Source: Colwellia sp.
GTDB lineage: Bacteria; Pseudomonadota; Gammaproteobacteria; Enterobacterales; Alteromonadaceae
Length of the DNA stretch: 64,000 nucleotides
Direction: 5' to 3'
Assembly: GCF_013214175.1 (NCBI RefSeq)
Contig: NZ_JABSPA010000003.1
Coordinates: forward strand, 1-64,000
The notes under the pieces are model-generated. The model saw only the letters and a program-made list of their open reading frames with translations, made no database searches and was not told where the DNA came from. Numbering within the stretch: the first letter of the stretch is position 1; the number at the start of each line of letters is the position of its first letter. The translations under genes were made by a program, and so were the position numbers. Below, piece by piece: positions 1 to 64,000 of this stretch.

Positions 1-789
1 AGTGTAAGTAAGCTAAGCGAAATTTCGGGTGTTACTATTCGAACACTTCATTATTACGATAAGGTTGGCCTATTAAAGCCACACCGACGTATTGATAATC
101 ACTACCGCGAATATACCCAAAAACATCTTGCTTTACTTAAACAAATAATTATTTATCGTGAATTGGACTTTAGTCTTGCTCAAATAAAAGACTTAATCTA
201 TGCCAAAGAGCTAGAATTTTTACAAATATTAAGTAATCAAAAAAAACTACTGTTAAAACGACAAGAAGAAACTCAATTAATTATTAACAGTATCGAGGTT
301 ACGATGAATACTTTAGCAGGTGAAAAAAACTTAGAGCTACTTTTTAGTGATATGCCTGGAGGCTTTACTGAAAAACTAATGAAACACAAAGGCGATGATG
401 CATTTGACTCAATGCTTTCATCTTTAGGTGGACTTAGTAAAATTGAAATAGAACTATCAACAAAACAAACTGATGAATGGGCATTGGACTACAAATTAAT
501 GTTATCTGTTTCTGTAGGCTCCGAAAAAGTTCAGGAAAAAATAAAAGCTCATTATCTTCTTATGAATAGCTTATTTAAAAAAATTCACGGAGATAGCTTT
601 AAAGGGATTGGATATAGCGGTTATTTAATACTAGCCGATAAAACCATATCGGAACCAATTACTAAAGCTGTTTATGAGAATTATCAAGTTGGTATGGCTG
701 AGCACCTTTATGAAGCTATGATTATTTTCGCGGATAAAGAATTGAAAAAAAACGTTGAAGAGTATAAAAAATTAAATACTAACTTTTAG
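1..789 (+). CDS. MerR family transcriptional regulator, TipA-like (5' end outside window)
   Basis: The reading frame is open from base 1, so the first codons lie upstream of the window. The visible N-terminus is a MerR winged helix-turn-helix: VSKLSEISGVTIRTLHYYD, then VGLLKP and the NHYREY wing. A helical segment with the usual dimerisation coiled coil follows (about residues 70-105). The C-terminal half resembles the TipAS ligand-binding domain, a helical bundle that binds small molecules in TipA and Mta regulators. MerR proteins bend the DNA of promoters with overlong spacers. No target promoter or partner gene is visible here. The TTG at 163 is internal and is not the start. The MerR assignment is firm; the ligand is unknown. 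Confidence 0.88.
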   Translation, partial: SVSKLSEISGVTIRTLHYYDKVGLLKPHRRIDNHYREYTQKHLALLKQIIIYRELDFSLAQIKDLIYAKELEFLQILSNQKKLLLKRQEETQLIINSIEVTMNTLAGEKNLELLFSDMPGGFTEKLMKHKGDDAFDSMLSSLGGLSKIEIELSTKQTDEWALDYKLMLSVSVGSEKVQEKIKAHYLLMNSLFKKIHGDSFKGIGYSGYLILADKTISEPITKAVYENYQVGMAEHLYEAMIIFADKELKKNVEEYKKLNTNF

Positions 790-1059
790 AGTAATACATA
801 CAAGAGACTATGGCTCAAGTAAACGCTATTTCAATACAAAATCTAATGGAACCTGTCCAATTAGCTGTAATTGCTAATGTCAGCAATGTGGTAAAAGTGA
901 ACCTTAGGTCGTAATCAATTGCTAACGAAAAATAGGTCTTTGTTAACTACTTCTTGGTGCGCATAGTTGACGTAAGTAACTGAAAAGATTAATGTCGGCC
1001 TAGAGCGATAAGCTGTCGTTAAATTTTATGCAGTGGAGTCAGCATAAACAAGGAAGGTT

Positions 1060-1890
1060 ATGTCCCAACTATTAAAAATTTTCTTTTTCATCTGTGCCCT
1101 ACTTTCTCCTACTGTGCATGCTGATGCCCCAAATTACTTTACTAAAGAAATTGATAATGAGTATCGTACTTTTATAAAGCATATACGTGAAATGTTACCA
1201 AAAACAGATTTACCACTAGCTTACTTACCTTCCTTTGAACCATTTAATTTGTTAGATGTTCGTCCACTTAAGTTTGGGGATAACAAGGACAAACAAGATT
1301 TCGCAAATTTTAACTTTGGAGTGTTCGGTGCAGCATTACTTAATATTAACAAAAAACAACTCTCTAATTTGCCAAGTGTGTCAATTTGTAAAAAGAATAA
1401 ATGTAAAACTGAACGGTTAAAAGTAATCGATGCCTTTTTACTGGACGCCTCTTTACAATTAAAAAAACTACATAAAAATAAAGAGATATTCATTGTCCAA
1501 CAAACCGCACATCATGTTTATCGTGTAAATAACACCTTTTATAGCCCTACGACTCTAATTACTTACTTCCCCTCAGAACACGCAGGGTTTGTTCCATCAG
1601 GAAACTTTGAAGTTACCTCTAAACTCGCGGATGCTCCTAAACTAATGGCTCTATCTGCTAGCTCAAATAAATTAAGAGCTATTATGGGAGAACACAAAGT
1701 AGCTGCAATAGCTAAAATAGATGAAGTCAGTACAAATGTAATATTTGGTGGGATAGGAGATAATCACTGGGGAGTTGTAATTGAGCATTATGCTAAATTA
1801 CCAAAAGCAGGAGTCTCCAATCACATAGGGTTAGAATATGATATTGTTGAGGAAATTTCAGAAACTAGCTTTTATTATCAGACAAACTAA
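1060..1890 (+). CDS. Uncharacterised secreted protein
   Basis: This encodes a 276-residue protein starting at an ATG preceded by AAGGAAGG. Residues 1-21 form a classic signal peptide (a hydrophobic run followed by a VHA-type cleavage site), so it should be exported to the periplasm. The mature part has no motif I recognise. It contains a CKKNKC pair that could form a disulfide, and a mixture of short beta-type stretches such as VIFGGIGDNHWGVVIEHY. No enzyme or binding function can be assigned. It stands alone between the MerR gene and the convergent reductase gene. Confidence 0.7.
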   Translation: MSQLLKIFFFICALLSPTVHADAPNYFTKEIDNEYRTFIKHIREMLPKTDLPLAYLPSFEPFNLLDVRPLKFGDNKDKQDFANFNFGVFGAALLNINKKQLSNLPSVSICKKNKCKTERLKVIDAFLLDASLQLKKLHKNKEIFIVQQTAHHVYRVNNTFYSPTTLITYFPSEHAGFVPSGNFEVTSKLADAPKLMALSASSNKLRAIMGEHKVAAIAKIDEVSTNVIFGGIGDNHWGVVIEHYAKLPKAGVSNHIGLEYDIVEEISETSFYYQTN

Positions 1891-1922
1891 ACGATCGAAA
1901 TTGCCACTTTTAGGACGGTTAA

Positions 1923-1997
1923 ATGATGTTATTTTTAATACTATTTATGTTAACTTCACTAATGAAAGCAGCTAGTGCAGTGGCTAAAATCAATTAG
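1923..1997 (+). CDS. Possible 24-residue hydrophobic peptide
   Basis: A very short frame begins with ATG ATG, 7 bases after an AGGA ribosome-binding-like sequence. It encodes a hydrophobic peptide of about 24 residues resembling a signal peptide or membrane helix. Its stop codon lies inside the 15-bp hairpin at 1972-2009. It could be a real small membrane peptide, the stub of a lost gene or chance. The ribosome-binding site is the only positive evidence. Confidence 0.2.
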   Translation: MMLFLILFMLTSLMKAASAVAKIN

Positions 1998-2009
1998 CCA
2001 CTGCACTAG
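1972..2009. terminator. Perfect 15-bp hairpin between convergent genes
   Basis: CTAGTGCAGTGGCTA (1972-1986) is exactly complementary to TAGCCACTGCACTAG (1995-2009), with an 8-base loop. It sits between the secreted-protein gene (+) and the reductase gene (-). This position suits a bidirectional transcription end or an mRNA-stabilising stem. No run of T follows on either strand, so it is not a textbook intrinsic terminator. Confidence 0.55.
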
Positions 2010-2101
2010 ACGATAACTTAGGTCAGGCCTTCGAGGACCAAAATTATGACTTTCCTTGATTTTCTGGTGAGCAAATACCGTTACGATGGTATGTTTTTAT
2101 A

Positions 2102-3226
2102 TCACCCAGAGAATTTAGGGTAATCGGTATAGCCTTTATCCGTGCCGCCATACATGCTGGTAGGATCAACATCATTTAAAGGCCATTCATTACGAATTCG
2201 TTCTGGTAAATCCGGGTTAGCAATGAATGGGCGACCGAAACCAAAAATGTCACCTTTACCTTCTGTCAACACTCTCTGTGCTTTCTCTGGCGTGTATTTA
2301 CCAGCGTACATAATTAATCCTTCGAAGGTATCTCTTACTTCTTGGTAAAACGCTTCAGGTAAATCCGGCGCGTTATCCCAATCGGCTTCTGCCAATGATA
2401 AATAGGCTATGCCTACTTCGTTCAGAACTTTAATGGCTTCGATGTAAGTTGTGTGCGGATCACTTTCAACCAAGCCTAAATACACCCGGTCTTCATCGGT
2501 GCTTTCAAACAAGGGGGCGAAACGCACACCTACTTTGTCGTGGCCAAAAACTTCAGTGACGGCTTGGGTAATTTCTTTCAAAAATAGTAAGCGGTTCTTT
2601 AAACTTCCTCCGTATTTATCTGTTCTGGTGTTGGTGTGCTCAGAAATAAACTGGTTAACCAAGTAACCATTAGCGCAGTGCAATTCAACCCCATCAAAGC
2701 CGGCCTCTTTGGCATTAATTGCCGCATTGCGATACATGCCTACTAAGGCTTCGACTTCTTCGGTTGATAATGCTCTTGGCTGACTTGGGTCTGCCAATGC
2801 ACCTTCGCCTGGCCCTGTTTCAATGAACACACTTACCGAATCCGCTTTTATATCAGAAGGTCCTACAGGCGATTCTTGATTTGGTTGCAGCGAGTTATGA
2901 GAGACACGACCAACATGCCAAAGCTGCGAGAAGATCACGCCATCTTTGTCATGTACTGCTTTGGTTACTTTCTTCCAACCTTCGACTTGTGCTTTGCTAT
3001 GAATGCCCGGTGTCCAAGCGTACCCTTGACCTCTGGGTTCAATTTGAGACCCTTCAGTGACCATAAATCCAGCTCCCGTACGTTGAGAATAATATTCTGC
3101 CATCAGCTCATTAGGGATATTGCCAGGTTGTGAACTTCTTGAGCGAGTTAACGGGGGCAAAACAATACGATTTTTTAATTTATAAGGGCCAAGTGAAACT
3201 TCGCTGAACAAACTGGAAAACGACAT
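2102..3226 (-). CDS. Old Yellow Enzyme family alkene reductase (NemA-like)
   Basis: This is a 374-residue FMN-dependent reductase that should use NAD(P)H to reduce activated C=C bonds (enones, maleimides, nitro compounds) in the cytosol. The N-terminus LGPYKLKNRIVLPPLTRSR is the typical FMN-barrel opening. The active-site signature HCANGYLVNQF places H183 and N186 as substrate-anion ligands and Y188 as the proton donor. The C-terminal GFGRPFIANPDLP binds the FMN phosphate. Length matches E. coli NemA (about 365). The start ATG at 3226 has AGGAG upstream. The perfect palindrome at 3238-3259 abuts this ribosome-binding site, and a LysR gene diverges from it. The exact substrate is unknown. Confidence 0.93.
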   Translation of the reverse strand: MSFSSLFSEVSLGPYKLKNRIVLPPLTRSRSSQPGNIPNELMAEYYSQRTGAGFMVTEGSQIEPRGQGYAWTPGIHSKAQVEGWKKVTKAVHDKDGVIFSQLWHVGRVSHNSLQPNQESPVGPSDIKADSVSVFIETGPGEGALADPSQPRALSTEEVEALVGMYRNAAINAKEAGFDGVELHCANGYLVNQFISEHTNTRTDKYGGSLKNRLLFLKEITQAVTEVFGHDKVGVRFAPLFESTDEDRVYLGLVESDPHTTYIEAIKVLNEVGIAYLSLAEADWDNAPDLPEAFYQEVRDTFEGLIMYAGKYTPEKAQRVLTEGKGDIFGFGRPFIANPDLPERIRNEWPLNDVDPTSMYGGTDKGYTDYPKFSG

Positions 3227-3237
3227 AAAAACTCCTG

Positions 3238-3259
3238 AAATGAACTGTTTAGTTCATTT
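3238..3259. promoter_or_regulatory. Palindromic operator at reductase promoter
   Basis: AAATGAACT (3238-3246) and AGTTCATTT (3251-3259) form a perfect 9-bp inverted repeat around GTTT. It lies between the reductase's likely -10 region (TATTAT-like on the minus strand) and its AGGAG, where a bound repressor would block transcription. The symmetry suits a TetR-type repressor better than a LysR T-N11-A site. The divergent LysR regulator remains a candidate. Confidence 0.6.
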
Positions 3260-3337
3260 ATAATATGTAATAGATAGGTGCTATTTTAAACCGACACAGA
3301 TACAATTAAAAACAAGATGAACCTGTAAGTGATACAA

Positions 3338-4228
3338 ATGAAACTTTTAAATAAAATAGATATTCGTCAGTTACGAATTCTTCAAGGATTGCTTAAAGAG
3401 CGGAATTTATCCCGTGTAGCAGAGAAAATGGATGTCTCCCAACAAGCAATAAGTGACCAACTGCGTAAATTGCGCGATACCTTCGATGATCGATTGTTTA
3501 TTCGAACTAGTAACGGAGTTATCCCCACCCCTTTTGTCGAATCTCTTAAGCCTAAAATAGATCACATTTTGGAATCATTAGAAAACCTGCTCAAACCTGA
3601 TATCTTCGATCCGGCCACTGCTACAGACCTGTTTTCCATCAGTTCCACCGATTTCGAACAAAGAGTCATTCTGCCTAAGTTAGTGAATCTGCTTCGTCAA
3701 AAAGCACCTAATTTGAAATTGGCAGTGCGGAAGCTGGAATTAGATAAATTGGCAGAATCTTTAATGACTGGCGACGTCGATTTAGTGATCAGTAACCCTG
3801 CATTTGTGCCTGAGAGCTACCCTTCCATGCTCTTGTACAATGAAAACTATGTTTGTGTTGCCGGTAAGACCAACAAGAAAGTGAAAAAAAAGATGTCGGT
3901 GGCAGCCATAGCTCAAATTCCTCAATTAGTGGTTTCTCCTTCCAGCGGAGAATTTAGTGGGGCCGCTAATTTATGGTTTGAAGAACAAGGCCACCCCAGA
4001 AATGTAGTGCTGTCAGTACCTACTTTCACGGCAGCCAAAGCATGTATCGGCGAAAGTGATTTATGCGGCTTTATTCCCTCACGTTTACTCCCTGACCTAC
4101 AGCTTAAAACTATCGAATTAGAAGAGTATCCTCCTAATTTTGAAGTCATTGCTGTCTGGCATCAAAGATCTAACCAGGACCCTCTTCATATTTGGATAAG
4201 AGGACAGTTAAAAAAACTTGTGGGATAG
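3338..4228 (+). CDS. LysR family transcriptional regulator
   Basis: This is a 296-residue LysR-type regulator. The N-terminal winged helix (about residues 5-65) includes VAEKMDVSQQAISDQL and the DRLFIRTSNG wing. The rest is the periplasmic-binding-protein-like effector domain. I chose the ATG at 3338; a GTG three codons upstream (3329) is possible but has no better ribosome-binding site. It diverges from the Old Yellow Enzyme gene, the usual arrangement for a LysR protein and its target, so it probably controls that reductase and itself. The inducer is not predictable from sequence. Confidence 0.88.
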   Translation: MKLLNKIDIRQLRILQGLLKERNLSRVAEKMDVSQQAISDQLRKLRDTFDDRLFIRTSNGVIPTPFVESLKPKIDHILESLENLLKPDIFDPATATDLFSISSTDFEQRVILPKLVNLLRQKAPNLKLAVRKLELDKLAESLMTGDVDLVISNPAFVPESYPSMLLYNENYVCVAGKTNKKVKKKMSVAAIAQIPQLVVSPSSGEFSGAANLWFEEQGHPRNVVLSVPTFTAAKACIGESDLCGFIPSRLLPDLQLKTIELEEYPPNFEVIAVWHQRSNQDPLHIWIRGQLKKLVG

Positions 4229-4589
4229 AGGGAAATCTATAAAAGTAAAATATATTTTAAGTCAGTAGACTCAATATCACCGGTTTTTAACCTGAAGTTT
4301 AGACTTATATTTGTACACATATTCCATATGAGACTATCCGGGGGTTTCTCCCTTTGCCATATAATTTAAAATTTATGTCAGTTGAATGGTCGGAAAGTTG
4401 ACCTTCATATCGAGGAGGGTTAACGTCAATGTGCACAACGTGATCGTTACCAGCTTAACCATGAATAACAGCAATGGTGGCAAAGCGGACTATTTATTAA
4501 GATAAATTCACGTCTTAATTAGATCGTCTTTGTGGTACTGGCTGTCATTGGTCAATACCTGAAATCTAAAAGCTTAACATTGCTTGTTT
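4229..4589. other. 361-bp gap with no recognised gene
   Basis: This gap lies between the convergent LysR and methyltransferase genes. I see no long open frame, no strong hairpin with a T tract and no repeat shared with the rest of the window. It may be decayed sequence. Short frames within it lack convincing ribosome-binding sites. Confidence 0.4.
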
Positions 4590-5165
4590 TCACCTTTGTT
4601 TTTTATAAATTTTATATAGGTAAACCGGGGATTTATAAAAATCATCGATTTGTATAGTCTTGTAAGGTTGCCATGCTGGTAGGGCAAAATTATTGCTGAT
4701 AAGAAAGTTAACGCCTGCTTGTTTTAAGTGCAGCTTATCGCTGATTTTCTCCATCGCCTGTGGGAATAAATAACACACTAATATCGATGCGGAAGATAAG
4801 TCCGCCTGATAAAAATCTTGTCGATGTAAAGTTAAGTTCTTTAATCCCAGTAGCTTCTTAAGTAAGGAGGATATTAGCCATGGCAGGTAGGATAATTCAT
4901 AACCTACTACTGTCCTTTGCGGATGTCGCTTGGCAATACGTATTACAAAATTGCCCCAGCCACTACCCAGATCAATTATCGACCCTGCTTTTGTTTCTAA
5001 TCCCGCTTCGTCAATTAATTGCATCATCGCTAGGTAAGCTTTATTTGAGCTTGGCATTGGTGAAATGCCTAATTTTACTGTGTTATAGATGATCGACACG
5101 GTAATAAATAGCACTATTAAGGCAAAAAACAGCAACAAAAAAAAATCAAATATTAGCAAGGGCAC
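4590..5165 (-). CDS. Membrane-anchored SAM-dependent methyltransferase (FAM173-like)
   Basis: This 191-residue protein begins at GTG (5165), 4-5 bases after AGGAG. Residues 3-30 are a single transmembrane helix. A short Rossmann methyltransferase follows: motif I IIDLGSGWGNF, then VVGYELS with the acidic residue that binds the SAM ribose, and a late VCYLFP strand. A membrane anchor followed by a P-x-P-S-S/T-x-x-A segment and the DLGSG/GYE pair resembles bacterial relatives of FAM173. The eukaryotic members of that family trimethylate lysines of the ADP/ATP carrier and ATP synthase subunit c. The target here is unknown. It lies 48 bp downstream of a LysR gene and may be co-transcribed with it. 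Confidence 0.75.
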   Translation of the reverse strand: MPLLIFDFFLLLFFALIVLFITVSIIYNTVKLGISPMPSSNKAYLAMMQLIDEAGLETKAGSIIDLGSGWGNFVIRIAKRHPQRTVVGYELSYLPWLISSLLKKLLGLKNLTLHRQDFYQADLSSASILVCYLFPQAMEKISDKLHLKQAGVNFLISNNFALPAWQPYKTIQIDDFYKSPVYLYKIYKKQR

Positions 5166-5213
5166 ACTCTCCTGTTTTCTGTGTTAGTTATCAAAGTCGA
5201 CCATGTTTTCAAT

Positions 5214-6131
5214 TTAATCTTCTACCCTGTTTTCTACTACGTTTGCCACTAAATTATCTACTAGAAAGTCTAAGAAAACCCGTGTTTTAACTGACACCAT
5301 TTCTCGCTTTAAATAAATAGCGTAGGTGGAGCTTAGTTCTTCATAAGGACTAAAGGTATGTTCGGGCATTACTTGGATGAGCGTGCCATCGGCTAACTCT
5401 TTTCTAACAGCCCATAGTGGCATTAACGTTAAGCCACTGCCATTTAGCACCAGTTGCTTTTGACCGTTAACTGAGTTCACAGAAATAGTATCGCTAATGG
5501 TTAATTTTGTTCTTTGTTCAGCCATTAAATACCAATCTTGCCAACGAGAATAGCTGTAGCGGATACATTGATGATCAATTAGCTCTTCAGGGCTTTGCGG
5601 CGTACCTTCACTGGCTAAATATTGTGGGCTGGCGCAAAGTAAAAAGTTATTAAAAGCCAAGTGTTTGGCAATCATACTTGAGTCAGTTAAGCGACCACTG
5701 CGAATAGCAACATCAATATTTTCTTCTACCAGATCAACAACGCGCTCGGTTAACTCAAGTTTGATATTGATATCAGGATATAAGGCGATAAATTTGGGAA
5801 TCAATGGCAGTACAATGCTTTCGCCAAAGCCGACGGTCATACTTATTTTTAGTTTGCCTTTGGGATTTTCTTGTAAGTCATTAACGGCCTTTTTCGCTTC
5901 ATCAAATTCAGCAACAATACGCTGAGAATACTCGTAATATTTTTGACCCGCTTCAGTTAAGCCAGTATTTCGAGTGGTTTTATTTAACAAACGCACACCT
6001 AGCTCTTGTTCAAGTGCTGCTAATTGCCTTGAAATAGAAGAGGGCTGGACATCAAATATTCGGCTCGCAGCTGAAATGCTACCGGTTTCTACCACACAAT
6101 TAAAATACAGTAATCGATTTAATGAACTCAT
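5214..6131 (-). CDS. LysR family transcriptional regulator (CrgA-like subgroup)
   Basis: This is a 305-residue LysR regulator. The N-terminal HTH includes GSISAASRIFDVQPSSISRQ and LLNKTTRN, and the effector domain begins near residue 90 (GKLKISMTVGFGE). The ATG at 6131 has AAAGGA upstream; a TTG at 6161 in the same frame lacks one. The gene diverges from the MDR oxidoreductase at 6403 across 271 bp and is followed closely by the methyltransferase gene. The oxidoreductase is the likeliest target, a common pairing for this LysR subgroup. The ligand is unknown. Confidence 0.88.
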   Translation of the reverse strand: MSSLNRLLYFNCVVETGSISAASRIFDVQPSSISRQLAALEQELGVRLLNKTTRNTGLTEAGQKYYEYSQRIVAEFDEAKKAVNDLQENPKGKLKISMTVGFGESIVLPLIPKFIALYPDINIKLELTERVVDLVEENIDVAIRSGRLTDSSMIAKHLAFNNFLLCASPQYLASEGTPQSPEELIDHQCIRYSYSRWQDWYLMAEQRTKLTISDTISVNSVNGQKQLVLNGSGLTLMPLWAVRKELADGTLIQVMPEHTFSPYEELSSTYAIYLKREMVSVKTRVFLDFLVDNLVANVVENRVED

Positions 6132-6402
6132 CTTTATTCCTTTAGGCCTGCTCTTAAACAAGGTCTGCTAAATAAGGGCTCTCAGGCACTAACTCTTATT
6201 AATAACTACTTTAACTTTGCCTTGCTTTAAAAGCAAAGGTGATTTGTCAGTTAGGTAATGGTTTGCTTTGTTGGCAAGGCATAAAATGGCCGCACTTAAA
6301 CGAACAAGCAAAGCCTTTACTTATGTAATCAACTAAGTAAATAGCTAAGCAAGTAGCATAAGAAAATATGCAAACTAATTTAAATATATAGAGAGTAAAA
6401 TT

Positions 6403-7380
6403 ATGAAAGCAATGATCATTAAAGAAATCGGTAGCACAGACGTTTTCCAACTTGTTGAAAAAGCAAAACCAGTCGCGAAATCGGGCCATATGGTAGTAGA
6501 AGTAAAAGCTAGCAGTGTCAATCCAATTGATACCATGTTGCGTTCAATTGAATTGCCATGGTCGACAAACTTACCTGAAGTATTACACGGCGATGTTGCG
6601 GGTATTGTGGTTGAAGTGGCTGAAGACGTAAGTAACTTCAAAATTGGTGATGAAGTTTACGGTATGGCTGGTGGACTTAACGGTGTTGATGGTGCTTTAG
6701 CTGAATTTATGTTGGTTGATGCCCGTTTAATGGCGATGAAGCCTAAAACCCTAAGCATGAAACAAGCTGCTGCTTTGCCTTTGGTAGCAATCACTGCTTA
6801 TGAAGCACTTGTGCAAAAAATGAATGTTAAAGCCGGAGACCATGTGCTTATTCATGGCGCTACGGGCGGCGTTGGTCATATTGCTATTCAATTAGCAAAA
6901 GTGCTTGGTGCTAAGGTAACTGCTACTTATTCTCCTGCTAATGAAGCGCTAGCCAAAACACTGGGTGCAGATAATTTAGTTGATTATAAAACTGAGTCGG
7001 TTGCAGACTATGTACAGGCTCACACTGCTGGTGTTGGTTTTGATAAAATATTTGATACGGTTGCCGGTGATAACATTGAAAAGTCCTTTGAGGCTGCTAA
7101 GTATAATGGTCATGTGGCAACGATTTTACCTATTGCCGATCCATTACAAATTGCCCTTAAAAGTTTGTCATTCCACAGTATTTTGATGCTTATTCCATTA
7201 TGTCATGGCATTAACCAAGAATCACATGGTCGTATTCTTACTGAGATTGCTGAACTTGTTGATGCAGGCAAGATCACCCCTATTATTGATGAAAGCAACT
7301 TCTCAATTTGGGAAGTCGCAAAAGCTCACGATTACCTTGCTTCTGGCAAAGCGGTAGGTAAAGTTACCCTTACAGCATAA
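6403..7380 (+). CDS. Zinc-independent MDR family NADP-dependent oxidoreductase (quinone-oxidoreductase-like)
   Basis: This 325-residue medium-chain dehydrogenase/reductase has an N-terminal GroES-like domain (VVEVKASSVNPIDTMLR, HGDVAGIVVEV) and a Rossmann domain with HGATGGVGHIAIQLAK (about residues 150-165) for NADP(H). The zinc-binding cysteines of alcohol dehydrogenases are absent, which places it with quinone oxidoreductases and enoyl reductases. It should reduce quinones or alpha,beta-unsaturated carbonyls in the cytosol. It diverges from a LysR regulator that probably controls it. The start ATG has GAGAG just upstream. Substrate specificity cannot be read from the sequence. Confidence 0.9.
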   Translation: MKAMIIKEIGSTDVFQLVEKAKPVAKSGHMVVEVKASSVNPIDTMLRSIELPWSTNLPEVLHGDVAGIVVEVAEDVSNFKIGDEVYGMAGGLNGVDGALAEFMLVDARLMAMKPKTLSMKQAAALPLVAITAYEALVQKMNVKAGDHVLIHGATGGVGHIAIQLAKVLGAKVTATYSPANEALAKTLGADNLVDYKTESVADYVQAHTAGVGFDKIFDTVAGDNIEKSFEAAKYNGHVATILPIADPLQIALKSLSFHSILMLIPLCHGINQESHGRILTEIAELVDAGKITPIIDESNFSIWEVAKAHDYLASGKAVGKVTLTA

Positions 7381-7402
7381 GCTTGATTTAAATTTATTTA
7401 AC

Positions 7403-7441
7403 GAAAAGCTTCTAATTAGCTAATAGTCGCTTTTCTATTTT
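7403..7441 (+). terminator. Probable terminator of the MDR oxidoreductase gene
   Basis: GAAAAGC (7403-7409) pairs with GCTTTTC (7429-7435), with some pairing inside the loop, and TATTTTT follows. It lies 22 bp after the stop codon. The stem is modest. Confidence 0.45.
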
Positions 7442-7476
7442 TATCAATTATATTAATCACCAGATAAAATAATAAT

Positions 7477-7565
7477 GAGGATAAATTTTCAAGAACAAGG
7501 CGCTTGATTGACCAATAGCTGGCTATTGGGATTGAAAGCAACGATGTTATTGGATATTTAGGCCA
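7477..7565 (+). repeat. Degenerate copy of dispersed repeat (copy 1)
   Basis: The core GCGCTTGATTGA, then TATTGGGATTGA and AGCAACG (about 7499-7543), matches the reverse complement of the element at 56922-57079. Weaker similarity continues on both sides: AGGATAAAT on the left and GGATATTTAGGCCA on the right. The terminal inverted repeats of the other copy are not recognisable here. It directly abuts the stop codon of the GH63 gene. Confidence 0.75.
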
Positions 7566-7566
7566 T

Positions 7567-10161
<2,595 letters not shown>

Positions 10162-10238
10162 TCATTTTTATTTGTAACAAGGCAGGGTATCTTTTAATGG
10201 GAAAGATAAAATTTAAAGGGTCATGAAAAACAAAAGAT

Positions 10239-10274
10239 AAAAAAACCTGTAACGCAGGGAAGGCCTTACAGGTT
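10239..10274 (-). terminator. Intrinsic terminator of the M56 peptidase gene
   Basis: On the minus strand AACCTGTAA, a 13-base loop and TTACAGGTT are followed by a T run (plus-strand A run at 10239-10245). It lies about 23 bp beyond the stop of the M56 gene and before the GH63 promoter, so the two minus-strand genes are separate transcription units. Confidence 0.8.
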
Positions 10275-10296
10275 CAACGGATTAATTATTTATAAT

Positions 10297-11640
10297 CTAC
10301 TGACTTACTTTGATACGTTCAATCAAAGACTCTGGCATGGCAGATGACTCACTCATGACAAAGTCTAATTGCACTAATAAGTTGGTATGAATAGTATCAG
10401 TGGCATTATAGCGCCACTGTTTTAAAGCGGTGACCGCAGATTTATCAAAGATATAAGCGGGCTTGCCATTAATCACTTCGACATGACTTACCGAGCCATC
10501 GGCTTCTACATTAAACATCAATACCACTGAGCCTTCTGTTCCCGCTTTAGCTGCGGTAACAGGGTATTTAGGTTCAATCCGGATGGTAGGCGATAGGCCA
10601 TTGACTACTTTTTGAATGCTACCCTTTTTACTTTCATCTTGGTGCAGTTGATGACCCGCATAACTAACACCAGCCAGTAATGAGCTTGATACTAGGGTAA
10701 CCAAACTTAGTTTAGCTACTTTAGCGATAGTGCTCTTTGCTGAGAAGGCTTTTGACATCTGTTTTATTTGTTCTATTCGATTAAACATAAAGTGTTGTTC
10801 TCCATTTTGCTTAAAACTATTCTTAAAACTAAGTAAGGTAAAAGCGTTAGGTGGTGACGTTTCCGCCGCTAAGACTAGTGCTTTACAGTATTGGATCCTG
10901 GATTGGGTATGCTTTCGCGCCAAAACAACTTGGTCACAGGAATGCTCTTGATCTTGACGAAATGCCGCATAAGCACGCCAAGCTAGCGGATTGAACCAAA
11001 ATAGCGCTAAGAGCATAAGCGCTAGCTGATTCGTCCACATATGGTGCTGAGAAAAATGACACATTTCATGACTGATGATCAGCTGTTGCTGCTCAGTGCT
11101 ATAAAGTGTCTCAAAGTCCTCAGGAATAACTAAAACTTGTTTGAATAAACCGATAAGTATTGGGCTATGAATATGGCTGCTTTGTGCAAGCATTAACTTT
11201 GTTATGCCACTTTCGGCTATTTGTTGTTGATGTTTACCGTCAGTTAAGAATGTTAATTTTAACGCTCTGCGATAGTTATATTGGCTAACACTCCAATAAC
11301 TAATAAGTAGGGTAAAACCTAGCACCCAAGTACTGCTGAGCCATAAACCTAACAGATTATCTATTGATAATTGCTGGCTAATGCTCTGGCTTGGCGTCAC
11401 TAAATAACGTTGCATTAAGCTATTATGTGATTCAATAGCTGTTAGCTCACTCATGCTTAGCCAGCTTAAATTTTGCCAAGGTAAAGGCAAAAAATAAAGC
11501 ACTAAACTCAATGGAATAACCAGCCATAAGTTATAAACAGTATTGGCATCGATACTTTTTCTTAATGGCTGGCGAATAAGCAGCATTAGCGACAATAAAA
11601 CGGTTAATGGCAGTAATGAATTAACTAACGCGCTAATCAT
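10297..11640 (-). CDS. BlaR1/MecR1-type M56 metallopeptidase with C-terminal TonB domain
   Basis: This is a 447-residue inner-membrane protein. Several transmembrane helices occupy roughly the first 120 residues. The zinc-peptidase motif HEMCH is at 191-195, followed by FWFNPLAWRAY and the downstream E of QEHSCD, as in BlaR1/MecR1. After another membrane segment (near 315-330) the C-terminus is a TonB C-terminal-like domain (EPKYPVTAAKAGTEGSVVL and ALKQWRY) instead of a penicillin-binding sensor. It overlaps the BlaI-like gene by 8 bp, so the two form an operon. By analogy it senses an envelope signal and cleaves the repressor. Beta-lactam sensing is unlikely without the sensor domain. Confidence 0.9.
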   Translation of the reverse strand: MISALVNSLLPLTVLLSLMLLIRQPLRKSIDANTVYNLWLVIPLSLVLYFLPLPWQNLSWLSMSELTAIESHNSLMQRYLVTPSQSISQQLSIDNLLGLWLSSTWVLGFTLLISYWSVSQYNYRRALKLTFLTDGKHQQQIAESGITKLMLAQSSHIHSPILIGLFKQVLVIPEDFETLYSTEQQQLIISHEMCHFSQHHMWTNQLALMLLALFWFNPLAWRAYAAFRQDQEHSCDQVVLARKHTQSRIQYCKALVLAAETSPPNAFTLLSFKNSFKQNGEQHFMFNRIEQIKQMSKAFSAKSTIAKVAKLSLVTLVSSSLLAGVSYAGHQLHQDESKKGSIQKVVNGLSPTIRIEPKYPVTAAKAGTEGSVVLMFNVEADGSVSHVEVINGKPAYIFDKSAVTALKQWRYNATDTIHTNLLVQLDFVMSESSAMPESLIERIKVSQ

Positions 11641-12055
11641 TATTTTTCTCCCAGTCAGAAATTAATGATTTTAATGCGTTAATATCGTCTTTATTAAGAT
11701 CATTTTTCTTAGCAAAGCCAGCCACCAGAGGCGCTAGTTTGCCGCTAAACATACGCTCGATTAAGCTGGTGCTTTCTTTTAATGTGTAAGCTTCACGCTC
11801 TAATAAAGGGGAATATAAATAATGACGTTGCTGTTTTTCAAAATTAATAGCCTGTTTTTTTACGAGGCGGTTTAGCAATGTTTTTACCGTTTTATCATGC
11901 CACTGCTTCTCTTGATTTTTATCATCAGCACTATTGGCATTAACATTGGAACTAGCACTTTCATTAAGTTTAGCAATTATATCGTTAGCGCTAGCAGGGT
12001 AGTTTTGCCACAGTGCTTCTAATACTTCAAATTCGGCATTACTGATTTCAGTCAT
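11633..12055 (-). CDS. BlaI/MecI/CopY family transcriptional repressor
   Basis: This is a 140-residue repressor. The N-terminal winged helix opens with ISNAEFEVLEALW, followed by ANDIIAKL and KTVKTLLNRLVKK, all typical of BlaI/MecI/CopY. The C-terminal helices would dimerise and carry the cleavage site for the partner peptidase. The stretch from about residue 35 to 52 (SSNVNANSADDKNQEKQ) is an insertion relative to the usual 120-125 residue proteins. The gene is translationally coupled to the M56 peptidase, and its promoter region holds two TACA-N2-TGTA operators, so autoregulation is expected. Confidence 0.92.
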   Translation of the reverse strand: MTEISNAEFEVLEALWQNYPASANDIIAKLNESASSNVNANSADDKNQEKQWHDKTVKTLLNRLVKKQAINFEKQQRHYLYSPLLEREAYTLKESTSLIERMFSGKLAPLVAGFAKKNDLNKDDINALKSLISDWEKNND

Positions 12056-12102
12056 TATTATTTCCAGTTTTTTTCTAGGTATAATTCTAGGTATCTTTAA
12101 CT

Positions 12103-12142
12103 ATTACAAGTGTAATCCATGAATTAGGATTACACTTGTAAT
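12103..12142. promoter_or_regulatory. Double BlaI/CopY-type operator
   Basis: ATTACAAGTGTAATCC (12103-12118) is repeated exactly as its reverse complement at 12127-12142, with 8 bp between. Each arm contains a TACA-N2-TGTA dyad (12105-12114 and 12131-12140), the form of the CopY/BlaI box. The centres are 26 bp apart. The site lies between the repressor gene (-) and the lipoprotein gene at 12204 (+), so it may control both. Confidence 0.85.
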
Positions 12143-12203
12143 CTTAGCTGTCAATTGTTATTTTGATCTAGGTTACTTATTGGATACTAAGGATTGTAAT
12201 AAA

Positions 12204-12902
12204 ATGAAGATGATAAGTGTTTTGTTGATGTGCTTTTTTATTTTTGCGTGTTCTTCAACAAAGGTGCACCTTTATACACGTTATTTATCAGCGGAAGAAA
12301 CTGAAGCAGTGACTAAAAATCTAGAGGGATTAGGCTTTGATATCATCGTTAATACGCTTGTTTTTCCCGATGGTATTGAGCAATCCACCTTACTTTATTC
12401 GCCATTTGTTGAAGGAGAAAATACTTTAAATATCCTAATCGATACACTGGCTAATATTGGTTGGCTTGTCCCTACTGTACAGCTTATCTTTGCTGGCAAT
12501 CACTATTACACTAAAAATAGTGTTGGACTGCTGTTACTGCCTGATGGGGTGAGGCAAAGTGATAAAGTGACAAGGCAAGATCTGGTCAATGAATATGAAA
12601 GCGGAAATTGTCAGGACTCAATGACACTCAGGCTAAATAGTGATGCTAGTTATCAATTTTTATATTTAACTAAAACTGACCATCAATCCCGGAAAAGTGA
12701 GCAGCTTAAAGGTAGTTGGCAGATCACCAGTTACCCTTATATTGAGTTGGTTTCGTCAAATAAAATGTGGCGTTTCTATTATGAAATACAAAAAAATATA
12801 GAAACGGATGTGGTGGGTAAAATAGAAATTATTGAATTAAAGCCAGTAGATGACCATTATACCCTGCCGAAATGCAGTTTTCTCTATGGGCTAAGAGTTT
12901 AA
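12204..12902 (+). CDS. Uncharacterised lipoprotein
   Basis: This is a 232-residue protein with a lipoprotein signal: a short basic N-terminus, a hydrophobic core and the lipobox FIFAC followed by SS. It should be lipidated and sent to the outer membrane, since there is no Asp at +2. The ATG at 12204 follows AAGGA by about 10 bases; another ATG lies two codons later. The mature protein matches no family I know. It has an N-terminal segment with GLGFDIIVN-type alternation and a C-terminal beta-rich part. It diverges from the BlaI-like repressor across the double operator, so it is a candidate target of that system. Confidence 0.7.
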   Translation: MKMISVLLMCFFIFACSSTKVHLYTRYLSAEETEAVTKNLEGLGFDIIVNTLVFPDGIEQSTLLYSPFVEGENTLNILIDTLANIGWLVPTVQLIFAGNHYYTKNSVGLLLLPDGVRQSDKVTRQDLVNEYESGNCQDSMTLRLNSDASYQFLYLTKTDHQSRKSEQLKGSWQITSYPYIELVSSNKMWRFYYEIQKNIETDVVGKIEIIELKPVDDHYTLPKCSFLYGLRV

Positions 12903-12942
12903 TTTTAGTTGTATACTTTTATAGGAAAACGTATAGGCAAAG

Positions 12943-12969
12943 CAGCGTATTAGCAAAACTAATACGCTG
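12943..12969. terminator. Hairpin between convergent genes
   Basis: CAGCGTATTAG and CTAATACGCTG form a perfect 11-bp stem with a CAAAA loop, 40 bp after the lipoprotein stop and 40 bp from the aldo/keto reductase stop. The flanks are A/T-rich (GTATTTTATT on one side), which supports bidirectional termination. Confidence 0.65.
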
Positions 12970-13008
12970 TCAGTATTTTATTAAAGATTCGCGACTTAAG
13001 GTTACGAC

Positions 13009-13917
13009 TTAAGGCTGCGCATAGCCGTTTCTGGCTTCAAGCAAGCGATACCAGTCAGCATGATTATATTCAATCCCTAAGGCTTGTTTAGCGGCGACAA
13101 TTCGCTCAGGCGTAGTTGAACCAATAATGGGACATATATTAGCTGGATGTTTAAGTAACCAAGCTAAAATAAGCTGCCAAGGTGAACAATTATATAACTC
13201 AGCTTGCCGCGCTAATTCAATTTCAATACGTTGTTCATCAGCCGTAGAGAAGGTATTTCCCCAAGCAGGATAAGCTACACCGCCGAGTGGACACCAAGCT
13301 ATAGGGGTTATGCCTAACTGCTGACATTGATCTAAGCTACCGTCGGTCAAGCTGCTGATATTATGAATATTAATTTCTATTTGATTGACAAGTAATGGCT
13401 CATCTAACGCTGATTGCAATAAGCTTACTTGTGACGGGCTAAAGTTACTGACGCCAAAGTGTTTCACTTTTCCGCTAGCTTTTAGCTGTTGAAAAGTTTG
13501 CGCTACTTCTTCGGCATTAAATAAATAATCAGGGCGGTGCAGCAAAAACATATCTAGGTAATCAACATTTAACCGCTTTAGAGAATTCTCAACACTGGTA
13601 GTTAAATAGTCTGTTGAAAAATCATAACGCTGGGGCTCAAAGCGAATGCCCGCTTTGGAGGTGATAATAAGCTGTTCACGTATTGTTGGTGTTTCTTGTT
13701 TAAGCTCAGTTAATAACTCGCCAAATAAACTTTCACAGTGACCTCCGCCATAAATGTCGGCATGATCAAAATGGTTATAACCCGCTTCAAGTGCCGCTCT
13801 AAGTGCTAGCTTACCCTTGGTTTTATCTGCAGGGGTATTACCACCGACAATGCGCATACAGCCATAAATAAGGCGCGAGCTGGTTATTGAGGATGAAGTG
13901 AAATTAATTTTTTGCAT
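13009..13917 (-). CDS. Aldo/keto reductase (YdhF-like)
   Basis: This 302-residue TIM-barrel NADPH-dependent oxidoreductase has the AKR catalytic residues: the Asp and Tyr of HFDHADIYGGG, the Lys of IITSKAGI and the His of FLLHRPD. KHFGVSNFSP and the C-terminal PIIGSTTPERI cofactor loop are also conserved. It resembles E. coli YdhF in overall pattern. It lies 33 bp downstream of the halogenase-like gene on the same strand, so it may belong to the glucan-utilisation operon and act on a sugar or aldehyde. Its real substrate is unknown. Confidence 0.92.
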   Translation of the reverse strand: MQKINFTSSSITSSRLIYGCMRIVGGNTPADKTKGKLALRAALEAGYNHFDHADIYGGGHCESLFGELLTELKQETPTIREQLIITSKAGIRFEPQRYDFSTDYLTTSVENSLKRLNVDYLDMFLLHRPDYLFNAEEVAQTFQQLKASGKVKHFGVSNFSPSQVSLLQSALDEPLLVNQIEINIHNISSLTDGSLDQCQQLGITPIAWCPLGGVAYPAWGNTFSTADEQRIEIELARQAELYNCSPWQLILAWLLKHPANICPIIGSTTPERIVAAKQALGIEYNHADWYRLLEARNGYAQP

Positions 13918-13950
13918 TTTATGCCTTTATTTTATAATTGTGCACAGCGG

Positions 13951-15483
13951 TTAAAGTGACTGTAAAAACTCATCATGACTGGGGAGTTTCTCCACCGTAC
14001 GATTGATAAGTGTCTTTAAGTTTGCCATTAAATCGCTTAGTTGTTCGTCAGATAAAGTGTCAACTAGGGGATGGTGATCCTCAGGAATACTACCTTGACC
14101 TATCATCACTTGCTGCCAGGCAATTTCAGTAAACAGATCATCCGGCTGACAAAAGACTTTACCAGTTTTTTTAAATAATTCTATTTTATGAAACAATGAT
14201 TCAGGTATATCCATGCGCTGACAAGCACGCCAAAACTCACTATCACCTCGGTTGTTAAGCTTGTAATGCAAAATAATAAAATCACGAATACCTTCCAATT
14301 CAACTTTAGACTGAGCATTAAACTCATCAACCTCTGCTTGTTTGATACCATTATGAGGAAAGAACTTCATTAATCGTATGGCAGCGGTTTGAATTAAATG
14401 AATATTGGTTGATTCAAGGGGCTCAAAGAAGCCACTAGATAAACCAATGGCAATAACATTTTTATGCCATTGCTTGCGACGACGACCGGTTTTAAAAGGG
14501 ATAATTCTAGGCTCTGCTAGCGGTTTACCGTCAAGGTTATTGAGCAATAATTCTTGCGCTTCTTCATCGCTCATGTATTTACTTGAATACACTAAGCCAT
14601 TGCCGGTTCTGTGTTGCAGTGGAATGCGCCATTGCCAGCCTACCTTATGTGCGGTTGAACGAGTATAAGGCTCAATAGGCGTAACCTTTTCACAAGGCAC
14701 CGCAACAGCACGATCACAGGGTAACCAGTGTGAGTAATCTTCATAACCGGTACTAAGGGTTTTTTCGATTAATAAGGCAGCAAGTCCGCTACAGTCGATA
14801 AATAAGTCTCCGGAAATACAGGTCCCGTTTTCCAGTAATACACTGTCGATAAAGCCCGAGTCCGTATGCTGATTCACTTTTGTGATAGTGCCTTCAATAC
14901 GCTTAACACCCATATTTATTGCGTGTTTACCTAAAAACTTAGCGTATAAACCGGCATCAAAATGATAGGCGTGAGCGATACCCGGTAAATTAGTATTGGG
15001 AATGTTATTTATCGGGGCAAATTTATGTTGTTTCGCCGCTTGGTAATTGAGTGAGAAATCCCAAAAACTACTGACATTGATGGTGCTATCGGACTTTTTA
15101 TTTTGCTGATCCTTTAGCCAAAAATGATGGAAATCACAGAAAGGAAACTTTTTACCTATGTTGCCAAAGGCATGCATATAACTATCACCATCTTGCTGCC
15201 AGTTATTAAACTCTATGCCTAGCTTAATAGTGCCCATGGTTGCTTTAACAAAGGATTTTTCATCAATGCCAATGGCACGGTTAAAATTAACTATGGGTGG
15301 GATAGTCGCTTCGCCAACACCGATAATGCCTATTTTGTCAGATTCAACTAGGGTTATGTTGAGGGTTTTACCTAAGGTTTTTGCCAGTAAAGAAGCTGTC
15401 ATCCAACCGGCAGTACCACCACCGACAATAACAACATTCTGAACCTTACGTTGTGTATCATTTTGACTATTAGTTTGTTGCAT
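13951..15483 (-). CDS. Tryptophan-halogenase family flavoprotein (receptor-linked paralogue 1)
   Basis: This is a 510-residue FAD-dependent protein of the tryptophan halogenase family. The FAD-binding GGGTAGW is at residues 21-27, GVGEATIPP follows, and VGWQWRIP carries the WxWxIP signature of flavin halogenases. GTIKLGIEF aligns with the segment holding the catalytic Lys of PrnA, and SGFFEPLEST with its active-site Glu. The start at 15483 has AAGGAAAG 5 bases upstream; an in-frame ATG at 15516 has none. It follows a TonB-dependent receptor gene, an association seen repeatedly in marine gammaproteobacterial sugar loci. A role in polysaccharide uptake is therefore inferred from context, and halogenation is not proven. 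Confidence 0.88.
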   Translation of the reverse strand: MQQTNSQNDTQRKVQNVVIVGGGTAGWMTASLLAKTLGKTLNITLVESDKIGIIGVGEATIPPIVNFNRAIGIDEKSFVKATMGTIKLGIEFNNWQQDGDSYMHAFGNIGKKFPFCDFHHFWLKDQQNKKSDSTINVSSFWDFSLNYQAAKQHKFAPINNIPNTNLPGIAHAYHFDAGLYAKFLGKHAINMGVKRIEGTITKVNQHTDSGFIDSVLLENGTCISGDLFIDCSGLAALLIEKTLSTGYEDYSHWLPCDRAVAVPCEKVTPIEPYTRSTAHKVGWQWRIPLQHRTGNGLVYSSKYMSDEEAQELLLNNLDGKPLAEPRIIPFKTGRRRKQWHKNVIAIGLSSGFFEPLESTNIHLIQTAAIRLMKFFPHNGIKQAEVDEFNAQSKVELEGIRDFIILHYKLNNRGDSEFWRACQRMDIPESLFHKIELFKKTGKVFCQPDDLFTEIAWQQVMIGQGSIPEDHHPLVDTLSDEQLSDLMANLKTLINRTVEKLPSHDEFLQSL

Positions 15484-15527
15484 TGCACTTTCCTTAATCT
15501 GACGATAAACCTTCATTGATGAAATTC

Positions 15528-15561
15528 AAAAGCCCTAGTAACACATGTTCACTAGGGCTTT
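15528..15561 (-). terminator. Hairpin terminator after the TonB-dependent receptor
   Basis: AAAGCCCTAGT and ACTAGGGCTTT form an 11-bp stem around an 11-base loop, 28 bp beyond the receptor stop. On the minus strand TTTTG follows. It should end most receptor transcripts and reduce expression of the downstream halogenase-like and aldo/keto reductase genes. Confidence 0.8.
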
Positions 15562-15588
15562 ATATAAAGGAGTTACTTAAGAAAACCC

Positions 15589-18396
15589 TTACATTTTGTA
15601 GCTAAAACCTAGTAAGTAAGTGCTACCGTAATCTTGGTAATCACGTACTTGTAGTGCATTATCACCTTGTAAAGAAGTGAATGGCTCTTCAGTTAAGTTA
15701 TAACCTTGTAGGAAGATAGATAGACCTTCTAAGCTTTCAAAACCGCCTTCGCCAAAATCATAACCTATTTGTGCATCCCAAATAGTTTCGCCAACAATAT
15801 CAACTTGCACGGTATCGAAACCTAAGCCGTAAACATCACCTTTAAAGGCACCACGTTTACGCATGCTAGCACGAGCTGAGAAACCATTTTTATCATAATA
15901 AAAGGTTGCACTGGTAATACTGTCTGATAAACCTGGTAATTGATAGTCATCACCATTTTGATCTTTCATGTCTGATTCAATGCCAGTGTAACTAGCAATA
16001 AGTCCAAAACCATCAAGGTGCTCTGACATTACATTAAACGGTATAGTTGCTGAAAGTTCATAACCCCAAAGTGTGCCGCCACCGCCGTTAACTTTACCGG
16101 TACCTGTACCTGTGCTTGTTGGTGGTAATTCACCTGTTGATGGGTCGGCAACACCGGTCATATCAACTTCATAGCTACCATCAAAAATCCAGTTTTTCAA
16201 ATCTTTATGGAAAAGTGCTACCGCGAAATAACCTTCATCACTGAAGTAATTTTCATAAGATAAATCAAGTCCAATGGCTTCTTTAGGTTCAAGTGATGGG
16301 TTACCACCATTAACACTCCAGTGATTGCCATTTTCATCTGGTGTTTGGTTGTATGTGGCATTATATGAAGCATTCATTTCATCCAAACGCGCACGAGAAA
16401 TGGTTTTAGCTGCGCCAAAACGCAAAGTCTGACTATCATCAAGCTGTAATGATAAGTTTAAGCTAGGCAAGAAATTACCATAATCATGGCTAACATTGGT
16501 CGGTTCAGTAACGACTAAACCATCAACTGTGTTAAAGGCATTACCTTGTGAAGACTGATCGGTATAGACATAACGGACACCAAAGTTACCGGTAAGTGGT
16601 AAACCGGCAATATCAGTAACAAGCTCAGCTTGAACAAACGCCGACATTACTTTTTCATTAACCATCCAAGACTTAGTGGCATGGGTTGGGTTAGTTAGAC
16701 TTTCTTGTAGTAGGTCATAGTATCCATCGTTAATCAAACCCATGGTATCGTAGGCTATCATGTCGCCCATACCAATAAAGTCTAAGTTAGCTGAGCCTAA
16801 ACGATACTCTTCAGGTACCGATTGCATGCCTGGGTTATCAGGGTAGCTAAAGCTGCTTAAGGTCATAAAGTAACCTTCAGACTTTTTAGTTTTTTCACGT
16901 TCACGATAAGCAACACCGTAAGTAATATCTGAGATAAAGCTTAAATCAACTTCCTGACTCGCAGCAAACTTCAAAGACATTAACTCATCATCAATGCTAG
17001 GGGTGTTAATAAAACCATCTTGTAATTGGTTTTCATAGTCAGTACCAGTAACGCCATGTTTATCATTAAGTGCGCCACTCCAGCCCCAGCTTAATGGGCC
17101 GCCTAATTGAATTAGATTGTAATCACTATAATCCAGACCATGGCTAAAGGTAGCGCCAGTGTTGCCAGAATCGAAAGTGTAACCTAAGTCATCAGCAGCG
17201 CCTCGGCTATCGCCACGGCCAGTACCTGAGTAACTTTCAACACTGTATACATCACGTTCTACTTTAGAGTAACTAACATCTAAGTCTAAGGTCCAGTTAT
17301 CACTTGCGACCCATGAAGTATTTAAACCAAATGACATTAACTGAGCATCACGTTCTTCGTAGTCATTACGTACTACGACACGTTGACCCTGAGTTATTGC
17401 ACTGGTGACAAAGCCAGTTGCCGGATCAATTACTGCGGTATCAGCAGAAATGTTGCCTTGACCCCAAGCAAAAGGAATCTCAATGCCGCGTAAAATTTTA
17501 GTATCTAAAAAATCAACGTAAAGCGCATCAAAGGTCATTTTTAAGTCGTTAGTTGGCGCAGCTTCAATAACTAACATAACTGAGTCACGTTCTAAGGTAG
17601 AAGAGCGAACATATGGCTTAGCACCACCTAAAATAGAGCCTTTTGAACCATCGTCGTATTCAAATTCTGGGTAGCCCCAGGCATTCCAACGTTTCTCTTG
17701 GTTTGGTGACGTCATGGTGGTGTAAGCAAAAGCAACACCTAAAGTATCGTCAGCAAATTGGTCCATGTAGAAGAAGGTGCCCTTTAAGCCTGCATCATCG
17801 CCATCAGGGTTTAGCTTATCAAAGCTGGTTTTTTCATAAACACCGTTAAATTGAATAACGCGACCATCTTGATTAAGTGGTTTAATTGTTTGTAAATCAA
17901 TAACACCGGCAATACCTTCACCTTCAAGACTAGCACTTGGTGTTTTATAAACGGTAACGCCGCTCATAATTTCAGAAGGGTATAAGTCAAATTCAACGCC
18001 ACGGTTATCACCGATAGACACTTGCTCACGACCATTTAAGGTAGTGCCACTTTCATTTTCACCAAAACCTCGAATACTTACCTTACTAGCACGGCCGTCA
18101 ATACGTTGTGCCGCAAGACCAGGTAAGCGAGCAATGGACTCAGCAATTGAAGAGTCAGGTAGTTTACCAATATCTTCAGCAGAAATTGCTTCAACAACGT
18201 TTGATGAATAACGTTTTAAGTTGATTGATTCAACCAGGCTTTTACGAAAGCCGGTAACTTGAATTACTTCTACGTCTTCTTCCGCGATTTTTTCAGCTGA
18301 TTTAGTTTCTTCTGCAGCAAAACTTGCAGTGCTTAATGCCATTAAGCCACTTGAAAGTAGCGCTAAAGTCAATTTGCTTGGTTTAAAATGTAGCAT
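15589..18396 (-). CDS. TonB-dependent receptor, probable maltodextrin/alpha-glucan transporter
   Basis: This is a 935-residue outer-membrane receptor. The ATG at 18396 follows AGGGGAG; the upstream ATG at 18417 has no ribosome-binding site. Residues 1-27 form a signal peptide ending ASFA. VEVIQVTGFRKSL is the TonB-box/plug entry, and the plug continues through EDIGKLPDSSIAESIARLPG and SIRGFGENESGTTLNGRE to about residue 165. A 22-strand barrel ending in YLLGFSYKM follows, with the final residue Met, not the usual Phe. It should import oligosaccharides into the periplasm. Two 14-bp operators shared with the divergent pullulanase gene indicate joint induction by starch-type sugars. Confidence 0.92.
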   Translation of the reverse strand: MLHFKPSKLTLALLSSGLMALSTASFAAEETKSAEKIAEEDVEVIQVTGFRKSLVESINLKRYSSNVVEAISAEDIGKLPDSSIAESIARLPGLAAQRIDGRASKVSIRGFGENESGTTLNGREQVSIGDNRGVEFDLYPSEIMSGVTVYKTPSASLEGEGIAGVIDLQTIKPLNQDGRVIQFNGVYEKTSFDKLNPDGDDAGLKGTFFYMDQFADDTLGVAFAYTTMTSPNQEKRWNAWGYPEFEYDDGSKGSILGGAKPYVRSSTLERDSVMLVIEAAPTNDLKMTFDALYVDFLDTKILRGIEIPFAWGQGNISADTAVIDPATGFVTSAITQGQRVVVRNDYEERDAQLMSFGLNTSWVASDNWTLDLDVSYSKVERDVYSVESYSGTGRGDSRGAADDLGYTFDSGNTGATFSHGLDYSDYNLIQLGGPLSWGWSGALNDKHGVTGTDYENQLQDGFINTPSIDDELMSLKFAASQEVDLSFISDITYGVAYREREKTKKSEGYFMTLSSFSYPDNPGMQSVPEEYRLGSANLDFIGMGDMIAYDTMGLINDGYYDLLQESLTNPTHATKSWMVNEKVMSAFVQAELVTDIAGLPLTGNFGVRYVYTDQSSQGNAFNTVDGLVVTEPTNVSHDYGNFLPSLNLSLQLDDSQTLRFGAAKTISRARLDEMNASYNATYNQTPDENGNHWSVNGGNPSLEPKEAIGLDLSYENYFSDEGYFAVALFHKDLKNWIFDGSYEVDMTGVADPSTGELPPTSTGTGTGKVNGGGGTLWGYELSATIPFNVMSEHLDGFGLIASYTGIESDMKDQNGDDYQLPGLSDSITSATFYYDKNGFSARASMRKRGAFKGDVYGLGFDTVQVDIVGETIWDAQIGYDFGEGGFESLEGLSIFLQGYNLTEEPFTSLQGDNALQVRDYQDYGSTYLLGFSYKM

Positions 18397-18565
18397 TGAA
18401 TATTCTCCCCTAGCCATCCATGATTAATTTTATTAGCTAACTTCCATTTAGCCTAATAATTATATATTAGTGTTTTATGTTGTCGTTATGCTGTCACATG
18501 TATTAATTCGTTATTATTTGTGAGCAAGTTTAATATAAAGGGGCAAATTACAGATGAATAGAGGT

Positions 18566-18620
18566 TGCATACGTATTCAGAGGTCAAGCTTGTCCTCTAT
18601 ACCCGTTGAATACGTATGCA
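18566..18620. promoter_or_regulatory. Paired operators of a LacI-type maltodextrin regulon
   Basis: TGCATACGTATTCA (18566-18579) and TGAATACGTATGCA (18607-18620) are exact reverse complements, with centres 41 bp apart. The match extends to 16 bp on each side (18564-18579 and 18607-18622). The intervening DNA has an inner dyad, AGAGG and CCTCT around AAGCTT. The pair sits between the divergent receptor and pullulanase genes. A palindrome centred on CG is typical of LacI-family regulators. A third copy precedes the second pullulanase gene (24871-24884). Confidence 0.88.
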
Positions 18621-18690
18621 ACGACTGTTTTAAAAATAAACAAGTCATTAGGTTAAAAGAGAAACTAAAAAACAATAAAAGGAAATAGTT

Positions 18691-21600
18691 TTGATTTTAA
18701 TAAAAAGCTTAAGGAATATTTTAATTGTTACTCTTACTTCAGTAAGTTTACTTGCTTGTGAAGAGGGTGATGAACAGACTGACGAAGTTACACCAATCCC
18801 TGTGGTTGATACTTTACCTGAACCTGTAGTTATCGCAGGCGATGACGAGTTAGTTATTTTCTATAACCGCTCTGACGATAATTATGACGACTGGGTATTA
18901 CATTTGTGGAATGGCGATGGCTGTATTGCGTATGCCGATTTTTCTGATGATGAAGGTACTGTTTGGGATGTAGGTCAAGTAGCAAATGGTGAAGATCCTA
19001 ACTATGGTGCTTATTGGATACTGCCACTAAAAACTGATCATAACGGATGTGCTAATTTTATTGTGCATAACGGTGATGAAAAAGACATTGGTAGCGATAC
19101 TAATAACGTAGTCGATCTAACCGGTGAACACACTATTTGGACATTATCAGGTATTAGTGATCTATATACCGAGGCAATACTAGCGCCTGAAGGTACCTTT
19201 ATCGAAGGTGCTAGCGCACATTGGTTAACCGCATCTACAGTTTTACTGCCAACAGACAATGCCGCCGAAGTGCGTATATACCATGCAGCAGATGCTGACT
19301 TAGCCTTTGATTCTGTTTCAGGTATATCAGGTGATAACTTTATTAGCTTTACTTCAAGCACTCTTAGTGAAAGTGAAGCTGCATTGGTGCCTCATATTAA
19401 AGATTCATTTGCAGCTTATGCCACGACCGCCGATTTATCATTAATTAAAGCCGCCTTAAAAGGTGAGTTAGTGGCAATAGCGTATTCAGCAGACGACGAG
19501 ATGTTATCGGCAACGCGAGTGCAAATTGCCAAAGCCCTTGATGATATTTATACCTCAGGTGATAACGACGCCAATGAAGCAACATTTGGTGTTGTTTATA
19601 CCAAGGGTAACATTACCGCTTCAGTTTGGGCGCCAACAGCGCAAGTTGTTGCCTTACAAGTATTTGATGATGCTAAAACCTTAACCAGTACCGAAACCAT
19701 GATACTTGATACTGCAACAGGTATATGGTCATTTACGGGTGATAAGGTCTCTTATGATCGTAAGTTCTTCCGTTATCAAGTCAGTGTGTATCACCCAGTT
19801 TCACAAAAAATTGAAAACATTTGGTCAACTGACCCCTACTCAGTGAGTTTAGCGACTAATGGTCTGTATTCGCAATTTGTTAACTTAAATGACGATGATT
19901 TAAAACCTGTTGATTGGGATAATCATTTATCGCCAACAATTGCAGAAATTGAAGATGCGGTGATTTTAGAAGCGCACATTCGTGATTTTAGTGTCACGGA
20001 TAGCAGCACAACAGCAGAAAATCGTGGTAAATATTTAGCCTTTACTGAAACGGACTCAAATGCAGTGCAATACCTGAAAAGTTTAGCCGATGCAGGTGTT
20101 ACTCATTTTCATATGTTGCCTGCTAACGATATCGCTACCATTAAGGAAGGGGTAGGAGAAACGGTTAATATTCATAATACTGTTGCCGAGTTATGTGTTT
20201 TAAATGCTAGTGCACCTGTATGTGGTGTGGAAGATAATAGCGCCACCATTCTTTCGGTGTTAGAAAGTTATCAACCAACAAGCAATGACGCTAAAAATTT
20301 AGTAGAAGCTATGCGTGAATTCGACAGCTTTAACTGGGGTTATGATCCTCATCATTTTAATGCACCAGAAGGCAGTTATGCTTCAAATGCTGATGGCGTA
20401 ACTCGTATTAAAGAAATGCGCGAAATGAACAAAGCCTTACACGACTTAGGATTTAGAGTAGTTCTCGATGTGGTTTATAACCATACTTCAGCTTCTGGTT
20501 TATGGGACAATTCTGTTTTTGACAAAATGGTGCCGGGTTATTATCACAGGTACAGCGAGGTTTCTGGTGATTTAGAAAAATCTACCTGTTGTGATAATAC
20601 GGCTACCGAACATGTAATGATGGGTAAATTTGTCGTTGATTCTTTAGTGCAATGGGCCAAGCAGTATAAATTTGATAGCTTCCGTTTTGATATTATGGGG
20701 CATATGCCTAAAGCTAACATTTTGGCTGCCCGTGAAGCGGTTAAAGCTATCGACCCTGATAATTACTTTTATGGTGAAGGTTGGAACTGGGGAGAAGTAG
20801 TAAGTGGTCGTTTATTTGAAAATGCCATTCAAGAAACAATGGCTGGCTCAGAGGTTGGTACCTTTAATGATCGCCCACGTGATGCAATTCGTGAAGCGGT
20901 ACTTTCAGTAACATCACCCGACTTAAATAAAATAGACAAAATCCGTCGTGGTTTAGCGGGTACCTTGCAAAACTATCAACTGCAAAATTTTAGAGGTGCT
21001 ACTAAACTTGGCCGTGATTTTTCAGACGGTAAAGCTTACGCTTTAGATCCTGCCGATATCATTAACTATGTTTCAAAACATGATAATGAAACTTTATGGG
21101 ATTATTTACAATATAACCTACCAGCAGCAATGCTCAATGATGATCGTGTGCGTGTGCATAACTTATCGGCTAGTATTCCGTTATTAAGCCAAGGCATACC
21201 TTTCTTTCAATTAGGTTTAGATAAGATGCGCTCTAAATCCATGGACAGGAATACCTACGATGCAGGTGACTGGTATAACGCCGTTGACTACACCAACCAA
21301 AGTAATAATTGGCAGGCTGGTACGCCTATTGATAATAGTAACGATAGTAAGTTAGACGCTATTGCTACCATAAAAAGTAATAGCGAAATTTCTGTTGATA
21401 ATAGCGATATTGATTTCAGCTCGGCGATATTTGCTGAATTCTTAGCTATACGTAGTGACAGTCCATTATTTAGATTAACTTCAGCAGAAGATATTATTGA
21501 CCGTGTTGGTTTTCATAATACCGGCTCTAATCAAACCCAAGGTTTAATCGTGATGAGCATCGATGATGGTCTTGGTGCGGGCATCGGCGGCTCTTCTCAA

Positions 21601-22647
21601 CTAAATGATTTGGATGATAACTATGACGCTATTGTTGTGGTAATTAACGGTACTGATGCAGAGCAAAGTCATAACATAATTACCGCCGAGGGTTTTACCC
21701 TTCATTCAATACAGCAAACGTCTGTAGATAGTAGTGTCCAAGCAGCAAGTTTTACCGCAGGAGCTGGTGAAGGAACCTTTACAGTACCTGCTTATACCAC
21801 TGCAGTATTTGTTAAGCCACAAGTTGGCGAGCAAGGAGCAGGGTTAGCCGCGGGTCTTACTCGAGATGCCGAAGATATTGGACCATTTGGTGATACCATT
21901 GTGTACTTACGCGGCAGTATGAATAACTGGGGTAACGATGGATTAACTGAGGAAGATAGCTTTATTTATCAAGAAAATGACGTTTACACTCTTAGTGTTA
22001 ATTTAACTGCGGGCCAGCAAATCTTTAAATTTTCTGATGCTGACTGGGCAAGTGTAACTTTAGGTTTTAATGATGTGAATTTTACCGAAAGTTCAATCAT
22101 AGTGAATGATGATGGTGGCAATATGGTATTTACTGCCGACAGTGATGGTATTTATAGCTTTACCATTGACGCTTCTGGTGAAACACCTCAAATCACTGTT
22201 ACTAACATTACCCTAACCGTAGATTGTAGTGCATTAACAGACTCTGCTGATGGTATTCCATTTAGTATTGCTGGCGGCGGTGAACTATATGTCAAAGGTG
22301 ATCATTCTGGTTGGGGTGCAAATGAGTTATATCGCTTACATTATAAAGGCAATAATCAATATCAAGCAGTAGCAGATTTTGATGGTGCGATGTCATTTAA
22401 ATTAGCTTCTGATGATGATAGCTGGACCACACAATTGTGGGCACAAGCGAGTGATAGTACTAGTATTAATACTGACGAGCTTAGTGTCGGCATTAATTAT
22501 AATGTTACTTATGGCGATGCGGGTGAAACAAATAATTCAGCTAATTTACCAGCAGGCAGTTATAGCTTTTTATTAACACTTAATGACGCTAACCCAGCAC
22601 AGGGCGCGAATGTAGGTAGTTTAATTATTCAGCAATGTCAGCCATAA
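18691..22647 (+). CDS. Pullulanase-type alpha-1,6-glucosidase lipoprotein with C-terminal starch-binding-like modules
   Basis: This is a 1318-residue debranching enzyme that starts at TTG (18691), about 7 bases after AAAGGAAA. The lipobox LLAC shows lipid anchoring. The order is: CBM41-like domain (about 45-155, DDWVLHLWNGDG), pullulanase N2-type domain, CBM48 (about 300-390, SVWAPTAQVV), then a GH13 catalytic domain. GH13 regions are DVVYNHT (near 592), FDSFRFDIMGH with the nucleophile Asp (near 664), YGEGWNW with the acid Glu (near 694) and NYVSKHDNE (near 792). Two C-terminal modules beginning LRGSMNNWG and VKGDHSGWG resemble repeated starch-binding or E-set domains absent from the second pullulanase. 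It should cut alpha-1,6 branches at the cell surface. Confidence 0.94.
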   Translation: MILIKSLRNILIVTLTSVSLLACEEGDEQTDEVTPIPVVDTLPEPVVIAGDDELVIFYNRSDDNYDDWVLHLWNGDGCIAYADFSDDEGTVWDVGQVANGEDPNYGAYWILPLKTDHNGCANFIVHNGDEKDIGSDTNNVVDLTGEHTIWTLSGISDLYTEAILAPEGTFIEGASAHWLTASTVLLPTDNAAEVRIYHAADADLAFDSVSGISGDNFISFTSSTLSESEAALVPHIKDSFAAYATTADLSLIKAALKGELVAIAYSADDEMLSATRVQIAKALDDIYTSGDNDANEATFGVVYTKGNITASVWAPTAQVVALQVFDDAKTLTSTETMILDTATGIWSFTGDKVSYDRKFFRYQVSVYHPVSQKIENIWSTDPYSVSLATNGLYSQFVNLNDDDLKPVDWDNHLSPTIAEIEDAVILEAHIRDFSVTDSSTTAENRGKYLAFTETDSNAVQYLKSLADAGVTHFHMLPANDIATIKEGVGETVNIHNTVAELCVLNASAPVCGVEDNSATILSVLESYQPTSNDAKNLVEAMREFDSFNWGYDPHHFNAPEGSYASNADGVTRIKEMREMNKALHDLGFRVVLDVVYNHTSASGLWDNSVFDKMVPGYYHRYSEVSGDLEKSTCCDNTATEHVMMGKFVVDSLVQWAKQYKFDSFRFDIMGHMPKANILAAREAVKAIDPDNYFYGEGWNWGEVVSGRLFENAIQETMAGSEVGTFNDRPRDAIREAVLSVTSPDLNKIDKIRRGLAGTLQNYQLQNFRGATKLGRDFSDGKAYALDPADIINYVSKHDNETLWDYLQYNLPAAMLNDDRVRVHNLSASIPLLSQGIPFFQLGLDKMRSKSMDRNTYDAGDWYNAVDYTNQSNNWQAGTPIDNSNDSKLDAIATIKSNSEISVDNSDIDFSSAIFAEFLAIRSDSPLFRLTSAEDIIDRVGFHNTGSNQTQGLIVMSIDDGLGAGIGGSSQLNDLDDNYDAIVVVINGTDAEQSHNIITAEGFTLHSIQQTSVDSSVQAASFTAGAGEGTFTVPAYTTAVFVKPQVGEQGAGLAAGLTRDAEDIGPFGDTIVYLRGSMNNWGNDGLTEEDSFIYQENDVYTLSVNLTAGQQIFKFSDADWASVTLGFNDVNFTESSIIVNDDGGNMVFTADSDGIYSFTIDASGETPQITVTNITLTVDCSALTDSADGIPFSIAGGGELYVKGDHSGWGANELYRLHYKGNNQYQAVADFDGAMSFKLASDDDSWTTQLWAQASDSTSINTDELSVGINYNVTYGDAGETNNSANLPAGSYSFLLTLNDANPAQGANVGSLIIQQCQP

Positions 22648-22712
22648 CAATCAAAGCAGAATAACATGCGGGTAAAATAGACCTTGAGCTTGTTTTGAAG
22701 GTAATGAGAAAG

Positions 22713-22744
22713 GCTTGCTGAGTAAATCAGCAAGCTTTTTTTTA
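22713..22744 (+). terminator. Intrinsic terminator of the first pullulanase gene
   Basis: GCTTGCTGA and TCAGCAAGC form a perfect 9-bp stem around GTAAA, followed by a run of nine T. It lies about 65 bp after the pullulanase stop and before the convergent thioredoxin-like gene. Confidence 0.92.
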
Positions 22745-22786
22745 TTTTAGCTTTGCACCGGAAATCTACGAGTAAATGATTACTGC

Positions 22787-23722
22787 TTATAGCTTGGATA
22801 TTTGTTCAGCTAAAGCTTCAGGCTCAGAAAAGTCAGACGTTCTTAATATGACTTGACCATTTTTTACAATGACTAAGCTCGGTAATTCTTTCACGGCATA
22901 TTGATGAAACATGCCGTTGTTAGCATCAATCGCAATGGCATGTTTTACCTGATACTTCTTAGTGTAATTCGCTAGTTCAGCTGGACCAGTCCAAAGTCTT
23001 GAAATTATGCCTTGCCATGCGATATTGTCAAACTGCGGGGTTAAAATATTGACTGAGTTTTGTGCCGCTATGCATTGTTGTGATGAGCTTGGGCGAGAGT
23101 CTTTAAAGTACCAATCACACCAAGTAGCCGTAAATAAAAATGCCTGTGTTTTATTGTCATTAACCCCTAACTCCAGTGGCAATGCAGTTTCTGTAATGGC
23201 ATTATCGGCCAGTAAATCAAGTTGTTTGTCAGTACTTATCAGGGCAATTTTGTTATCAAGCACTGAATCAGCTTTGTGGCCAAGGTGAACTAAGTTCATT
23301 TGTTTATCAAACAATAAATGATACGGGGTACCGAGTAATCGAAATGCTTGCGCTAAGTCGCCACTATTATCGATAGCCATAGGCATTGATAAGTTAAACT
23401 CTTGCTGCACTTTTTGCACTGCAGCTAAATTATCATTAATGCCTAGATTAATAGCGATAACCGCTAAATTTTCTCCATGTTGCTGGCTAATCTGTTCAAA
23501 GTGCGGCATTTGCTCAATACAGGGTTTGCACCAGGTTGCCCAGAACTTTAAATAGACTGGCTTTTTACCTTGATATTGCTCTAAGGTAATCACTTCCCCC
23601 GTGGTTAGTGTCATTGGCATGGTTAATAACTGCTTCGATAAGTTGCTGGCTTGCACCAATAAAATAGGACTGATAAATAATGTCAGAGTGAAGGATAAGA
23701 GCAATCGTTTTAACATGAGCAT
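22787..23722 (-). CDS. TlpA/ResA-like thioredoxin-fold protein, two domains
   Basis: This 311-residue exported protein has an N-terminal signal peptide (about 1-25). The first thioredoxin fold carries the redox motif CKPC in KFWATWCKPCIEQMPHF (near residue 65). The second fold, from about residue 190, has ATWCDWYFKDS, where the second cysteine of a CxxC is missing. A CIAAQ cysteine downstream may replace it structurally. TlpA-type proteins reduce disulfides in the periplasm. The gene diverges from a LysR regulator with a short shared promoter region, so that regulator may control it. Its location between the two pullulanase genes does not by itself imply a role in glucan use. Confidence 0.85.
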   Translation of the reverse strand: MLMLKRLLLSFTLTLFISPILLVQASNLSKQLLTMPMTLTTGEVITLEQYQGKKPVYLKFWATWCKPCIEQMPHFEQISQQHGENLAVIAINLGINDNLAAVQKVQQEFNLSMPMAIDNSGDLAQAFRLLGTPYHLLFDKQMNLVHLGHKADSVLDNKIALISTDKQLDLLADNAITETALPLELGVNDNKTQAFLFTATWCDWYFKDSRPSSSQQCIAAQNSVNILTPQFDNIAWQGIISRLWTGPAELANYTKKYQVKHAIAIDANNGMFHQYAVKELPSLVIVKNGQVILRTSDFSEPEALAEQISKL

Positions 23723-23830
23723 AAGGATTCCGTTAGTTATTCGGTTGAAGGTAATTTGTATATTTTTCTGCTTAGCGATTTCAATGAAATTTATTTTACG
23801 TCAAATTATTATTACCAGAAGTGCCGATAA

Positions 23831-23856
23831 TGAATTATATTAGTGAATATAATTCA
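23831..23856. promoter_or_regulatory. Inverted repeat upstream of LysR gene
   Basis: TGAATTATA (23831-23839) and TATAATTCA (23848-23856) are perfect complements separated by 8 bp, 15 bp before the LysR ATG. The site contains ATTATA-N8-TATAAT, which can also be read as a T-N11-A LysR box. It is a likely autoregulatory operator covering the divergent promoters. Confidence 0.6.
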
Positions 23857-23871
23857 TTAATAAGTGGCATT

Positions 23872-24843
23872 ATGGATAAGTTTAAAACCATCGCCTTGTT
23901 TATGTCGACTATCGAGACTGGCAGCTTTGCTGCAACAGCCAAAAAACATTCGACAGATCCATCCACGGTAAGTAAAGCAATTAAAAGATTAGAAGAGCAG
24001 CTCGGCTTGCAATTGCTCTATCGTTCTACTCGGCAATTAAGTTTGACCTCAGCAGGGCAGAAGTATGCAGATACCGTTGGCTCTCTCTATCAACAATTAG
24101 AGTCGTGTGAGCAAGAATTAAAATCAGACAATAATAGTTACAGCGGTGCACTGAAAATTAATTTACCGGTATCGTATGGCCGTATGTATATGCTGCCAAT
24201 GTTAAGCCGATTTAAACAGGCCTATCCTGAAATCCAGCTAGATGTCAGTTTTAATGATCAATATGTTGATATGATTAGTGATGCAGTCGACGTTTCTATT
24301 CGTAGTGGTACTTTAAATGACAGCCGCTTGGTGGCACAAAAACTGTCACCCATGCCTTTTGTTCTCTGCATCAGTAATGAGGGTGTCAGTAGCAATGGAG
24401 TAGGTAATAAGTTAGTAACCAGCAGAGATATTGATATTTCGAATAAAGTACTGGCTGCTTTACCTTGGGTATTATTTCGCTTCAAACAAACAGGTAGGAC
24501 AATGCCGATAAATTTCTCCTATCAAGGTTGCCACATTAATGTTGAACCAAAAAACGTAACCATTGTTGATGATGGTGAAGCCATGGCCCAAATGTGCGCT
24601 GAAGGTCTAGGCCTTAGCCTTATGCCTCATTTTACCGCGAAAGCTTTAGTCGTTGCTGGCAAGATGAAGGTTGTGGCACAACTTGATGACTTTCCAAATT
24701 CAGGAGTCTTTATTGTTTATCCAAAAAGAAAAGACCTACCCAAACGCACGCAACTATTTATCAAATTTGTTAAAGATTACCTTCAAGAAATGGGCGAATC
24801 GCCATCGCATACTTGGCTTGATAGACCGCTAAAACTTGGTTAA
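23872..24843 (+). CDS. LysR family transcriptional regulator
   Basis: This 323-residue LysR protein starts at the ATG at 23872 (DKFKTIALFMSTIETGS). The frame is open farther upstream, but that stretch holds the inverted-repeat operator. The HTH contains HSTDPSTVSKAIKRLEEQLG and LLYRSTRQLSLT. The effector domain starts near residue 90 (GALKINLPVSYGR). It diverges from the thioredoxin-like gene and precedes the second pullulanase gene, which has its own LacI-type operator 29 bp downstream. It more likely controls itself and the thioredoxin-like gene than the pullulanase. Confidence 0.88.
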   Translation: MDKFKTIALFMSTIETGSFAATAKKHSTDPSTVSKAIKRLEEQLGLQLLYRSTRQLSLTSAGQKYADTVGSLYQQLESCEQELKSDNNSYSGALKINLPVSYGRMYMLPMLSRFKQAYPEIQLDVSFNDQYVDMISDAVDVSIRSGTLNDSRLVAQKLSPMPFVLCISNEGVSSNGVGNKLVTSRDIDISNKVLAALPWVLFRFKQTGRTMPINFSYQGCHINVEPKNVTIVDDGEAMAQMCAEGLGLSLMPHFTAKALVVAGKMKVVAQLDDFPNSGVFIVYPKRKDLPKRTQLFIKFVKDYLQEMGESPSHTWLDRPLKLG

Positions 24844-24870
24844 CAGGATAGAGTATTAGGAAGCAAATAT

Positions 24871-24884
24871 TGAATACGTATGCA
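24871..24884. promoter_or_regulatory. Maltodextrin-regulon operator before the second pullulanase gene
   Basis: TGAATACGTATGCA here is identical to the site at 18607-18620 and lies 77 bp before the pullulanase ATG. The identity over all 14 bp, with matching flanking bases (TTGAATACGTATGCAA), supports co-regulation of both pullulanases and the TonB-dependent receptor. Confidence 0.85.
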
Positions 24885-24960
24885 AAATTATAAAACTGGT
24901 TCTTTTATATGGGCTTAACAAGTAAGTTAGTAACAATAAAAACTTACTAGAATTGTGATC

Positions 24961-27825
24961 ATGAAAAAGCCTTCAATTTCCTTTTTTACTTACGCGACAC
25001 TTATCGTGTCTTTATACCTAACCGCTTGTAGTGATGGTGTTCAAACGCTAACTTCCGCGCAACTAGTCGCTGAGAAAAATGCTGCTCTTACTAGTGGGTT
25101 TGCTAAGCAAGCCAGTGATAGCTCAGTCCATTGGTTAACACCTGAGTTATTGGTTTTACCTAAAAGTACCGAAGAGGTGTTATATCAATTTCTTAATACA
25201 GGAAAAGATGAATTTAATGCCATTACGTTATTGGCAGTTGATTTTCCTGAGCACTTAGCAAAGAAATTCCCCCACCTTGCCGATTTTCAAGCTTACAAAG
25301 TTGACTTATCCCCAGTAGAAGCCAAAGAATGGTTAAAGCAGCAATTAATGGTTGTTGCCTTTGATAGACGTCAGCAAGCACAAAAGGTTTCTTTTGTGCA
25401 AACAGGGCCGGTAATTGACGCACTTTACACTCAGGGTGAAAATGATGCCGACGAAGTAACTGATTTAGGTGCAACGATTACAGAGGAAGGGGTTAGCTTT
25501 AAGTTGTGGGCACCAACAGCACAAGCTGTTTCTGTACAGCTTTTTGATGACAACTTACAAGTGATTTCAGGCGGTAAGCTTGCCATGGTAGAAGATACCA
25601 ATACAGGTATTTGGCAGGTAATATCAGATGACCAAGCGAGTTACGCTTATTATAAATATCAGCTCAGTGTTTATCATCCAGAATCCCAAAAGATAGAAAG
25701 CTTATCGGTTACCGACCCGTACTCTTTAAGCTTGTCTGTTAATAGTGACTACTCACAGGTAGTCGATTTGAATGACCCTATCACTCAACCCGAAAACTGG
25801 CTGAATCAGCCAATACCGACGGTTAAAAATGTTGAAGATAATGTTTTTTATGAAACCCATATAAGAGACTTTAGTGCTAATGAACAACGTTTAAGTGATC
25901 CTGATTTTAAAGGAAAATATAAAGCTTTTAGCGAGCAAAACTCTGACGGCATTCAACATTTAAAAGCATTGCAAGCGGCAGGGCTAAATAATATTCATTT
26001 ATTACCTACCTTTGACATTGCTACGGTTAACGAAGATGAGTCTAAGCACCTTGATATAGATGATAACCTCGCTAAGGTTTGTACCATTACACCCAATGCC
26101 AGTATCTGTCAGCAATCTTACGATGAAAAACAGTCAATTAAGTCGTTATTACAGAGTTTTTCGGTTGCTGGAGAAAAAGCACAGCAATTAGTTAGTCAAT
26201 TACGCGCATATGACAACTATAACTGGGGTTATGACCCTTTTCATTACACAGTGCCTGAAGGAAGTTATGCTGTTAATGCCCAAGGTGTGCCACGCTTAGT
26301 CGAATTTAGAGAAATGGTGCAAAGCCTACATGGTATGGGCTTTCGGGTGATTATGGATGTAGTTTATAACCACACTCATCAAGCAGGCTTAGAAACTAAT
26401 GCCGTATTAGATAAAATAGTGCCTAATTATTACCATAGATTAGACCCAATAACCGGTGCAATCGAGCAATCGACATGTTGTGATAATACCGCGACAGAGC
26501 GTGTAATGATGGCAAAACTAATGACAGACTCTTTAGTCGTTTGGGCGCGTGATTATAAAATTGATGGTTTTCGTTTTGATTTAATGGGGCATCAACCAAA
26601 AGATGTCATGTTAGTGGCAAGAGCAGCGGTGCGCCAAGTAGACAGTGATACTTACTTTTACGGCGAGGGTTGGAACTTTGGTGAGGTCGCTAGCAATAGT
26701 CAATTTACACAAGCCAGTCAGTTAGAGTTAGGTGGAACGGAGATAGGAACATTTTCTGACCGATTGCGTGATGCCGTTCGTGGTGGTGGTAACAATACCC
26801 GAGACTCTCAAGGTGTAGGCAATGGCCTATTAACCTTCCCTAATGACAAAGCCAATGAAAAGAAAAATGAAGAAACAAATCGTGCTGATTATGCGTTAAG
26901 AATGGATCAATTACGTATTGGCTTGGCAGGCAATTTAATTAACTTCCCTTTAAGGGAGGTTAATGGCGCAACAGTATTCGGTAAAGATATCCCATATGGT
27001 GACCAACCAACAGGTTATGCCTTAGACCCCGCGGATACCATTAACTATGTTTCCAAGCATGATAACCAAACCCTTTGGGATAATAGCCAATATCGCTTAG
27101 CGTTTGATGTCTCGACAGATGATAGAGTGAGAATGCATTTACAAAGCTTGTCTTTCACCTTATTCGCCCAAGGCATACCTTTCTTACATATGGGCGCAGA
27201 GTTTATGCGCTCTAAGTCTTTCCTTCGTGACAGTTATGATTATGGCGATTGGTTTAATCGTGTTGATTTTTCTAAGCAAGATAACTTTTATAATGTTGGC
27301 TTACCACCTGCAGAGAAAGACCAAGCTAACTGGCCACTGATTAAAGAAGTGTTAAAAGGGCATCAAGGCCGTGATCAAGTCAGTGCCAAGCATATACAAT
27401 TTTCTAGTGAAGTCTTTAAAGAAATGCTAGCGATACGTATGGGTAGTCCATTATTTAGATTAACCAACGAACAGGATATTATTGATAAAGTGAGCTTTCT
27501 TAACGCTGCTTCACCTAAAAATGGCGCAAAGCAGGGCAAAGAACAGCAACTAGGTCTGTTAGTAATGAAAATTGATGACAGTGTTGGTGCCGCGGTAGAT
27601 AGTAACTATCAAAGCTTAATAGTTATCTTTAATACCAGCGATAAAACCCAAACCTTTGATTATGACTTTAGCGATGACTCTAATGCTAGCAGCACTCAGG
27701 GGTATCAATTACACCCAATACAGAAAAGTGGCACTGATGAAGTAGTTAAACAAAGTAAAGTAACGGCTAATGGCTTTACTGTACCCGCACTAAGCAGTGT
27801 GGTATTTGTTAAACAGAGAGACTAG
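24961..27825 (+). CDS. Pullulanase-type alpha-1,6-glucosidase lipoprotein (second paralogue)
   Basis: This is a 954-residue pullulanase. The ATG at 24961 gives the cleanest lipoprotein signal (lipobox LTAC then SDG); a GTG two codons earlier is possible. No strong ribosome-binding site is visible. The CBM41 module of the first paralogue is missing. A pullulanase N2-like domain (about 40-150) is followed by CBM48 (KLWAPTAQAVSVQL, near 180) and the GH13 domain. Motifs are MDVVYNHT (near 464), GFRFDLMGH with the nucleophile Asp (near 534), YGEGWNF with the acid Glu (near 565) and NYVSKHDNQ (near 694). It ends without the extra C-terminal modules. It probably works on smaller branched maltodextrins at the envelope. 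Confidence 0.93.
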   Translation: MKKPSISFFTYATLIVSLYLTACSDGVQTLTSAQLVAEKNAALTSGFAKQASDSSVHWLTPELLVLPKSTEEVLYQFLNTGKDEFNAITLLAVDFPEHLAKKFPHLADFQAYKVDLSPVEAKEWLKQQLMVVAFDRRQQAQKVSFVQTGPVIDALYTQGENDADEVTDLGATITEEGVSFKLWAPTAQAVSVQLFDDNLQVISGGKLAMVEDTNTGIWQVISDDQASYAYYKYQLSVYHPESQKIESLSVTDPYSLSLSVNSDYSQVVDLNDPITQPENWLNQPIPTVKNVEDNVFYETHIRDFSANEQRLSDPDFKGKYKAFSEQNSDGIQHLKALQAAGLNNIHLLPTFDIATVNEDESKHLDIDDNLAKVCTITPNASICQQSYDEKQSIKSLLQSFSVAGEKAQQLVSQLRAYDNYNWGYDPFHYTVPEGSYAVNAQGVPRLVEFREMVQSLHGMGFRVIMDVVYNHTHQAGLETNAVLDKIVPNYYHRLDPITGAIEQSTCCDNTATERVMMAKLMTDSLVVWARDYKIDGFRFDLMGHQPKDVMLVARAAVRQVDSDTYFYGEGWNFGEVASNSQFTQASQLELGGTEIGTFSDRLRDAVRGGGNNTRDSQGVGNGLLTFPNDKANEKKNEETNRADYALRMDQLRIGLAGNLINFPLREVNGATVFGKDIPYGDQPTGYALDPADTINYVSKHDNQTLWDNSQYRLAFDVSTDDRVRMHLQSLSFTLFAQGIPFLHMGAEFMRSKSFLRDSYDYGDWFNRVDFSKQDNFYNVGLPPAEKDQANWPLIKEVLKGHQGRDQVSAKHIQFSSEVFKEMLAIRMGSPLFRLTNEQDIIDKVSFLNAASPKNGAKQGKEQQLGLLVMKIDDSVGAAVDSNYQSLIVIFNTSDKTQTFDYDFSDDSNASSTQGYQLHPIQKSGTDEVVKQSKVTANGFTVPALSSVVFVKQRD

Positions 27826-27856
27826 TAGGTTTTCTATTCTTACCATCATTTAACAA

Positions 27857-27892
27857 AAAAAGGCTCTGATTATGAATAATCAGAGCCTTTTT
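27857..27892. terminator. Bidirectional intrinsic terminator
   Basis: AAAAAGGCTCTGATTA and TAATCAGAGCCTTTTT form a perfect 16-bp stem with a TGAA loop, with A and T runs on both sides. It ends the pullulanase transcript and the convergent acyltransferase transcript. Confidence 0.93.
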
Positions 27893-27936
27893 GTTTCTTG
27901 TGACAAGGTATTGCGATTAAGCGTGAGTGTGCTTAA

Positions 27937-28809
27937 TTATACACTCGGTGATAAATGTAAAAAGCAACCACGTCCGGCAAAGGTTAGTTGGTAGCGAGGC
28001 TCGACACCTTTATCAGTATTAATACTTTTTTCTAACAAGCCTTTATCAACTAAAAAATCTAACATGTTAGTTGATAATTCACCTAATTTTGCTTTGGCGG
28101 TAATTTCAACTTTAGTGGCAACGCCTTTAAAGGTGTACATAGCTTTGATTATCTTAGCTTCTGCTTCAGATATTTTTGGCATACGACCAGTATATGCAGG
28201 GAATTGCATTAACGGGAACTTACCTTGCACACTCTCGTAAGAAGCCTGTATCGCCTTAATATCAGTGTCTTTGTTATCAGTTAATTTAAAGGTATGAAAA
28301 ACCCCTGTTTCTTTACTTAAATAATCAACTTTCGCTAAAAATATCGGTAAGTCACAACCTTGTGCAACATGGTAAAAGCCGCTTTTCCATTTAGGCACTA
28401 GGCCTCGTGTTCCTTCCGGAGTGAATAAGAAAAACACTCGGTTTAATTTTTGGCTGTTGATAAAGTTTTTTATTTGTTCAACTTGGCCAACGCCTTTTGC
28501 TGAACGATCAATAGGTATAGCGCCAAGATACATCATCCAAGTACCTAACACTGGCACTCGACATAAGCTGTCTTTTACCGAAAAGTAAATTTTAACATCT
28601 TGTAAAATAGCGGCACCAAGGGCGTAAAAGAAATCCCAGTTTGATGTATGAGGCGCAGCAATAGCTACCCCTGCACCTTCTGGCGCTGTTTTAGAAAGTT
28701 TCCAACCAGCTATTTTAAACCAAACAGTAAACATAAATTTTAAGAAATATTTAGTAAAAATACCGTCAAAGATGGTTTTTTCGCGAATGGTGAGTGCTTT
28801 TTTAGCCAT
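27937..28809 (-). CDS. PlsC-like 1-acylglycerol-phosphate acyltransferase with extra C-terminal domain
   Basis: This 290-residue protein has the acyltransferase blocks HTSNWD (HX4D, near residue 55), a PIDRSAKG segment and FTPEGTRG, as in PlsC-type enzymes that acylate lysophosphatidic acid or related lipids at the inner membrane. The family normally ends near residue 215. Here about 75 more residues (EAKIIKAMYTFKGVATKVEI, LGELSTNMLDFLVDKGLLEK, RYQLTFAGRG) read like a winged-helix fold. The ATG at 28809 is preferred over a TTG at 28866. It is a single-gene unit ending at the bidirectional terminator. The acceptor lipid is not predictable. Confidence 0.85.
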   Translation of the reverse strand: MAKKALTIREKTIFDGIFTKYFLKFMFTVWFKIAGWKLSKTAPEGAGVAIAAPHTSNWDFFYALGAAILQDVKIYFSVKDSLCRVPVLGTWMMYLGAIPIDRSAKGVGQVEQIKNFINSQKLNRVFFLFTPEGTRGLVPKWKSGFYHVAQGCDLPIFLAKVDYLSKETGVFHTFKLTDNKDTDIKAIQASYESVQGKFPLMQFPAYTGRMPKISEAEAKIIKAMYTFKGVATKVEITAKAKLGELSTNMLDFLVDKGLLEKSINTDKGVEPRYQLTFAGRGCFLHLSPSV

Positions 28810-29441
28810 GATAAAGTAATTCAAAGTTACTACTAAGATGGCGCTATTGTAGCAGGTAAGTGGCAAAAAATATTGATGTAGCTAGCTATTTCGTTCGCTT
28901 GGCACTTGCTTCTGCTGATAAAAGTAAACACTCGTTTGAAAATAGATAATCATCTTGAGTTGTTTGCTAGGGTTTTACCAATAAAAACGGGGTGTTAGTT
29001 TAATGTTTGTAGCTTTAAAAGCTGTTATGTTGTTAGTGCGGTGTTTGAAATAAATAAACTTAATTGATAGTGAAGCTACTTTATTTAAACGGCCCCTTTT
29101 TAAAGTTGCTATATATATAGACACTTTTCAGGACTATCGTCATAACTAGCACCTTCATTGGTAATTCAATAGGTACCATTTCAGTGGTGCAATGTCATAG
29201 CTGATTTAAGCGGGGGCTTTGTTGTAATTTGTTTCCTAAAAATGTCTCATATAATACCGATTAAAGGATAAAACATTGTATTTAGAGATAATTTTTTAAG
29301 CACTATTTTTAGGTCATGATTAGGGCGCAATGCGAGAAGTTACTATATTCACTAGAAGAGTCACTTATATTTATATACAATCAACCTTTCTATGCACTTT
29401 GCATCCCAGTATCAACTCAACGTATCAATGATAATAATATG
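28810..29441. other. 632-bp gap between divergent acyltransferase and FHA genes
   Basis: It holds no convincing gene. A frame continuous with the FHA gene opens at 29316, but its DNA includes the 37-bp sequence shared with 35032-35068, so it is more likely promoter DNA than coding. AGCTTTAAAAGCT near 29010 is a small palindrome. Confidence 0.45.
29348..29384 (+). promoter_or_regulatory. Shared 37-bp upstream sequence, copy A
   Basis: This sequence starts TTCACTAGAAGAGT and ends TATTTATATACAATCAA. It matches 35032-35068 at 32 of 37 positions, and the last 17 bases are identical. It lies 57 bp before the FHA start chosen here. TATATACAAT is -10-like. A shared promoter or operator is the simplest reading. 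Confidence 0.6.
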
Positions 29442-30452
29442 GCTGCCATTTTAGATCTTAGTAGTAAAAACAAAGCGTTAAGTTATTTAAATGCCTGTCA
29501 TTGCTTTGGCAGGTCGCCGACTAATGTTGATACTGTAATCAATGCTCAGGAAGTGTCTCGCATACACGCAGTAGTAGATTGGACTAATAATCAATGGCTT
29601 ATTCGAGATATTAGTAATAATGGTACTTGGGTAAATAAACAAAAATTAGTAAAAGATACTCCGTATAAACTTAAGGTTGGCGATCAGATATTTTTCGCTT
29701 CAGGTGATAGCCACGGTTTTGCTATTCAAGACCTTAATCCTCCGCAAAATATGTTACTGCCTATTGACCAATATGGTGAGCAAGGAACTGAATCGCCAAT
29801 TATTTTATCTGATGGTAATTTACTTCCTTCAGAAGAAAACCCTGAGATTGCTTTGTTTTATGTGCCGAGTAAAGACCAATGGTATAAAGAGTTTTTGGTT
29901 GATACCGACGGTAGTGCTTATCCTGTGGTAAATTCAGATTTATTATTTTTTGCTAACCAAAAGTGGCAGTTAAAATTAATTCCATTAACTGAAAATACTG
30001 TGCTCATGGCGAAAGCTAAGTTATCTGTTCATCAGATAAAATACCGCTTTAATTTAAGCCTAGATGAAGAAAATACTGAATTAACGGTTACTACTGATGA
30101 TGAAAAATTCTCTTTAGCTACTAAAGCACATCATTACTTAACCTTAAGTTTGGCTAGACATAGAGATGAAGATGCTAAGCAAGGCATAGATGAAGATAAT
30201 CAAGGTTGGCGCTTGCCAGAAGTGTTAACCAAAGAGTTAGGTTGTGATATCACCCTGTTTAATACTCATGTTTGCCGTGCTAAACAGCAATTTAGAGACA
30301 TACTTGATGGTGCTTGTGATGGTGATGAATTAATTGAACGTAAAGGAAAGAAAATACGTTTTTCTGGGGTTAATTATCGTATTTATAAAGGCAATGAGCT
30401 GATTGTGAATCGCGGACAAGATAAAGTTTCACTTACGGTATTACATGGATAA
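29442..30452 (+). CDS. FHA domain protein
   Basis: This 336-residue protein has an N-terminal forkhead-associated domain with FGRS (24-25 Gly-Arg), SRIH (40-43) and NGTWVN (61-66), the residues that contact phosphothreonine. The remaining 200 residues hold a beta-rich middle part and a C-terminal segment (QGWRLPEVLTKELG, VCRAKQQFRDIL, ERKGKKIRF) that could be a winged helix. It overlaps the Ser/Thr kinase gene by 8 bp, so the two are translationally coupled. The FHA domain is probably a phospho-dependent partner or substrate of that kinase. The ATG at 29442 was chosen because the FHA fold begins there. The frame extends to an ATG at 29316, but the 37-bp shared sequence lies in between. Confidence 0.82.
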   Translation, partial: AAILDLSSKNKALSYLNACHCFGRSPTNVDTVINAQEVSRIHAVVDWTNNQWLIRDISNNGTWVNKQKLVKDTPYKLKVGDQIFFASGDSHGFAIQDLNPPQNMLLPIDQYGEQGTESPIILSDGNLLPSEENPEIALFYVPSKDQWYKEFLVDTDGSAYPVVNSDLLFFANQKWQLKLIPLTENTVLMAKAKLSVHQIKYRFNLSLDEENTELTVTTDDEKFSLATKAHHYLTLSLARHRDEDAKQGIDEDNQGWRLPEVLTKELGCDITLFNTHVCRAKQQFRDILDGACDGDELIERKGKKIRFSGVNYRIYKGNELIVNRGQDKVSLTVLHG

Positions 30453-33150
30453 TAAGTTACCACATTACAGCAGAGAACGATTATTAGGTGAAGGTGGCAT
30501 GGGTAAAGTTTACCTAGCCCAAGATAACCAGTTACAACGACAAGTTGCTATAAAAGAATTAACCTATCAACCAAAAGATGGAGAGGTTAATCATGCCCTG
30601 CAGGAAGCACGCTTATTAGCGCGTGTGAACCACGCTAATATTATCCAAATTTATAATATCCATGATGAAGGTGATCATATCACTTTAGTTATGGAGTATT
30701 TCAATAGTAAAACCTTGACGCAATTTCAACAGGAAAACTACTGTACCTTAGTACAAAAGCTAGATTTATTGCAGCAACTCTCAGCAGGACTAACGGCGGC
30801 ACATAAAAACGATGTTATTCATTGTGATTTAAAACCTACTAATATATTGGTGAATGACCAAGGGCAGCTAAAGATCACAGATTTTGGTATTGCTTTAATT
30901 GCCAGCAAGGAAAGAAAAAATAGTGAGCCTTCAGCTAGTGGAGAACCTTCAGCCAGCGAAGAGCCGTTACTGTACGGCAGCTTGCTTTATATGTCGCCAG
31001 AGCAGATACAAAAAAAACCATTAGATTATCGTAGTGATATTTTCTCATTCGGTATTGTTGCTTATCAATTGATGATAGGGAGCCACCCCTTTGGCCGTGG
31101 CTCAGCGACAGATATTGCCGAAAGAATATGTCAACAAACGCCAGAGCATGCAAAAAATTTAATGTTAAACGCACCTATTGCCTTAACTGACTTGTTAATG
31201 GAAATGTTAGTTCAGCCCCTTGAACAACGAACATTAACCGCTAGCGTCATAGAAAATCGTTTAAAGCATATTAGAACAGCTTTAATACAAGCAGAGATGA
31301 GTGAGCAAGCAACATTACCTTTAGGTGAACTGCCGATACCTTCTCAACTCGCTGCTAATGAATACGCTACGCAGCCTATTCAGCAAGCCTTTATTCCTCA
31401 AGGTACGCAAAGTATTCAGCCAATTGAAAAACTACCAACGCCCTGGTTTAGACAGAGCAATATAGTCATTACTAGCATGACTATATTTTGCATTATGCTG
31501 ATTGTACTTTATTGGCTTGATAAGACTAATGTAGTGGAAACCAAGCAAGTAGTTATACTAAAGCCAACGTTGTCAGACAGTTCAATAATGGCACCTATGC
31601 AACAAGATTTAGTTACTTCAGCGGTAGAAGATGCTTTACGACAAGCAGTAATAAATACCAAAGACATGTATTTAATTTCACAACGAGAAGTGAATGCCAT
31701 TAGTAAAGCATACCCTGATAATTTAAATAAGCTTAGGCAAGCAACAGGTGCCACAGATATTATCTCAACCGAGTTAGAGTGTGATAACAGCCGTTGTAAA
31801 GTGAACTTTTCACGTTTGGTGGCTAAAGTAAAAAACAGTGATAGCGTTGAAAGGTTAACGGTAAAAGCTGAGAAAAACTGGCTTGCACCTATAGATAAAT
31901 TTAATGCTATTTTTAGCACCAGCCAAACACAATTTGCTTCACTTTTCCCTCAGCACTCAGAGGTTAACCAATCAGCTTTAGTACAACGTCCTATTGATGA
32001 AGATGATTACCGAGATTACATAACACTCTATAGTGAAATTAAAGGTCAAGGCAATTATAGTGCAGAGAGTTTGGGGCAGTTAGAAGCTTTGTTAGCACGC
32101 TCTCCTTATTTATATGCGGCTTATGCCTTGTATCGAGATACCGCATTAGATCTGTATATTGATTCAAAGGATAAAAAGTACTTTCAACAATTAGATGTTT
32201 TATTAAAAAACTCACCACCTGAGTACCGTTACAGTGTTTTTGAAGCCATTGATAGATTTTGGTTAGCCTCTGATAGGGGGGATATGGCGGAAGCAAGGTT
32301 GCAAATCAGTGAAGCGAATAAAAGAGGCGCTGATGATTTAACCATTTTAGGTTTTGAAGCCTTTATGTCTTTTAATTCAGGACAGTATAATGAGGCAGCT
32401 AAATCCTATGCAAATGCCTTTAAATTAAGACCTAGCACAACACTATTAAACAATATTGCTTTTAGTTATTGGCGATTTGGGGATTTAGTTAAAGCTGAGG
32501 AATCACTAAATAAAATGCTTGAAATTGTCCCTGATAACTATATAGCACAGCAGTTACAAGCCAATATTTGGTTACTACAAGGACGACTTGAGTTGGCCAT
32601 TACTGCTTATGAAAAAATAGTGGCTAGGATTAATAATGGCAGAGATATAACTAATTTAAGTTTAGCTTATGGTTTAAATAAACAATATGAGAAAGCATTA
32701 GATTTTGCTCAAAAAGCGTTAAAGCAAAACCCCAAGCACCCCTTTAATTTATTGAATTTAGCTGATATTGAAATGATGATGGGTAATAAAGAAATAGCAT
32801 TACCTTATTATCAGCAAGTAGTTACTATTTTAGCAGGAGAAAGTGAGGTTAAATACTTACTGGGTTTAGCACAAGCTTATAGTCAACTAAAGCAAGCTAA
32901 CTTGGCGATAGCGGCTTTAAGTAAAGCGCAACATTTAGCACCTGACAATGGTGAGGTATATTATAGTTCAGCTATTGTTTATAGCTTATTAAATGAAGAT
33001 GCTTCGGCCATTCATCATGTTAAAGCCGCATTGAAAAATAATGTTGGCATTGTTTGGTTTAACCGTCCTTGGTTTGATCAGTTATGTGGCGAAGGTGAGT
33101 TTCAGCAGTTGATGAAGGATTATGATAATACTGGTCGATGCCTTAAGTAG
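30445..33150 (+). CDS. Transmembrane serine/threonine protein kinase with TPR C-terminus
   Basis: This is a 901-residue Hanks-type kinase. The kinase domain (about 7-270) has the glycine loop GEGGMGKV (15-22), catalytic Lys37 (VAIKEL), the catalytic loop HCDLKPTN (126-133) and DFG (146-148). Cys replaces the Arg of HRD, so it is a non-RD kinase that may not need activation-loop phosphorylation. One transmembrane helix lies near 338-357. Outside it are a segment that resembles TolB/FlgO-like regions (about 365-500) and at least four tetratricopeptide repeats (about 600-880). The kinase part is cytoplasmic and the TPR part periplasmic. It pairs with the FHA protein upstream. Signal and substrates are unknown. 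Confidence 0.92.
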   Translation: MDNKLPHYSRERLLGEGGMGKVYLAQDNQLQRQVAIKELTYQPKDGEVNHALQEARLLARVNHANIIQIYNIHDEGDHITLVMEYFNSKTLTQFQQENYCTLVQKLDLLQQLSAGLTAAHKNDVIHCDLKPTNILVNDQGQLKITDFGIALIASKERKNSEPSASGEPSASEEPLLYGSLLYMSPEQIQKKPLDYRSDIFSFGIVAYQLMIGSHPFGRGSATDIAERICQQTPEHAKNLMLNAPIALTDLLMEMLVQPLEQRTLTASVIENRLKHIRTALIQAEMSEQATLPLGELPIPSQLAANEYATQPIQQAFIPQGTQSIQPIEKLPTPWFRQSNIVITSMTIFCIMLIVLYWLDKTNVVETKQVVILKPTLSDSSIMAPMQQDLVTSAVEDALRQAVINTKDMYLISQREVNAISKAYPDNLNKLRQATGATDIISTELECDNSRCKVNFSRLVAKVKNSDSVERLTVKAEKNWLAPIDKFNAIFSTSQTQFASLFPQHSEVNQSALVQRPIDEDDYRDYITLYSEIKGQGNYSAESLGQLEALLARSPYLYAAYALYRDTALDLYIDSKDKKYFQQLDVLLKNSPPEYRYSVFEAIDRFWLASDRGDMAEARLQISEANKRGADDLTILGFEAFMSFNSGQYNEAAKSYANAFKLRPSTTLLNNIAFSYWRFGDLVKAEESLNKMLEIVPDNYIAQQLQANIWLLQGRLELAITAYEKIVARINNGRDITNLSLAYGLNKQYEKALDFAQKALKQNPKHPFNLLNLADIEMMMGNKEIALPYYQQVVTILAGESEVKYLLGLAQAYSQLKQANLAIAALSKAQHLAPDNGEVYYSSAIVYSLLNEDASAIHHVKAALKNNVGIVWFNRPWFDQLCGEGEFQQLMKDYDNTGRCLK

Positions 33151-33159
33151 CTTATAAAT

Positions 33160-33555
33160 TTAATTTCGGATAATGCCGCCACCATCACTAATAATTCCTC
33201 TGGTAGACATTTGTCCATATGGCGAAACTTGTTCTTCTGCTACTTTTAACTCTTGAGTTGCGGCTACATTCTTAATGGTTACCATTTTTGCAAGCAGCTC
33301 AGGTGCGTACTCAGCTAAATATAACAATCTTTCTAATTGCGCCGCGTCAGAATCGGCCATTTGCATTATTTGTTGTAATAGTTTTGGCTCATTCAAGGCA
33401 ATATCATTTAATCTATCAATTAACACCGGGTTGTTTTCGGCAATAGTGATTAGCATATCGGTTGAGTTCGCTGTGCTTGCTGCATTGGCACTAGATAAAA
33501 AAACACTGCTTGATAAAACCAAAATTACTGATAAAACTTTAATATATTTGTTCAT
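33160..33555 (-). CDS. Small secreted protein with helical repeats
   Basis: This 131-residue protein has a signal peptide ending SSANA (about 26) and an ATG preceded by AGGAAA. Residues 33-92 consist of similar helical units (NPVLIDRLNDIA, EPKLLQQIMQMA, DAAQLERLLYLA, APELLAKMV), each built on a P/Q-x-L-L pattern. The C-terminus is glycine-rich (ISDGGGIIRN). No enzymatic motif is present. The gene converges on the kinase gene with a 9-bp gap, so their transcripts probably overlap. A periplasmic partner of the kinase's TPR domain is possible but unproven. Confidence 0.7.
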   Translation of the reverse strand: MNKYIKVLSVILVLSSSVFLSSANAASTANSTDMLITIAENNPVLIDRLNDIALNEPKLLQQIMQMADSDAAQLERLLYLAEYAPELLAKMVTIKNVAATQELKVAEEQVSPYGQMSTRGIISDGGGIIRN

Positions 33556-34053
33556 GATATTTCCTACTACTATTTAGTGATAAGTATTCTTGCGATTGCG
33601 ATAAGTAATACTCGTAATTAATTTGTGTCTGCTCTTGTGCCTAGATGGTGTCTAAATTTGTAATTAGTTGCTTAAAAGCTGAGGTAAATTTAAAGGTTTA
33701 CGACCTCTCAAACCATGACAGCCGATTACAAACTACTTAATACTGCTCTTCACCTTGTTTTTCAATGTTTTCTTGTGCAATAAGTTGTTGTTAAATAATT
33801 GCTTATTAAATGTTTTTACTTTTGTGCAAATTTATCTTAATAATTGATGTAATTTTGTACTCGTAAGGGCGTGTCATTTTTTGTGATATTTTTGTGATGG
33901 AAATTTATAAATACTTCCATGTCAGCTTCAATGTCATTGGCCTTGTAATGCCGTGTAATGTTTTTTTGCTTTCAACTATGGAATAGTGCATTAAGGATAA
34001 AAACAATTAACTTCCCTGGAAGTATTCATACTTTCGATGGTAAGGAAATAACA
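33556..34053. other. 498-bp A+T-rich gap
   Basis: No gene or strong terminator was found. The last 60 bp, up to the ATG at 34054, resembles the DNA just upstream of the gene at 37604. It probably holds the promoters of the small secreted protein (-) and the gene at 34054 (+). Confidence 0.4.
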
Positions 34054-34428
34054 ATGCATGCACTATTATCAAGAGACTTAGACAAAGAGGTTGTATTAGC
34101 AGCAGGCAGCATTGCGGAAACGCAAAGGTTAACCAAGACAAATAGGAATGACAAAATGCAATGCACCCATGTTCACCTGAGGCAGTTAGATGAAAGTACA
34201 CTGACAACCTTGGCTGAGCATAAAATGCATGGTAAAGGTCGGCATAAGTGTTGCCAATGCGCTTATAACTCAGGATTCAATCAAGGCTCGCTGTTGCAAA
34301 GCTTTATTAGTTTGGATATTGAAAGCTTAGGTGATGCACACGCAGGTTCGGATGGTCGTTATAAGAGTGTTCATCAAGCTTTTGCCCTAGGGTATAGCGA
34401 TGGCGTTAATTCATTTATTCGAAGTTAA
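34054..34428 (+). CDS. Small cysteine-motif protein, possible chimera (GRHKC-x2-CAY family)
   Basis: This 124-residue frame has two plausible starts. The ATG at 34054 has TAAGGAAAT upstream, and its first codons (MHALLSRDLDKE) match the start of the gene at 37604. The ATG at 34156 has ATAGGAAT upstream and would give a 90-residue protein aligned end to end with the 85-residue protein at 38748. Shared features are M-x-C-x3-H at the start, GRHKC-x2-CAY-x2-G, an L-x-D-x2-AG stretch, and RYKSV-x3-F-x2-GY-x-DG near the end. The four or so Cys/His residues could bind a metal. I do not recognise the family. The gene lies downstream of the kinase locus. Confidence 0.72.
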   Translation: MHALLSRDLDKEVVLAAGSIAETQRLTKTNRNDKMQCTHVHLRQLDESTLTTLAEHKMHGKGRHKCCQCAYNSGFNQGSLLQSFISLDIESLGDAHAGSDGRYKSVHQAFALGYSDGVNSFIRS

Positions 34429-34518
34429 CGGCATTTTTTTTAAATAGTTGCATAAGGTATAAGGAAGTTAAAAAGGCTCGATATTGTTTGTGGCCAATAT
34501 TTGCAACCGGAGTAGTTC

Positions 34519-34725
34519 ATGCAAAGTAGAAAAACACTAACAAGTAGGTCTGGATTTAATTTGATGCAAAAAGATATTTTAGATAGCAGCGGTAACGTCA
34601 TAAGAACTTCTTATGAGGTGGAAGACGCTAATGAAGATGTTATAGGTCGTTTTGGCAGCTTAGCTGAGGCTGAGAAATTTATTAAGCTGTTATGTCACTT
34701 AAATTTTGAAGAAAAAGCCTTCTGA
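34519..34725 (+). CDS. Small uncharacterised protein (68 aa)
   Basis: This 68-residue frame starts with ATG after CCGGAG. The protein is soluble and acidic in its second half, with SSGNVIRTSYEVEDANEDVI and FGSLAEAEKFIKLL. The first part looks like two beta strands and the end like a helix. This pattern is common in small nucleic-acid or protein-binding domains, but no family is recognised. It follows the cysteine-motif gene by 90 bp on the same strand. Confidence 0.55.
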   Translation: MQSRKTLTSRSGFNLMQKDILDSSGNVIRTSYEVEDANEDVIGRFGSLAEAEKFIKLLCHLNFEEKAF

Positions 34726-34831
34726 GTCTAGGTTTGAGTCTATAAGAGTTTATTCTCTCAAGACATTTAAATTGCTGTTGGCTTATCTGCGGAAAGCACG
34801 ACACAATCCCAGTCGATTCAATCCAACTACT

Positions 34832-34878
34832 CTATTCGACTCTTATATTTAATAAAACTATTCGATAAACCTATTCGA
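34832..34878 (+). repeat. Three CTATTCGA direct repeats
   Basis: CTATTCGA occurs at 34832-34839, 34858-34865 and 34871-34878. The start-to-start steps are 26 and 13 bp. Related TCGATTCAA lies just before. The regular step suggests a binding array for a regulator upstream of the CadC-like gene, but chance in A+T-rich DNA cannot be excluded. Confidence 0.4.
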
Positions 34879-35031
34879 CAAAATCCCGCTTCAGAGTAAT
34901 AAATGGCTATGGCCTTTTTTATATCCAATCATTCCCTGAAACTTGTTTCTATATTGAGTTTTTACCGTCGAAAACGGCTCCAGTTATAGCTTTACCATAT
35001 TAGTCAGTGAACCATCTCAGAACCTATCATC

Positions 35032-35068
35032 TTCACTAGTAGAGTTACGGGTATTTATATACAATCAA
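35032..35068 (+). promoter_or_regulatory. Shared 37-bp upstream sequence, copy B
   Basis: This starts TTCACTAGTAGAGT and ends TATTTATATACAATCAA, matching 29348-29384 with 5 mismatches. It lies 121 bp before the CadC-like gene. Its conservation beside two otherwise unrelated signalling genes suggests joint control. Confidence 0.6.
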
Positions 35069-35189
35069 TTGCCCAATGTATTATTTTATTATTAATATGG
35101 AGCATTAAAAGTATCAAATTTAAGCTGCGTATTTTATTTAAAACCTGTTTGGCTAGTATGCTGAGCAATATATATGAATCGGTCAGTCA

Positions 35190-37268
35190 ATGAATAATTC
35201 TATTAAGTATCACCTAGCCAATTTAATTTTCTGCCCAGCAACTAAAACAATTGCCAAGCCGGATGGCTCAATTGTAAAGTTGAGACCGCAACGAGCCAAC
35301 ATATTAGCTTTATTTATTGAGTATAAAGGGCAGCTAGTTACCTCTGAAATCCTGCATAGCCGCATATGGAAAAATCGTAAGGTAGAAGATAAAACGGTAC
35401 AGGCCGCATTAACCAAGCTGAGAACAAGTTTAGGTTGGCGAGCAGGTGAAAACCTTATTAATGAAAGAAGTGAGGGCTATCGTTTAGTTTGTGAAGTAAT
35501 AGAAGTTAATGAACCTACAGACACTCAAGCAGTAGCACCTCAAGAGCTAGTGGATAAAACAGTAAAAAAAGGCGGTATAACTAAATCTGTATATGCAGCA
35601 GTACTTGCTGTTATAGCAGTAGCATTTATAACAATGCAATACTTTGCTTTTAGCGCTAATCCGCCTGACACAGTTAGAGAATTTAGCACAAAGCCAATTA
35701 CCTATATTAAAGGGCAGGAGCTAAAACCCAGCCTATCTCCTAATGGTAAATACCTGGCTTTTACTCATGCTAAAAATAAAACTTTACAATACCAGGTGAA
35801 AGTAAAGTTATCATCAAATAATAAGTTCTTATCTGTTGATGACGCATCCTTTTCAAGCTCTGCTAGTTGGAGTGCCAACGGTTCTACATTATATTATCAG
35901 GCGTTCGGAAATGAAGAATGTTTAGTTAAAAAAGTTCAGCTAATCGAAGAAATGATGTTTAGTAAACCTGAAGTTATTACGTCATGCGGTAAAGAAAAAA
36001 GTGAAAGCCCACTGGCTGTAGACAAAAATAATGAGTGGTTGTACTTCTCTTATAAAACAGCGCCAAATAAAGCGATGCACATTAAGAGAATCAATTTAAT
36101 TACCGGCAAAGAACAGCAACTAACAAGCCCAACTGAAGATGCTTACGGCGACTATAGTTTAAGCTTGAGTCCTGATGGTAAAACCTTAGCGATATTAACG
36201 TTTGACGCTTCCGCTATTGGTCGTGTGTATACGATGGACTTGCAGACCAAAGAACAAATTTTGGCATTTAGTTATAAGCACCTTTTATATAATGTTGATT
36301 GGGCAAAGCATGGGAAATCTTTCTTTTATATAGATCAAGATGCTTATATCGTTCAATTCAACTTAGACAGCAAAGTGAAAACTCAAATAACCCAATTGAG
36401 CCAAAGCTCGCAAACAATACAAGTAATTGAAAACGGTAATTTTTTGGTAGGCTTTGGTGAGTTTTATATAAGTGATTTATATAAACGTAGATTGGGTACT
36501 TATAAAACAGTACAACTTCAAGAAAGCCATTTCAATGACCATTCAATAACACCAATAAGTGTTGCACCAGAACAATATGCCTTTGTTTCCAACCGTTCTG
36601 GGCTACAGCAAATTTGGCTTTATGATAACGGTAGTTTAAAACAGCTGACAGATTATAAAAATCAGCTATTAATCAAAGAACTGAATTTGTCTGGGGATAA
36701 CACATCATTAGTTTATTTAACAAATTCAACAGTAAATGTGCTTGATTTAAGTGAGAGTATTTTTAAAAAAGTCACCACCAATGAAACACACTTTAGAAGT
36801 CCTATATGGCATTGCAATAACGAGACTATCCTAGCCACGACTAAAGTAAATGATGTTTGGTCTTTAGCTGAAATTATACCATCAACAGGAACTGTGGATA
36901 TTCTATTGAAAGGTGTAACGAGTATTAAAGCGGATTGTAAAAATGATAAATATTATGTTGCCCAAGAAGAAAAGTTTGGCGTATTTTTATTAACAAACTT
37001 ACTGGACAACATTCAAGACACACCTATTTTAGCAGATTATTATTTTGGTAGTGGCAGGCAGTGGTTAGTAGAAAACAATGTCGCTTACTTTGTAGACCAA
37101 AGAGTACTTTACTCAATGAACCTTACGACTCGGACTAAACCAGAAAAGCACATGGCCAATGTAAACATGGTCGGCTTTAACGTTGCATCCTCAAATATAT
37201 ACTTTAGTGAAAAAGTACTAAACGATTCATATATCGCTCAAATAACAGCCAAAGGCAGTAAAAAGTAG
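35190..37268 (+). CDS. CadC-like transmembrane transcriptional regulator with beta-propeller sensor
   Basis: This is a 692-residue protein. Residues 1-105 form an OmpR/CadC-type winged helix (RPQRANILALFIEYKGQLV, KTVQAALTKLRTSLG, NERSEGYRLV). A single transmembrane helix lies near 133-152. The periplasmic 530 residues contain TolB/PD40-type propeller blades (KPSLSPNGKYLAFTH, SLSLSPDGKTLAIL, APEQYAFVSNRSGLQQIW). Such regulators bind DNA while embedded in the membrane and sense a periplasmic signal with the propeller. Its promoter shares a 37-bp sequence with the FHA-kinase operon, so the two may answer the same signal. The target genes are unknown; the small genes downstream are candidates. 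Confidence 0.88.
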   Translation: MNNSIKYHLANLIFCPATKTIAKPDGSIVKLRPQRANILALFIEYKGQLVTSEILHSRIWKNRKVEDKTVQAALTKLRTSLGWRAGENLINERSEGYRLVCEVIEVNEPTDTQAVAPQELVDKTVKKGGITKSVYAAVLAVIAVAFITMQYFAFSANPPDTVREFSTKPITYIKGQELKPSLSPNGKYLAFTHAKNKTLQYQVKVKLSSNNKFLSVDDASFSSSASWSANGSTLYYQAFGNEECLVKKVQLIEEMMFSKPEVITSCGKEKSESPLAVDKNNEWLYFSYKTAPNKAMHIKRINLITGKEQQLTSPTEDAYGDYSLSLSPDGKTLAILTFDASAIGRVYTMDLQTKEQILAFSYKHLLYNVDWAKHGKSFFYIDQDAYIVQFNLDSKVKTQITQLSQSSQTIQVIENGNFLVGFGEFYISDLYKRRLGTYKTVQLQESHFNDHSITPISVAPEQYAFVSNRSGLQQIWLYDNGSLKQLTDYKNQLLIKELNLSGDNTSLVYLTNSTVNVLDLSESIFKKVTTNETHFRSPIWHCNNETILATTKVNDVWSLAEIIPSTGTVDILLKGVTSIKADCKNDKYYVAQEEKFGVFLLTNLLDNIQDTPILADYYFGSGRQWLVENNVAYFVDQRVLYSMNLTTRTKPEKHMANVNMVGFNVASSNIYFSEKVLNDSYIAQITAKGSKK

Positions 37269-37344
37269 TAAACGGCAGTTATTTTTTTTAGCTCATTTGC
37301 AGTAACTTAAATCCATCTAAAATCATAAGTTAAAGATGGAAGCT

Positions 37345-37515
37345 ATGAAAAAAATTATCTGTTTATTATCCCTTGCGCTATTAATTAGCAGCGCTTCAGC
37401 TCAAAACACTGCTCAATTAAATGATTTTAAAGGCACAACCAGTGCTGATAAAAAAGATCCAATAATCATCATACTTTGTATGCCTTTCCCATCTTGTGAA
37501 AAACTTGACGCTTAA
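37345..37515 (+). CDS. Short exported peptide (56 aa), possibly truncated
   Basis: The frame starts at ATG 37345 after TGGAAG. The first 21 residues are a good signal peptide (basic start, hydrophobic core, SSASA cleavage site). Only 35 residues follow, ending in IIIILCMPFPSCEKLDA. The abrupt end just after a C-x5-C segment suggests either a genuine short disulfide peptide or a larger thioredoxin-like protein cut short. It is 76 bp downstream of the CadC-like regulator. Confidence 0.5.
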   Translation: MKKIICLLSLALLISSASAQNTAQLNDFKGTTSADKKDPIIIILCMPFPSCEKLDA

Positions 37516-37603
37516 GACGCTTAACTTGCCGAACAAATAACAAAGCGAACCATAACTTTCCCTTTCAATTATTCTCGCCTTCGTGGGCAAGGGAGTAAAA
37601 ATA

Positions 37604-37867
37604 ATGCATGCAATGTTATCGCTAGACCTAGATAAAAAGACCACTGCTATAGAACGAGAAAAGTTCTATGCCCACATAAGAGGTAGTGGCTGGATGAAAC
37701 TTGCCAAGGTATCGACAACTTGGTTCACCAGTTATAAAGCAACGGTAAAAGAAGACAGAATCATCGCTGAAGTGAAACAAGACGTAGCCGCTGCAGCACG
37801 ATATTCAGGGGTTACTGCTTATGATGCCGTGGTCAATGTTAGCCCATCAGAGCCAAGTTTATTTTAG
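37604..37867 (+). CDS. Small uncharacterised protein (87 aa), possible Cas2/SinR-like fold
   Basis: The ATG at 37604 follows AAGGGAG. The 87-residue protein has MLSLDLDK at the start, a central helix (EREKFYAHIRGSGW), KVSTTWFTSY and a C-terminal alternating part (YDAVVNVS). The order of strand, helix with GW, TTW strand, helix and strand recalls small ferredoxin-like proteins of the SinR/Cas2-like type. This rests on pattern only, and no catalytic residue is evident. Its first codons and upstream DNA resemble those of the gene at 34054. Function unknown. Confidence 0.65.
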   Translation: MHAMLSLDLDKKTTAIEREKFYAHIRGSGWMKLAKVSTTWFTSYKATVKEDRIIAEVKQDVAAAARYSGVTAYDAVVNVSPSEPSLF

Positions 37868-37911
37868 TTATACCTAACTAATGGTGTTATCAATTGAAAT
37901 GGGGAGCTGTC

Positions 37912-38277
37912 ATGGAAGAAAAAATATTTTTAGACGCTGGTAATATTTCTGTCTCCAATAGTCGATTTATTGTCGATGGGCAAACCTATGCAATAGATAA
38001 CGTTACTTCGGTAAAAACAGGAGTAGAACAAGCCAAGAAAGGCACAGGTATTTTAATTGGCTTAATTGGTGTTTTCGTTTTATTTTCAGCAAAACCTTTT
38101 CTATGGGGACTCGTTATTCTGATGTTCGCTACTTTAGCTTTAATAGGCGCTAGGAATAAATATTCAGTTGTTCTAAGTACTTCATCGGGAGAAAACCAAG
38201 CATTAACGAGTGAAGATAAAACACAGATTGAACAGGTTGTTTCAGCGTTAAATGAAGCAATAGTGAGTAGAGGATAA
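37912..38277 (+). CDS. DUF6232-like small membrane protein
   Basis: This 121-residue protein starts at ATG 37912 after GGGGAG. The N-terminal part (FIVDGQTYAIDNVTSVKTG) is beta-rich. Two adjacent transmembrane helices follow (about 42-57 and 62-80), then a cytoplasmic tail with YSVVLSTSSGE and a helix ending LNEAIVSRG. This matches the DUF6232 type of protein, whose function is not known. It is 44 bp downstream of the small gene at 37604 on the same strand. Confidence 0.75.
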   Translation: MEEKIFLDAGNISVSNSRFIVDGQTYAIDNVTSVKTGVEQAKKGTGILIGLIGVFVLFSAKPFLWGLVILMFATLALIGARNKYSVVLSTSSGENQALTSEDKTQIEQVVSALNEAIVSRG

Positions 38278-38547
38278 AGCTAACACTAGCACTAACACGT
38301 TTAGTCATTGGTGCCGCATATTGGTACTTTTATAACCTAAAGCCTAATTGTGCACATAACTATGTTCTAGATCAGTTAACTAAGTCAAAAAATAGGTTTG
38401 AATTCTTATTTTCTCCAATATATATCGAAGAACTTGAGGGGGTAGTGTTCATATGCCTTATGCGTTTTAGTTGGAAAATAAGTTATCAAAATTACTAGCG
38501 TAAAGCAGTATTAAATCAATTTATTAAAACCGAGAAAGGAGATAAGC

Positions 38548-38697
38548 ATGGCTGTTAAACATATCCCTACAGACGTAGTACACCAAGAAAAAAAAGGTGG
38601 CACTACCGGCTGTGGCATTGATACCACAAGGAATAATGATCAGTGGATCGATTCACAGCAAAAAGTCACTTGTGATAAGAATGGTTGTAAGGATTAG
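38548..38697 (+). CDS. Small Cys-rich protein (49 aa)
   Basis: This 49-residue frame has an ideal AAAGGAGAT ribosome-binding site. The protein begins MAVKHIPTDVVHQEKKGG and has three cysteines, in TGCGID and in CDKNGCK, plus two histidines. It could be a tiny metal-binding or zinc-ribbon-like protein. It precedes the GRHKC-x2-CAY gene at 38748 by 50 bp, and both carry Cys/His motifs, so they may act together. No named family is recognised. Confidence 0.65.
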   Translation: MAVKHIPTDVVHQEKKGGTTGCGIDTTRNNDQWIDSQQKVTCDKNGCKD

Positions 38698-38747
38698 GTT
38701 TTTATAAAAAGTAATCTTACGCAAATACAATTTAATAGGAATTAATA

Positions 38748-39005
38748 ATGTCTTGTCCGCAACAGCACAGGTATAGCACTGACTTTGAGTCAATTCCTTA
38801 TGATCAAAGTCAATTTAATGGGCGTCATAAATGCGCTGGGTGTGCATACGAACAAGGTCATATATTAGTACTTTCGAAAGCCCCATCTATAAATATCGCC
38901 TTTGAAGCTCTATCTGATAGTCAAGCAGGTACAGTAAGGTATAAAAGTGTTCAAGCTGTATTTTCAAGTGGGTATTTAGATGGTGTATTAGCTTCTTATA
39001 AGTAA
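38748..39005 (+). CDS. Small cysteine-motif protein (GRHKC-x2-CAY family)
   Basis: This 85-residue protein starts at ATG 38748 after AATAGGAAT. MSCPQQH at the start and GRHKCAGCAYEQG form a Cys/His set that could bind a metal. RYKSVQAVFSSGYLDG near the end is shared almost exactly with the paralogue encoded at 34156-34428. I know no function for this family. A terminator hairpin follows 2 bp after the stop, so it is the last gene of the small-gene run. Confidence 0.75.
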   Translation: MSCPQQHRYSTDFESIPYDQSQFNGRHKCAGCAYEQGHILVLSKAPSINIAFEALSDSQAGTVRYKSVQAVFSSGYLDGVLASYK

Positions 39006-39007
39006 AC

Positions 39008-39040
39008 AAAGGGCAACTAGCTTCAAACTAGTTGCCCTTT
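39008..39040. terminator. Terminator after the small-gene run
   Basis: AAAGGGCAACTAG and CTAGTTGCCCTTT form a perfect 13-bp stem around CTTCAAA, followed by TAGTTACTTTTTC. It separates the cysteine-motif gene from the convergent peptidase gene. Confidence 0.88.
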
Positions 39041-39112
39041 TAGTTACTTTTTCAGCTCTTCACTCACAAAGCCTTAGATCTTCTCTTGCTCTCTGGCTCT
39101 CTGTCAGGAAAG

Positions 39113-41518
39113 TTACTTCTCTAACAAATGCTTTTTAAAGAACTCTGTCTTCATCGTTTTATAATGCAGCGTAGTACCTTTGCCTTCTCGTAAACTATGG
39201 CTACGGTTAGGGTAAGACATAAATTCAAACTGCTTGTTATATTCAACCAATTTATTGATTAAACGCTCACTGCCTTGGTAATGCACGTTGTCATCACCCG
39301 TACCATGTACTAGCAATAACTTACCTTGCAAGTTTTCCGCATGAGTAATCGGTGAGCCTTGCTTATAACCTTCAGCATGATCTTCTAACAAGCCTGAGTA
39401 ACGCTCTTGGTATATAGTATCGTAAAGTAATTGATCAACTACGGGTGCTGATGAAATGCCGACATGATATTGCTCAGGGTATCTAAATAGCATATTTAAG
39501 GTCATAGAGCCGCCACCAGAATGTCCCCAAATGCCTACTCGGTCTGTGTCTATGTAAGACCAACGTTTTGCCATGGCTTTTAACGCATCACTTTGATCAC
39601 GTGAAGATAAAATACCGACACCGCCATAAATAGACTTACGCCATTCTTGCCCTTTAGGTGCACGGGTACCGCGGTTATCAACAGATGCCACTATGAAACC
39701 TTGCTGGGTTAACATTTGGTCCCAGATAAAGGCATTACCGCGCCATTTGTCTTGTACTGTTTGTCCCCACGCTTCACCGTAAACATAAAAGATGATTGGG
39801 TATTTTTTACTAGCATCAAAGTTTGCCGGGCGGGTGATGTAACCGTCAAGTACTAGGCCGTCTTGTGCCTTAACTTGGAAGAACTCTGTTTGCGCAATAT
39901 CTAGCTGTGCTAACTTAGCTTTTAACTTGTTGTTGGTCATTAAGCTGTGTTTTTTCTCATGCAAATTTTGTTCTGCAGATGAAACCTTGTCATCAGCAGG
40001 CATGCTAACTAAGTATTTACTGGTCGGTTTGGTAAAGCTTGAATAGCTATGAATTGCCCAGCTGCCGTTTTCTGCCATTTGATATTGATTAAAACCAGCA
40101 TACTCTGTTGGTGTAACACGTTGGTTAGATAAGCTGCCGTCTAATTTACTGCGGTATAAATAGCGTTGCGAAACGTTTGTTGGTGAAGCAATAAAGTATA
40201 ACCAGCCAGATTTTTCATCAACGGCTTTTATACTGGTAATATCAAACTCACCTTCAGTTAAATTGGTTACCGTTTTACCGTCACGTGAAATACGGTAAAG
40301 ATGACGCCAGCCGCTACGTTCACTGGTCCAAATAAAGCTATTACCCTTGTCTAACCATCTAGCATCGTCAAAAAAATCTAAGAAGTTTTCTTCTTGCTCG
40401 GTCATTACTAACTTAACTTTACCGCTAGTGACGTTGGCTAGGTATAAGTGGTTGGTATCTTGTTTGCGATTAACATGTTGAACTAATATTTCGCTGCTAT
40501 TACCTGACCAATTCATACGTGGGATGTACATATTACGCGAGTTGTTAGGTAGTTTTGTCCAGGTTGTTTTTTTACTGGCTAAATTGACAATGCCTACTTT
40601 TGCTAAGGCATTGTCTTCGCCTACTTTCGGGTAAGGGAATTTGGTTAATGTCGGGTATAAGGCATCAGTATTGTTGATCATGATGAAATCTTTGCTACCA
40701 CTGGTGTCTAGTTGCCAGTAAGCGATTTTTTTACTGTCTGGGCTCCAGCGAAAGCCGTCACGGATCATAAACTCTTCTTCGTAAACCCAATCAAATAAGC
40801 CATTGATAATACCGTTGCCAGCACTGTTGGTTAGTTGAGTGATGCTCATGTCGTTAAGGCTTTGCACATAAATATTATTGTTCAGCACATAAGCGACTTG
40901 TTTGTTATCAGGTGAGAATTTGGCAAACATCAGTTGGCTCTTAGCGACGTTTTTCCCGCCCAGTTGGCTAAGTTTGTTATTACTGAAATCAAATAACCAA
41001 TAATCGCCACGACTGTTTGAACGCCAAACTTTTTCGCTATTGGTATAAATTAATAATTTGCTGTGATCTTTTGAGAAAAGGTAATCGTCTATAGTCAGGG
41101 CTGCTTCTGCACCTTGGGGTGTTAACTGCTTGGCGGTTACGAGCACAGTGCGAGTTAATGTTTTAGAGTCATATCGCACTATGTCCTTACTTATATTCTC
41201 TTCATGAACAGCTTGGTCTTTTTGTTCGTGCTCGCTCTTTATTTCAATATCGCTAGCTTCGCTTTCTTTTGAGTCTTCTATAGCAAGATAGCCACTACCG
41301 TCTTTTAGCCAGCGAATTTGGCCAATTTTTTCTGATTTAAAAGCTTTATCTTGATAAATGCTTTTAAGGGTAAGCGCAGAGCCTGTTTGCTTAGCGATTG
41401 ATTGTTCATCGTCGCCACCTGTGCTTTGACAAGCTGAAAGTGACAAAGCAATAGCCGCAGTAAGCAGCAATTTTGTCGATAACTTAGTGAATGAAGAGGT
41501 TAAGTGTGTTTGTAGCAT
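39113..41518 (-). CDS. Dipeptidyl peptidase IV-like S9 family serine peptidase, lipoprotein
   Basis: This is an 801-residue protein. The ATG at 41518 follows AAGGAAAA; the frame is open farther upstream without a ribosome-binding site. The lipobox LSAC shows lipid anchoring. The middle (about 70-520) is a DPP-IV-type beta-propeller with repeated WSPDSKKIAYW-like blades and EEFMIRDGFRWSPD. The C-terminal alpha/beta-hydrolase holds the nucleophile in GIWGHSGGGSM, the acid in HGTGDDNVH and the His in NRSHSL. It should release X-Pro or related dipeptides from peptides in the envelope. It stands alone and converges on the small-gene run. Confidence 0.92.
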   Translation of the reverse strand: MLQTHLTSSFTKLSTKLLLTAAIALSLSACQSTGGDDEQSIAKQTGSALTLKSIYQDKAFKSEKIGQIRWLKDGSGYLAIEDSKESEASDIEIKSEHEQKDQAVHEENISKDIVRYDSKTLTRTVLVTAKQLTPQGAEAALTIDDYLFSKDHSKLLIYTNSEKVWRSNSRGDYWLFDFSNNKLSQLGGKNVAKSQLMFAKFSPDNKQVAYVLNNNIYVQSLNDMSITQLTNSAGNGIINGLFDWVYEEEFMIRDGFRWSPDSKKIAYWQLDTSGSKDFIMINNTDALYPTLTKFPYPKVGEDNALAKVGIVNLASKKTTWTKLPNNSRNMYIPRMNWSGNSSEILVQHVNRKQDTNHLYLANVTSGKVKLVMTEQEENFLDFFDDARWLDKGNSFIWTSERSGWRHLYRISRDGKTVTNLTEGEFDITSIKAVDEKSGWLYFIASPTNVSQRYLYRSKLDGSLSNQRVTPTEYAGFNQYQMAENGSWAIHSYSSFTKPTSKYLVSMPADDKVSSAEQNLHEKKHSLMTNNKLKAKLAQLDIAQTEFFQVKAQDGLVLDGYITRPANFDASKKYPIIFYVYGEAWGQTVQDKWRGNAFIWDQMLTQQGFIVASVDNRGTRAPKGQEWRKSIYGGVGILSSRDQSDALKAMAKRWSYIDTDRVGIWGHSGGGSMTLNMLFRYPEQYHVGISSAPVVDQLLYDTIYQERYSGLLEDHAEGYKQGSPITHAENLQGKLLLVHGTGDDNVHYQGSERLINKLVEYNKQFEFMSYPNRSHSLREGKGTTLHYKTMKTEFFKKHLLEK

Positions 41519-41761
41519 AGTTTTCCTTAAGCTTGGCAATACGGGCTGTAATTTCAAGCAAACACTATAAATTGTATACAATTCATGTTCAAGTGAAAGG
41601 CGATGAGTCACCATTCTTTATTGATGAAATACTTATCTTTTAATTAACGTTGAATTAGCGTTGAAATTAGCTGTAGCTGATAAATATAATATTCGCGCTA
41701 TTGAAATAGAATTGTTAGGCTCCATATTTATAATCCATCCATATTTTTACTGGCAGCTAGC

Positions 41762-42742
41762 ATGACCTACGCACTAGAAATTAGCGCATTAGCAAAAACC
41801 TATAAAGGTGGTTTTCAAGCTTTAAAAGGCATTGATTTAACCGTAGAAAAAGGCGATTTTTTTGCCTTACTTGGCCCTAATGGTGCCGGTAAATCTACTA
41901 CTATTGGTGTGATAACGTCATTAGTGAATAAAACGGCTGGCCAAGTAAAAGTATTTGGCTATGACATTGATACCGATTTAGAAAAAGCGAAAAGCTTTAT
42001 CGGCTTAGTGCCACAAGAATTTAATTTTAGTCAGTTTGAGCCCTTGATGCATATTTTAGTGAATCAAGCTGGTTATTACGGTGTACCTAAGCCTCTGGCC
42101 ATCGAAAGAGCTGAAAAATATCTAAAGCAGTTAGAGCTATGGGACAAGCGTGATGAACCCGCTCGGGCACTTTCTGGTGGTATGAAACGTCGTTTAATGA
42201 TTGCCCGTGCGTTAATGCACGAGCCACAGATGCTTATTCTAGATGAGCCAACCGCGGGTGTTGATATTGAACTGCGTCGTTCAATGTGGGGGTTTTTACG
42301 TGAGCTAAATAAGCAAGGTATTACCATTATCCTTACCACGCATTATTTAGAAGAAGCGGAAATGCTCTGTCGCAATATTGCCATTATTGATGGTGGTGAA
42401 ATTGTCGAAGATACCAGTATGAAAAAGTTACTGGCGCAACTGGATGTTGAAACCTTTGTTTTCGATATTAAAGTAGCGGCAACCGTGGCCGAACTTGAGC
42501 AGTTTGTAGAGCAATCACAAGAAATTACTTATCGCGCTATTGATGATCACACCTTGGAAATTGACTTAAATAAGTCGCAAAACCTTAATCAGGTATTTGC
42601 ACAATTGAACGCTGCTAATATTGAAGTGCAGAGTATGCGAAATAAAAGTAATCGCCTAGAAGCTTTATTTGTTAGTTTGATCAATAAAAAATCAAGCGCG
42701 ACAAAAACCAAGTCGCAGAGCGCTGCTGTGGGAGCTAACTAA
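41762..42742 (+). CDS. yadG: ABC transporter ATP-binding protein (YadG-like)
   Basis: This 326-residue ATPase has Walker A GPNGAGKST, signature ALSGGMKRRLM, Walker B LILDEPTAGVD and the switch His in ILTTHYLEEAEM. A C-terminal extension of about 100 residues follows, as in YadG-type drug and polysaccharide exporters. Its stop codon is immediately followed by the ATG of the membrane partner, so they are co-translated. The transported compound is not known for this family. Confidence 0.93.
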   Translation: MTYALEISALAKTYKGGFQALKGIDLTVEKGDFFALLGPNGAGKSTTIGVITSLVNKTAGQVKVFGYDIDTDLEKAKSFIGLVPQEFNFSQFEPLMHILVNQAGYYGVPKPLAIERAEKYLKQLELWDKRDEPARALSGGMKRRLMIARALMHEPQMLILDEPTAGVDIELRRSMWGFLRELNKQGITIILTTHYLEEAEMLCRNIAIIDGGEIVEDTSMKKLLAQLDVETFVFDIKVAATVAELEQFVEQSQEITYRAIDDHTLEIDLNKSQNLNQVFAQLNAANIEVQSMRNKSNRLEALFVSLINKKSSATKTKSQSAAVGAN

Positions 42743-43507
42743 ATGAACAACTCTATTGCTTTAAAAAGTATTTTAACCAAAGAAGTTCAACGTTTTATGC
42801 GTATTTGGGTGCAAACCTTAGTACCGCCAGCCATTACTATTAGCTTATATTTTGTTATTTTTGGCTCTCTCATTGGTTCGCGTATCGGTGAAATGGGCGG
42901 CTTTGATTATATGTCGTTTATTGTACCCGGCCTTATTATGATGAGTGTTATCACTAACTCATACTCTAACGTCGCCTCGTCGTTTTTTAGTGCCAAGTGG
43001 CAGCGAAATGTTGAAGAGATGTTAGTCGCGCCTGTGCCTAATTGGGTTATTGTTGCGGGCTATGTTGGCGGCGGTATGTGTCGTGGTATTTTAGTTGGTT
43101 TGATTGTTACCCTAGTGTCATTGTTATTTGTTGATATTCAACTGCACAATATTTGGGTGATTATCGCTACTGTGGTACTGACTTCGGCAACCTTTGCTTT
43201 AGGCGGTTTAATTAATGCTATTTTTGCCGGTAGCTTTGATGATATTTCCATTATTCCGACCTTTATTTTAACGCCGTTAACTTACCTTGGTGGGGTGTTT
43301 TATTCGATTAGTTTATTACCTGATTTTTGGCAGGGCGTTTCACAAGCAAACCCAATAGTTTATATGGTTAATGCCTTTAGGTACGGATTTTTAGGTATAT
43401 CTGATGTCAGCTTAGTGACGGCTTTTGCAGTGATTATTTTCTTTATTGTCACTTTATTTACTATCGCTATGACACTAATCTCTAAAGGTATAGGACTAAG
43501 AAGCTAA
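42743..43507 (+). CDS. yadH: ABC-2 type transporter permease (YadH-like)
   Basis: This 254-residue inner-membrane protein of the ABC-2 family has about six transmembrane helices. VPGLIMMSVITNSYSN and the NPIVYMVNAFRYGFLG segment near the end are typical of YadH. It starts at the base after the YadG stop codon and forms the exporter with it. A methyltransferase gene follows after 2 bp, so a three-gene operon is likely. Confidence 0.92.
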   Translation: MNNSIALKSILTKEVQRFMRIWVQTLVPPAITISLYFVIFGSLIGSRIGEMGGFDYMSFIVPGLIMMSVITNSYSNVASSFFSAKWQRNVEEMLVAPVPNWVIVAGYVGGGMCRGILVGLIVTLVSLLFVDIQLHNIWVIIATVVLTSATFALGGLINAIFAGSFDDISIIPTFILTPLTYLGGVFYSISLLPDFWQGVSQANPIVYMVNAFRYGFLGISDVSLVTAFAVIIFFIVTLFTIAMTLISKGIGLRS

Positions 43508-43509
43508 CT

Positions 43510-44280
43510 ATGACCGAAAAAATGACCGACAAGATGACCAAAAAGAAGACTGAAAAAATGACAGTTAATACAAATGACAGCCAAACAATGGGTGACTCTA
43601 AGGCGATTATTAGTAATCAAGAGGGCATTCATGAGAAGCTTGATGATGTAGTGAAAAAACACCTTACTCATGCCTTTCAAAAACCTTATCAAAAACATAC
43701 AGAACAAGCCTTCGCTGAAATGGATGTTTTTGTTAAAGCTTTTCTAACCGCTAACCCTGATGGTGAAATTATCTTGGATGCTTGCTGCGGGGTAGGGCAA
43801 AGTACACGTATTTTAGCCCAACAAAATCCACAAGCATTAGTGATTGGTGTAGATAAGTCCGATCATAGAATTAATCGTAATGTTGAAGGTTTTGCTGCTG
43901 ACGATGGCTTTAGTGCAGAAAATTATCATTTAGTACGTGCCGATCTTAATGACTTTTATCGTTTGGTGAAAGCCGCAAGCTGGCCAGTATCAAAGCACTA
44001 CATTTTATATCCTAATCCTTGGCCTAAGTCTAAGCACTTACAGCGCCGTTGGCATGGTAGTGCTGTTTTCCCACAAATGGCCAGTATTGGCCAGCAGCTT
44101 ATTTTACGTAGTAATTGGCGTAACTACTTAGCAGAGTTTCAACAAGCGGCTAAATTTGTTGGTTTGCAAGGTGAAATAGATGCTTTACCTGCTGCTGATT
44201 CTTCTGCGGCGTTAACGCCATTTGAAGCGAAATACCAAGCTAGTGGCCAGATATGTTGGCAATTAACGCTACATAGATAA
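43510..44280 (+). CDS. TrmB-like class I SAM methyltransferase
   Basis: This 256-residue protein has motif I ILDACCGVGQSTRILA and a later YPNPWPKSKHLQRRWHG, which matches the NPWPK-x2-H-x2-R block of tRNA guanine-N7 methyltransferase TrmB. Motif I differs from TrmB's usual EIGFGMG, so it is probably a paralogue and its substrate may not be tRNA G46. The N-terminus is a tandem repeat (MTEK MTDK MTKK KTEK MTVN) encoded by 12-bp units and offering several in-frame ATGs, so the true start is uncertain. It is 2 bp downstream of yadH. Confidence 0.78.
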   Translation: MTEKMTDKMTKKKTEKMTVNTNDSQTMGDSKAIISNQEGIHEKLDDVVKKHLTHAFQKPYQKHTEQAFAEMDVFVKAFLTANPDGEIILDACCGVGQSTRILAQQNPQALVIGVDKSDHRINRNVEGFAADDGFSAENYHLVRADLNDFYRLVKAASWPVSKHYILYPNPWPKSKHLQRRWHGSAVFPQMASIGQQLILRSNWRNYLAEFQQAAKFVGLQGEIDALPAADSSAALTPFEAKYQASGQICWQLTLHR

Positions 44281-44445
44281 TGAATATTGACAGGATTGTT
44301 GACGAAATTACGGGACTTTTGCGGTGTTTTTTATTAAAGTGCGTTTTTCGTCTGAGCTACAAATAGCCAATAATTATAAAACTTGCGTGTGGACAGAACA
44401 GGAATTGGCCAAGCAAGTGAATATAGTAAAGTAAAGTGAAAAACT

Positions 44446-46077
44446 ATGAGAGCAACTAAGCGCATTGCTGAAGCAACGCAAGAGTCATTACATCGAATTT
44501 TTACCATTGCGGAAGCGCCTGATTCTACTTTAGGACGTCTTGAGCAAGAAATGTCACAAAATTTGGTTGGCTTTTTAAACAACCATATTGTTGCCAGTAA
44601 AAATGCCTTAACGGATATTGAGCAAGATTTTGTTAATCCTCATATTCCAGAGCAGCCTGAATTCGTTTCTGATCATATGCATCATTTGCTCGATAAATTA
44701 GTCGCGCAATCAGTTCATACCTCAAGTCCTAGCTTTATTGGTCATATGACCTCGGCACTACCTTCCTTTATTTTACCGCTGTCTAAGTTGATGGTGGGTT
44801 TAAATCAGAACTTAGTTAAAGTTGAAACCTCAAAGGCTTTTACTCCGCTTGAACGCCAAGTTTTAGGTATGATGCACAATTTGGTCTATCAGCAGGATGA
44901 TGATTTTTATAAAAACTGGATGCATAGCGCTCAGCACTCACTCGGCTCTTTTTGCTCAGGTGGCACGGTCGCCAACATTACCGCTTTATGGGTAGCGCGA
45001 AATAAGCTGTTACAAGCCGATGGTGACTTTAGAGGCGTAGCCCGAGAAGGCTTACACCGGGCGATGAAACATTATGGCTATCAAGACTTAGTAATTTTAG
45101 TGTCTGAACGTGGTCATTACTCATTGAAAAAATCTGCTGATATTCTCGGCATAGGTCAAGAGAATGTCATTGCTATAGCAACCGATAAAGATAATAAAAT
45201 CGATTGTCAAAAGTTGGCGGAAAAATGTCGACAACTTAGCGCGCAAAATATTAAAGTGCTCGCTATTGTTGGCGTTGCGGGTACTACTGAAACCGGTAAT
45301 GTTGACCCTCTTGATAAAATTGCCGAAATTGCTCAGCAACACCAATGTCATTTTCATGTTGATGCCGCTTGGGGCGGAGCAACATTGTTATCGAATAAGT
45401 ACCGCCCTTTGCTTAAAGGCATCGAACAAGCTGACTCAGTGACCATTGACGCTCATAAACAGATGTATGTGCCTATGGGCGCAGGTTTAGTTATTTTTAA
45501 AGATCCTGCCTCTGTGAGTGCCATTGAACATCATGCGGAATATATATTACGTAAAGGCTCAAAAGATTTAGGTAGTCACACCCTAGAAGGGTCGCGCTCA
45601 GGCATGGCGATGTTAGTGTATGCAAGTTTGCATATTATTAGCCGACCAGGTTATGAAATGCTAATTAATCAGGCCATTGAAAAAGCCGAATATTTTGCTG
45701 AGCTTATTAATCAGCATGACGATTTTGAGTTAATTACTCGCCCAGAGCTTTGTCTATTAACCTATCGTTATGCACCTAAGTCAGTACAAGCTTTATTAGC
45801 TCGCAATGATGATGACGCTAACAAATCGCTGAACTTGTTATTGGGTAAATTAACCAAGTTTATTCAAAAGCGCCAACGTGAAGACGGTCGATCTTTTGTC
45901 TCTCGTACGCGTATTGAAGTGAGTCGTTACGGCGGTGAAAAAGTGATTGTCTTTAGAGTAGTGTTAGCCAATCCGTTAACGACTAAAGAGATTTTACAGG
46001 ATATTTTAGAGCAGCAATGTCAGCTAGCACAGGAAAGTGAGAATTTCTTACCTGAGCTACTGAAAATGGCTGAGTAA
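44446..46077 (+). CDS. panP: PanP-type pyridoxal-dependent aspartate 1-decarboxylase
   Basis: This 543-residue PLP-dependent decarboxylase belongs to the glutamate-decarboxylase-like group. HVDAAWGGA provides the Asp for the pyridine nitrogen, and TIDAHKQMYVPMG carries the PLP lysine. The N-terminal HTSSPSFIGHMTSALP and the overall length match PanP of Vibrio-type gammaproteobacteria, which makes beta-alanine from aspartate for coenzyme A where the pyruvoyl enzyme PanD is absent. Whether this genome lacks panD cannot be seen here. The gene is single and ends before a bidirectional terminator. Confidence 0.88.
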   Translation: MRATKRIAEATQESLHRIFTIAEAPDSTLGRLEQEMSQNLVGFLNNHIVASKNALTDIEQDFVNPHIPEQPEFVSDHMHHLLDKLVAQSVHTSSPSFIGHMTSALPSFILPLSKLMVGLNQNLVKVETSKAFTPLERQVLGMMHNLVYQQDDDFYKNWMHSAQHSLGSFCSGGTVANITALWVARNKLLQADGDFRGVAREGLHRAMKHYGYQDLVILVSERGHYSLKKSADILGIGQENVIAIATDKDNKIDCQKLAEKCRQLSAQNIKVLAIVGVAGTTETGNVDPLDKIAEIAQQHQCHFHVDAAWGGATLLSNKYRPLLKGIEQADSVTIDAHKQMYVPMGAGLVIFKDPASVSAIEHHAEYILRKGSKDLGSHTLEGSRSGMAMLVYASLHIISRPGYEMLINQAIEKAEYFAELINQHDDFELITRPELCLLTYRYAPKSVQALLARNDDDANKSLNLLLGKLTKFIQKRQREDGRSFVSRTRIEVSRYGGEKVIVFRVVLANPLTTKEILQDILEQQCQLAQESENFLPELLKMAE

Positions 46078-46119
46078 TTTTTTATTAAAAAAGTTTACCA
46101 AACAAGTAAGGCAAGTGTC

Positions 46120-46145
46120 ATTCCCGTGATCACTTAGTCGGGAAT
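46120..46145. repeat. Short ATTCCCG-N12-CGGGAAT inverted repeat
   Basis: ATTCCCG (46120-46126) and CGGGAAT (46139-46145) are exact complements. TCCATGG follows directly. The core resembles small dispersed repeats with GGGAATCCATGG arms in other proteobacteria and the dRS3 repeat of Neisseria. Only one copy is in the window. Confidence 0.5.
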
Positions 46146-46212
46146 CCATGGTTCATTGCACGCAGGGCCTTTGTTTCAGCTTTGCTATAACTACTTACCA
46201 TGATTAGAATCG

Positions 46213-46256
46213 AAAAAGGCGCAAGTTAATCAACTGATTAACTTGTGCCTTTTTTG
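46213..46256. terminator. Bidirectional terminator between panP and nagB
   Basis: AAAAAGGCGCAAGTTAAT and ATTAACTTGTGCCTTTTTT pair over about 18 positions (one G-T), with a CAACTG loop and A/T runs on either side. It serves both convergent genes. Confidence 0.92.
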
Positions 46257-46288
46257 TCATTGATAACTACAGCTATATATAAATTCTT

Positions 46289-47095
46289 TTAGTAGTTATG
46301 GTAAAGACCAAACTCTTGGTTTATCTTCAGGTTTTGCTGGTTAGCCCAAATATAATATTCTTGATCTGCCAACTCGCTTGCTGCTTCTTTATCAAGTAAG
46401 ACAATGGCGTTTTCATGTAGCTGTAAAGATGATGCCGGACAAACGGCTGATAATGCACCGGTGACCATGTCTTTTACTGCTTTAGCTTTATTCTTACCTG
46501 TTGCCATAAGTAGTACATATCTAGCATCTAGAATAGTAGCAATACCCATAGTCATGGCTAATGTTGGCTGAAATTCATCAGCAGCAAATAAACGACTGTT
46601 ATCATCAAGTGTTTGTTGAGTGAGTGTTTTAATGCGGGTACGAGAGGCCAAGCTTGAAGTAGGCTCATTAAAGCCAATATGACCATTGGCGCCAATACCG
46701 AGTATTTGTAAATCGACACCGCCAGCTTGGGCAATTTTATCTTCGTAAGCTAAACCTTGTGCTCTTGGGTTTTCACCTTGATTACAGGTAGGCAAGAAGG
46801 TCTTAGACTTATCTATATCGACATGGTCAAACAAATTCTCATTCATGAAATGGCGGTAACTTTGTGCATTTATTTCATCAATACCTAAGTATTCATCTAA
46901 ATTGAAAGTTGTGGTATTGCTAAAGCTAAGCTCGCCGGCTTTATGCTTATTAACCAATTCTTGATAAAGGCTAATTGGGGTGCTGCCTGTGGCCAAACCT
47001 AAAACTGGGTTCGATTTTTTATTGATTAGCTCTGCAACCCATTCGGCTGCACTTATGGCAACTTGTTGTGCATTATCAAAAATAATAACTTGCAT
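46289..47095 (-). CDS. nagB: Glucosamine-6-phosphate deaminase
   Basis: This is a 268-residue cytosolic enzyme that converts glucosamine 6-phosphate to fructose 6-phosphate and ammonia. It shows the NagB signatures LATGSTP (phosphate binding), NLDEYLG with the catalytic Asp67, and GIGANGHIGFNEP with the His and Glu of the active site. Length matches E. coli NagB (266). The ATG at 47095 has AAGGAA upstream. A perfect TGACAGCGCTGTCA operator lies about 100 bp upstream and overlaps a TTGACA -35-like hexamer, so it should be repressed without amino sugar. Other nag genes are not adjacent. Confidence 0.95.
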   Translation of the reverse strand: MQVIIFDNAQQVAISAAEWVAELINKKSNPVLGLATGSTPISLYQELVNKHKAGELSFSNTTTFNLDEYLGIDEINAQSYRHFMNENLFDHVDIDKSKTFLPTCNQGENPRAQGLAYEDKIAQAGGVDLQILGIGANGHIGFNEPTSSLASRTRIKTLTQQTLDDNSRLFAADEFQPTLAMTMGIATILDARYVLLMATGKNKAKAVKDMVTGALSAVCPASSLQLHENAIVLLDKEAASELADQEYYIWANQQNLKINQEFGLYHNY

Positions 47096-47197
47096 GTTTT
47101 TTCCTTAGAACAATGAAATAAAAAAGCCCGATACACCTCTTATAGTGTAAGCGATAAATTTTTAGCATGGTGAATATTATGTCACATTATTAAAAAA

Positions 47198-47211
47198 TGA
47201 CAGCGCTGTCA
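47198..47211. promoter_or_regulatory. NagR-type operator before nagB
   Basis: TGACAGCGCTGTCA is a perfect palindrome identical to the site at 58268-58281. On the minus strand it overlaps TTGACA, followed after 17 bp by TAATGT, a plausible sigma-70 promoter for nagB. Confidence 0.88.
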
Positions 47212-47243
47212 ATTTTTAGTGCGTTTTGTTGAAGATTATCTAT

Positions 47244-47283
47244 AACTATTTCTCTGTATCTAGCTAAGCGCAGAGAAATAGTT
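47244..47283. other. 13-bp stem-loop in the nagB/HDOD intergenic region
   Basis: AACTATTTCTCTG and CAGAGAAATAGTT are exact complements with a 14-base loop, 82 bp before the HDOD gene. GTGCTCTTTTTT follows on the plus strand. It could be a terminator against transcripts entering from the left or a leader hairpin of the HDOD gene. Confidence 0.5.
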
Positions 47284-47364
47284 GTGCTCTTTTTTAGACA
47301 TAATCACTTATTGAGTGCATAGTTATATTCATGCTTTTGTAATAAGTCATATCGAGAAATTTCC

Positions 47365-48822
47365 ATGAACAATAGTGGTTTACGATCAACAGAGCAATGG
47401 ATTGATCTTATTGCCAACAGTGAGCTACCAGCTATTACTTCTACGGCGAAAATGTTAGATAAATTTTCCAATGATGATAAATCGTCATTGCCTAAGTTAA
47501 GTGAAGCTATCTTGCATGATCAAGGTTTATCTACCTGCTTGCTTAAAGTAGCCAATAATACTCAGCACTTCAGTATTAATAAAGTCACTACTGTCTCACG
47601 GGCTACAGTGGTATTGGGTATACAAACCGTTAAGAATATCTGTTTAACGGCAAAGTTAGTGTCTAGCTTACTGGCAACAAAGACCCTTGATATCAATGTT
47701 TATGAAAAGTTAACTCAGCTTATGGCTAATTCATTTTATGCCGGTATGCTTGCTAAAATGATGGTGCCTAATTATAGCGAAGAGGTGCAAGAAGAAGTGT
47801 ATCTAGCCGCAATGTTATATCGCATAGGTGAAAGCGCTTTTTGGAGTGCCGGTGGTGATGTTGCTAAAAATTTAGCAAATCATCAAGCGACATCAACAGA
47901 AGATTTTAATCAATATTGTCAGCAAGAAATGGGCACCAGCTTTAATGAATTAACTAAAGGTCTTGCGATGACGTGGAATTTGAGTGATTTATTAATCAAG
48001 GCCTTAGATCAGCCAGCCACACGTACCGATGAGGTAAAAGTTATTTATTTTGCCGATAAACTCAGTGCCATTATTGCCAAACCCGCAGGTAGTGAGGAAG
48101 ACTATCGTCGTTTATTGGCTGATATTGCTCAAATTATGGATATTTCGGTAAGGCAATTAACGGTAAGAATCGACCATACCCGTGAACAAGCTGGCAAGTT
48201 ATTGTCATCCTACGGCGCTGATATATTAATAGAGCGGATCAATAGTTTACCTACCAGTAAGGACTTCGAAGCCTGCAACGATGTTACTTCCTCAGCAGAG
48301 CCTGCCAGTAAAGAGCAAGCTTTATTAGCAGGCTTTATTAAGCTAACTAAGTTAATGCAAAGCAGCAAAGACTTTAATGAGTATTTGCAGTCAGCTCTAC
48401 AAAGTATCGCCTTTACTTTTGCCTTTGAGCGCAGCTCTTTTTTAATGTTGGTTGATGAGAGAGCGGGGGTTAAGTCTCGTTTGGTGGTTAATCAAAATGC
48501 CGAAGACGATGCTATATCAATAAATATTGATATAAAACACAGTGATAATGTTATTGCTAGGGTGATTAATACAGATACAGCAGCACTGATTAATGACCAC
48601 CAAGAAGCTCGCTGGCGTGAATTAATCACTGAAGAGATCAGTGCAGTCATTGCCGATGGCGCAATCGCTTTTGTGCCAGTAAAAATAGGTGGCAAGGCAA
48701 TAGGAGTGATTTGTTTGCAATTACTGACACCCAAACACAAGATATCGACTGAAGATTTTCAACAAGTCTGTGCCTTTATTGATCACCTAAACATGTGTTT
48801 AACCATGATAAAGTACAGCTAA
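47365..48822 (+). CDS. HDOD domain protein with C-terminal GAF domain
   Basis: This is a 485-residue cytosolic protein. The N-terminal HDOD domain (about 15-220) includes LPAITSTAKMLDKF, DQGLSTCLLKVAN and SRATVVLGIQTVKNI. HDOD is a metal-free relative of the HD phosphohydrolases used in signalling. The C-terminal part (about 325-480) reads as a GAF domain (FTFAFERSSFLMLVDE, FVPVKIGGKAIGVICLQ). Such proteins are linked to cyclic-di-GMP or stress control, but no effector residue is definite. It diverges from nagB across 269 bp that holds the NagR-type site and a 13-bp hairpin. Confidence 0.87.
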   Translation: MNNSGLRSTEQWIDLIANSELPAITSTAKMLDKFSNDDKSSLPKLSEAILHDQGLSTCLLKVANNTQHFSINKVTTVSRATVVLGIQTVKNICLTAKLVSSLLATKTLDINVYEKLTQLMANSFYAGMLAKMMVPNYSEEVQEEVYLAAMLYRIGESAFWSAGGDVAKNLANHQATSTEDFNQYCQQEMGTSFNELTKGLAMTWNLSDLLIKALDQPATRTDEVKVIYFADKLSAIIAKPAGSEEDYRRLLADIAQIMDISVRQLTVRIDHTREQAGKLLSSYGADILIERINSLPTSKDFEACNDVTSSAEPASKEQALLAGFIKLTKLMQSSKDFNEYLQSALQSIAFTFAFERSSFLMLVDERAGVKSRLVVNQNAEDDAISINIDIKHSDNVIARVINTDTAALINDHQEARWRELITEEISAVIADGAIAFVPVKIGGKAIGVICLQLLTPKHKISTEDFQQVCAFIDHLNMCLTMIKYS

Positions 48823-48874
48823 GCGAACAATAATTTGTTCTATTGTTCATAACACTGGGAGGAAAGTTACTTTG

Positions 48875-48892
48875 TAATTGTCGCGACAATTA
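48875..48892. promoter_or_regulatory. 18-bp perfect palindrome
   Basis: TAATTGTCGCGACAATTA reads the same on both strands. It lies 52 bp after the HDOD stop and 77 bp before the YcxB-like gene. With no loop bases it is more likely an operator than a terminator. The cognate regulator is unknown. Confidence 0.5.
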
Positions 48893-48969
48893 GTTACTCG
48901 TTTTAGTAAGTCTTCTGATAAACTAGCGTTAACTTACTTTGTTAACCGACTTTAGTGTTTGTAAATTAA

Positions 48970-49515
48970 ATGACTCAACCTTCAAAAAATCAATCTTCAA
49001 TGACGCAAACAAGCTCTTTTTCTGCCAGTTTTACCTTAGATAAAGTCCATTATAGTGAGTGTTATACGCAATCTAGTACGCTAGAGCATAATAGAAAAAC
49101 CTATTTTAAAGCCAATATATTAACTGTTTTTGGTTTGATTGTTTTGTTATTCACTCCTGTTAATCCTTATGCTGCTTGGTTTGTTATCGCTTGCGGTATT
49201 CTCGAAACACTTAGTGTTTATTATCATAAACCTTGGTGGGTGATGAGACAGATGCTTAGTAAAGCTTCTGGAAGTGTAGTTAAGCTTACTATTGATGAAC
49301 AAGGCATATTGACCGAGTCATTTCATATAAATAGTCGTATTTTATGGGCAGATGTTACTGTCGTTACTGAAACCGAGTTAGGCTTTGTCATTAACTTTAG
49401 CTTAGGTAAAAGTGCCATGGGCAAAGATATTGCCGGAAAAAGCTATATCTCTAAAAATTGCTTATCCGATGATGCTATTGCCTTTATCAATCAGAAAAAT
49501 CCAGTCACAACTTAG
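48970..49515 (+). CDS. YcxB-like membrane protein
   Basis: This 181-residue protein has two close transmembrane helices (about 49-63 and 66-83) followed by a cytoplasmic beta-rich tail with TIDEQGILTESFHINSRI and ILWADVTVVTET, the pattern of the YcxB-like family of unknown function. The first 20 residues are Ser/Thr/Gln-rich, and an in-frame ATG (residue 11) could be the true start. It is 23 bp upstream of the TauE/SafE permease, so they may be co-transcribed, and an 18-bp palindrome precedes it. Confidence 0.75.
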   Translation: MTQPSKNQSSMTQTSSFSASFTLDKVHYSECYTQSSTLEHNRKTYFKANILTVFGLIVLLFTPVNPYAAWFVIACGILETLSVYYHKPWWVMRQMLSKASGSVVKLTIDEQGILTESFHINSRILWADVTVVTETELGFVINFSLGKSAMGKDIAGKSYISKNCLSDDAIAFINQKNPVTT

Positions 49516-49538
49516 GCTAACTTATCAAAGATATCGCT

Positions 49539-50408
49539 ATGGCTAAACAAGCGTTTATGCGCTTATCAAACCCTAAGTTTATCGTGCTGTTTCTAGTGCT
49601 ATGGGCAAGCTTACTTTTAAGCTCTAGCCATACTTTGTCTGAACTGCTTGATTATACACTATTTACTTTTTTAGGTAGCTTAGGTGCCATTTTCGCCAAC
49701 TCAACGGGAGCTGGCGGCGGTGTGGTGTTTATTCCCATGTTTAGTAAACTAAATTTTTATGAGCAACAAGCAATTGCCACCAGCTTTGCTATTCAATGTT
49801 TTGGTATGACCGCAGGTGCGGTTACTTGGTGGCATCATTATAAAACGGAAAAAACAGACTTACGTTTATGGCAGGGCTTTAAACGTATCATTTGTGTCAC
49901 CAGCATAGCTTCAGTTATTGGCTTAAATGCGGTGTTTTTCTACCAAGTGGACTCTCCGGCTGCTTTACATATCAGTTTTAGCTGCTTCTCATTGCTGCTA
50001 GGTTTTTTCATTATCTTGACTATCTATTTACTGCAGCCGCATCGTGAGCGTAGCCAGTTATACTTTGTCGATTATATTGCGCTTGTGCTGATTGGCTTAT
50101 TCGGTGGTGCCGTAACTGCTTGGTTAAGTGTTGGTGTCGGTGAGTTATTAGTTATTTATCTGCTGTTACGCCATTTTGATATGAGTATGGTAGTCGCCGC
50201 AGCTGTTATCGTTTCAGCTATTAGCGTCTGGGCGGCAATTGCCCAAGTTAATAGCGATGTTTATTGGCAGGTGGTTTTATTTGCTGGCCCAGGGGCAGTA
50301 TTGGGCGGTATTTTTGCTAAAACGCTAGTTACACACTTATCGGTAACTAAGTTAAAATTATTTTTCGCTTGCTGGTTATTGGTAAGTGGTGCTGTTGGTT
50401 TAAGTTAA
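49539..50408 (+). CDS. TauE/SafE family permease
   Basis: This is a 289-residue inner-membrane protein with about eight transmembrane helices. The N-terminal GSLGAIFANSTGAGGGVVFIP is the conserved TauE/SafE loop, and the second-half equivalent is LIGLFGGAVTAWLSVGVGE. Family members export sulfite, sulfoacetate or related organic anions. The substrate here is unknown. The related repeat in the two halves suits an inverted-topology duplication. It follows the YcxB-like gene and precedes the iron transporter, which has its own Fur box. Confidence 0.88.
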   Translation: MAKQAFMRLSNPKFIVLFLVLWASLLLSSSHTLSELLDYTLFTFLGSLGAIFANSTGAGGGVVFIPMFSKLNFYEQQAIATSFAIQCFGMTAGAVTWWHHYKTEKTDLRLWQGFKRIICVTSIASVIGLNAVFFYQVDSPAALHISFSCFSLLLGFFIILTIYLLQPHRERSQLYFVDYIALVLIGLFGGAVTAWLSVGVGELLVIYLLLRHFDMSMVVAAAVIVSAISVWAAIAQVNSDVYWQVVLFAGPGAVLGGIFAKTLVTHLSVTKLKLFFACWLLVSGAVGLS

Positions 50409-50467
50409 GCTCAGTTAAATTAAGTAAACTAAATTTAAGTAAAAAATAATGATCTGTTACAAGTCTT

Positions 50468-50486
50468 AATGAGAGTTATTCTCAAA
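50468..50486. promoter_or_regulatory. Fur box before the ferric iron transporter
   Basis: AATGAGAGTTATTCTCAAA matches the Fur pattern AATGA-x-AAT-x-ATT-x-TCATT at most positions and has the inverted core TGAGA-N5-TCTCA. It lies about 65 bp upstream of the binding-protein gene, so iron-dependent repression is expected. Confidence 0.75.
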
Positions 50487-50549
50487 TGCCTTGACAGCTT
50501 TAACTGTCCTTGTACAATTCGCCCACAGTATTTTATTGAGACACTATTT

Positions 50550-51572
50550 ATGTTGAAAAAATTGTTTAATCGCACACTTATAGCATTATTTTTTACCACT
50601 AGTTTTATGACAAGTTTTATCGCTAATGCTAGCGAAGAAGTTAATGTTTATTCATATCGTCAGCCTTTTCTTGTTGAACCTTTATTTAATAAGTTTACTG
50701 AGCAAACCGGTATTAAAGTTAATGTGGTCTTTGCCAAAAAAGGTATGGCTGAGCGTTTAGCCCGTGAAGGTAAATATAGTCCTGCCGATATCTTACTGAC
50801 CACAGATATCAGTCGTTTGGTGGAATTACGTGAAAAAGGCTTAGTGCAAGCGGTTAATTCTGCCATTTTAAGTAGCGCTATCCCTAAGCAATATCAAGCC
50901 GAAGATAACACTTGGTTTGCCTTAACTACTCGAGTTCGTAATATCTACTCAGCGAAGCGTTTAGGTAAACTTGATTTAAATTATGAAGATTTAGCTGATG
51001 AAAAATACAAAGGGCGTATTTGTACTCGCAGTGGTAAACACCCTTATACTGTCGCTTTAGTTGCTTCAATGATCAGTGAACATGGCGAAGCTTATACTTT
51101 AGATTGGCTGAAAAAATTCAAAAATAATTTAGCCCGCAAACCACAAGGCAGTGACCGTGGACAAGTACAAGCTATTCATCAAAAGTTATGTGATATCTCG
51201 TTAGGTAATAGTTACTACTTTGGTAAAATGCTAAAAAATGACGAACAAAAAGTATGGGCTGAAGAAGTGTATATTAACTTCCCTAACCAAAATAACCGTG
51301 GCGCACACATCAATATTTCCGGCGTTGCCATGGCTAAATATGCCCCTAATGCAAAAAATGCCCAAGCCTTAATGGAGTTTTTAGTTTCTAAACCAGCACA
51401 GCAGTTATACGCAGAAACGAATATGGAATACCCAGTTCGAGCAGGTGTTGAAGTGTCTAAGTTAGTTGCTTCATGGGGCACCTATAAAGCTGATACTTTA
51501 CCGTTAGAAGATATTGCTAAAAACCGTAAAGTAGCATTAAAGCTGCTAGATCAAGCACAGTTTGATTTGTGA
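50550..51572 (+). CDS. fbpA: Ferric iron ABC transporter, periplasmic binding protein (FbpA-like)
   Basis: This is a 340-residue periplasmic protein. The ATG at 50550 gives a signal peptide ending ANA (about 25). The mature protein starts EEVNVYSYRQPFLVEPLFN, characteristic of FbpA/FutA ferric-binding proteins. Tyr residues that usually bind Fe3+ are plausible in GNSYYFGKM. The frame is open upstream to 50469, but that segment overlaps the Fur box. It is the first gene of an operon with the permease (4-bp overlap) and ATPase. Confidence 0.92.
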   Translation: MLKKLFNRTLIALFFTTSFMTSFIANASEEVNVYSYRQPFLVEPLFNKFTEQTGIKVNVVFAKKGMAERLAREGKYSPADILLTTDISRLVELREKGLVQAVNSAILSSAIPKQYQAEDNTWFALTTRVRNIYSAKRLGKLDLNYEDLADEKYKGRICTRSGKHPYTVALVASMISEHGEAYTLDWLKKFKNNLARKPQGSDRGQVQAIHQKLCDISLGNSYYFGKMLKNDEQKVWAEEVYINFPNQNNRGAHINISGVAMAKYAPNAKNAQALMEFLVSKPAQQLYAETNMEYPVRAGVEVSKLVASWGTYKADTLPLEDIAKNRKVALKLLDQAQFDL

Positions 51573-53197
51573 TAGCACTGTATAACAGTAAAATATGGAA
51601 GTTATCTAGCTATATAATTGCACTGGTACTTACCGTACCAGTGTTGGTTATGCTAGTCGGTGGTATTAGCGCGTCAACGCAACTGTTTAGCCATTTGTGG
51701 CAAACAGTACTGCCAACTTATCTTGAAAACACTTTATTACTCGCTTTCTTAGTGGTATTGCTCGCGTTAATCTTTGGCGTGTTCAGTGCAGCGATCATTA
51801 CCCAAACGAATCTCATTTTTAAAAAGCAGTTGCGCTGGTTATTATTGTTACCTTTAGCAATGCCAGCGTATTTAGTTGCTTATCTTTATACTGACCTATT
51901 TGATTACGCCGGCCCGGTACAGCGCAGTCTTCGAGCCTGGTTTGGTTGGCAAGCACCAAGTGATTACTGGTTTTTTGATATTCGTACTTTGCCAGGCGCG
52001 GCTTTAATGCTGGCTTTGGTATTATTTCCTTATATTTATATGCTGACTCGTGGTGCATTTGAGCAACAGGATCAGAACTTAATTCGCGCCAGCCGGCTTT
52101 TAGGTTTAACGGCTAAACAGAGTTTCTTTAAAGTTGCGCTACCGTTGGCAAGGCCAGCTATTGCGGTTGCCGCGAGCTTAGTATTGATGGAAACCTTAGC
52201 TGATTTTGCTACCGTGCAATATTTCGCCGTTAATACCTTAACCACAGCGATATATGATACCTGGCTTGGTTATGGCGATCTTGGCGCGGCCAATGCCTTA
52301 GCAAGTGTGTTGATGTTATTGGTACTGTTTGTGGTATTAGCTGAACAACGCAGTAGGGCAGGGTTAAGACATCAAAGCGCTCGACCTAACTTATCAAGAG
52401 AGTTAATACAGTTATCTTTTAGCCAACAGATTATTGGCAGCATTTTTTGCTGGGCCCTGGTTATTTTTGGTTTTTTACTGCCCCTTACTTTATTAATCGT
52501 TATGGCGGTGCAGTACAGCGATGTAGCCCAGTTATCGGTGTTAATGTCTACCGGTGTTAATTCCTTGAAAATTTCAGTGATTGCTGCGACCGTTGCAGTA
52601 TTGATTGCTTTGTCATTAGGTCTATATCAGCGTTTGCATAGCGATAAGTATCGCCAGTTTCCCCTGCAAATATCAGGATTTGGTTATGCTATACCGGGCA
52701 CTGTACTTGCCATGGCAATGTTATCGACTTTAGGACCGCTAGATCACTGGCTTAATGATATTGCTGAATTTCTGGGGTTTGCACCACCGGGCTTAATTTT
52801 ATCCGGTTCATTGTTCGCCATTATATTTGCTTTGGTAGTACGTTTTTCTGCCATAGCCAATGGCACCATTATCAGTGGTATCAAACAAATTCCGCAATCC
52901 TTAGATTATGCTCCAGCATCATTAGGGGTTAATTTAACGGGCAGCTTAACTAAAGTACATTTACCTATTTTAACGCCAGCAATACTGGTGGCATGGTTAT
53001 TAGTTTTTGTTGAAGCAATGAAAGAGTTACCGGCAGTATTATTGCTACGACCTTTTAATTTTGAAACGCTAAGTAGCCAAATTTATCAGCTTATTTCTGA
53101 TGAAATGCTAGAGCAAGGTGCCTTAGGCGCAATCCTTATCGTGTTGTTTGGTTTATTACCAATAGTGCTACTAAATAAGAGCAAGGAAAAAGTATGA
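51569..53197 (+). CDS. fbpB: Ferric iron ABC transporter permease (FbpB-like)
   Basis: This is a 542-residue inner-membrane protein, a fusion of two permease halves with about 12 transmembrane helices. Each half has an EAA-type loop: ASRLLGLTAKQSFFKVALPLARP in the first and APASLGVNLTGSLTKVHLP in the second, both facing the ATPase. The GTG start overlaps the stop of the binding-protein gene by 4 bp. With FbpA- and FbpC-like neighbours it imports Fe3+ into the cytosol. Confidence 0.92.
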   Translation: MIALYNSKIWKLSSYIIALVLTVPVLVMLVGGISASTQLFSHLWQTVLPTYLENTLLLAFLVVLLALIFGVFSAAIITQTNLIFKKQLRWLLLLPLAMPAYLVAYLYTDLFDYAGPVQRSLRAWFGWQAPSDYWFFDIRTLPGAALMLALVLFPYIYMLTRGAFEQQDQNLIRASRLLGLTAKQSFFKVALPLARPAIAVAASLVLMETLADFATVQYFAVNTLTTAIYDTWLGYGDLGAANALASVLMLLVLFVVLAEQRSRAGLRHQSARPNLSRELIQLSFSQQIIGSIFCWALVIFGFLLPLTLLIVMAVQYSDVAQLSVLMSTGVNSLKISVIAATVAVLIALSLGLYQRLHSDKYRQFPLQISGFGYAIPGTVLAMAMLSTLGPLDHWLNDIAEFLGFAPPGLILSGSLFAIIFALVVRFSAIANGTIISGIKQIPQSLDYAPASLGVNLTGSLTKVHLPILTPAILVAWLLVFVEAMKELPAVLLLRPFNFETLSSQIYQLISDEMLEQGALGAILIVLFGLLPIVLLNKSKEKV

Positions 53198-54264
53198 CGG
53201 CGTTATTAACTATCCAACAACTTTCGATAACATTACAAGACAATGTTGTTTTATCTGAGTTAGATCTTAGTCTGAATAAAGGTGAGATCTTAGGGCTTGT
53301 TGGTGCCAGTGGTTGCGGAAAAACTACCTTACTCAATGCCATCGCGGGCTTTAGTAAGCCTAGTAATGGCAAGATAGTTATTGATGAGCTTATCCTCAGT
53401 GATAATAACGGCTGCGTGCCAGCTGAAAGCCGTCAAGTAGGTATGATTTTCCAAGATTTCGCCCTTTTTCCACACTTAACGGTGCAAGAGAATATCGCAT
53501 TTGGTATTAGTAAACTAAGTAAGGCTGAGCAAGATAAACAAATTAATGACTTGCTCAGTATTTTAAAGCTAGAAGAATATAGTGATAGTTATATTCATCA
53601 ACTTTCTGGTGGCCAGCAACAGCGGGTAGCTATTGCCCGTGCATTAGCACCAAAACCTAAATTACTTTTGCTAGATGAGCCATTTTCAAATATTGATGCT
53701 CGTCTTAGAAATGAATTAATGGTCGAGATCAGGCAGTTATTAAAGCAATTTGATATGACAGCCATCTTTGTCACCCATAACAAAGATGAAGTGTTCACTT
53801 TTGCCGATAAAATGGCGGTGATGGCACAAGGCAAGTTATTACAGTTTGATGCCCCCAGCGTTATTTGCCAACAACCTAATAGCTATCAAGTGGCAGACTT
53901 TCTTCAGCTTGGTAGTTGGTTGCCGTGTCAGCTTGATGCAACGGGAGCACAGAGTTTACTCGGCCGACTTGATGTCGATACAGCGAGTATTAAACAGCAA
54001 GATTTTGCTTATTTATTGGTAAAACCATCGCAGTTATTACTCGATACCGAAGTTGCCGAAAATCATATCGCCAATGCGCAAGTTGACTACATCAGTGTTA
54101 CCGAGCAAGGTTATCATTACTACTTAAGTAGTCTTGAAAGCTCAGTGTCTGATCAGACTTTGTCATTTAACAAATTAAGCTTATACAGTGATAGTGTGCT
54201 TTCATTAAAGCAGCAAGTATCGGTTAGTGTTAAAGCGCATGACTTTTTATTTTTCCAAAAGTAA
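53194..54264 (+). CDS. fbpC: Ferric iron ABC transporter ATP-binding protein (FbpC-like)
   Basis: This 356-residue ATPase has Walker A GASGCGKTT, signature LSGGQQQRVAIARAL, Walker B LLLDEPFSNID and switch His in FVTHNKDE. The C-terminal domain (about 235-356) is a TOBE-like regulatory part. It overlaps the permease stop by 4 bp and ends the operon. No terminator with a T tract was found directly after it; alternative hairpins lie at 54282-54325. Confidence 0.93.
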   Translation: MTALLTIQQLSITLQDNVVLSELDLSLNKGEILGLVGASGCGKTTLLNAIAGFSKPSNGKIVIDELILSDNNGCVPAESRQVGMIFQDFALFPHLTVQENIAFGISKLSKAEQDKQINDLLSILKLEEYSDSYIHQLSGGQQQRVAIARALAPKPKLLLLDEPFSNIDARLRNELMVEIRQLLKQFDMTAIFVTHNKDEVFTFADKMAVMAQGKLLQFDAPSVICQQPNSYQVADFLQLGSWLPCQLDATGAQSLLGRLDVDTASIKQQDFAYLLVKPSQLLLDTEVAENHIANAQVDYISVTEQGYHYYLSSLESSVSDQTLSFNKLSLYSDSVLSLKQQVSVSVKAHDFLFFQK

Positions 54265-54281
54265 TTAATCTCTCAATATTC

Positions 54282-54325
54282 TAACAACTTACCAGTCTTG
54301 CAAGTTGTTACTGTTTCGTAACAAC
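54282..54325. promoter_or_regulatory. Overlapping alternative hairpins before a response-regulator gene
   Basis: TAACAACTT (54282-54290) can pair with AAGTTGTTA (54302-54310). The latter's GTTGTTAC (54304-54311) can instead pair with GTAACAAC (54318-54325). The stems exclude each other. As DNA it is three alternating copies of a GTTGTTA half-site. It lies 78 bp before the response-regulator ATG, so it could be an autoregulatory site or an attenuator. Confidence 0.5.
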
Positions 54326-54402
54326 CTATTACAGTCTCTGCTCACCTTTGATTTTATACTTTAGTAATCCAATCTAAGTCGTTTAATTTTAAGGAGTCTG
54401 TC

Positions 54403-55173
54403 ATGGCATCAAGTATAGAGCTTGTTGAAAATACACAAGCACTTGAAACTAACCAGAATAATCAATCACAAAAAAAGCTATTATTGATTGAAAATGATCA
54501 ATATCTAAGTAAAGCCTTTGCAATTCATGCTGCTAACTTTGGCCAGCAAACGACAAAGATTCGCACCGGCGAAGTGCTTAGCCAAGAATTGAAAAGTTAC
54601 TTAATTGACCATCGACCTAACATGATAGTGTTAGATGTAGGTTTTGCTGACAGTATACAACTGCTGATAATTCGCGATATTAGGGCGCTATACGATGGTC
54701 TGTTAGTGGTTGTTTCAAGCAAGAATAGCGAACAAGAGCATATAGACGCTTTTACGCTAGGCGCTGATGATTACTTACTTAAGCCGATTAATTGTCGTGT
54801 TTTAATGATGCGAATAGAGGCTTTATTTCGCCGCCAAAACAATAAAATAAATCAAGTTGAGTTAGCCAGTTTAACTGTGGGGGATGTTTGTTTACAGCCC
54901 AAGTCACAAAAATGCTTTATCAACGGTGAGGTTGTGAAATTAACTACTTTTGAATTTAATTTATTGAAAGCACTACTTGAGCATCAAGGCAAAATATTAT
55001 CTCGAGATCAGCTCTATAGCACCTTGCTTCGCCGAGTATATAACGGTGTTGAGCGTACCCTAGATGTCAGAATGTCGCAGTTACGTGAAAAACTGACCCT
55101 AGCTGGAATGCAGAAGAATCAAATTGAAACGGTTTGGGGACAAGGCTATATGTTTAATAATATATCGTCTTAG
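54403..55173 (+). CDS. OmpR/PhoB family response regulator (orphan)
   Basis: This 256-residue protein starts at ATG 54403 after AAGGAG. Residues 25-145 form a receiver domain: LLLIENDQY acidic site (E and D with an N between), phospho-acceptor Asp in IVLDVGF and the Lys in LLKPIN. Residues 160-255 form an OmpR-type winged helix (KLTTFEFNLLKALLEHQGK, ERTLDVRMSQLREKL, TVWGQGYMF). No histidine kinase is next to it, so its partner is elsewhere or it is unphosphorylated. The acidic pocket has Asn where the second acidic residue is usual, which may alter Mg2+ binding. Targets are unknown. Confidence 0.9.
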   Translation: MASSIELVENTQALETNQNNQSQKKLLLIENDQYLSKAFAIHAANFGQQTTKIRTGEVLSQELKSYLIDHRPNMIVLDVGFADSIQLLIIRDIRALYDGLLVVVSSKNSEQEHIDAFTLGADDYLLKPINCRVLMMRIEALFRRQNNKINQVELASLTVGDVCLQPKSQKCFINGEVVKLTTFEFNLLKALLEHQGKILSRDQLYSTLLRRVYNGVERTLDVRMSQLREKLTLAGMQKNQIETVWGQGYMFNNISS

Positions 55174-55339
55174 CTGTATCAACTTACCCGCTAAATAGCG
55201 TTCAATATTACGAGGTATTCCGCTTCGTTTTATTGGACTGCTTTTATCTCATCAACCATTTCTAGTTTAAAAAGTTAATAGCTTTACCCTATTATTTGTT
55301 TTTTCTGTATACTCGCCAATAATCTTTCTTTAGCTACCA

Positions 55340-56083
55340 ATGCGGGAGCTTTTTTTGCTAGCTGTAATACGTATTATTTTAATGACCTTGGCGTTGGTCA
55401 TCATTTGCACTATTTCTATTTTCTATTGTTTATTGCGTCCTTTTCATCGTGATAACGTTTATCATACGGCCAGATTTTTAGGGAAAATCCCTAAATTATT
55501 GGGTGTTGAAATTGAAGTGAGAATTCCTGAGTCTGTTAAAAATATCGGCCCTGTGGTTTGGTTGTCAAATCATCAAAACAGCTATGATCTTTTTACCGTG
55601 GCTAATGCCGTATTGCCAGGCACGGTCAGTGTCGGTAAAAAAAGTCTCAAGTGGATTCCTTTTTTTGGACAAATGTATTGGTTAACCGGTAATATTCTAA
55701 TTGATCGAAAAAACACTAATAAAGCGATGAATACCATACAGTTAACAGCAGATAAAATAAAAAAAGATAAGCTTTCGATATGGATGTTTCCCGAAGGAAC
55801 CCGCAGTCGTGGCCGAGGTCTATTGCCACTTAAAACCGGCGCTTTTCGTACGGCCATACAAGCCGAAGTGCCTATTGTGCCAGTTTGTGCTAGTAATCAA
55901 CATGGCACTATTCAGTTAAACCGCTGGGATAATGGTAAAATTATTATTGAGTTTCTAGAGCCACTGTATATTGAAAATAGTGATCGGGAAAACCTTCGAA
56001 AAACGGTGAATCAGGTCCATGAATTAATGAAAAATAAAATTGAAGAATTATCTGCTGAAGCAGCGGCTTATCATAATAAATAA
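55340..56083 (+). CDS. plsC: 1-acyl-sn-glycerol-3-phosphate acyltransferase (PlsC-like)
   Basis: This 247-residue protein has an N-terminal membrane helix (about 5-27), the HX4D motif in SNHQNSYDL, an IDRKNTNKA segment and FPEGTRSRGRG, in the order of PlsC. The enzyme adds the second acyl chain to lysophosphatidic acid at the inner membrane. It resembles E. coli PlsC in length (245). No convincing ribosome-binding site precedes the ATG at 55340. It is followed by rraB on the same strand. A second PlsC-like protein is encoded at 27937-28809, so functions may be divided between them. Confidence 0.9.
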   Translation: MRELFLLAVIRIILMTLALVIICTISIFYCLLRPFHRDNVYHTARFLGKIPKLLGVEIEVRIPESVKNIGPVVWLSNHQNSYDLFTVANAVLPGTVSVGKKSLKWIPFFGQMYWLTGNILIDRKNTNKAMNTIQLTADKIKKDKLSIWMFPEGTRSRGRGLLPLKTGAFRTAIQAEVPIVPVCASNQHGTIQLNRWDNGKIIIEFLEPLYIENSDRENLRKTVNQVHELMKNKIEELSAEAAAYHNK

Positions 56084-56132
56084 CGCGGTTATTTGTCGGT
56101 AATTTAACGAGTTAATATATATAGGTATTAAA

Positions 56133-56483
56133 ATGATTGATGAAGAATTAAAACACTGGCTAACCCATACAGAAGTACTTGTGAGCGAGTTACTTGCAGA
56201 TGGTACCAATGATGAGGTTTATCACACTATAGAGCACCACTTTGCCAGCAGTGACTTTGATTTACTCGAAAAGACGGCTATTGCGGCATTTAAGCTAGGC
56301 TTGGAAATAGAAGAGCCGGAAGAAGCCGAATTAGAAAATGGCGACAAGGTTTTTGCATTTGATATAGTCACTGAACAGATGCTTGATGTTGAATTAATTA
56401 AAACAGAAACTAAAGTTATGTTTGAATTGGCAACTAAATGTAAAGTAGACTACGATGGTTGGGGCACATATTTTGAAGAATAG
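56133..56483 (+). CDS. rraB: Regulator of RNase E activity B
   Basis: This 116-residue acidic protein matches RraB in length and pattern, including HWLTHTEVLVSELLADGT, EIEEPEEAEL and KVDYDGWGTYFEE at the C-terminus. RraB binds the C-terminal scaffold of RNase E and modulates mRNA decay by the degradosome. It follows plsC with 49 bp between. Confidence 0.9.
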   Translation: MIDEELKHWLTHTEVLVSELLADGTNDEVYHTIEHHFASSDFDLLEKTAIAAFKLGLEIEEPEEAELENGDKVFAFDIVTEQMLDVELIKTETKVMFELATKCKVDYDGWGTYFEE

Positions 56484-56577
56484 CCTTTAAATTAAGCTAA
56501 AGTACTCATAAGCTTGAACATAAATGCTAAATATCATAAGGTGTAGAGAATCACTACCCGTATAATATATCAGCAAT

Positions 56578-56606
56578 GTCACTGGCGCTAAGATAGAGCC
56601 GGTGAC
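56578..56606. other. Hairpin between rraB and a small membrane-protein gene
   Basis: GTCACTGGC pairs with GCCGGTGAC (one G-T pair) over an 11-base loop. It is 94 bp after rraB and 44 bp before the next ATG. No T tract follows, so its role as terminator or leader structure is open. Confidence 0.35.
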
Positions 56607-56650
56607 TAGCTTAATTTATCAGTACATTTATATACTAAGGAAAGTAAACC

Positions 56651-56806
56651 ATGGAATGGCTTAGCAGATCGCTATCACAAGAACCTCTCGTATTAGTCCT
56701 CTCAATCACTGTTGTTATCGGTATCTTCATTTTTGCAGCAAAAAAAGCGCACTTGAATTATTTAGCCAAAATGAAAAAGATAGATGAGTCTTTTAACATT
56801 AAATAA
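56651..56806 (+). CDS. Small single-span membrane protein (51 aa)
   Basis: This 51-residue frame has AAGGAAAG upstream of the ATG at 56651. The protein has one transmembrane helix (about residues 12-29, VLVLSITVVIGIFIFAA) followed by a basic tail (KKAHLNYLAKMKK). The hydrophobic helix with a positive cytoplasmic end suits a small inner-membrane protein. No family is recognised. Confidence 0.55.
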   Translation: MEWLSRSLSQEPLVLVLSITVVIGIFIFAAKKAHLNYLAKMKKIDESFNIK

Positions 56807-56921
56807 AGCGCTAGCACTTTACTGTTGCTCACACTCCGCAAACTATTAAATTCAATGTCACTAACGTTGTGATCATTTCTCCGGGTAAAACTTGCCACTT
56901 TTGCGTTATTTAAACGGTATA

Positions 56922-57079
56922 ATACCAATTTCATTAAATTATTGCCCACTTGTGCTGGTTAAAATACCCCAAGGCGGCGTTGCTCTCAATCCCAATAGGG
57001 AGTATTGCTCAATCAAGCGTCTTGCCCTGATTTATTTTTCCTGCGCACAACAAGATCACAAACTTAATGAAACAGGTAT
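56922..57079. repeat. 158-bp MITE-like repeat with terminal inverted repeats (copy 2)
   Basis: The element starts ATACCAATTTCATTAA and ends TTAATGAAACAGGTAT; these ends are complementary at 14 of 16 positions. The interior (CGTTGCTCTCAATCCCAATA, then CAATCAAGCGTCTTG) matches copy 1 at 7477-7565 in reverse orientation. It contains no gene. It is probably a non-autonomous dispersed repeat, and the window contains only this complete copy and one decayed one. It fills most of the 306-bp gap before the LacI gene. Confidence 0.8.
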
Positions 57080-57112
57080 AACGATTTAAATATTGCTGAA
57101 AAAAACGCTTGA

Positions 57113-58144
57113 TTAGAGCTTTTCACACTGAGCTGTAGAATCTCTGACGATAAGTTTTGGTACATATTGGCTAATTGTAATCGGATTTTTCTGCTTACGA
57201 ATTTGGCTAATAAGTAACATTGCTGCATCTTCGGCAATTTGGTTGTTAGGCTGATCTGCCGTAGTCAGTTTTGGCCAAGTCTGGCGGGAAAAAGGACTGT
57301 TTTCAAAACCGACAATAGACAATTGTTCTGGAATTGATATATTCATTAATCTTGCGGCGAATAATGCCCCCGCGGCGATTTCATCGTTACAAGAAAATAT
57401 GGCAGTAGGGCGGGGATTAGCGGTTTGAACAGACATTAATTCCTTAGCACCACTGACTCCAGAATCAAATGAGTAACTTCCTTCAATAACCAGTGCCTTG
57501 TTAAATTCAATATTACTGGCTTTTAATGCTCTTCTGTAACCTTTATAGCGCTCTATCGTCGACATATGTACAGCGTCACCGGCTAGAAAACCAATATCTT
57601 TATGGCCTAAATCAATAAGATGCTGAGTAATTGTTTGTGCCGCGTCTCTATCATTGACCATAACACAAGGGCTAAGGTCATCAGGGGCGACATCGCCAGA
57701 GAGGATACGCACAACTTTGACGTCAAGATCTACTAGTGTTTTTACAAACTCAGGCATTTCAGATAAAGGTGGAGTTAAAATCAAGCCGGCAATACGTGCT
57801 TGCTTAACCATATTGACCACCTCTTCGGTAATACCTTGGCTTTTGGAGTCACAAGGATGAATCAGTAATTCAAAACCTTGTTGTTTACAGGCTGATAATA
57901 TGCCCTTCTGCATATCAATGATGTAATACGCATTGGGGTTATCATATATATAGGCTATGGAGTAGGATTTTGCTCCCGCTAAATTACGCGCAGACAAATT
58001 GGGTTGGTAGTTAAGCTCATCAACAGCCCGTTGCACCTTTTCTCGAGTCAGCTGGCGTACGGACGCTTCATTATTGATAACACGAGAAACTGTTTTTATT
58101 GATACACCAGCTTGCTTTGCTACGTCATTTATTGTCGCTTTCAT
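57113..58144 (-). CDS. LacI family repressor, probable NagR-type
   Basis: This 343-residue LacI-family regulator has the HTH TINDVAKQAGVSIKTVSRVI followed by the hinge helix NLSARNLAG, then a sugar-binding domain (about 60-335). It lies divergently from pgi, and the TGACAGCGCTGTCA site between them also precedes nagB and a TonB-dependent receptor gene. It is therefore the most likely repressor of this amino-sugar regulon and of itself. To my knowledge NagR of Shewanella and Xanthomonas are LacI-family proteins with similar palindromes. The ligand is inferred from its targets. No maltodextrin-type operator was seen near it. Confidence 0.85.
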   Translation of the reverse strand: MKATINDVAKQAGVSIKTVSRVINNEASVRQLTREKVQRAVDELNYQPNLSARNLAGAKSYSIAYIYDNPNAYYIIDMQKGILSACKQQGFELLIHPCDSKSQGITEEVVNMVKQARIAGLILTPPLSEMPEFVKTLVDLDVKVVRILSGDVAPDDLSPCVMVNDRDAAQTITQHLIDLGHKDIGFLAGDAVHMSTIERYKGYRRALKASNIEFNKALVIEGSYSFDSGVSGAKELMSVQTANPRPTAIFSCNDEIAAGALFAARLMNISIPEQLSIVGFENSPFSRQTWPKLTTADQPNNQIAEDAAMLLISQIRKQKNPITISQYVPKLIVRDSTAQCEKL

Positions 58145-58267
58145 GTGCAGGTAACCTTGTTCTTATTATTAGAAATTGACTGGTTTTACCAGAGGCGTTG
58201 TTATTATTACATGGCTGTTCAGTGGTAATCTACTGGCTTTTGCAGTATTCTGTAGAGTATTATTAAT

Positions 58268-58281
58268 TGACAGCGCTGTCA
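58268..58281. promoter_or_regulatory. NagR-type operator between lacI and pgi
   Basis: TGACAGCGCTGTCA is identical to the nagB site. It overlaps TTGACA (58267-58272), a -35-like hexamer for pgi, and lies 123 bp from the repressor start. It may control both divergent genes. Confidence 0.87.
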
Positions 58282-58398
58282 TTTTTTTATAGGGTACCAT
58301 GAAATATTTACAAGTCATAATGCTTAAATCGAGTAAAAACTCAGTTTGAAGTTGTGGTAAAGTCGATAATCGTGTCTCAATCACCTATAGGAACTAGT

Positions 58399-60039
58399 AT
58401 GTCATCTCGCCAAGCCTTAGCTAGCTGGAAAAAGCTTCAGCAACTTGCCCAAGATAAAAAATCTCAGCACATGAATACCTTGTTTGCCGAGGACAGCGAA
58501 CGTTTTAATAAGTTCTCTATTGAATTGCCCAACATGCTGCTCGACTACTCTAAAAACCTGATTGACAGTGAAACGATTACCGCCTTACTCGCTTTAGCAG
58601 AAGAGACCCAGGTTTGTGATTGGCGCGCAAAAATGTTCGCTGGTGAGAAAATCAATAAAACGGAAGACCGCGCGGTACTTCATACTGCACTACGTCGTCC
58701 AAGTGATGAACCGCTTATTATTGATGGTGAAAATGTCACTGACCATGTACAAAAACAACTTGCCGAGATGGAGGTTTTTGTTAATAAGGTCCGTCAAGGG
58801 CATTGGTTAGGTTATTCAGGCAAGCGTATCACCGATATCGTAAATATTGGCGTTGGTGGTTCAAATCTTGGTCCACAAATGGTAACCGAAGCTTTAAAAC
58901 AGTACAGTGATGGCAGTGTTAATGTTCATTATGTTTCGAATGTTGATGGTGCGCAAATTGTTGAAGTACTACGTCCTTTAGAGCCGGGAAAAGTGCTTTT
59001 TATTGTTTCAAGTAAAACTTTTACCACTACAGAAACAATGACAAATGCTCGCACAGCAATCAATTGGTTAACCAGTGCCTCTTTTGATGAAAACTCGGTT
59101 GCTAAACATTTTGTCGCAGTAACTGCCAATAAAGAAAATGCCATGGGTTTCGGTATTAAAGAGGAAAATATCTTTGATATGTGGGATTGGGTTGGTGGTC
59201 GCTTTTCATTATGGTCGGCCATTGGCCTTGCCATCGCCCTTGATTTAGGCTTTGATAAATTTAAAGAATTACTTAGTGGTGCCCATGATATGGATCAACA
59301 CTTTATCAATGCGCCATTAAAAGATAACTTTCCCGCTATTCTGGCCTTGATCAGCGTATGGAATACCACATTCCTTGGCTCGCAGTCACAAGCTATTTTA
59401 CCTTACGATCAAACACTGCATATGCTGACCGCTTATTTACAACAAGCTGAAATGGAAAGTAATGGTAAGTCGGTGAGTTGGGATGGCGATGAAGTTGACT
59501 ATGCCACTGTGCCTTCTATATGGGGTGAGCTAGGCATTAATGGTCAACATGCCTTTTATCAGTACCTGCATCAAAGTAATAATGTTGTACCGGCTGACTT
59601 TATTGGCTCAGTAAAAAGTGTTACGCCAGTAAAAGGCCATCATGAAACACTGATGGCAAACTTCTTTGCCCAAACACAAGCGTTAATGACGGGTGTTAAT
59701 GAGGAGCAAGTCCGAGCGGACTTAAAAGCCAAAGGTCGTGACCAAGATTACATCGATAAAGTCGCACCACATAAAGTCCATAAAGGTAATCGACCTACCA
59801 ATACAATTTTATTGAAATGTATTAACCCTAGAAACCTAGGCAGCTTAATTGCAGCTTATGAGCATAAGATATTTGTGCAAGGTATCATCTTGCAAATATG
59901 TTCTTTTGATCAATGGGGCGTTGAACTGGGCAAGGGCTTAGCAGCTGAAATTCAAACCGAATTAGAAAAAAATGCTATCTCAGACCAGCACGATTGTTCA
60001 ACAGCAAGTTTACTGGCGTTTTATCAGGCAGCTAAATAA
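58399..60039 (+). CDS. pgi: Glucose-6-phosphate isomerase
   Basis: This 546-residue cytosolic enzyme interconverts glucose 6-phosphate and fructose 6-phosphate. The PGI blocks are present: VNIGVGGSNLGPQMV, FIVSSKTFTTTETMTN, DWVGGRFSLWSAIGL and the C-terminal SFDQWGVELGKGLA. Length matches E. coli Pgi (549). The ATG at 58399 follows TAGGA; the frame opens earlier at 58354 without one. Its promoter carries the NagR-type operator, so pgi appears to be induced with amino-sugar use, where NagB supplies fructose 6-phosphate. Confidence 0.96.
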   Translation: MSSRQALASWKKLQQLAQDKKSQHMNTLFAEDSERFNKFSIELPNMLLDYSKNLIDSETITALLALAEETQVCDWRAKMFAGEKINKTEDRAVLHTALRRPSDEPLIIDGENVTDHVQKQLAEMEVFVNKVRQGHWLGYSGKRITDIVNIGVGGSNLGPQMVTEALKQYSDGSVNVHYVSNVDGAQIVEVLRPLEPGKVLFIVSSKTFTTTETMTNARTAINWLTSASFDENSVAKHFVAVTANKENAMGFGIKEENIFDMWDWVGGRFSLWSAIGLAIALDLGFDKFKELLSGAHDMDQHFINAPLKDNFPAILALISVWNTTFLGSQSQAILPYDQTLHMLTAYLQQAEMESNGKSVSWDGDEVDYATVPSIWGELGINGQHAFYQYLHQSNNVVPADFIGSVKSVTPVKGHHETLMANFFAQTQALMTGVNEEQVRADLKAKGRDQDYIDKVAPHKVHKGNRPTNTILLKCINPRNLGSLIAAYEHKIFVQGIILQICSFDQWGVELGKGLAAEIQTELEKNAISDQHDCSTASLLAFYQAAK

Positions 60040-60115
60040 CCTAAAGCAGAATCAGTCTTTAGAGCACAGTTAGCTCTGTTAATCTTAAAGGTTACTTACA
60101 GCTAGCCAAACCAAT

Positions 60116-60153
60116 AAAAGCTAATGTCTACCTAGGTAGGCGTTAGCTTTTTT
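60116..60153 (+). terminator. Intrinsic terminator of pgi
   Basis: AAAAGCTAATGTCTACC pairs with GGTAGGCGTTAGCTTTT (two mismatched or wobble positions) around TA, followed by a T run. It lies 77 bp after the pgi stop. Confidence 0.88.
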
Positions 60154-60155
60154 TT

Positions 60156-60442
60156 ATTCTAAAATCAAATAAGTCAGTAAAATAAATACTGGCTTCTCCC
60201 TCCTTACTCTGTGAATATTTATTCTTTAAATTAGAATAAAAAGTCAACTGGTGTCTTTTTACGTATTTTTTTCATACAGAAAGTGATAGTTATTTAGATA
60301 ATTATCTTATTAACAATAAATAAGTAAAATAATAAATTCTTTTAATTCAGGTTGTTAACGTATTTGTGTAATCAATTTGTAATTTTTGGTTAATTTATTC
60401 TGGTCAAATGTAAAAATAAACGGTATGGTTTCTTACGTCTTA
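60156..60442. other. A+T-rich promoter region between pgi and receptor gene
   Basis: No gene was found. The region is strongly A+T-rich, with runs of TTTTT and TAAATA. It is upstream of two operators and probably contains part of the receptor promoter. Confidence 0.4.
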
Positions 60443-60478
60443 TGACAGCGTTGTCATTAAATATTGACAGCGCTGTCG
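60443..60478. promoter_or_regulatory. Two NagR-type operators before the TonB-dependent receptor
   Basis: TGACAGCGTTGTCA (60443-60456) and TGACAGCGCTGTCG (60465-60478) differ from the perfect nagB palindrome by one base each. Their centres are 22 bp apart, about two helical turns, so two repressor dimers could bind one face. They are 72-107 bp before the receptor ATG. Confidence 0.87.
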
Positions 60479-60549
60479 TAAAACCAAAAAAATTATTCAA
60501 AATAAAATAATAACATTCTAAAAAACAAAACGTGTGTAAGGGAAAGTCA

Positions 60550-63204
60550 ATGTCAACTAAAACATTTAAGAAAGGCGTATTAGCTAGTTCAATTGCTATG
60601 ATATTAGCTGGTGTATCATCACAAGCTATCGCAGCCGAAGAAGCAGCTTCTAAAATAAACAAAGACGAAGTTGAAGTCATTCAAGTTACTGGTATTCGTG
60701 GTTCATTAAAAGCATCATTAAACGGTAAACGATTTTCTGACGCCGTTGTAGATGTTGTAACATCGGAAGATGTAGGTAAGTTTCCAGATGGTGATGTTGG
60801 TGAATCATTAGCACGTATTCCAGGTGTAACTGTTTCTCGTCAATTTGGCCAAGGCCAGCAAGTTTCTATTCGTGGTGCATCTGCACAATTAACACGTACT
60901 TTATTAAATGGCCATTCAGTAGCGTCTACTGGTTGGTTTGACCAACAACCAGTAGACCGTAGCTTTAACTACGCAATGTTGCCATCTGAAATGGTTGGTG
61001 GTTTAGAAGTTTATAAATCTTCACAAGCTAACTTAGTTGAAGGTGGTATCGGTGGTACGGTAATCGTTAAAACTCGCAGACCATTTGATCTTGAAGCAAA
61101 CACTGTTTTTGCTAGTGTAAAAGGTCAGTATGGTTCAGTTAATGAAGAATTAAGCCCAGAGCTTTCAGGTTTATATAGCTGGAAAAATGATGATGAAACT
61201 TTTGGTATCTTAGTTGGCGGTGCTTACTCTGAAACTGATTACCAACGTAATGGTGTTGAAACATCTCGTAACTGGAGTGGCGGTATGGCGCCAACGACTT
61301 TTCAACAGGAACGTGAACGTACAGCTTTAAACGTTGATATGCAATACCGTCCAACGGATTCATTAGAATTGGGTTTGAGCATAATGTCGTTAGACTTAGG
61401 CGCAAACAACGCTAATACTCAACTTATTATGTTCCCGGGTGAAGATTCATGTACAGAAACAAACCCTGTTAATGGTAACTGTGTAAAAAGAACTAAAGTG
61501 GACAATAATTTGGGTTACGGCCCTGAAGGATTTCGTTCTGGTTATTTCCAAACTTGGGCTCGTGAATCTTCAATGGACTCTAACACGATTGATTTCGATT
61601 GGACTTATGAGGCTGATGCATTCACTTTTTCTGGCCGTATAGGTAATACTGCGTCAGATGGTGGCTCAAGAACGGCACTTGTTGGTGAGTATGCTCGTGA
61701 CTCTAGTGATACTTTTGGTACATGGGATATGACCGGTGACCAAGCAACATTTGATGTTGAAAATAAAAACATCCCAATTACAGTGTTACCTGACAATATT
61801 GGTATTCAAACTTGGGCAATGGGCGATGGTCCTAACTCAGATGAAGAAACTTACCTAAACTTAGATTTTGCAATTCCAGTTGAATTTGGTGTTATTGATA
61901 ACATTAGAACCGGTTTCCGTTACGCTGATCACTCAGTTAAAAGGGAAGACCTTAGCGGTGTACTAGCTGATGATTATGATCATGAAAGTACCTTTAGACC
62001 TGCAAGTGAATACTACCCAGGTAGAGTAACTTCAGGTGCTGGATTTACTCTTCCAGAAGCAAATCGTGCGTTAATTCTTGCTGACTCTAAAGCGGCAACT
62101 GACCATTATGTTTCTAATGCAGCAGGTTATGGTACAGTCGAAGAAGAAAACATTGCATTATATGTTATGGGTGATTTTAGCACTGATGGTATTCGAGGTA
62201 ACATTGGTCTACGTTATGTATCTACTGATGCATCATCTGATTATTATGCATTAGATGCTGAAGGAAATTACGGCACTACACTTTCTACTGATACAGCAAG
62301 TTACAATGAACTTTTACCTAGCTTAAACGTGGTAATGGATTTAGCTGATGATGTTATTTTACGTACCTCAGCTGCACAAGTTATCTCTCGCCCTAACTAC
62401 GCTGATATGTTTTCTGCGACTTCTTTATCTAACCTTAACTCGAATGTACCTGGCGTACAGGTAGCAACTACTGGTAATGTAGCACTTGAACCATTTAAAG
62501 CTTTCCAAGCTGATATTGGTGTTGAATGGTACTTTAGAGACGACGGTATGGTGAGTGTTGGTTACTTTATGAAAGATGTAAGTTCATTTATATCTGCCCG
62601 TTCAGAAACTCAACAACAAATTGGCATCGATATTCCTCTTTACGTAGATGATTCTACCATGAGCCCATGTGGACCTACACAACCGGATTGCTGGGATGTA
62701 GGCCAATCTACTAACGTAGGTGGTGGTTCTATTCAAGGTATCGAATTCCAAGTTCAAGATGCATTTGATAATGGTTTTGGTTACAGCGTAAACTACACCT
62801 ATGCTGATGCTGAATCTCCGGCTGAAAACTACCCTGACCTTCAGAATGTTTTCTCTGATTCATCAGAGCATACTGTTAATACCGTTGGTTTCTACGAAAA
62901 TGATGACTTCTCAGTGCGTTTAGCTTATAACTGGCGTTCAGAGTACATTATGCGTGAAGCTCCAAACTGGTACTTAAACCGTACTCACGAATCATTCGGT
63001 ACATTAGACTTCAGTGGATCTTGGGCAGCAACTGACTATTTAAATATTACTTTTGAAGCGGTAAATATCTTAGAAGAAGATAGCTTGCAAACAGGTGCTT
63101 ATGCTTCTGGTTCTGCTCCTTCTGCCGATTTAGAGCTTGGTTTCCCATCATGGACTTTCGAAGGCGAAGCAACGTATAAAGTTGGTTTTGCTGTTCGTTT
63201 CTAA
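60550..63204 (+). CDS. TonB-dependent receptor, probable amino-sugar/chitooligosaccharide transporter
   Basis: This is an 884-residue outer-membrane receptor. The ATG at 60550 follows GGGAAAG. A signal peptide ends near residue 28 (QAIA). VEVIQVTGIRGSL is the TonB-box/plug entry. The plug continues with EDVGKFPDGDVGESLARIPG, SIRGASAQLTRTLLNG and EGGIGGTVIVKTRRP. The barrel ends in YKVGFAVRF with a C-terminal Phe. Two NagR-type operators lie upstream, so its likely cargo is GlcNAc or chitooligosaccharides. It is followed by a halogenase-like flavoprotein gene, repeating the pair seen at 13.9-18.4 kb. Confidence 0.93.
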   Translation: MSTKTFKKGVLASSIAMILAGVSSQAIAAEEAASKINKDEVEVIQVTGIRGSLKASLNGKRFSDAVVDVVTSEDVGKFPDGDVGESLARIPGVTVSRQFGQGQQVSIRGASAQLTRTLLNGHSVASTGWFDQQPVDRSFNYAMLPSEMVGGLEVYKSSQANLVEGGIGGTVIVKTRRPFDLEANTVFASVKGQYGSVNEELSPELSGLYSWKNDDETFGILVGGAYSETDYQRNGVETSRNWSGGMAPTTFQQERERTALNVDMQYRPTDSLELGLSIMSLDLGANNANTQLIMFPGEDSCTETNPVNGNCVKRTKVDNNLGYGPEGFRSGYFQTWARESSMDSNTIDFDWTYEADAFTFSGRIGNTASDGGSRTALVGEYARDSSDTFGTWDMTGDQATFDVENKNIPITVLPDNIGIQTWAMGDGPNSDEETYLNLDFAIPVEFGVIDNIRTGFRYADHSVKREDLSGVLADDYDHESTFRPASEYYPGRVTSGAGFTLPEANRALILADSKAATDHYVSNAAGYGTVEEENIALYVMGDFSTDGIRGNIGLRYVSTDASSDYYALDAEGNYGTTLSTDTASYNELLPSLNVVMDLADDVILRTSAAQVISRPNYADMFSATSLSNLNSNVPGVQVATTGNVALEPFKAFQADIGVEWYFRDDGMVSVGYFMKDVSSFISARSETQQQIGIDIPLYVDDSTMSPCGPTQPDCWDVGQSTNVGGGSIQGIEFQVQDAFDNGFGYSVNYTYADAESPAENYPDLQNVFSDSSEHTVNTVGFYENDDFSVRLAYNWRSEYIMREAPNWYLNRTHESFGTLDFSGSWAATDYLNITFEAVNILEEDSLQTGAYASGSAPSADLELGFPSWTFEGEATYKVGFAVRF

Positions 63205-63243
63205 AACACTTAGATTCAAATAAGAAAACATAGTTTCATGAAT

Positions 63244-63270
63244 AAAGCCCAGCTAATGCTGGGCTTTTTA
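63244..63270 (+). terminator. Hairpin terminator after the second receptor
   Basis: AAAGCCCAGC and GCTGGGCTTT form a perfect 10-bp stem with a TAAT loop, then TTA. It lies 39 bp after the receptor stop and 58 bp before the flavoprotein gene. The first receptor gene is likewise separated by a hairpin from its flavoprotein gene. Confidence 0.85.
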
Positions 63271-63327
63271 CGTATTATGACTTATTCATATTTTGATCTG
63301 TTTTTAGACAGAAATTATTGAGGTTTT

Positions 63328-64000
63328 ATGACGATTAAAAAAATTGCTATTGTCGGTGGTGGCACGGCTGGCTGGTTAGCAGCTAATCACCTTGGTAAAG
63401 CGCTTTATAAAAGAAAAGATATAGCTATTACCTTGATCGAGTCTCCTGATATTGCCCCTATAGGTGTTGGTGAGGGTACAGTTCCCGATATAAAAAAAAC
63501 CTTAGCAAGCTTTGGTATTAGTGAAACCGACTTTATCCGCCAGTGTGATGTTACTTTTAAACAGTCGATTAAATTTGTAAATTGGTTAGATCAAGCTAAA
63601 CATGGTAAAGACAATTTTTTTCATCACTTATTTGATGTACCTAACCGCGATGATAGTGAAAATTTAACAGTCGATTGGTTAACTCAAAATAATGACAAAG
63701 CTTTTGCTGAGCAAATATCAGCACAATTTAAAGTGTGCGAAGAGGGCAGAGCACCAAAGCAAATAACCAGTCCTGAATATCAAGGGGATCTTGCTTATGC
63801 ATATCATTTAAATGCTGCTAAATTTGCCAAGCTACTTGCCGATAACGCGCAAACTAAATTTGGCGTTAAACATCGATTAACGCATGTTAGTGATGTAAAC
63901 CTTAGTGATGACGGCTCTATTGCTTCATTAACCACTAAGAATGATGGTGATTTAGCTTTTGACTTTTATATTGATTGCTCAGGCTTTCAATCCTTACTTA
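63328..64000 (+). CDS. Tryptophan-halogenase family flavoprotein (receptor-linked paralogue 2, 3' end outside window)
   Basis: The frame starts at ATG 63328 after TTGAGG and stays open to the end of the window (224 codons seen of about 500 expected). The FAD motif GGGTAGW is at residues 10-16, GVGEGTVPD replaces the usual GVGEATIP, and TFKQSIKF aligns with the segment carrying the catalytic Lys of PrnA. The WxWxIP block lies beyond the window. It is a divergent paralogue of the gene at 13951-15483, and like it follows a TonB-dependent receptor gene. A role in sugar uptake or modification is inferred from this repeated linkage, not from demonstrated halogenation. Confidence 0.85.
   Translation, partial: MTIKKIAIVGGGTAGWLAANHLGKALYKRKDIAITLIESPDIAPIGVGEGTVPDIKKTLASFGISETDFIRQCDVTFKQSIKFVNWLDQAKHGKDNFFHHLFDVPNRDDSENLTVDWLTQNNDKAFAEQISAQFKVCEEGRAPKQITSPEYQGDLAYAYHLNAAKFAKLLADNAQTKFGVKHRLTHVSDVNLSDDGSIASLTTKNDGDLAFDFYIDCSGFQSLL

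Follow-up and report, generated by a model that had tools for sequence, protein, structure and literature searches.

A Colwellia locus with two related small genes

The first 64,000 nucleotides of Colwellia sp. contig NZ_JABSPA010000003.1 (the window) include two small genes with similar Cys motifs, starting at 34054 and 38748, and the first has an in-frame N-terminal extension that begins like a third small gene at 37604. This raises the questions of whether the 34054 gene is a chimera, how the two Cys-motif genes came to lie in one region, and what role their products may play. The features of the region are as follows.

34035–34085, forward: putative borrowed start of the long gene, shared with 37604; comprises a ribosome-binding site, ATG 34054 and ~10 codons
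34054–34428, forward: long Cys-motif gene, 124 aa, phrog_3941; vertically inherited in Colwellia
34054–34155, forward: N-terminal extension of the long gene, 34 aa, predicted disordered; open in 17 of 19 genomes
34142–34158, forward: internal start region, AATAGGAAT...ATG 34156; likely ancestral ribosome-binding site and short-form start
34156–34425, forward: core of the long gene, with CxxxH, repeat 1 with CxxC, and repeat 2; pN/pS 0.21
34519–34725, forward: 68-aa conserved neighbour 3′ of the long gene, at 18 of 19 long-form loci
35190–37268, forward: CadC-like regulator (Trans_reg_C plus PD40 repeat), which opens the accessory block
37336–37515, forward: 59-aa small ORF with a signal-peptide-like start by eye; with 35190 and 37604 in G001, G016 and G020
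37604–37867, forward: small protein gene with a 5′ end like that of the long gene; predicted beta-alpha-beta-beta-alpha-beta, the N-terminus being strand 1
37912–38277, forward: DUF6232 protein in the accessory block
38548–38697, forward: 49-aa protein, phrog_38555
38748–39005, forward: short Cys-motif gene, 85 aa, phrog_3941; in a tree branch of plasmid and phage members

Two Cys-motif proteins of one family

The products of 34054 and 38748 have two motifs in common, GRHKC-CQ-CAY-NS-G vs. GRHKC-AG-CAY-EQ-G, and RYKSV-HQA-F-AL-GY-S-DG vs. RYKSV-QAV-F-SS-GY-L-DG. Both had been picked out in an earlier reading of the DNA letters and open reading frames (the sequence-only reading) and both are present in the translations; the likeness is greater than chance because the two proteins match phrog_3941 (E 2.5e-18 and 5.9e-20) over almost the whole profile (positions 2–84 and 4–83 of 86). 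The profile search that had been proposed thus assigns both to a single family, although one that has no name; its record names no function, and its profile is without the 34-aa extension of the long form. At E up to 1, neither protein matches a Pfam or NCBIfam entry and 38748 has no PADLOC match; no relative of solved structure emerges at E up to 10 (57-row profile). A PADLOC match of 34054 to AbiEii (E 0.0064, 13.9 bits, residues 6–90) was taken as chance. No literature on phrog_3941 was found in the limited paper collection that was searched, and the string GRHKC there retrieved only subjects that are unrelated by title.

The GRHKC and RYKSV motifs correspond to each other as two copies of a single repeat within the protein (hhalign, 97.7%), a relationship that the sequence-only reading missed; the repeat test on 38748 as a single sequence is weak (0.042). 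Comparison shows the two proteins to be members of one small family, built from two ~29-residue units with the pattern L-P..Q.G..RHK...A-Y/F..G-Y..G. Two RHK repeats are a family trait, with RYK replacing RHK in copy 2 of both window proteins. Copy 1 contains a C-x2-C, and a C-x3-H upstream of it completes a set of four potential ligands (C3, H7, C29 and C32) that is 100% invariant in 196 family sequences and that we infer to bind zinc. With a median pI of 6.5 and a net charge of -1 the family lies slightly on the acidic side, which speaks against non-specific DNA binding of a simple kind and weakens charge as a basis for it.

A resident and an acquired copy

The 34054 gene is present in syntenic positions in 19 of 39 Colwellia genomes, in the order FHA, kinase, 33160, long gene, 34519; the one exception is G024, where the 34519-type neighbour gives no tblastn match. 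Synteny thus identifies 34054 as an inherited Colwellia gene, and it is the resident copy. The 38748 gene sits in an accessory block and lies on the opposite side of the midpoint-rooted family tree, such that the earlier description of the two as paralogous is misleading. A recent tandem duplication was rejected, the two being 36% identical over 84 residues and on separate branches; 38748 is a separately acquired member of the mobile-element type.

Origin of the 5′ end of the long gene

The N-terminal likeness between 34054 and 37604 is real, with identity at nine of the first 12 residues (MHALLSRDLDKE / MHAMLSLDLDKK) and similar upstream DNA around AAGG. A search of the 39 Colwellia genomes for a 29-nt version of this 5′ end, allowing 3 mismatches, gives 12 matches, all of them at starts of these two gene types (8 of the 19 long-form and 4 of the 5 37604-type starts), and 0 for a reversed control; the window's own long form exceeds the mismatch limit and is outside the eight. 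When 17 long forms are compared with the best of five 37604-type genes, their 5′ ends are identical at 19–28 of 30 nt, and the first ten codons diverge strongly in G004, G020, G002 and G024 (best 19–22 of 30). Across these codons pN/pS is 0.21 in the 37604-type genes (10 pairs) vs. 0.74 in the long form (136 pairs; 1.06 in 12 close pairs), and protein-level constraint on the common 5′ end is confined to the 37604 gene. We note that pS is also low at the first codons of three control genes (0.15–0.23 vs. 0.09), and low pS is therefore no proof of RNA-level selection.

Among loci with DNA examined, the three nearest relatives outside Colwellia (L070, L072 and L079) all carry stop codons in frame immediately ahead of the short start. 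Short outgroup forms, together with ten codons that match 37604 and are constrained there, support a chimeric 5′ end in 34054, probably acquired long ago within Colwellia, as the long N-terminus is genus-wide and recombination is thus not recent. The earlier proposal of recombination between two genes of the cluster therefore holds as to the chimeric 5′ end, but the present neighbours are not the partners and the event appears to be old. Early in the lineage, the short gene appears to have acquired a new start upstream and in frame, consisting of a 37604-like ribosome-binding site and about ten codons, which turned its original leader, with the ribosome-binding site in it, into a coding linker.

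A first alternative is that the extension is the original N-terminus and resembles 37604 by chance or through codon bias common to both. In its favor, full-length forms abound in Colwellia, with 17 of 19 genomes preserving the frame, and more than 20 residues precede the first Cys in 67 of 101 homologues; the sequence-only reading had stated that long homologues in many genomes would mark the N-terminus as ancestral. However, the chimera is not refuted by common long forms because the outgroups have stops and the constraint is only in 37604. The confinement of the 29-nt element to two gene types in 39 genomes also speaks against an original N-terminus, as does the nearly neutral and predicted disordered character of the extension (see below), and we regard this alternative as improbable. 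A recent gene conversion in this strain, in which the 37604 5′ end was copied onto 34054, could draw on the 3.5 kb spacing and the similar upstream DNA, but is rejected as very improbable because the own-genome pair has 23 of 30 nt identical vs. 28 of 30 for G007 and G010, and 15 of the 19 long-form genomes give no 37604-type match.

Two plausible starts and an extension predicted to be disordered

Two in-frame starts, 34054 and 34156, had been proposed and both are evident in the sequence and the reading frames. The frame is open further back to ATG 33958 (156 aa), but no ribosome-binding site comparable to the AAGGA 7 nt upstream of ATG 34054 was seen before it. The sequence AATAGGAAT stands before both ATG 34156 and ATG 38748, as had been reported; the exact agreement may be a coincidence between two Shine-Dalgarno sites. 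At 34156 it probably served the short gene as its ancestral ribosome-binding site before being enclosed in the extension. The Arg codon in the internal start region is AGG in all eight genomes having Arg there, and AGG is rare among Arg codons in the window (21 of 380, in 16 window genes). Survival of the probable ancestral site inside the extension makes two starts plausible, and the long gene could give two products, one long and one short. There are departures in G033, which has no internal start, and in G021, G014 and G007, where the internal start is without a Shine-Dalgarno-like site.

The extension, open in all of the 19 orthologues except G012 and G037, has a pN/pS of 0.85 (12 genome pairs) vs. 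0.21 for the core, and a pLDDT of 36–40 vs. 68–97 for later ten-residue blocks. It is predicted to be disordered, and its role appears to be in expression rather than in the fold. The 34054 gene looks like a gene with a new start from another gene and with its old ribosome-binding site retained inside the coding part, which makes the two start sites directly comparable.

Distribution and genomic neighbourhoods

Members of the phrog_3941 type are found in phages, plasmids and bacterial chromosomes; record titles point to at least five bacterial phyla, and 164 of 5426 complete E. coli genomes have a member. In the annotated phages examined the family gene is just downstream of CI or on the strand opposite Q and the lysis genes. 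It is in the gpA–gpQ interval of one E. coli prophage and of a P2-like phage, an interval that has been described as an anti-phage hotspot (PMC9122126). A class-level search of 369 genomes gave a sole match besides the own genome (G440, E 7.7e-4), which lies antisense in a region read as TRAP-transporter and is taken as spurious. The gene order of a Treponema locus has one further, partial match among 290 other genomes.

A methylase gene lies within 1.3 kb at all nine non-gammaproteobacterial genome loci (Pfam-confirmed in eight; several are short MAG contigs), and six of the nine have a DpnII-type endonuclease. Family genes occur in close-packed runs with methylase and endonuclease genes, and a DndB-domain protein encoded in one DpnII locus has a family member as its C-terminal portion. 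In a tally of ORFs of at least 90 aa at 56 of the 89 loci L024–L112 (Colwellia and apparent repeats excluded), 150 of 157 near ORFs include six N6_N4 methylase, four D12, four DpnII and two PDDEXK_11 matches, as against at least one methylase among 150 of 174 far ORFs (from the top 25 families); nine of the 56 loci were lost as the ORF filter dropped the family gene, including L052 and L074, both with methylases. Gammaproteobacterial loci have a methyltransferase nearby in just 2 of 45 genome loci with the query set used, and no restriction genes were found in the 64-kb window by tblastn with 18 reference proteins including a restriction set (E 0.01). A DUF4062 protein is encoded nearby at L039, and an AAA_15/AAA_21 ATPase at L079.

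Possible functions

On balance we favor a joint account of a two-repeat zinc family, a resident gene with a borrowed start, a separately acquired 38748 and a restriction-linked role, which we consider somewhat probable as a whole. The family may be an accessory protein of DNA modification or restriction and of temperate elements; more specifically, a small zinc-dependent regulator or adaptor of restriction and temperate systems is a tentative possibility. It is doubtful that the family is a stand-alone phage-exclusion or defence protein retained by prophages and chromosomes, a role compatible with the CI-adjacent and P2-type hotspot sites (the latter as described in PMC9122126) and with the DUF4062 and ATPase neighbours, but not favored by the PADLOC results (none for 38748, weak AbiEii for 34054) or by vertical inheritance of 34054 with no restriction gene found adjoining. 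A bolder reading, which we consider unlikely, is that phrog_3941 is an unrecognised fourth component of DpnII-like and other type II restriction-modification systems, taken up by phages and plasmids and domesticated in Colwellia with a borrowed start and two isoforms; if true, a two-repeat zinc protein controls or completes a restriction-modification system. An anti-restriction or immunity function, in which the protein tempers the endonuclease in operons and an orphan copy shields incoming phage or plasmid DNA, would fit the close-packed runs and the orphan genes on plasmids and phages, but the positions downstream of CI or opposite Q and lysis genes suggest that the gene is expressed in the lysogen and not in the early lytic phase, and this function seems rather unlikely. 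Returning to the restriction-linked account, an unnamed phage, plasmid and bacterial family gains an anatomy of two repeats with a likely zinc site, together with a restriction-modification link that can be tested.

Comparison with known systems

The Com protein of phage Mu is described as a small zinc-finger activator of mom mRNA (PMC6483171). The family resembles Com in small size, a Cys motif and a tie to a DNA-modification gene, although by analogy only. Neither window protein matches a Com zinc-finger profile or any Pfam family at E up to 1; Pfam presumably contains a Com model, and we take the two-repeat layout and the C-x3-H...C-x2-C pattern to differ from Com. The helix-turn-helix of restriction controller (C) proteins is likewise not seen among Pfam families at E up to 1. 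The likeness to DndB (PF14072) is a single C-terminal fusion in a DpnII locus, and the window proteins do not match PF14072. The 37604 protein may resemble ferredoxin-like small proteins in its predicted order of strands and helices. The genes of DpnII-type operons have no homologue in the Colwellia window, whereas such operons (D12 methylase, DpnII endonuclease and N6_N4 methylase) adjoin a family member at six loci.

Two members of an unnamed phage-protein family

The window contains two small Cys-motif genes and several neighbours:

33160, gene on the opposite strand
34054, long Cys-motif gene (124 aa), with a likely internal short-form start at 34156
34519, 68-aa neighbour
35190, CadC-like regulator
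37336, 59-aa small ORF
37604-37867, small gene with a 5′ end like that of 34054
38548, 49-aa protein
38748-39005, short Cys-motif gene (85 aa)

The features described in the sequence-only reading, namely two motifs common to the 34054 and 38748 proteins, an extra N-terminus on the former that resembles the 37604 gene, and a second start at 34156 aligning with that of 38748, are all present in the sequence. Searches place the two proteins in phrog_3941, a family of phage proteins without a name (E 2.5e-18 and 5.9e-20), and gave no Pfam or NCBIfam family for either one with a cut-off of E 1. A final search with a cut-off of E 0.001 identified 381 proteins, and none of the 120 matches listed has a Pfam domain or functional name. 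One cluster of the family (P0185), named Erwinia amylovora, represents 313 contigs, and a member of this type may be widespread in that species.

Alignment of the two halves of the family (57 sequences) with hhalign reveals an internal repeat (probability 97.7%, E 1.8e-12), and a single-sequence test with 1000 shuffles gave values of 0 for five of seven sequences, 0.002 for 34156 and 0.042 for 38748; both motifs are thus copies of one unit. The C-x2-C is kept in the first copy only. Residues C3, H7, C29 and C32 are invariant across 196 sequences, a set partly gathered by patterns containing the C-x2-C, and we infer that the family binds zinc.

Genomic context in Colwellia

Family members are present in 20 of the 39 Colwellia genomes examined, and none was found in the other 79 relatives searched; a class-level search gave, apart from the genome itself, one doubtful match in 368 genomes, and the family is rare elsewhere. 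Nineteen of the twenty have an orthologue of the long gene, and the other (G001) shows the short gene only, on a contig that starts within a neighbouring gene. The conserved order is an FHA gene, a kinase-TPR gene, 33160, the long gene and 34519, followed by S9 peptidase and/or ABC genes. Between 34519 and the S9 gene is a block, 35190 to 39005, that includes the short gene and is complete in G000 and G001. At the same place G016 has homologues of 35190, 37336, 37604 and 38548, and G010 has homologues of 37604 and 38548 plus a fragment like residues 17-48 of the 38748 protein; in G020, 35190-37336-37604 is located upstream of the FHA gene.

The long and short genes are not a local duplicate pair. 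The midpoint root of the 196-sequence tree separates them into clades of 32 and 164 sequences (supports 0.90 and 0.72), and the closest named relatives of 38748 outside Colwellia are in Thalassomonas (75%) and Aliivibrio, including a plasmid (63-66%); Colwellia isolate DT_17 has it at 95% identity. A CadC-like regulator (29% identical to 35190), a small ORF and a family member are consecutive in Pseudoalteromonas denitrificans (L054:3345-6261), echoing the window block. In another genus of the same bacterial family (G140; L125:2-1647) a 38548 homologue directly follows homologues of the kinase and 33160, and small genes may thus have settled repeatedly at the kinase-33160 locus.

The N-terminal extension and two possible starts

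The long protein has a 34-aa extension. More than 20 residues precede the first Cys in 67 of 101 homologues of the 124-aa form (32 lack these and two could not be parsed), and 49 of the 67 start with M-x-A-x-L-S. The extension is open in 17 of 19 Colwellia orthologues, the exceptions being G037, with a stop inside it, and G012, which has no such extension; in 16 its length is 35 to 45 codons, with the start found by pattern. In the three nearest non-Colwellia relatives with DNA compared (Photobacterium L070, Vibrio L072 and Zobellella L079) the frame is closed by stops four to seven codons ahead of the short start, and a GGAG-type ribosome-binding sequence immediately precedes its ATG; the extension is therefore derived within Colwellia. 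Many full-length homologues, which were to indicate an ancestral N-terminus, do exist, but the stops in these outgroups speak against that ancestry.

An old ribosome-binding site may be kept inside the extension. The Arg at codon -6 before the first Cys is AGG in all eight genomes having Arg there, compared with 6/28 other Arg codons of extensions and 21/380 in 16 window genes, although this preference is only suggestive because related genomes are non-independent. The downstream start is ATG in seven of the eight and GTG in one (G026). A different in-frame ATG is present in another eight genomes, preceded by AAGG or AGGG in five (G030, G037, G010, G005, G012), AAGA in two (G032, G038) and neither in G007; G021 and G014 have an ATG with no site of this kind, and no in-frame internal start is present in G033. 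In the structure model of the long protein pLDDT is below 50 at residues 1-34 and reaches values of 94-97 in the blocks of the two long helices.

Source of the 5′ end

Over their first 30 nt, 17 long forms share 19 to 28 positions with the most similar of five 37604-type genes. With up to 3 mismatches allowed, a 29-nt version is present at 12 sites in the 39 genomes, all of them long-form (8/19) or 37604-type (4/5) starts, and a reversed control gave 0. With genome pairs that are non-independent, the shared codons have a pN/pS of 0.21 in the 37604 type (10 pairs, 5 genomes), being protein-constrained, and 0.74 in the long form (136 pairs; 1.06 in 12 close pairs), with 0.85 for the whole extension and 0.21 for the core. 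The modelled 37604-type protein is beta-alpha-beta-beta-alpha-beta (mean pLDDT 89.9), and the shared codons form strand 1. The simplest reading is transfer from the 37604 type to the long gene. We claim no RNA-level selection from the low pS of the first ten codons (0.09) alone, because pS there is also depressed in three controls from these genomes (0.15 to 0.23).

Recombination with a 37604-type gene is supported by the shared 5′ end, but not as a recent event between these two copies: no 37604-type match was found in 15 of the 19 long-form genomes, and the own-genome pair (34054 and 37604; 23 of 30) is not the most alike, so the event is old. The 37604-type protein gave 17 homologues in a search, is present in 5/39 Colwellia genomes, has no family name, and has a predicted ferredoxin-like order of elements.

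Restriction-modification genes and temperate elements

Nine of 54 genome loci are non-gammaproteobacterial by record title (two Bacteroidetes, one Chitinophagaceae, four Spirochaetaceae/Treponema, one Endomicrobiaceae and one Actinobacteria); L055 and L056 are closely related, and several of the nine are on short contigs from MAGs. A DNA methyltransferase homologue lies within 1.3 kb in every one of them, and six (L050, L052, L055, L056, L059, L066) have a DpnII homologue, that of L056 based on tblastn. Because these queries were partly taken from the same loci, Pfam provides an independent check, and it names a methylase in eight (L046, L050, L052, L055, L056, L059, L066, L074) and DpnII in five (L050, L052, L055, L059, L066); L058 has a partial methylase at a contig edge (68% over 117 residues). 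With the query set used, 2/45 gammaproteobacterial genome loci (L043, L048) have a methylase match. Among 150 near ORFs there are six N6_N4, four D12, four DpnII and two PDDEXK_11 matches; 150 far ORFs have at least one methylase among the top 25 families listed.

A D12 or N6_N4 methylase, a PDDEXK_11 nuclease and the small gene occur together in L046, L095 and L048 (where the nuclease is slightly under Pfam's cut-off), and three consecutive genes of a Lactiplantibacillus plasmid encode a D12 methylase, a DUF6996/6997/7226 protein and the family member. Within a DpnII-type locus of a Bacteroidetes MAG, a DndB-domain protein (L066:4831-6255; PF14072; E 3.8e-17) ends in the phrog_3941 domain and is encoded directly before a methylase.

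The family gene is downstream of CI in a P22-like phage. In a P2-like phage it is flanked by ParMR and portal, and it has the same position in the one E. coli prophage examined, from among the 164/5426 E. coli genomes with the P2-like version. The gpA-gpQ interval, in which these two genes lie, is described as an anti-phage hotspot in the available text of Rousset et al. 2022 (PMC9122126). A cassette of an 80-aa gene and a family member is common to a Vibrio plasmid and two contigs of that genus (L028:5698-7814, L041:5744-7859, L051:5741-6252), with 344-aa and 187-aa genes also present in two. In an uncultured gammaproteobacterium (L038:4797-6853) and Methylophaga (L053:6968-9045) a family member is near two homologous genes (34% and 24% identity) with no Pfam match.

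Possible function

Our best reading is that the family is an accessory zinc-type protein of restriction-modification systems and temperate elements, acting as a regulator or adaptor. Its slightly acidic composition makes bulk DNA binding less likely than contacts with proteins or specific contacts with nucleic acid. Its role may instead be exclusion or anti-restriction. Com of phage Mu, described in the available text of PMC6483171 as a zinc-finger activator of mom mRNA, is offered as an analogy only and not as a claim of membership.
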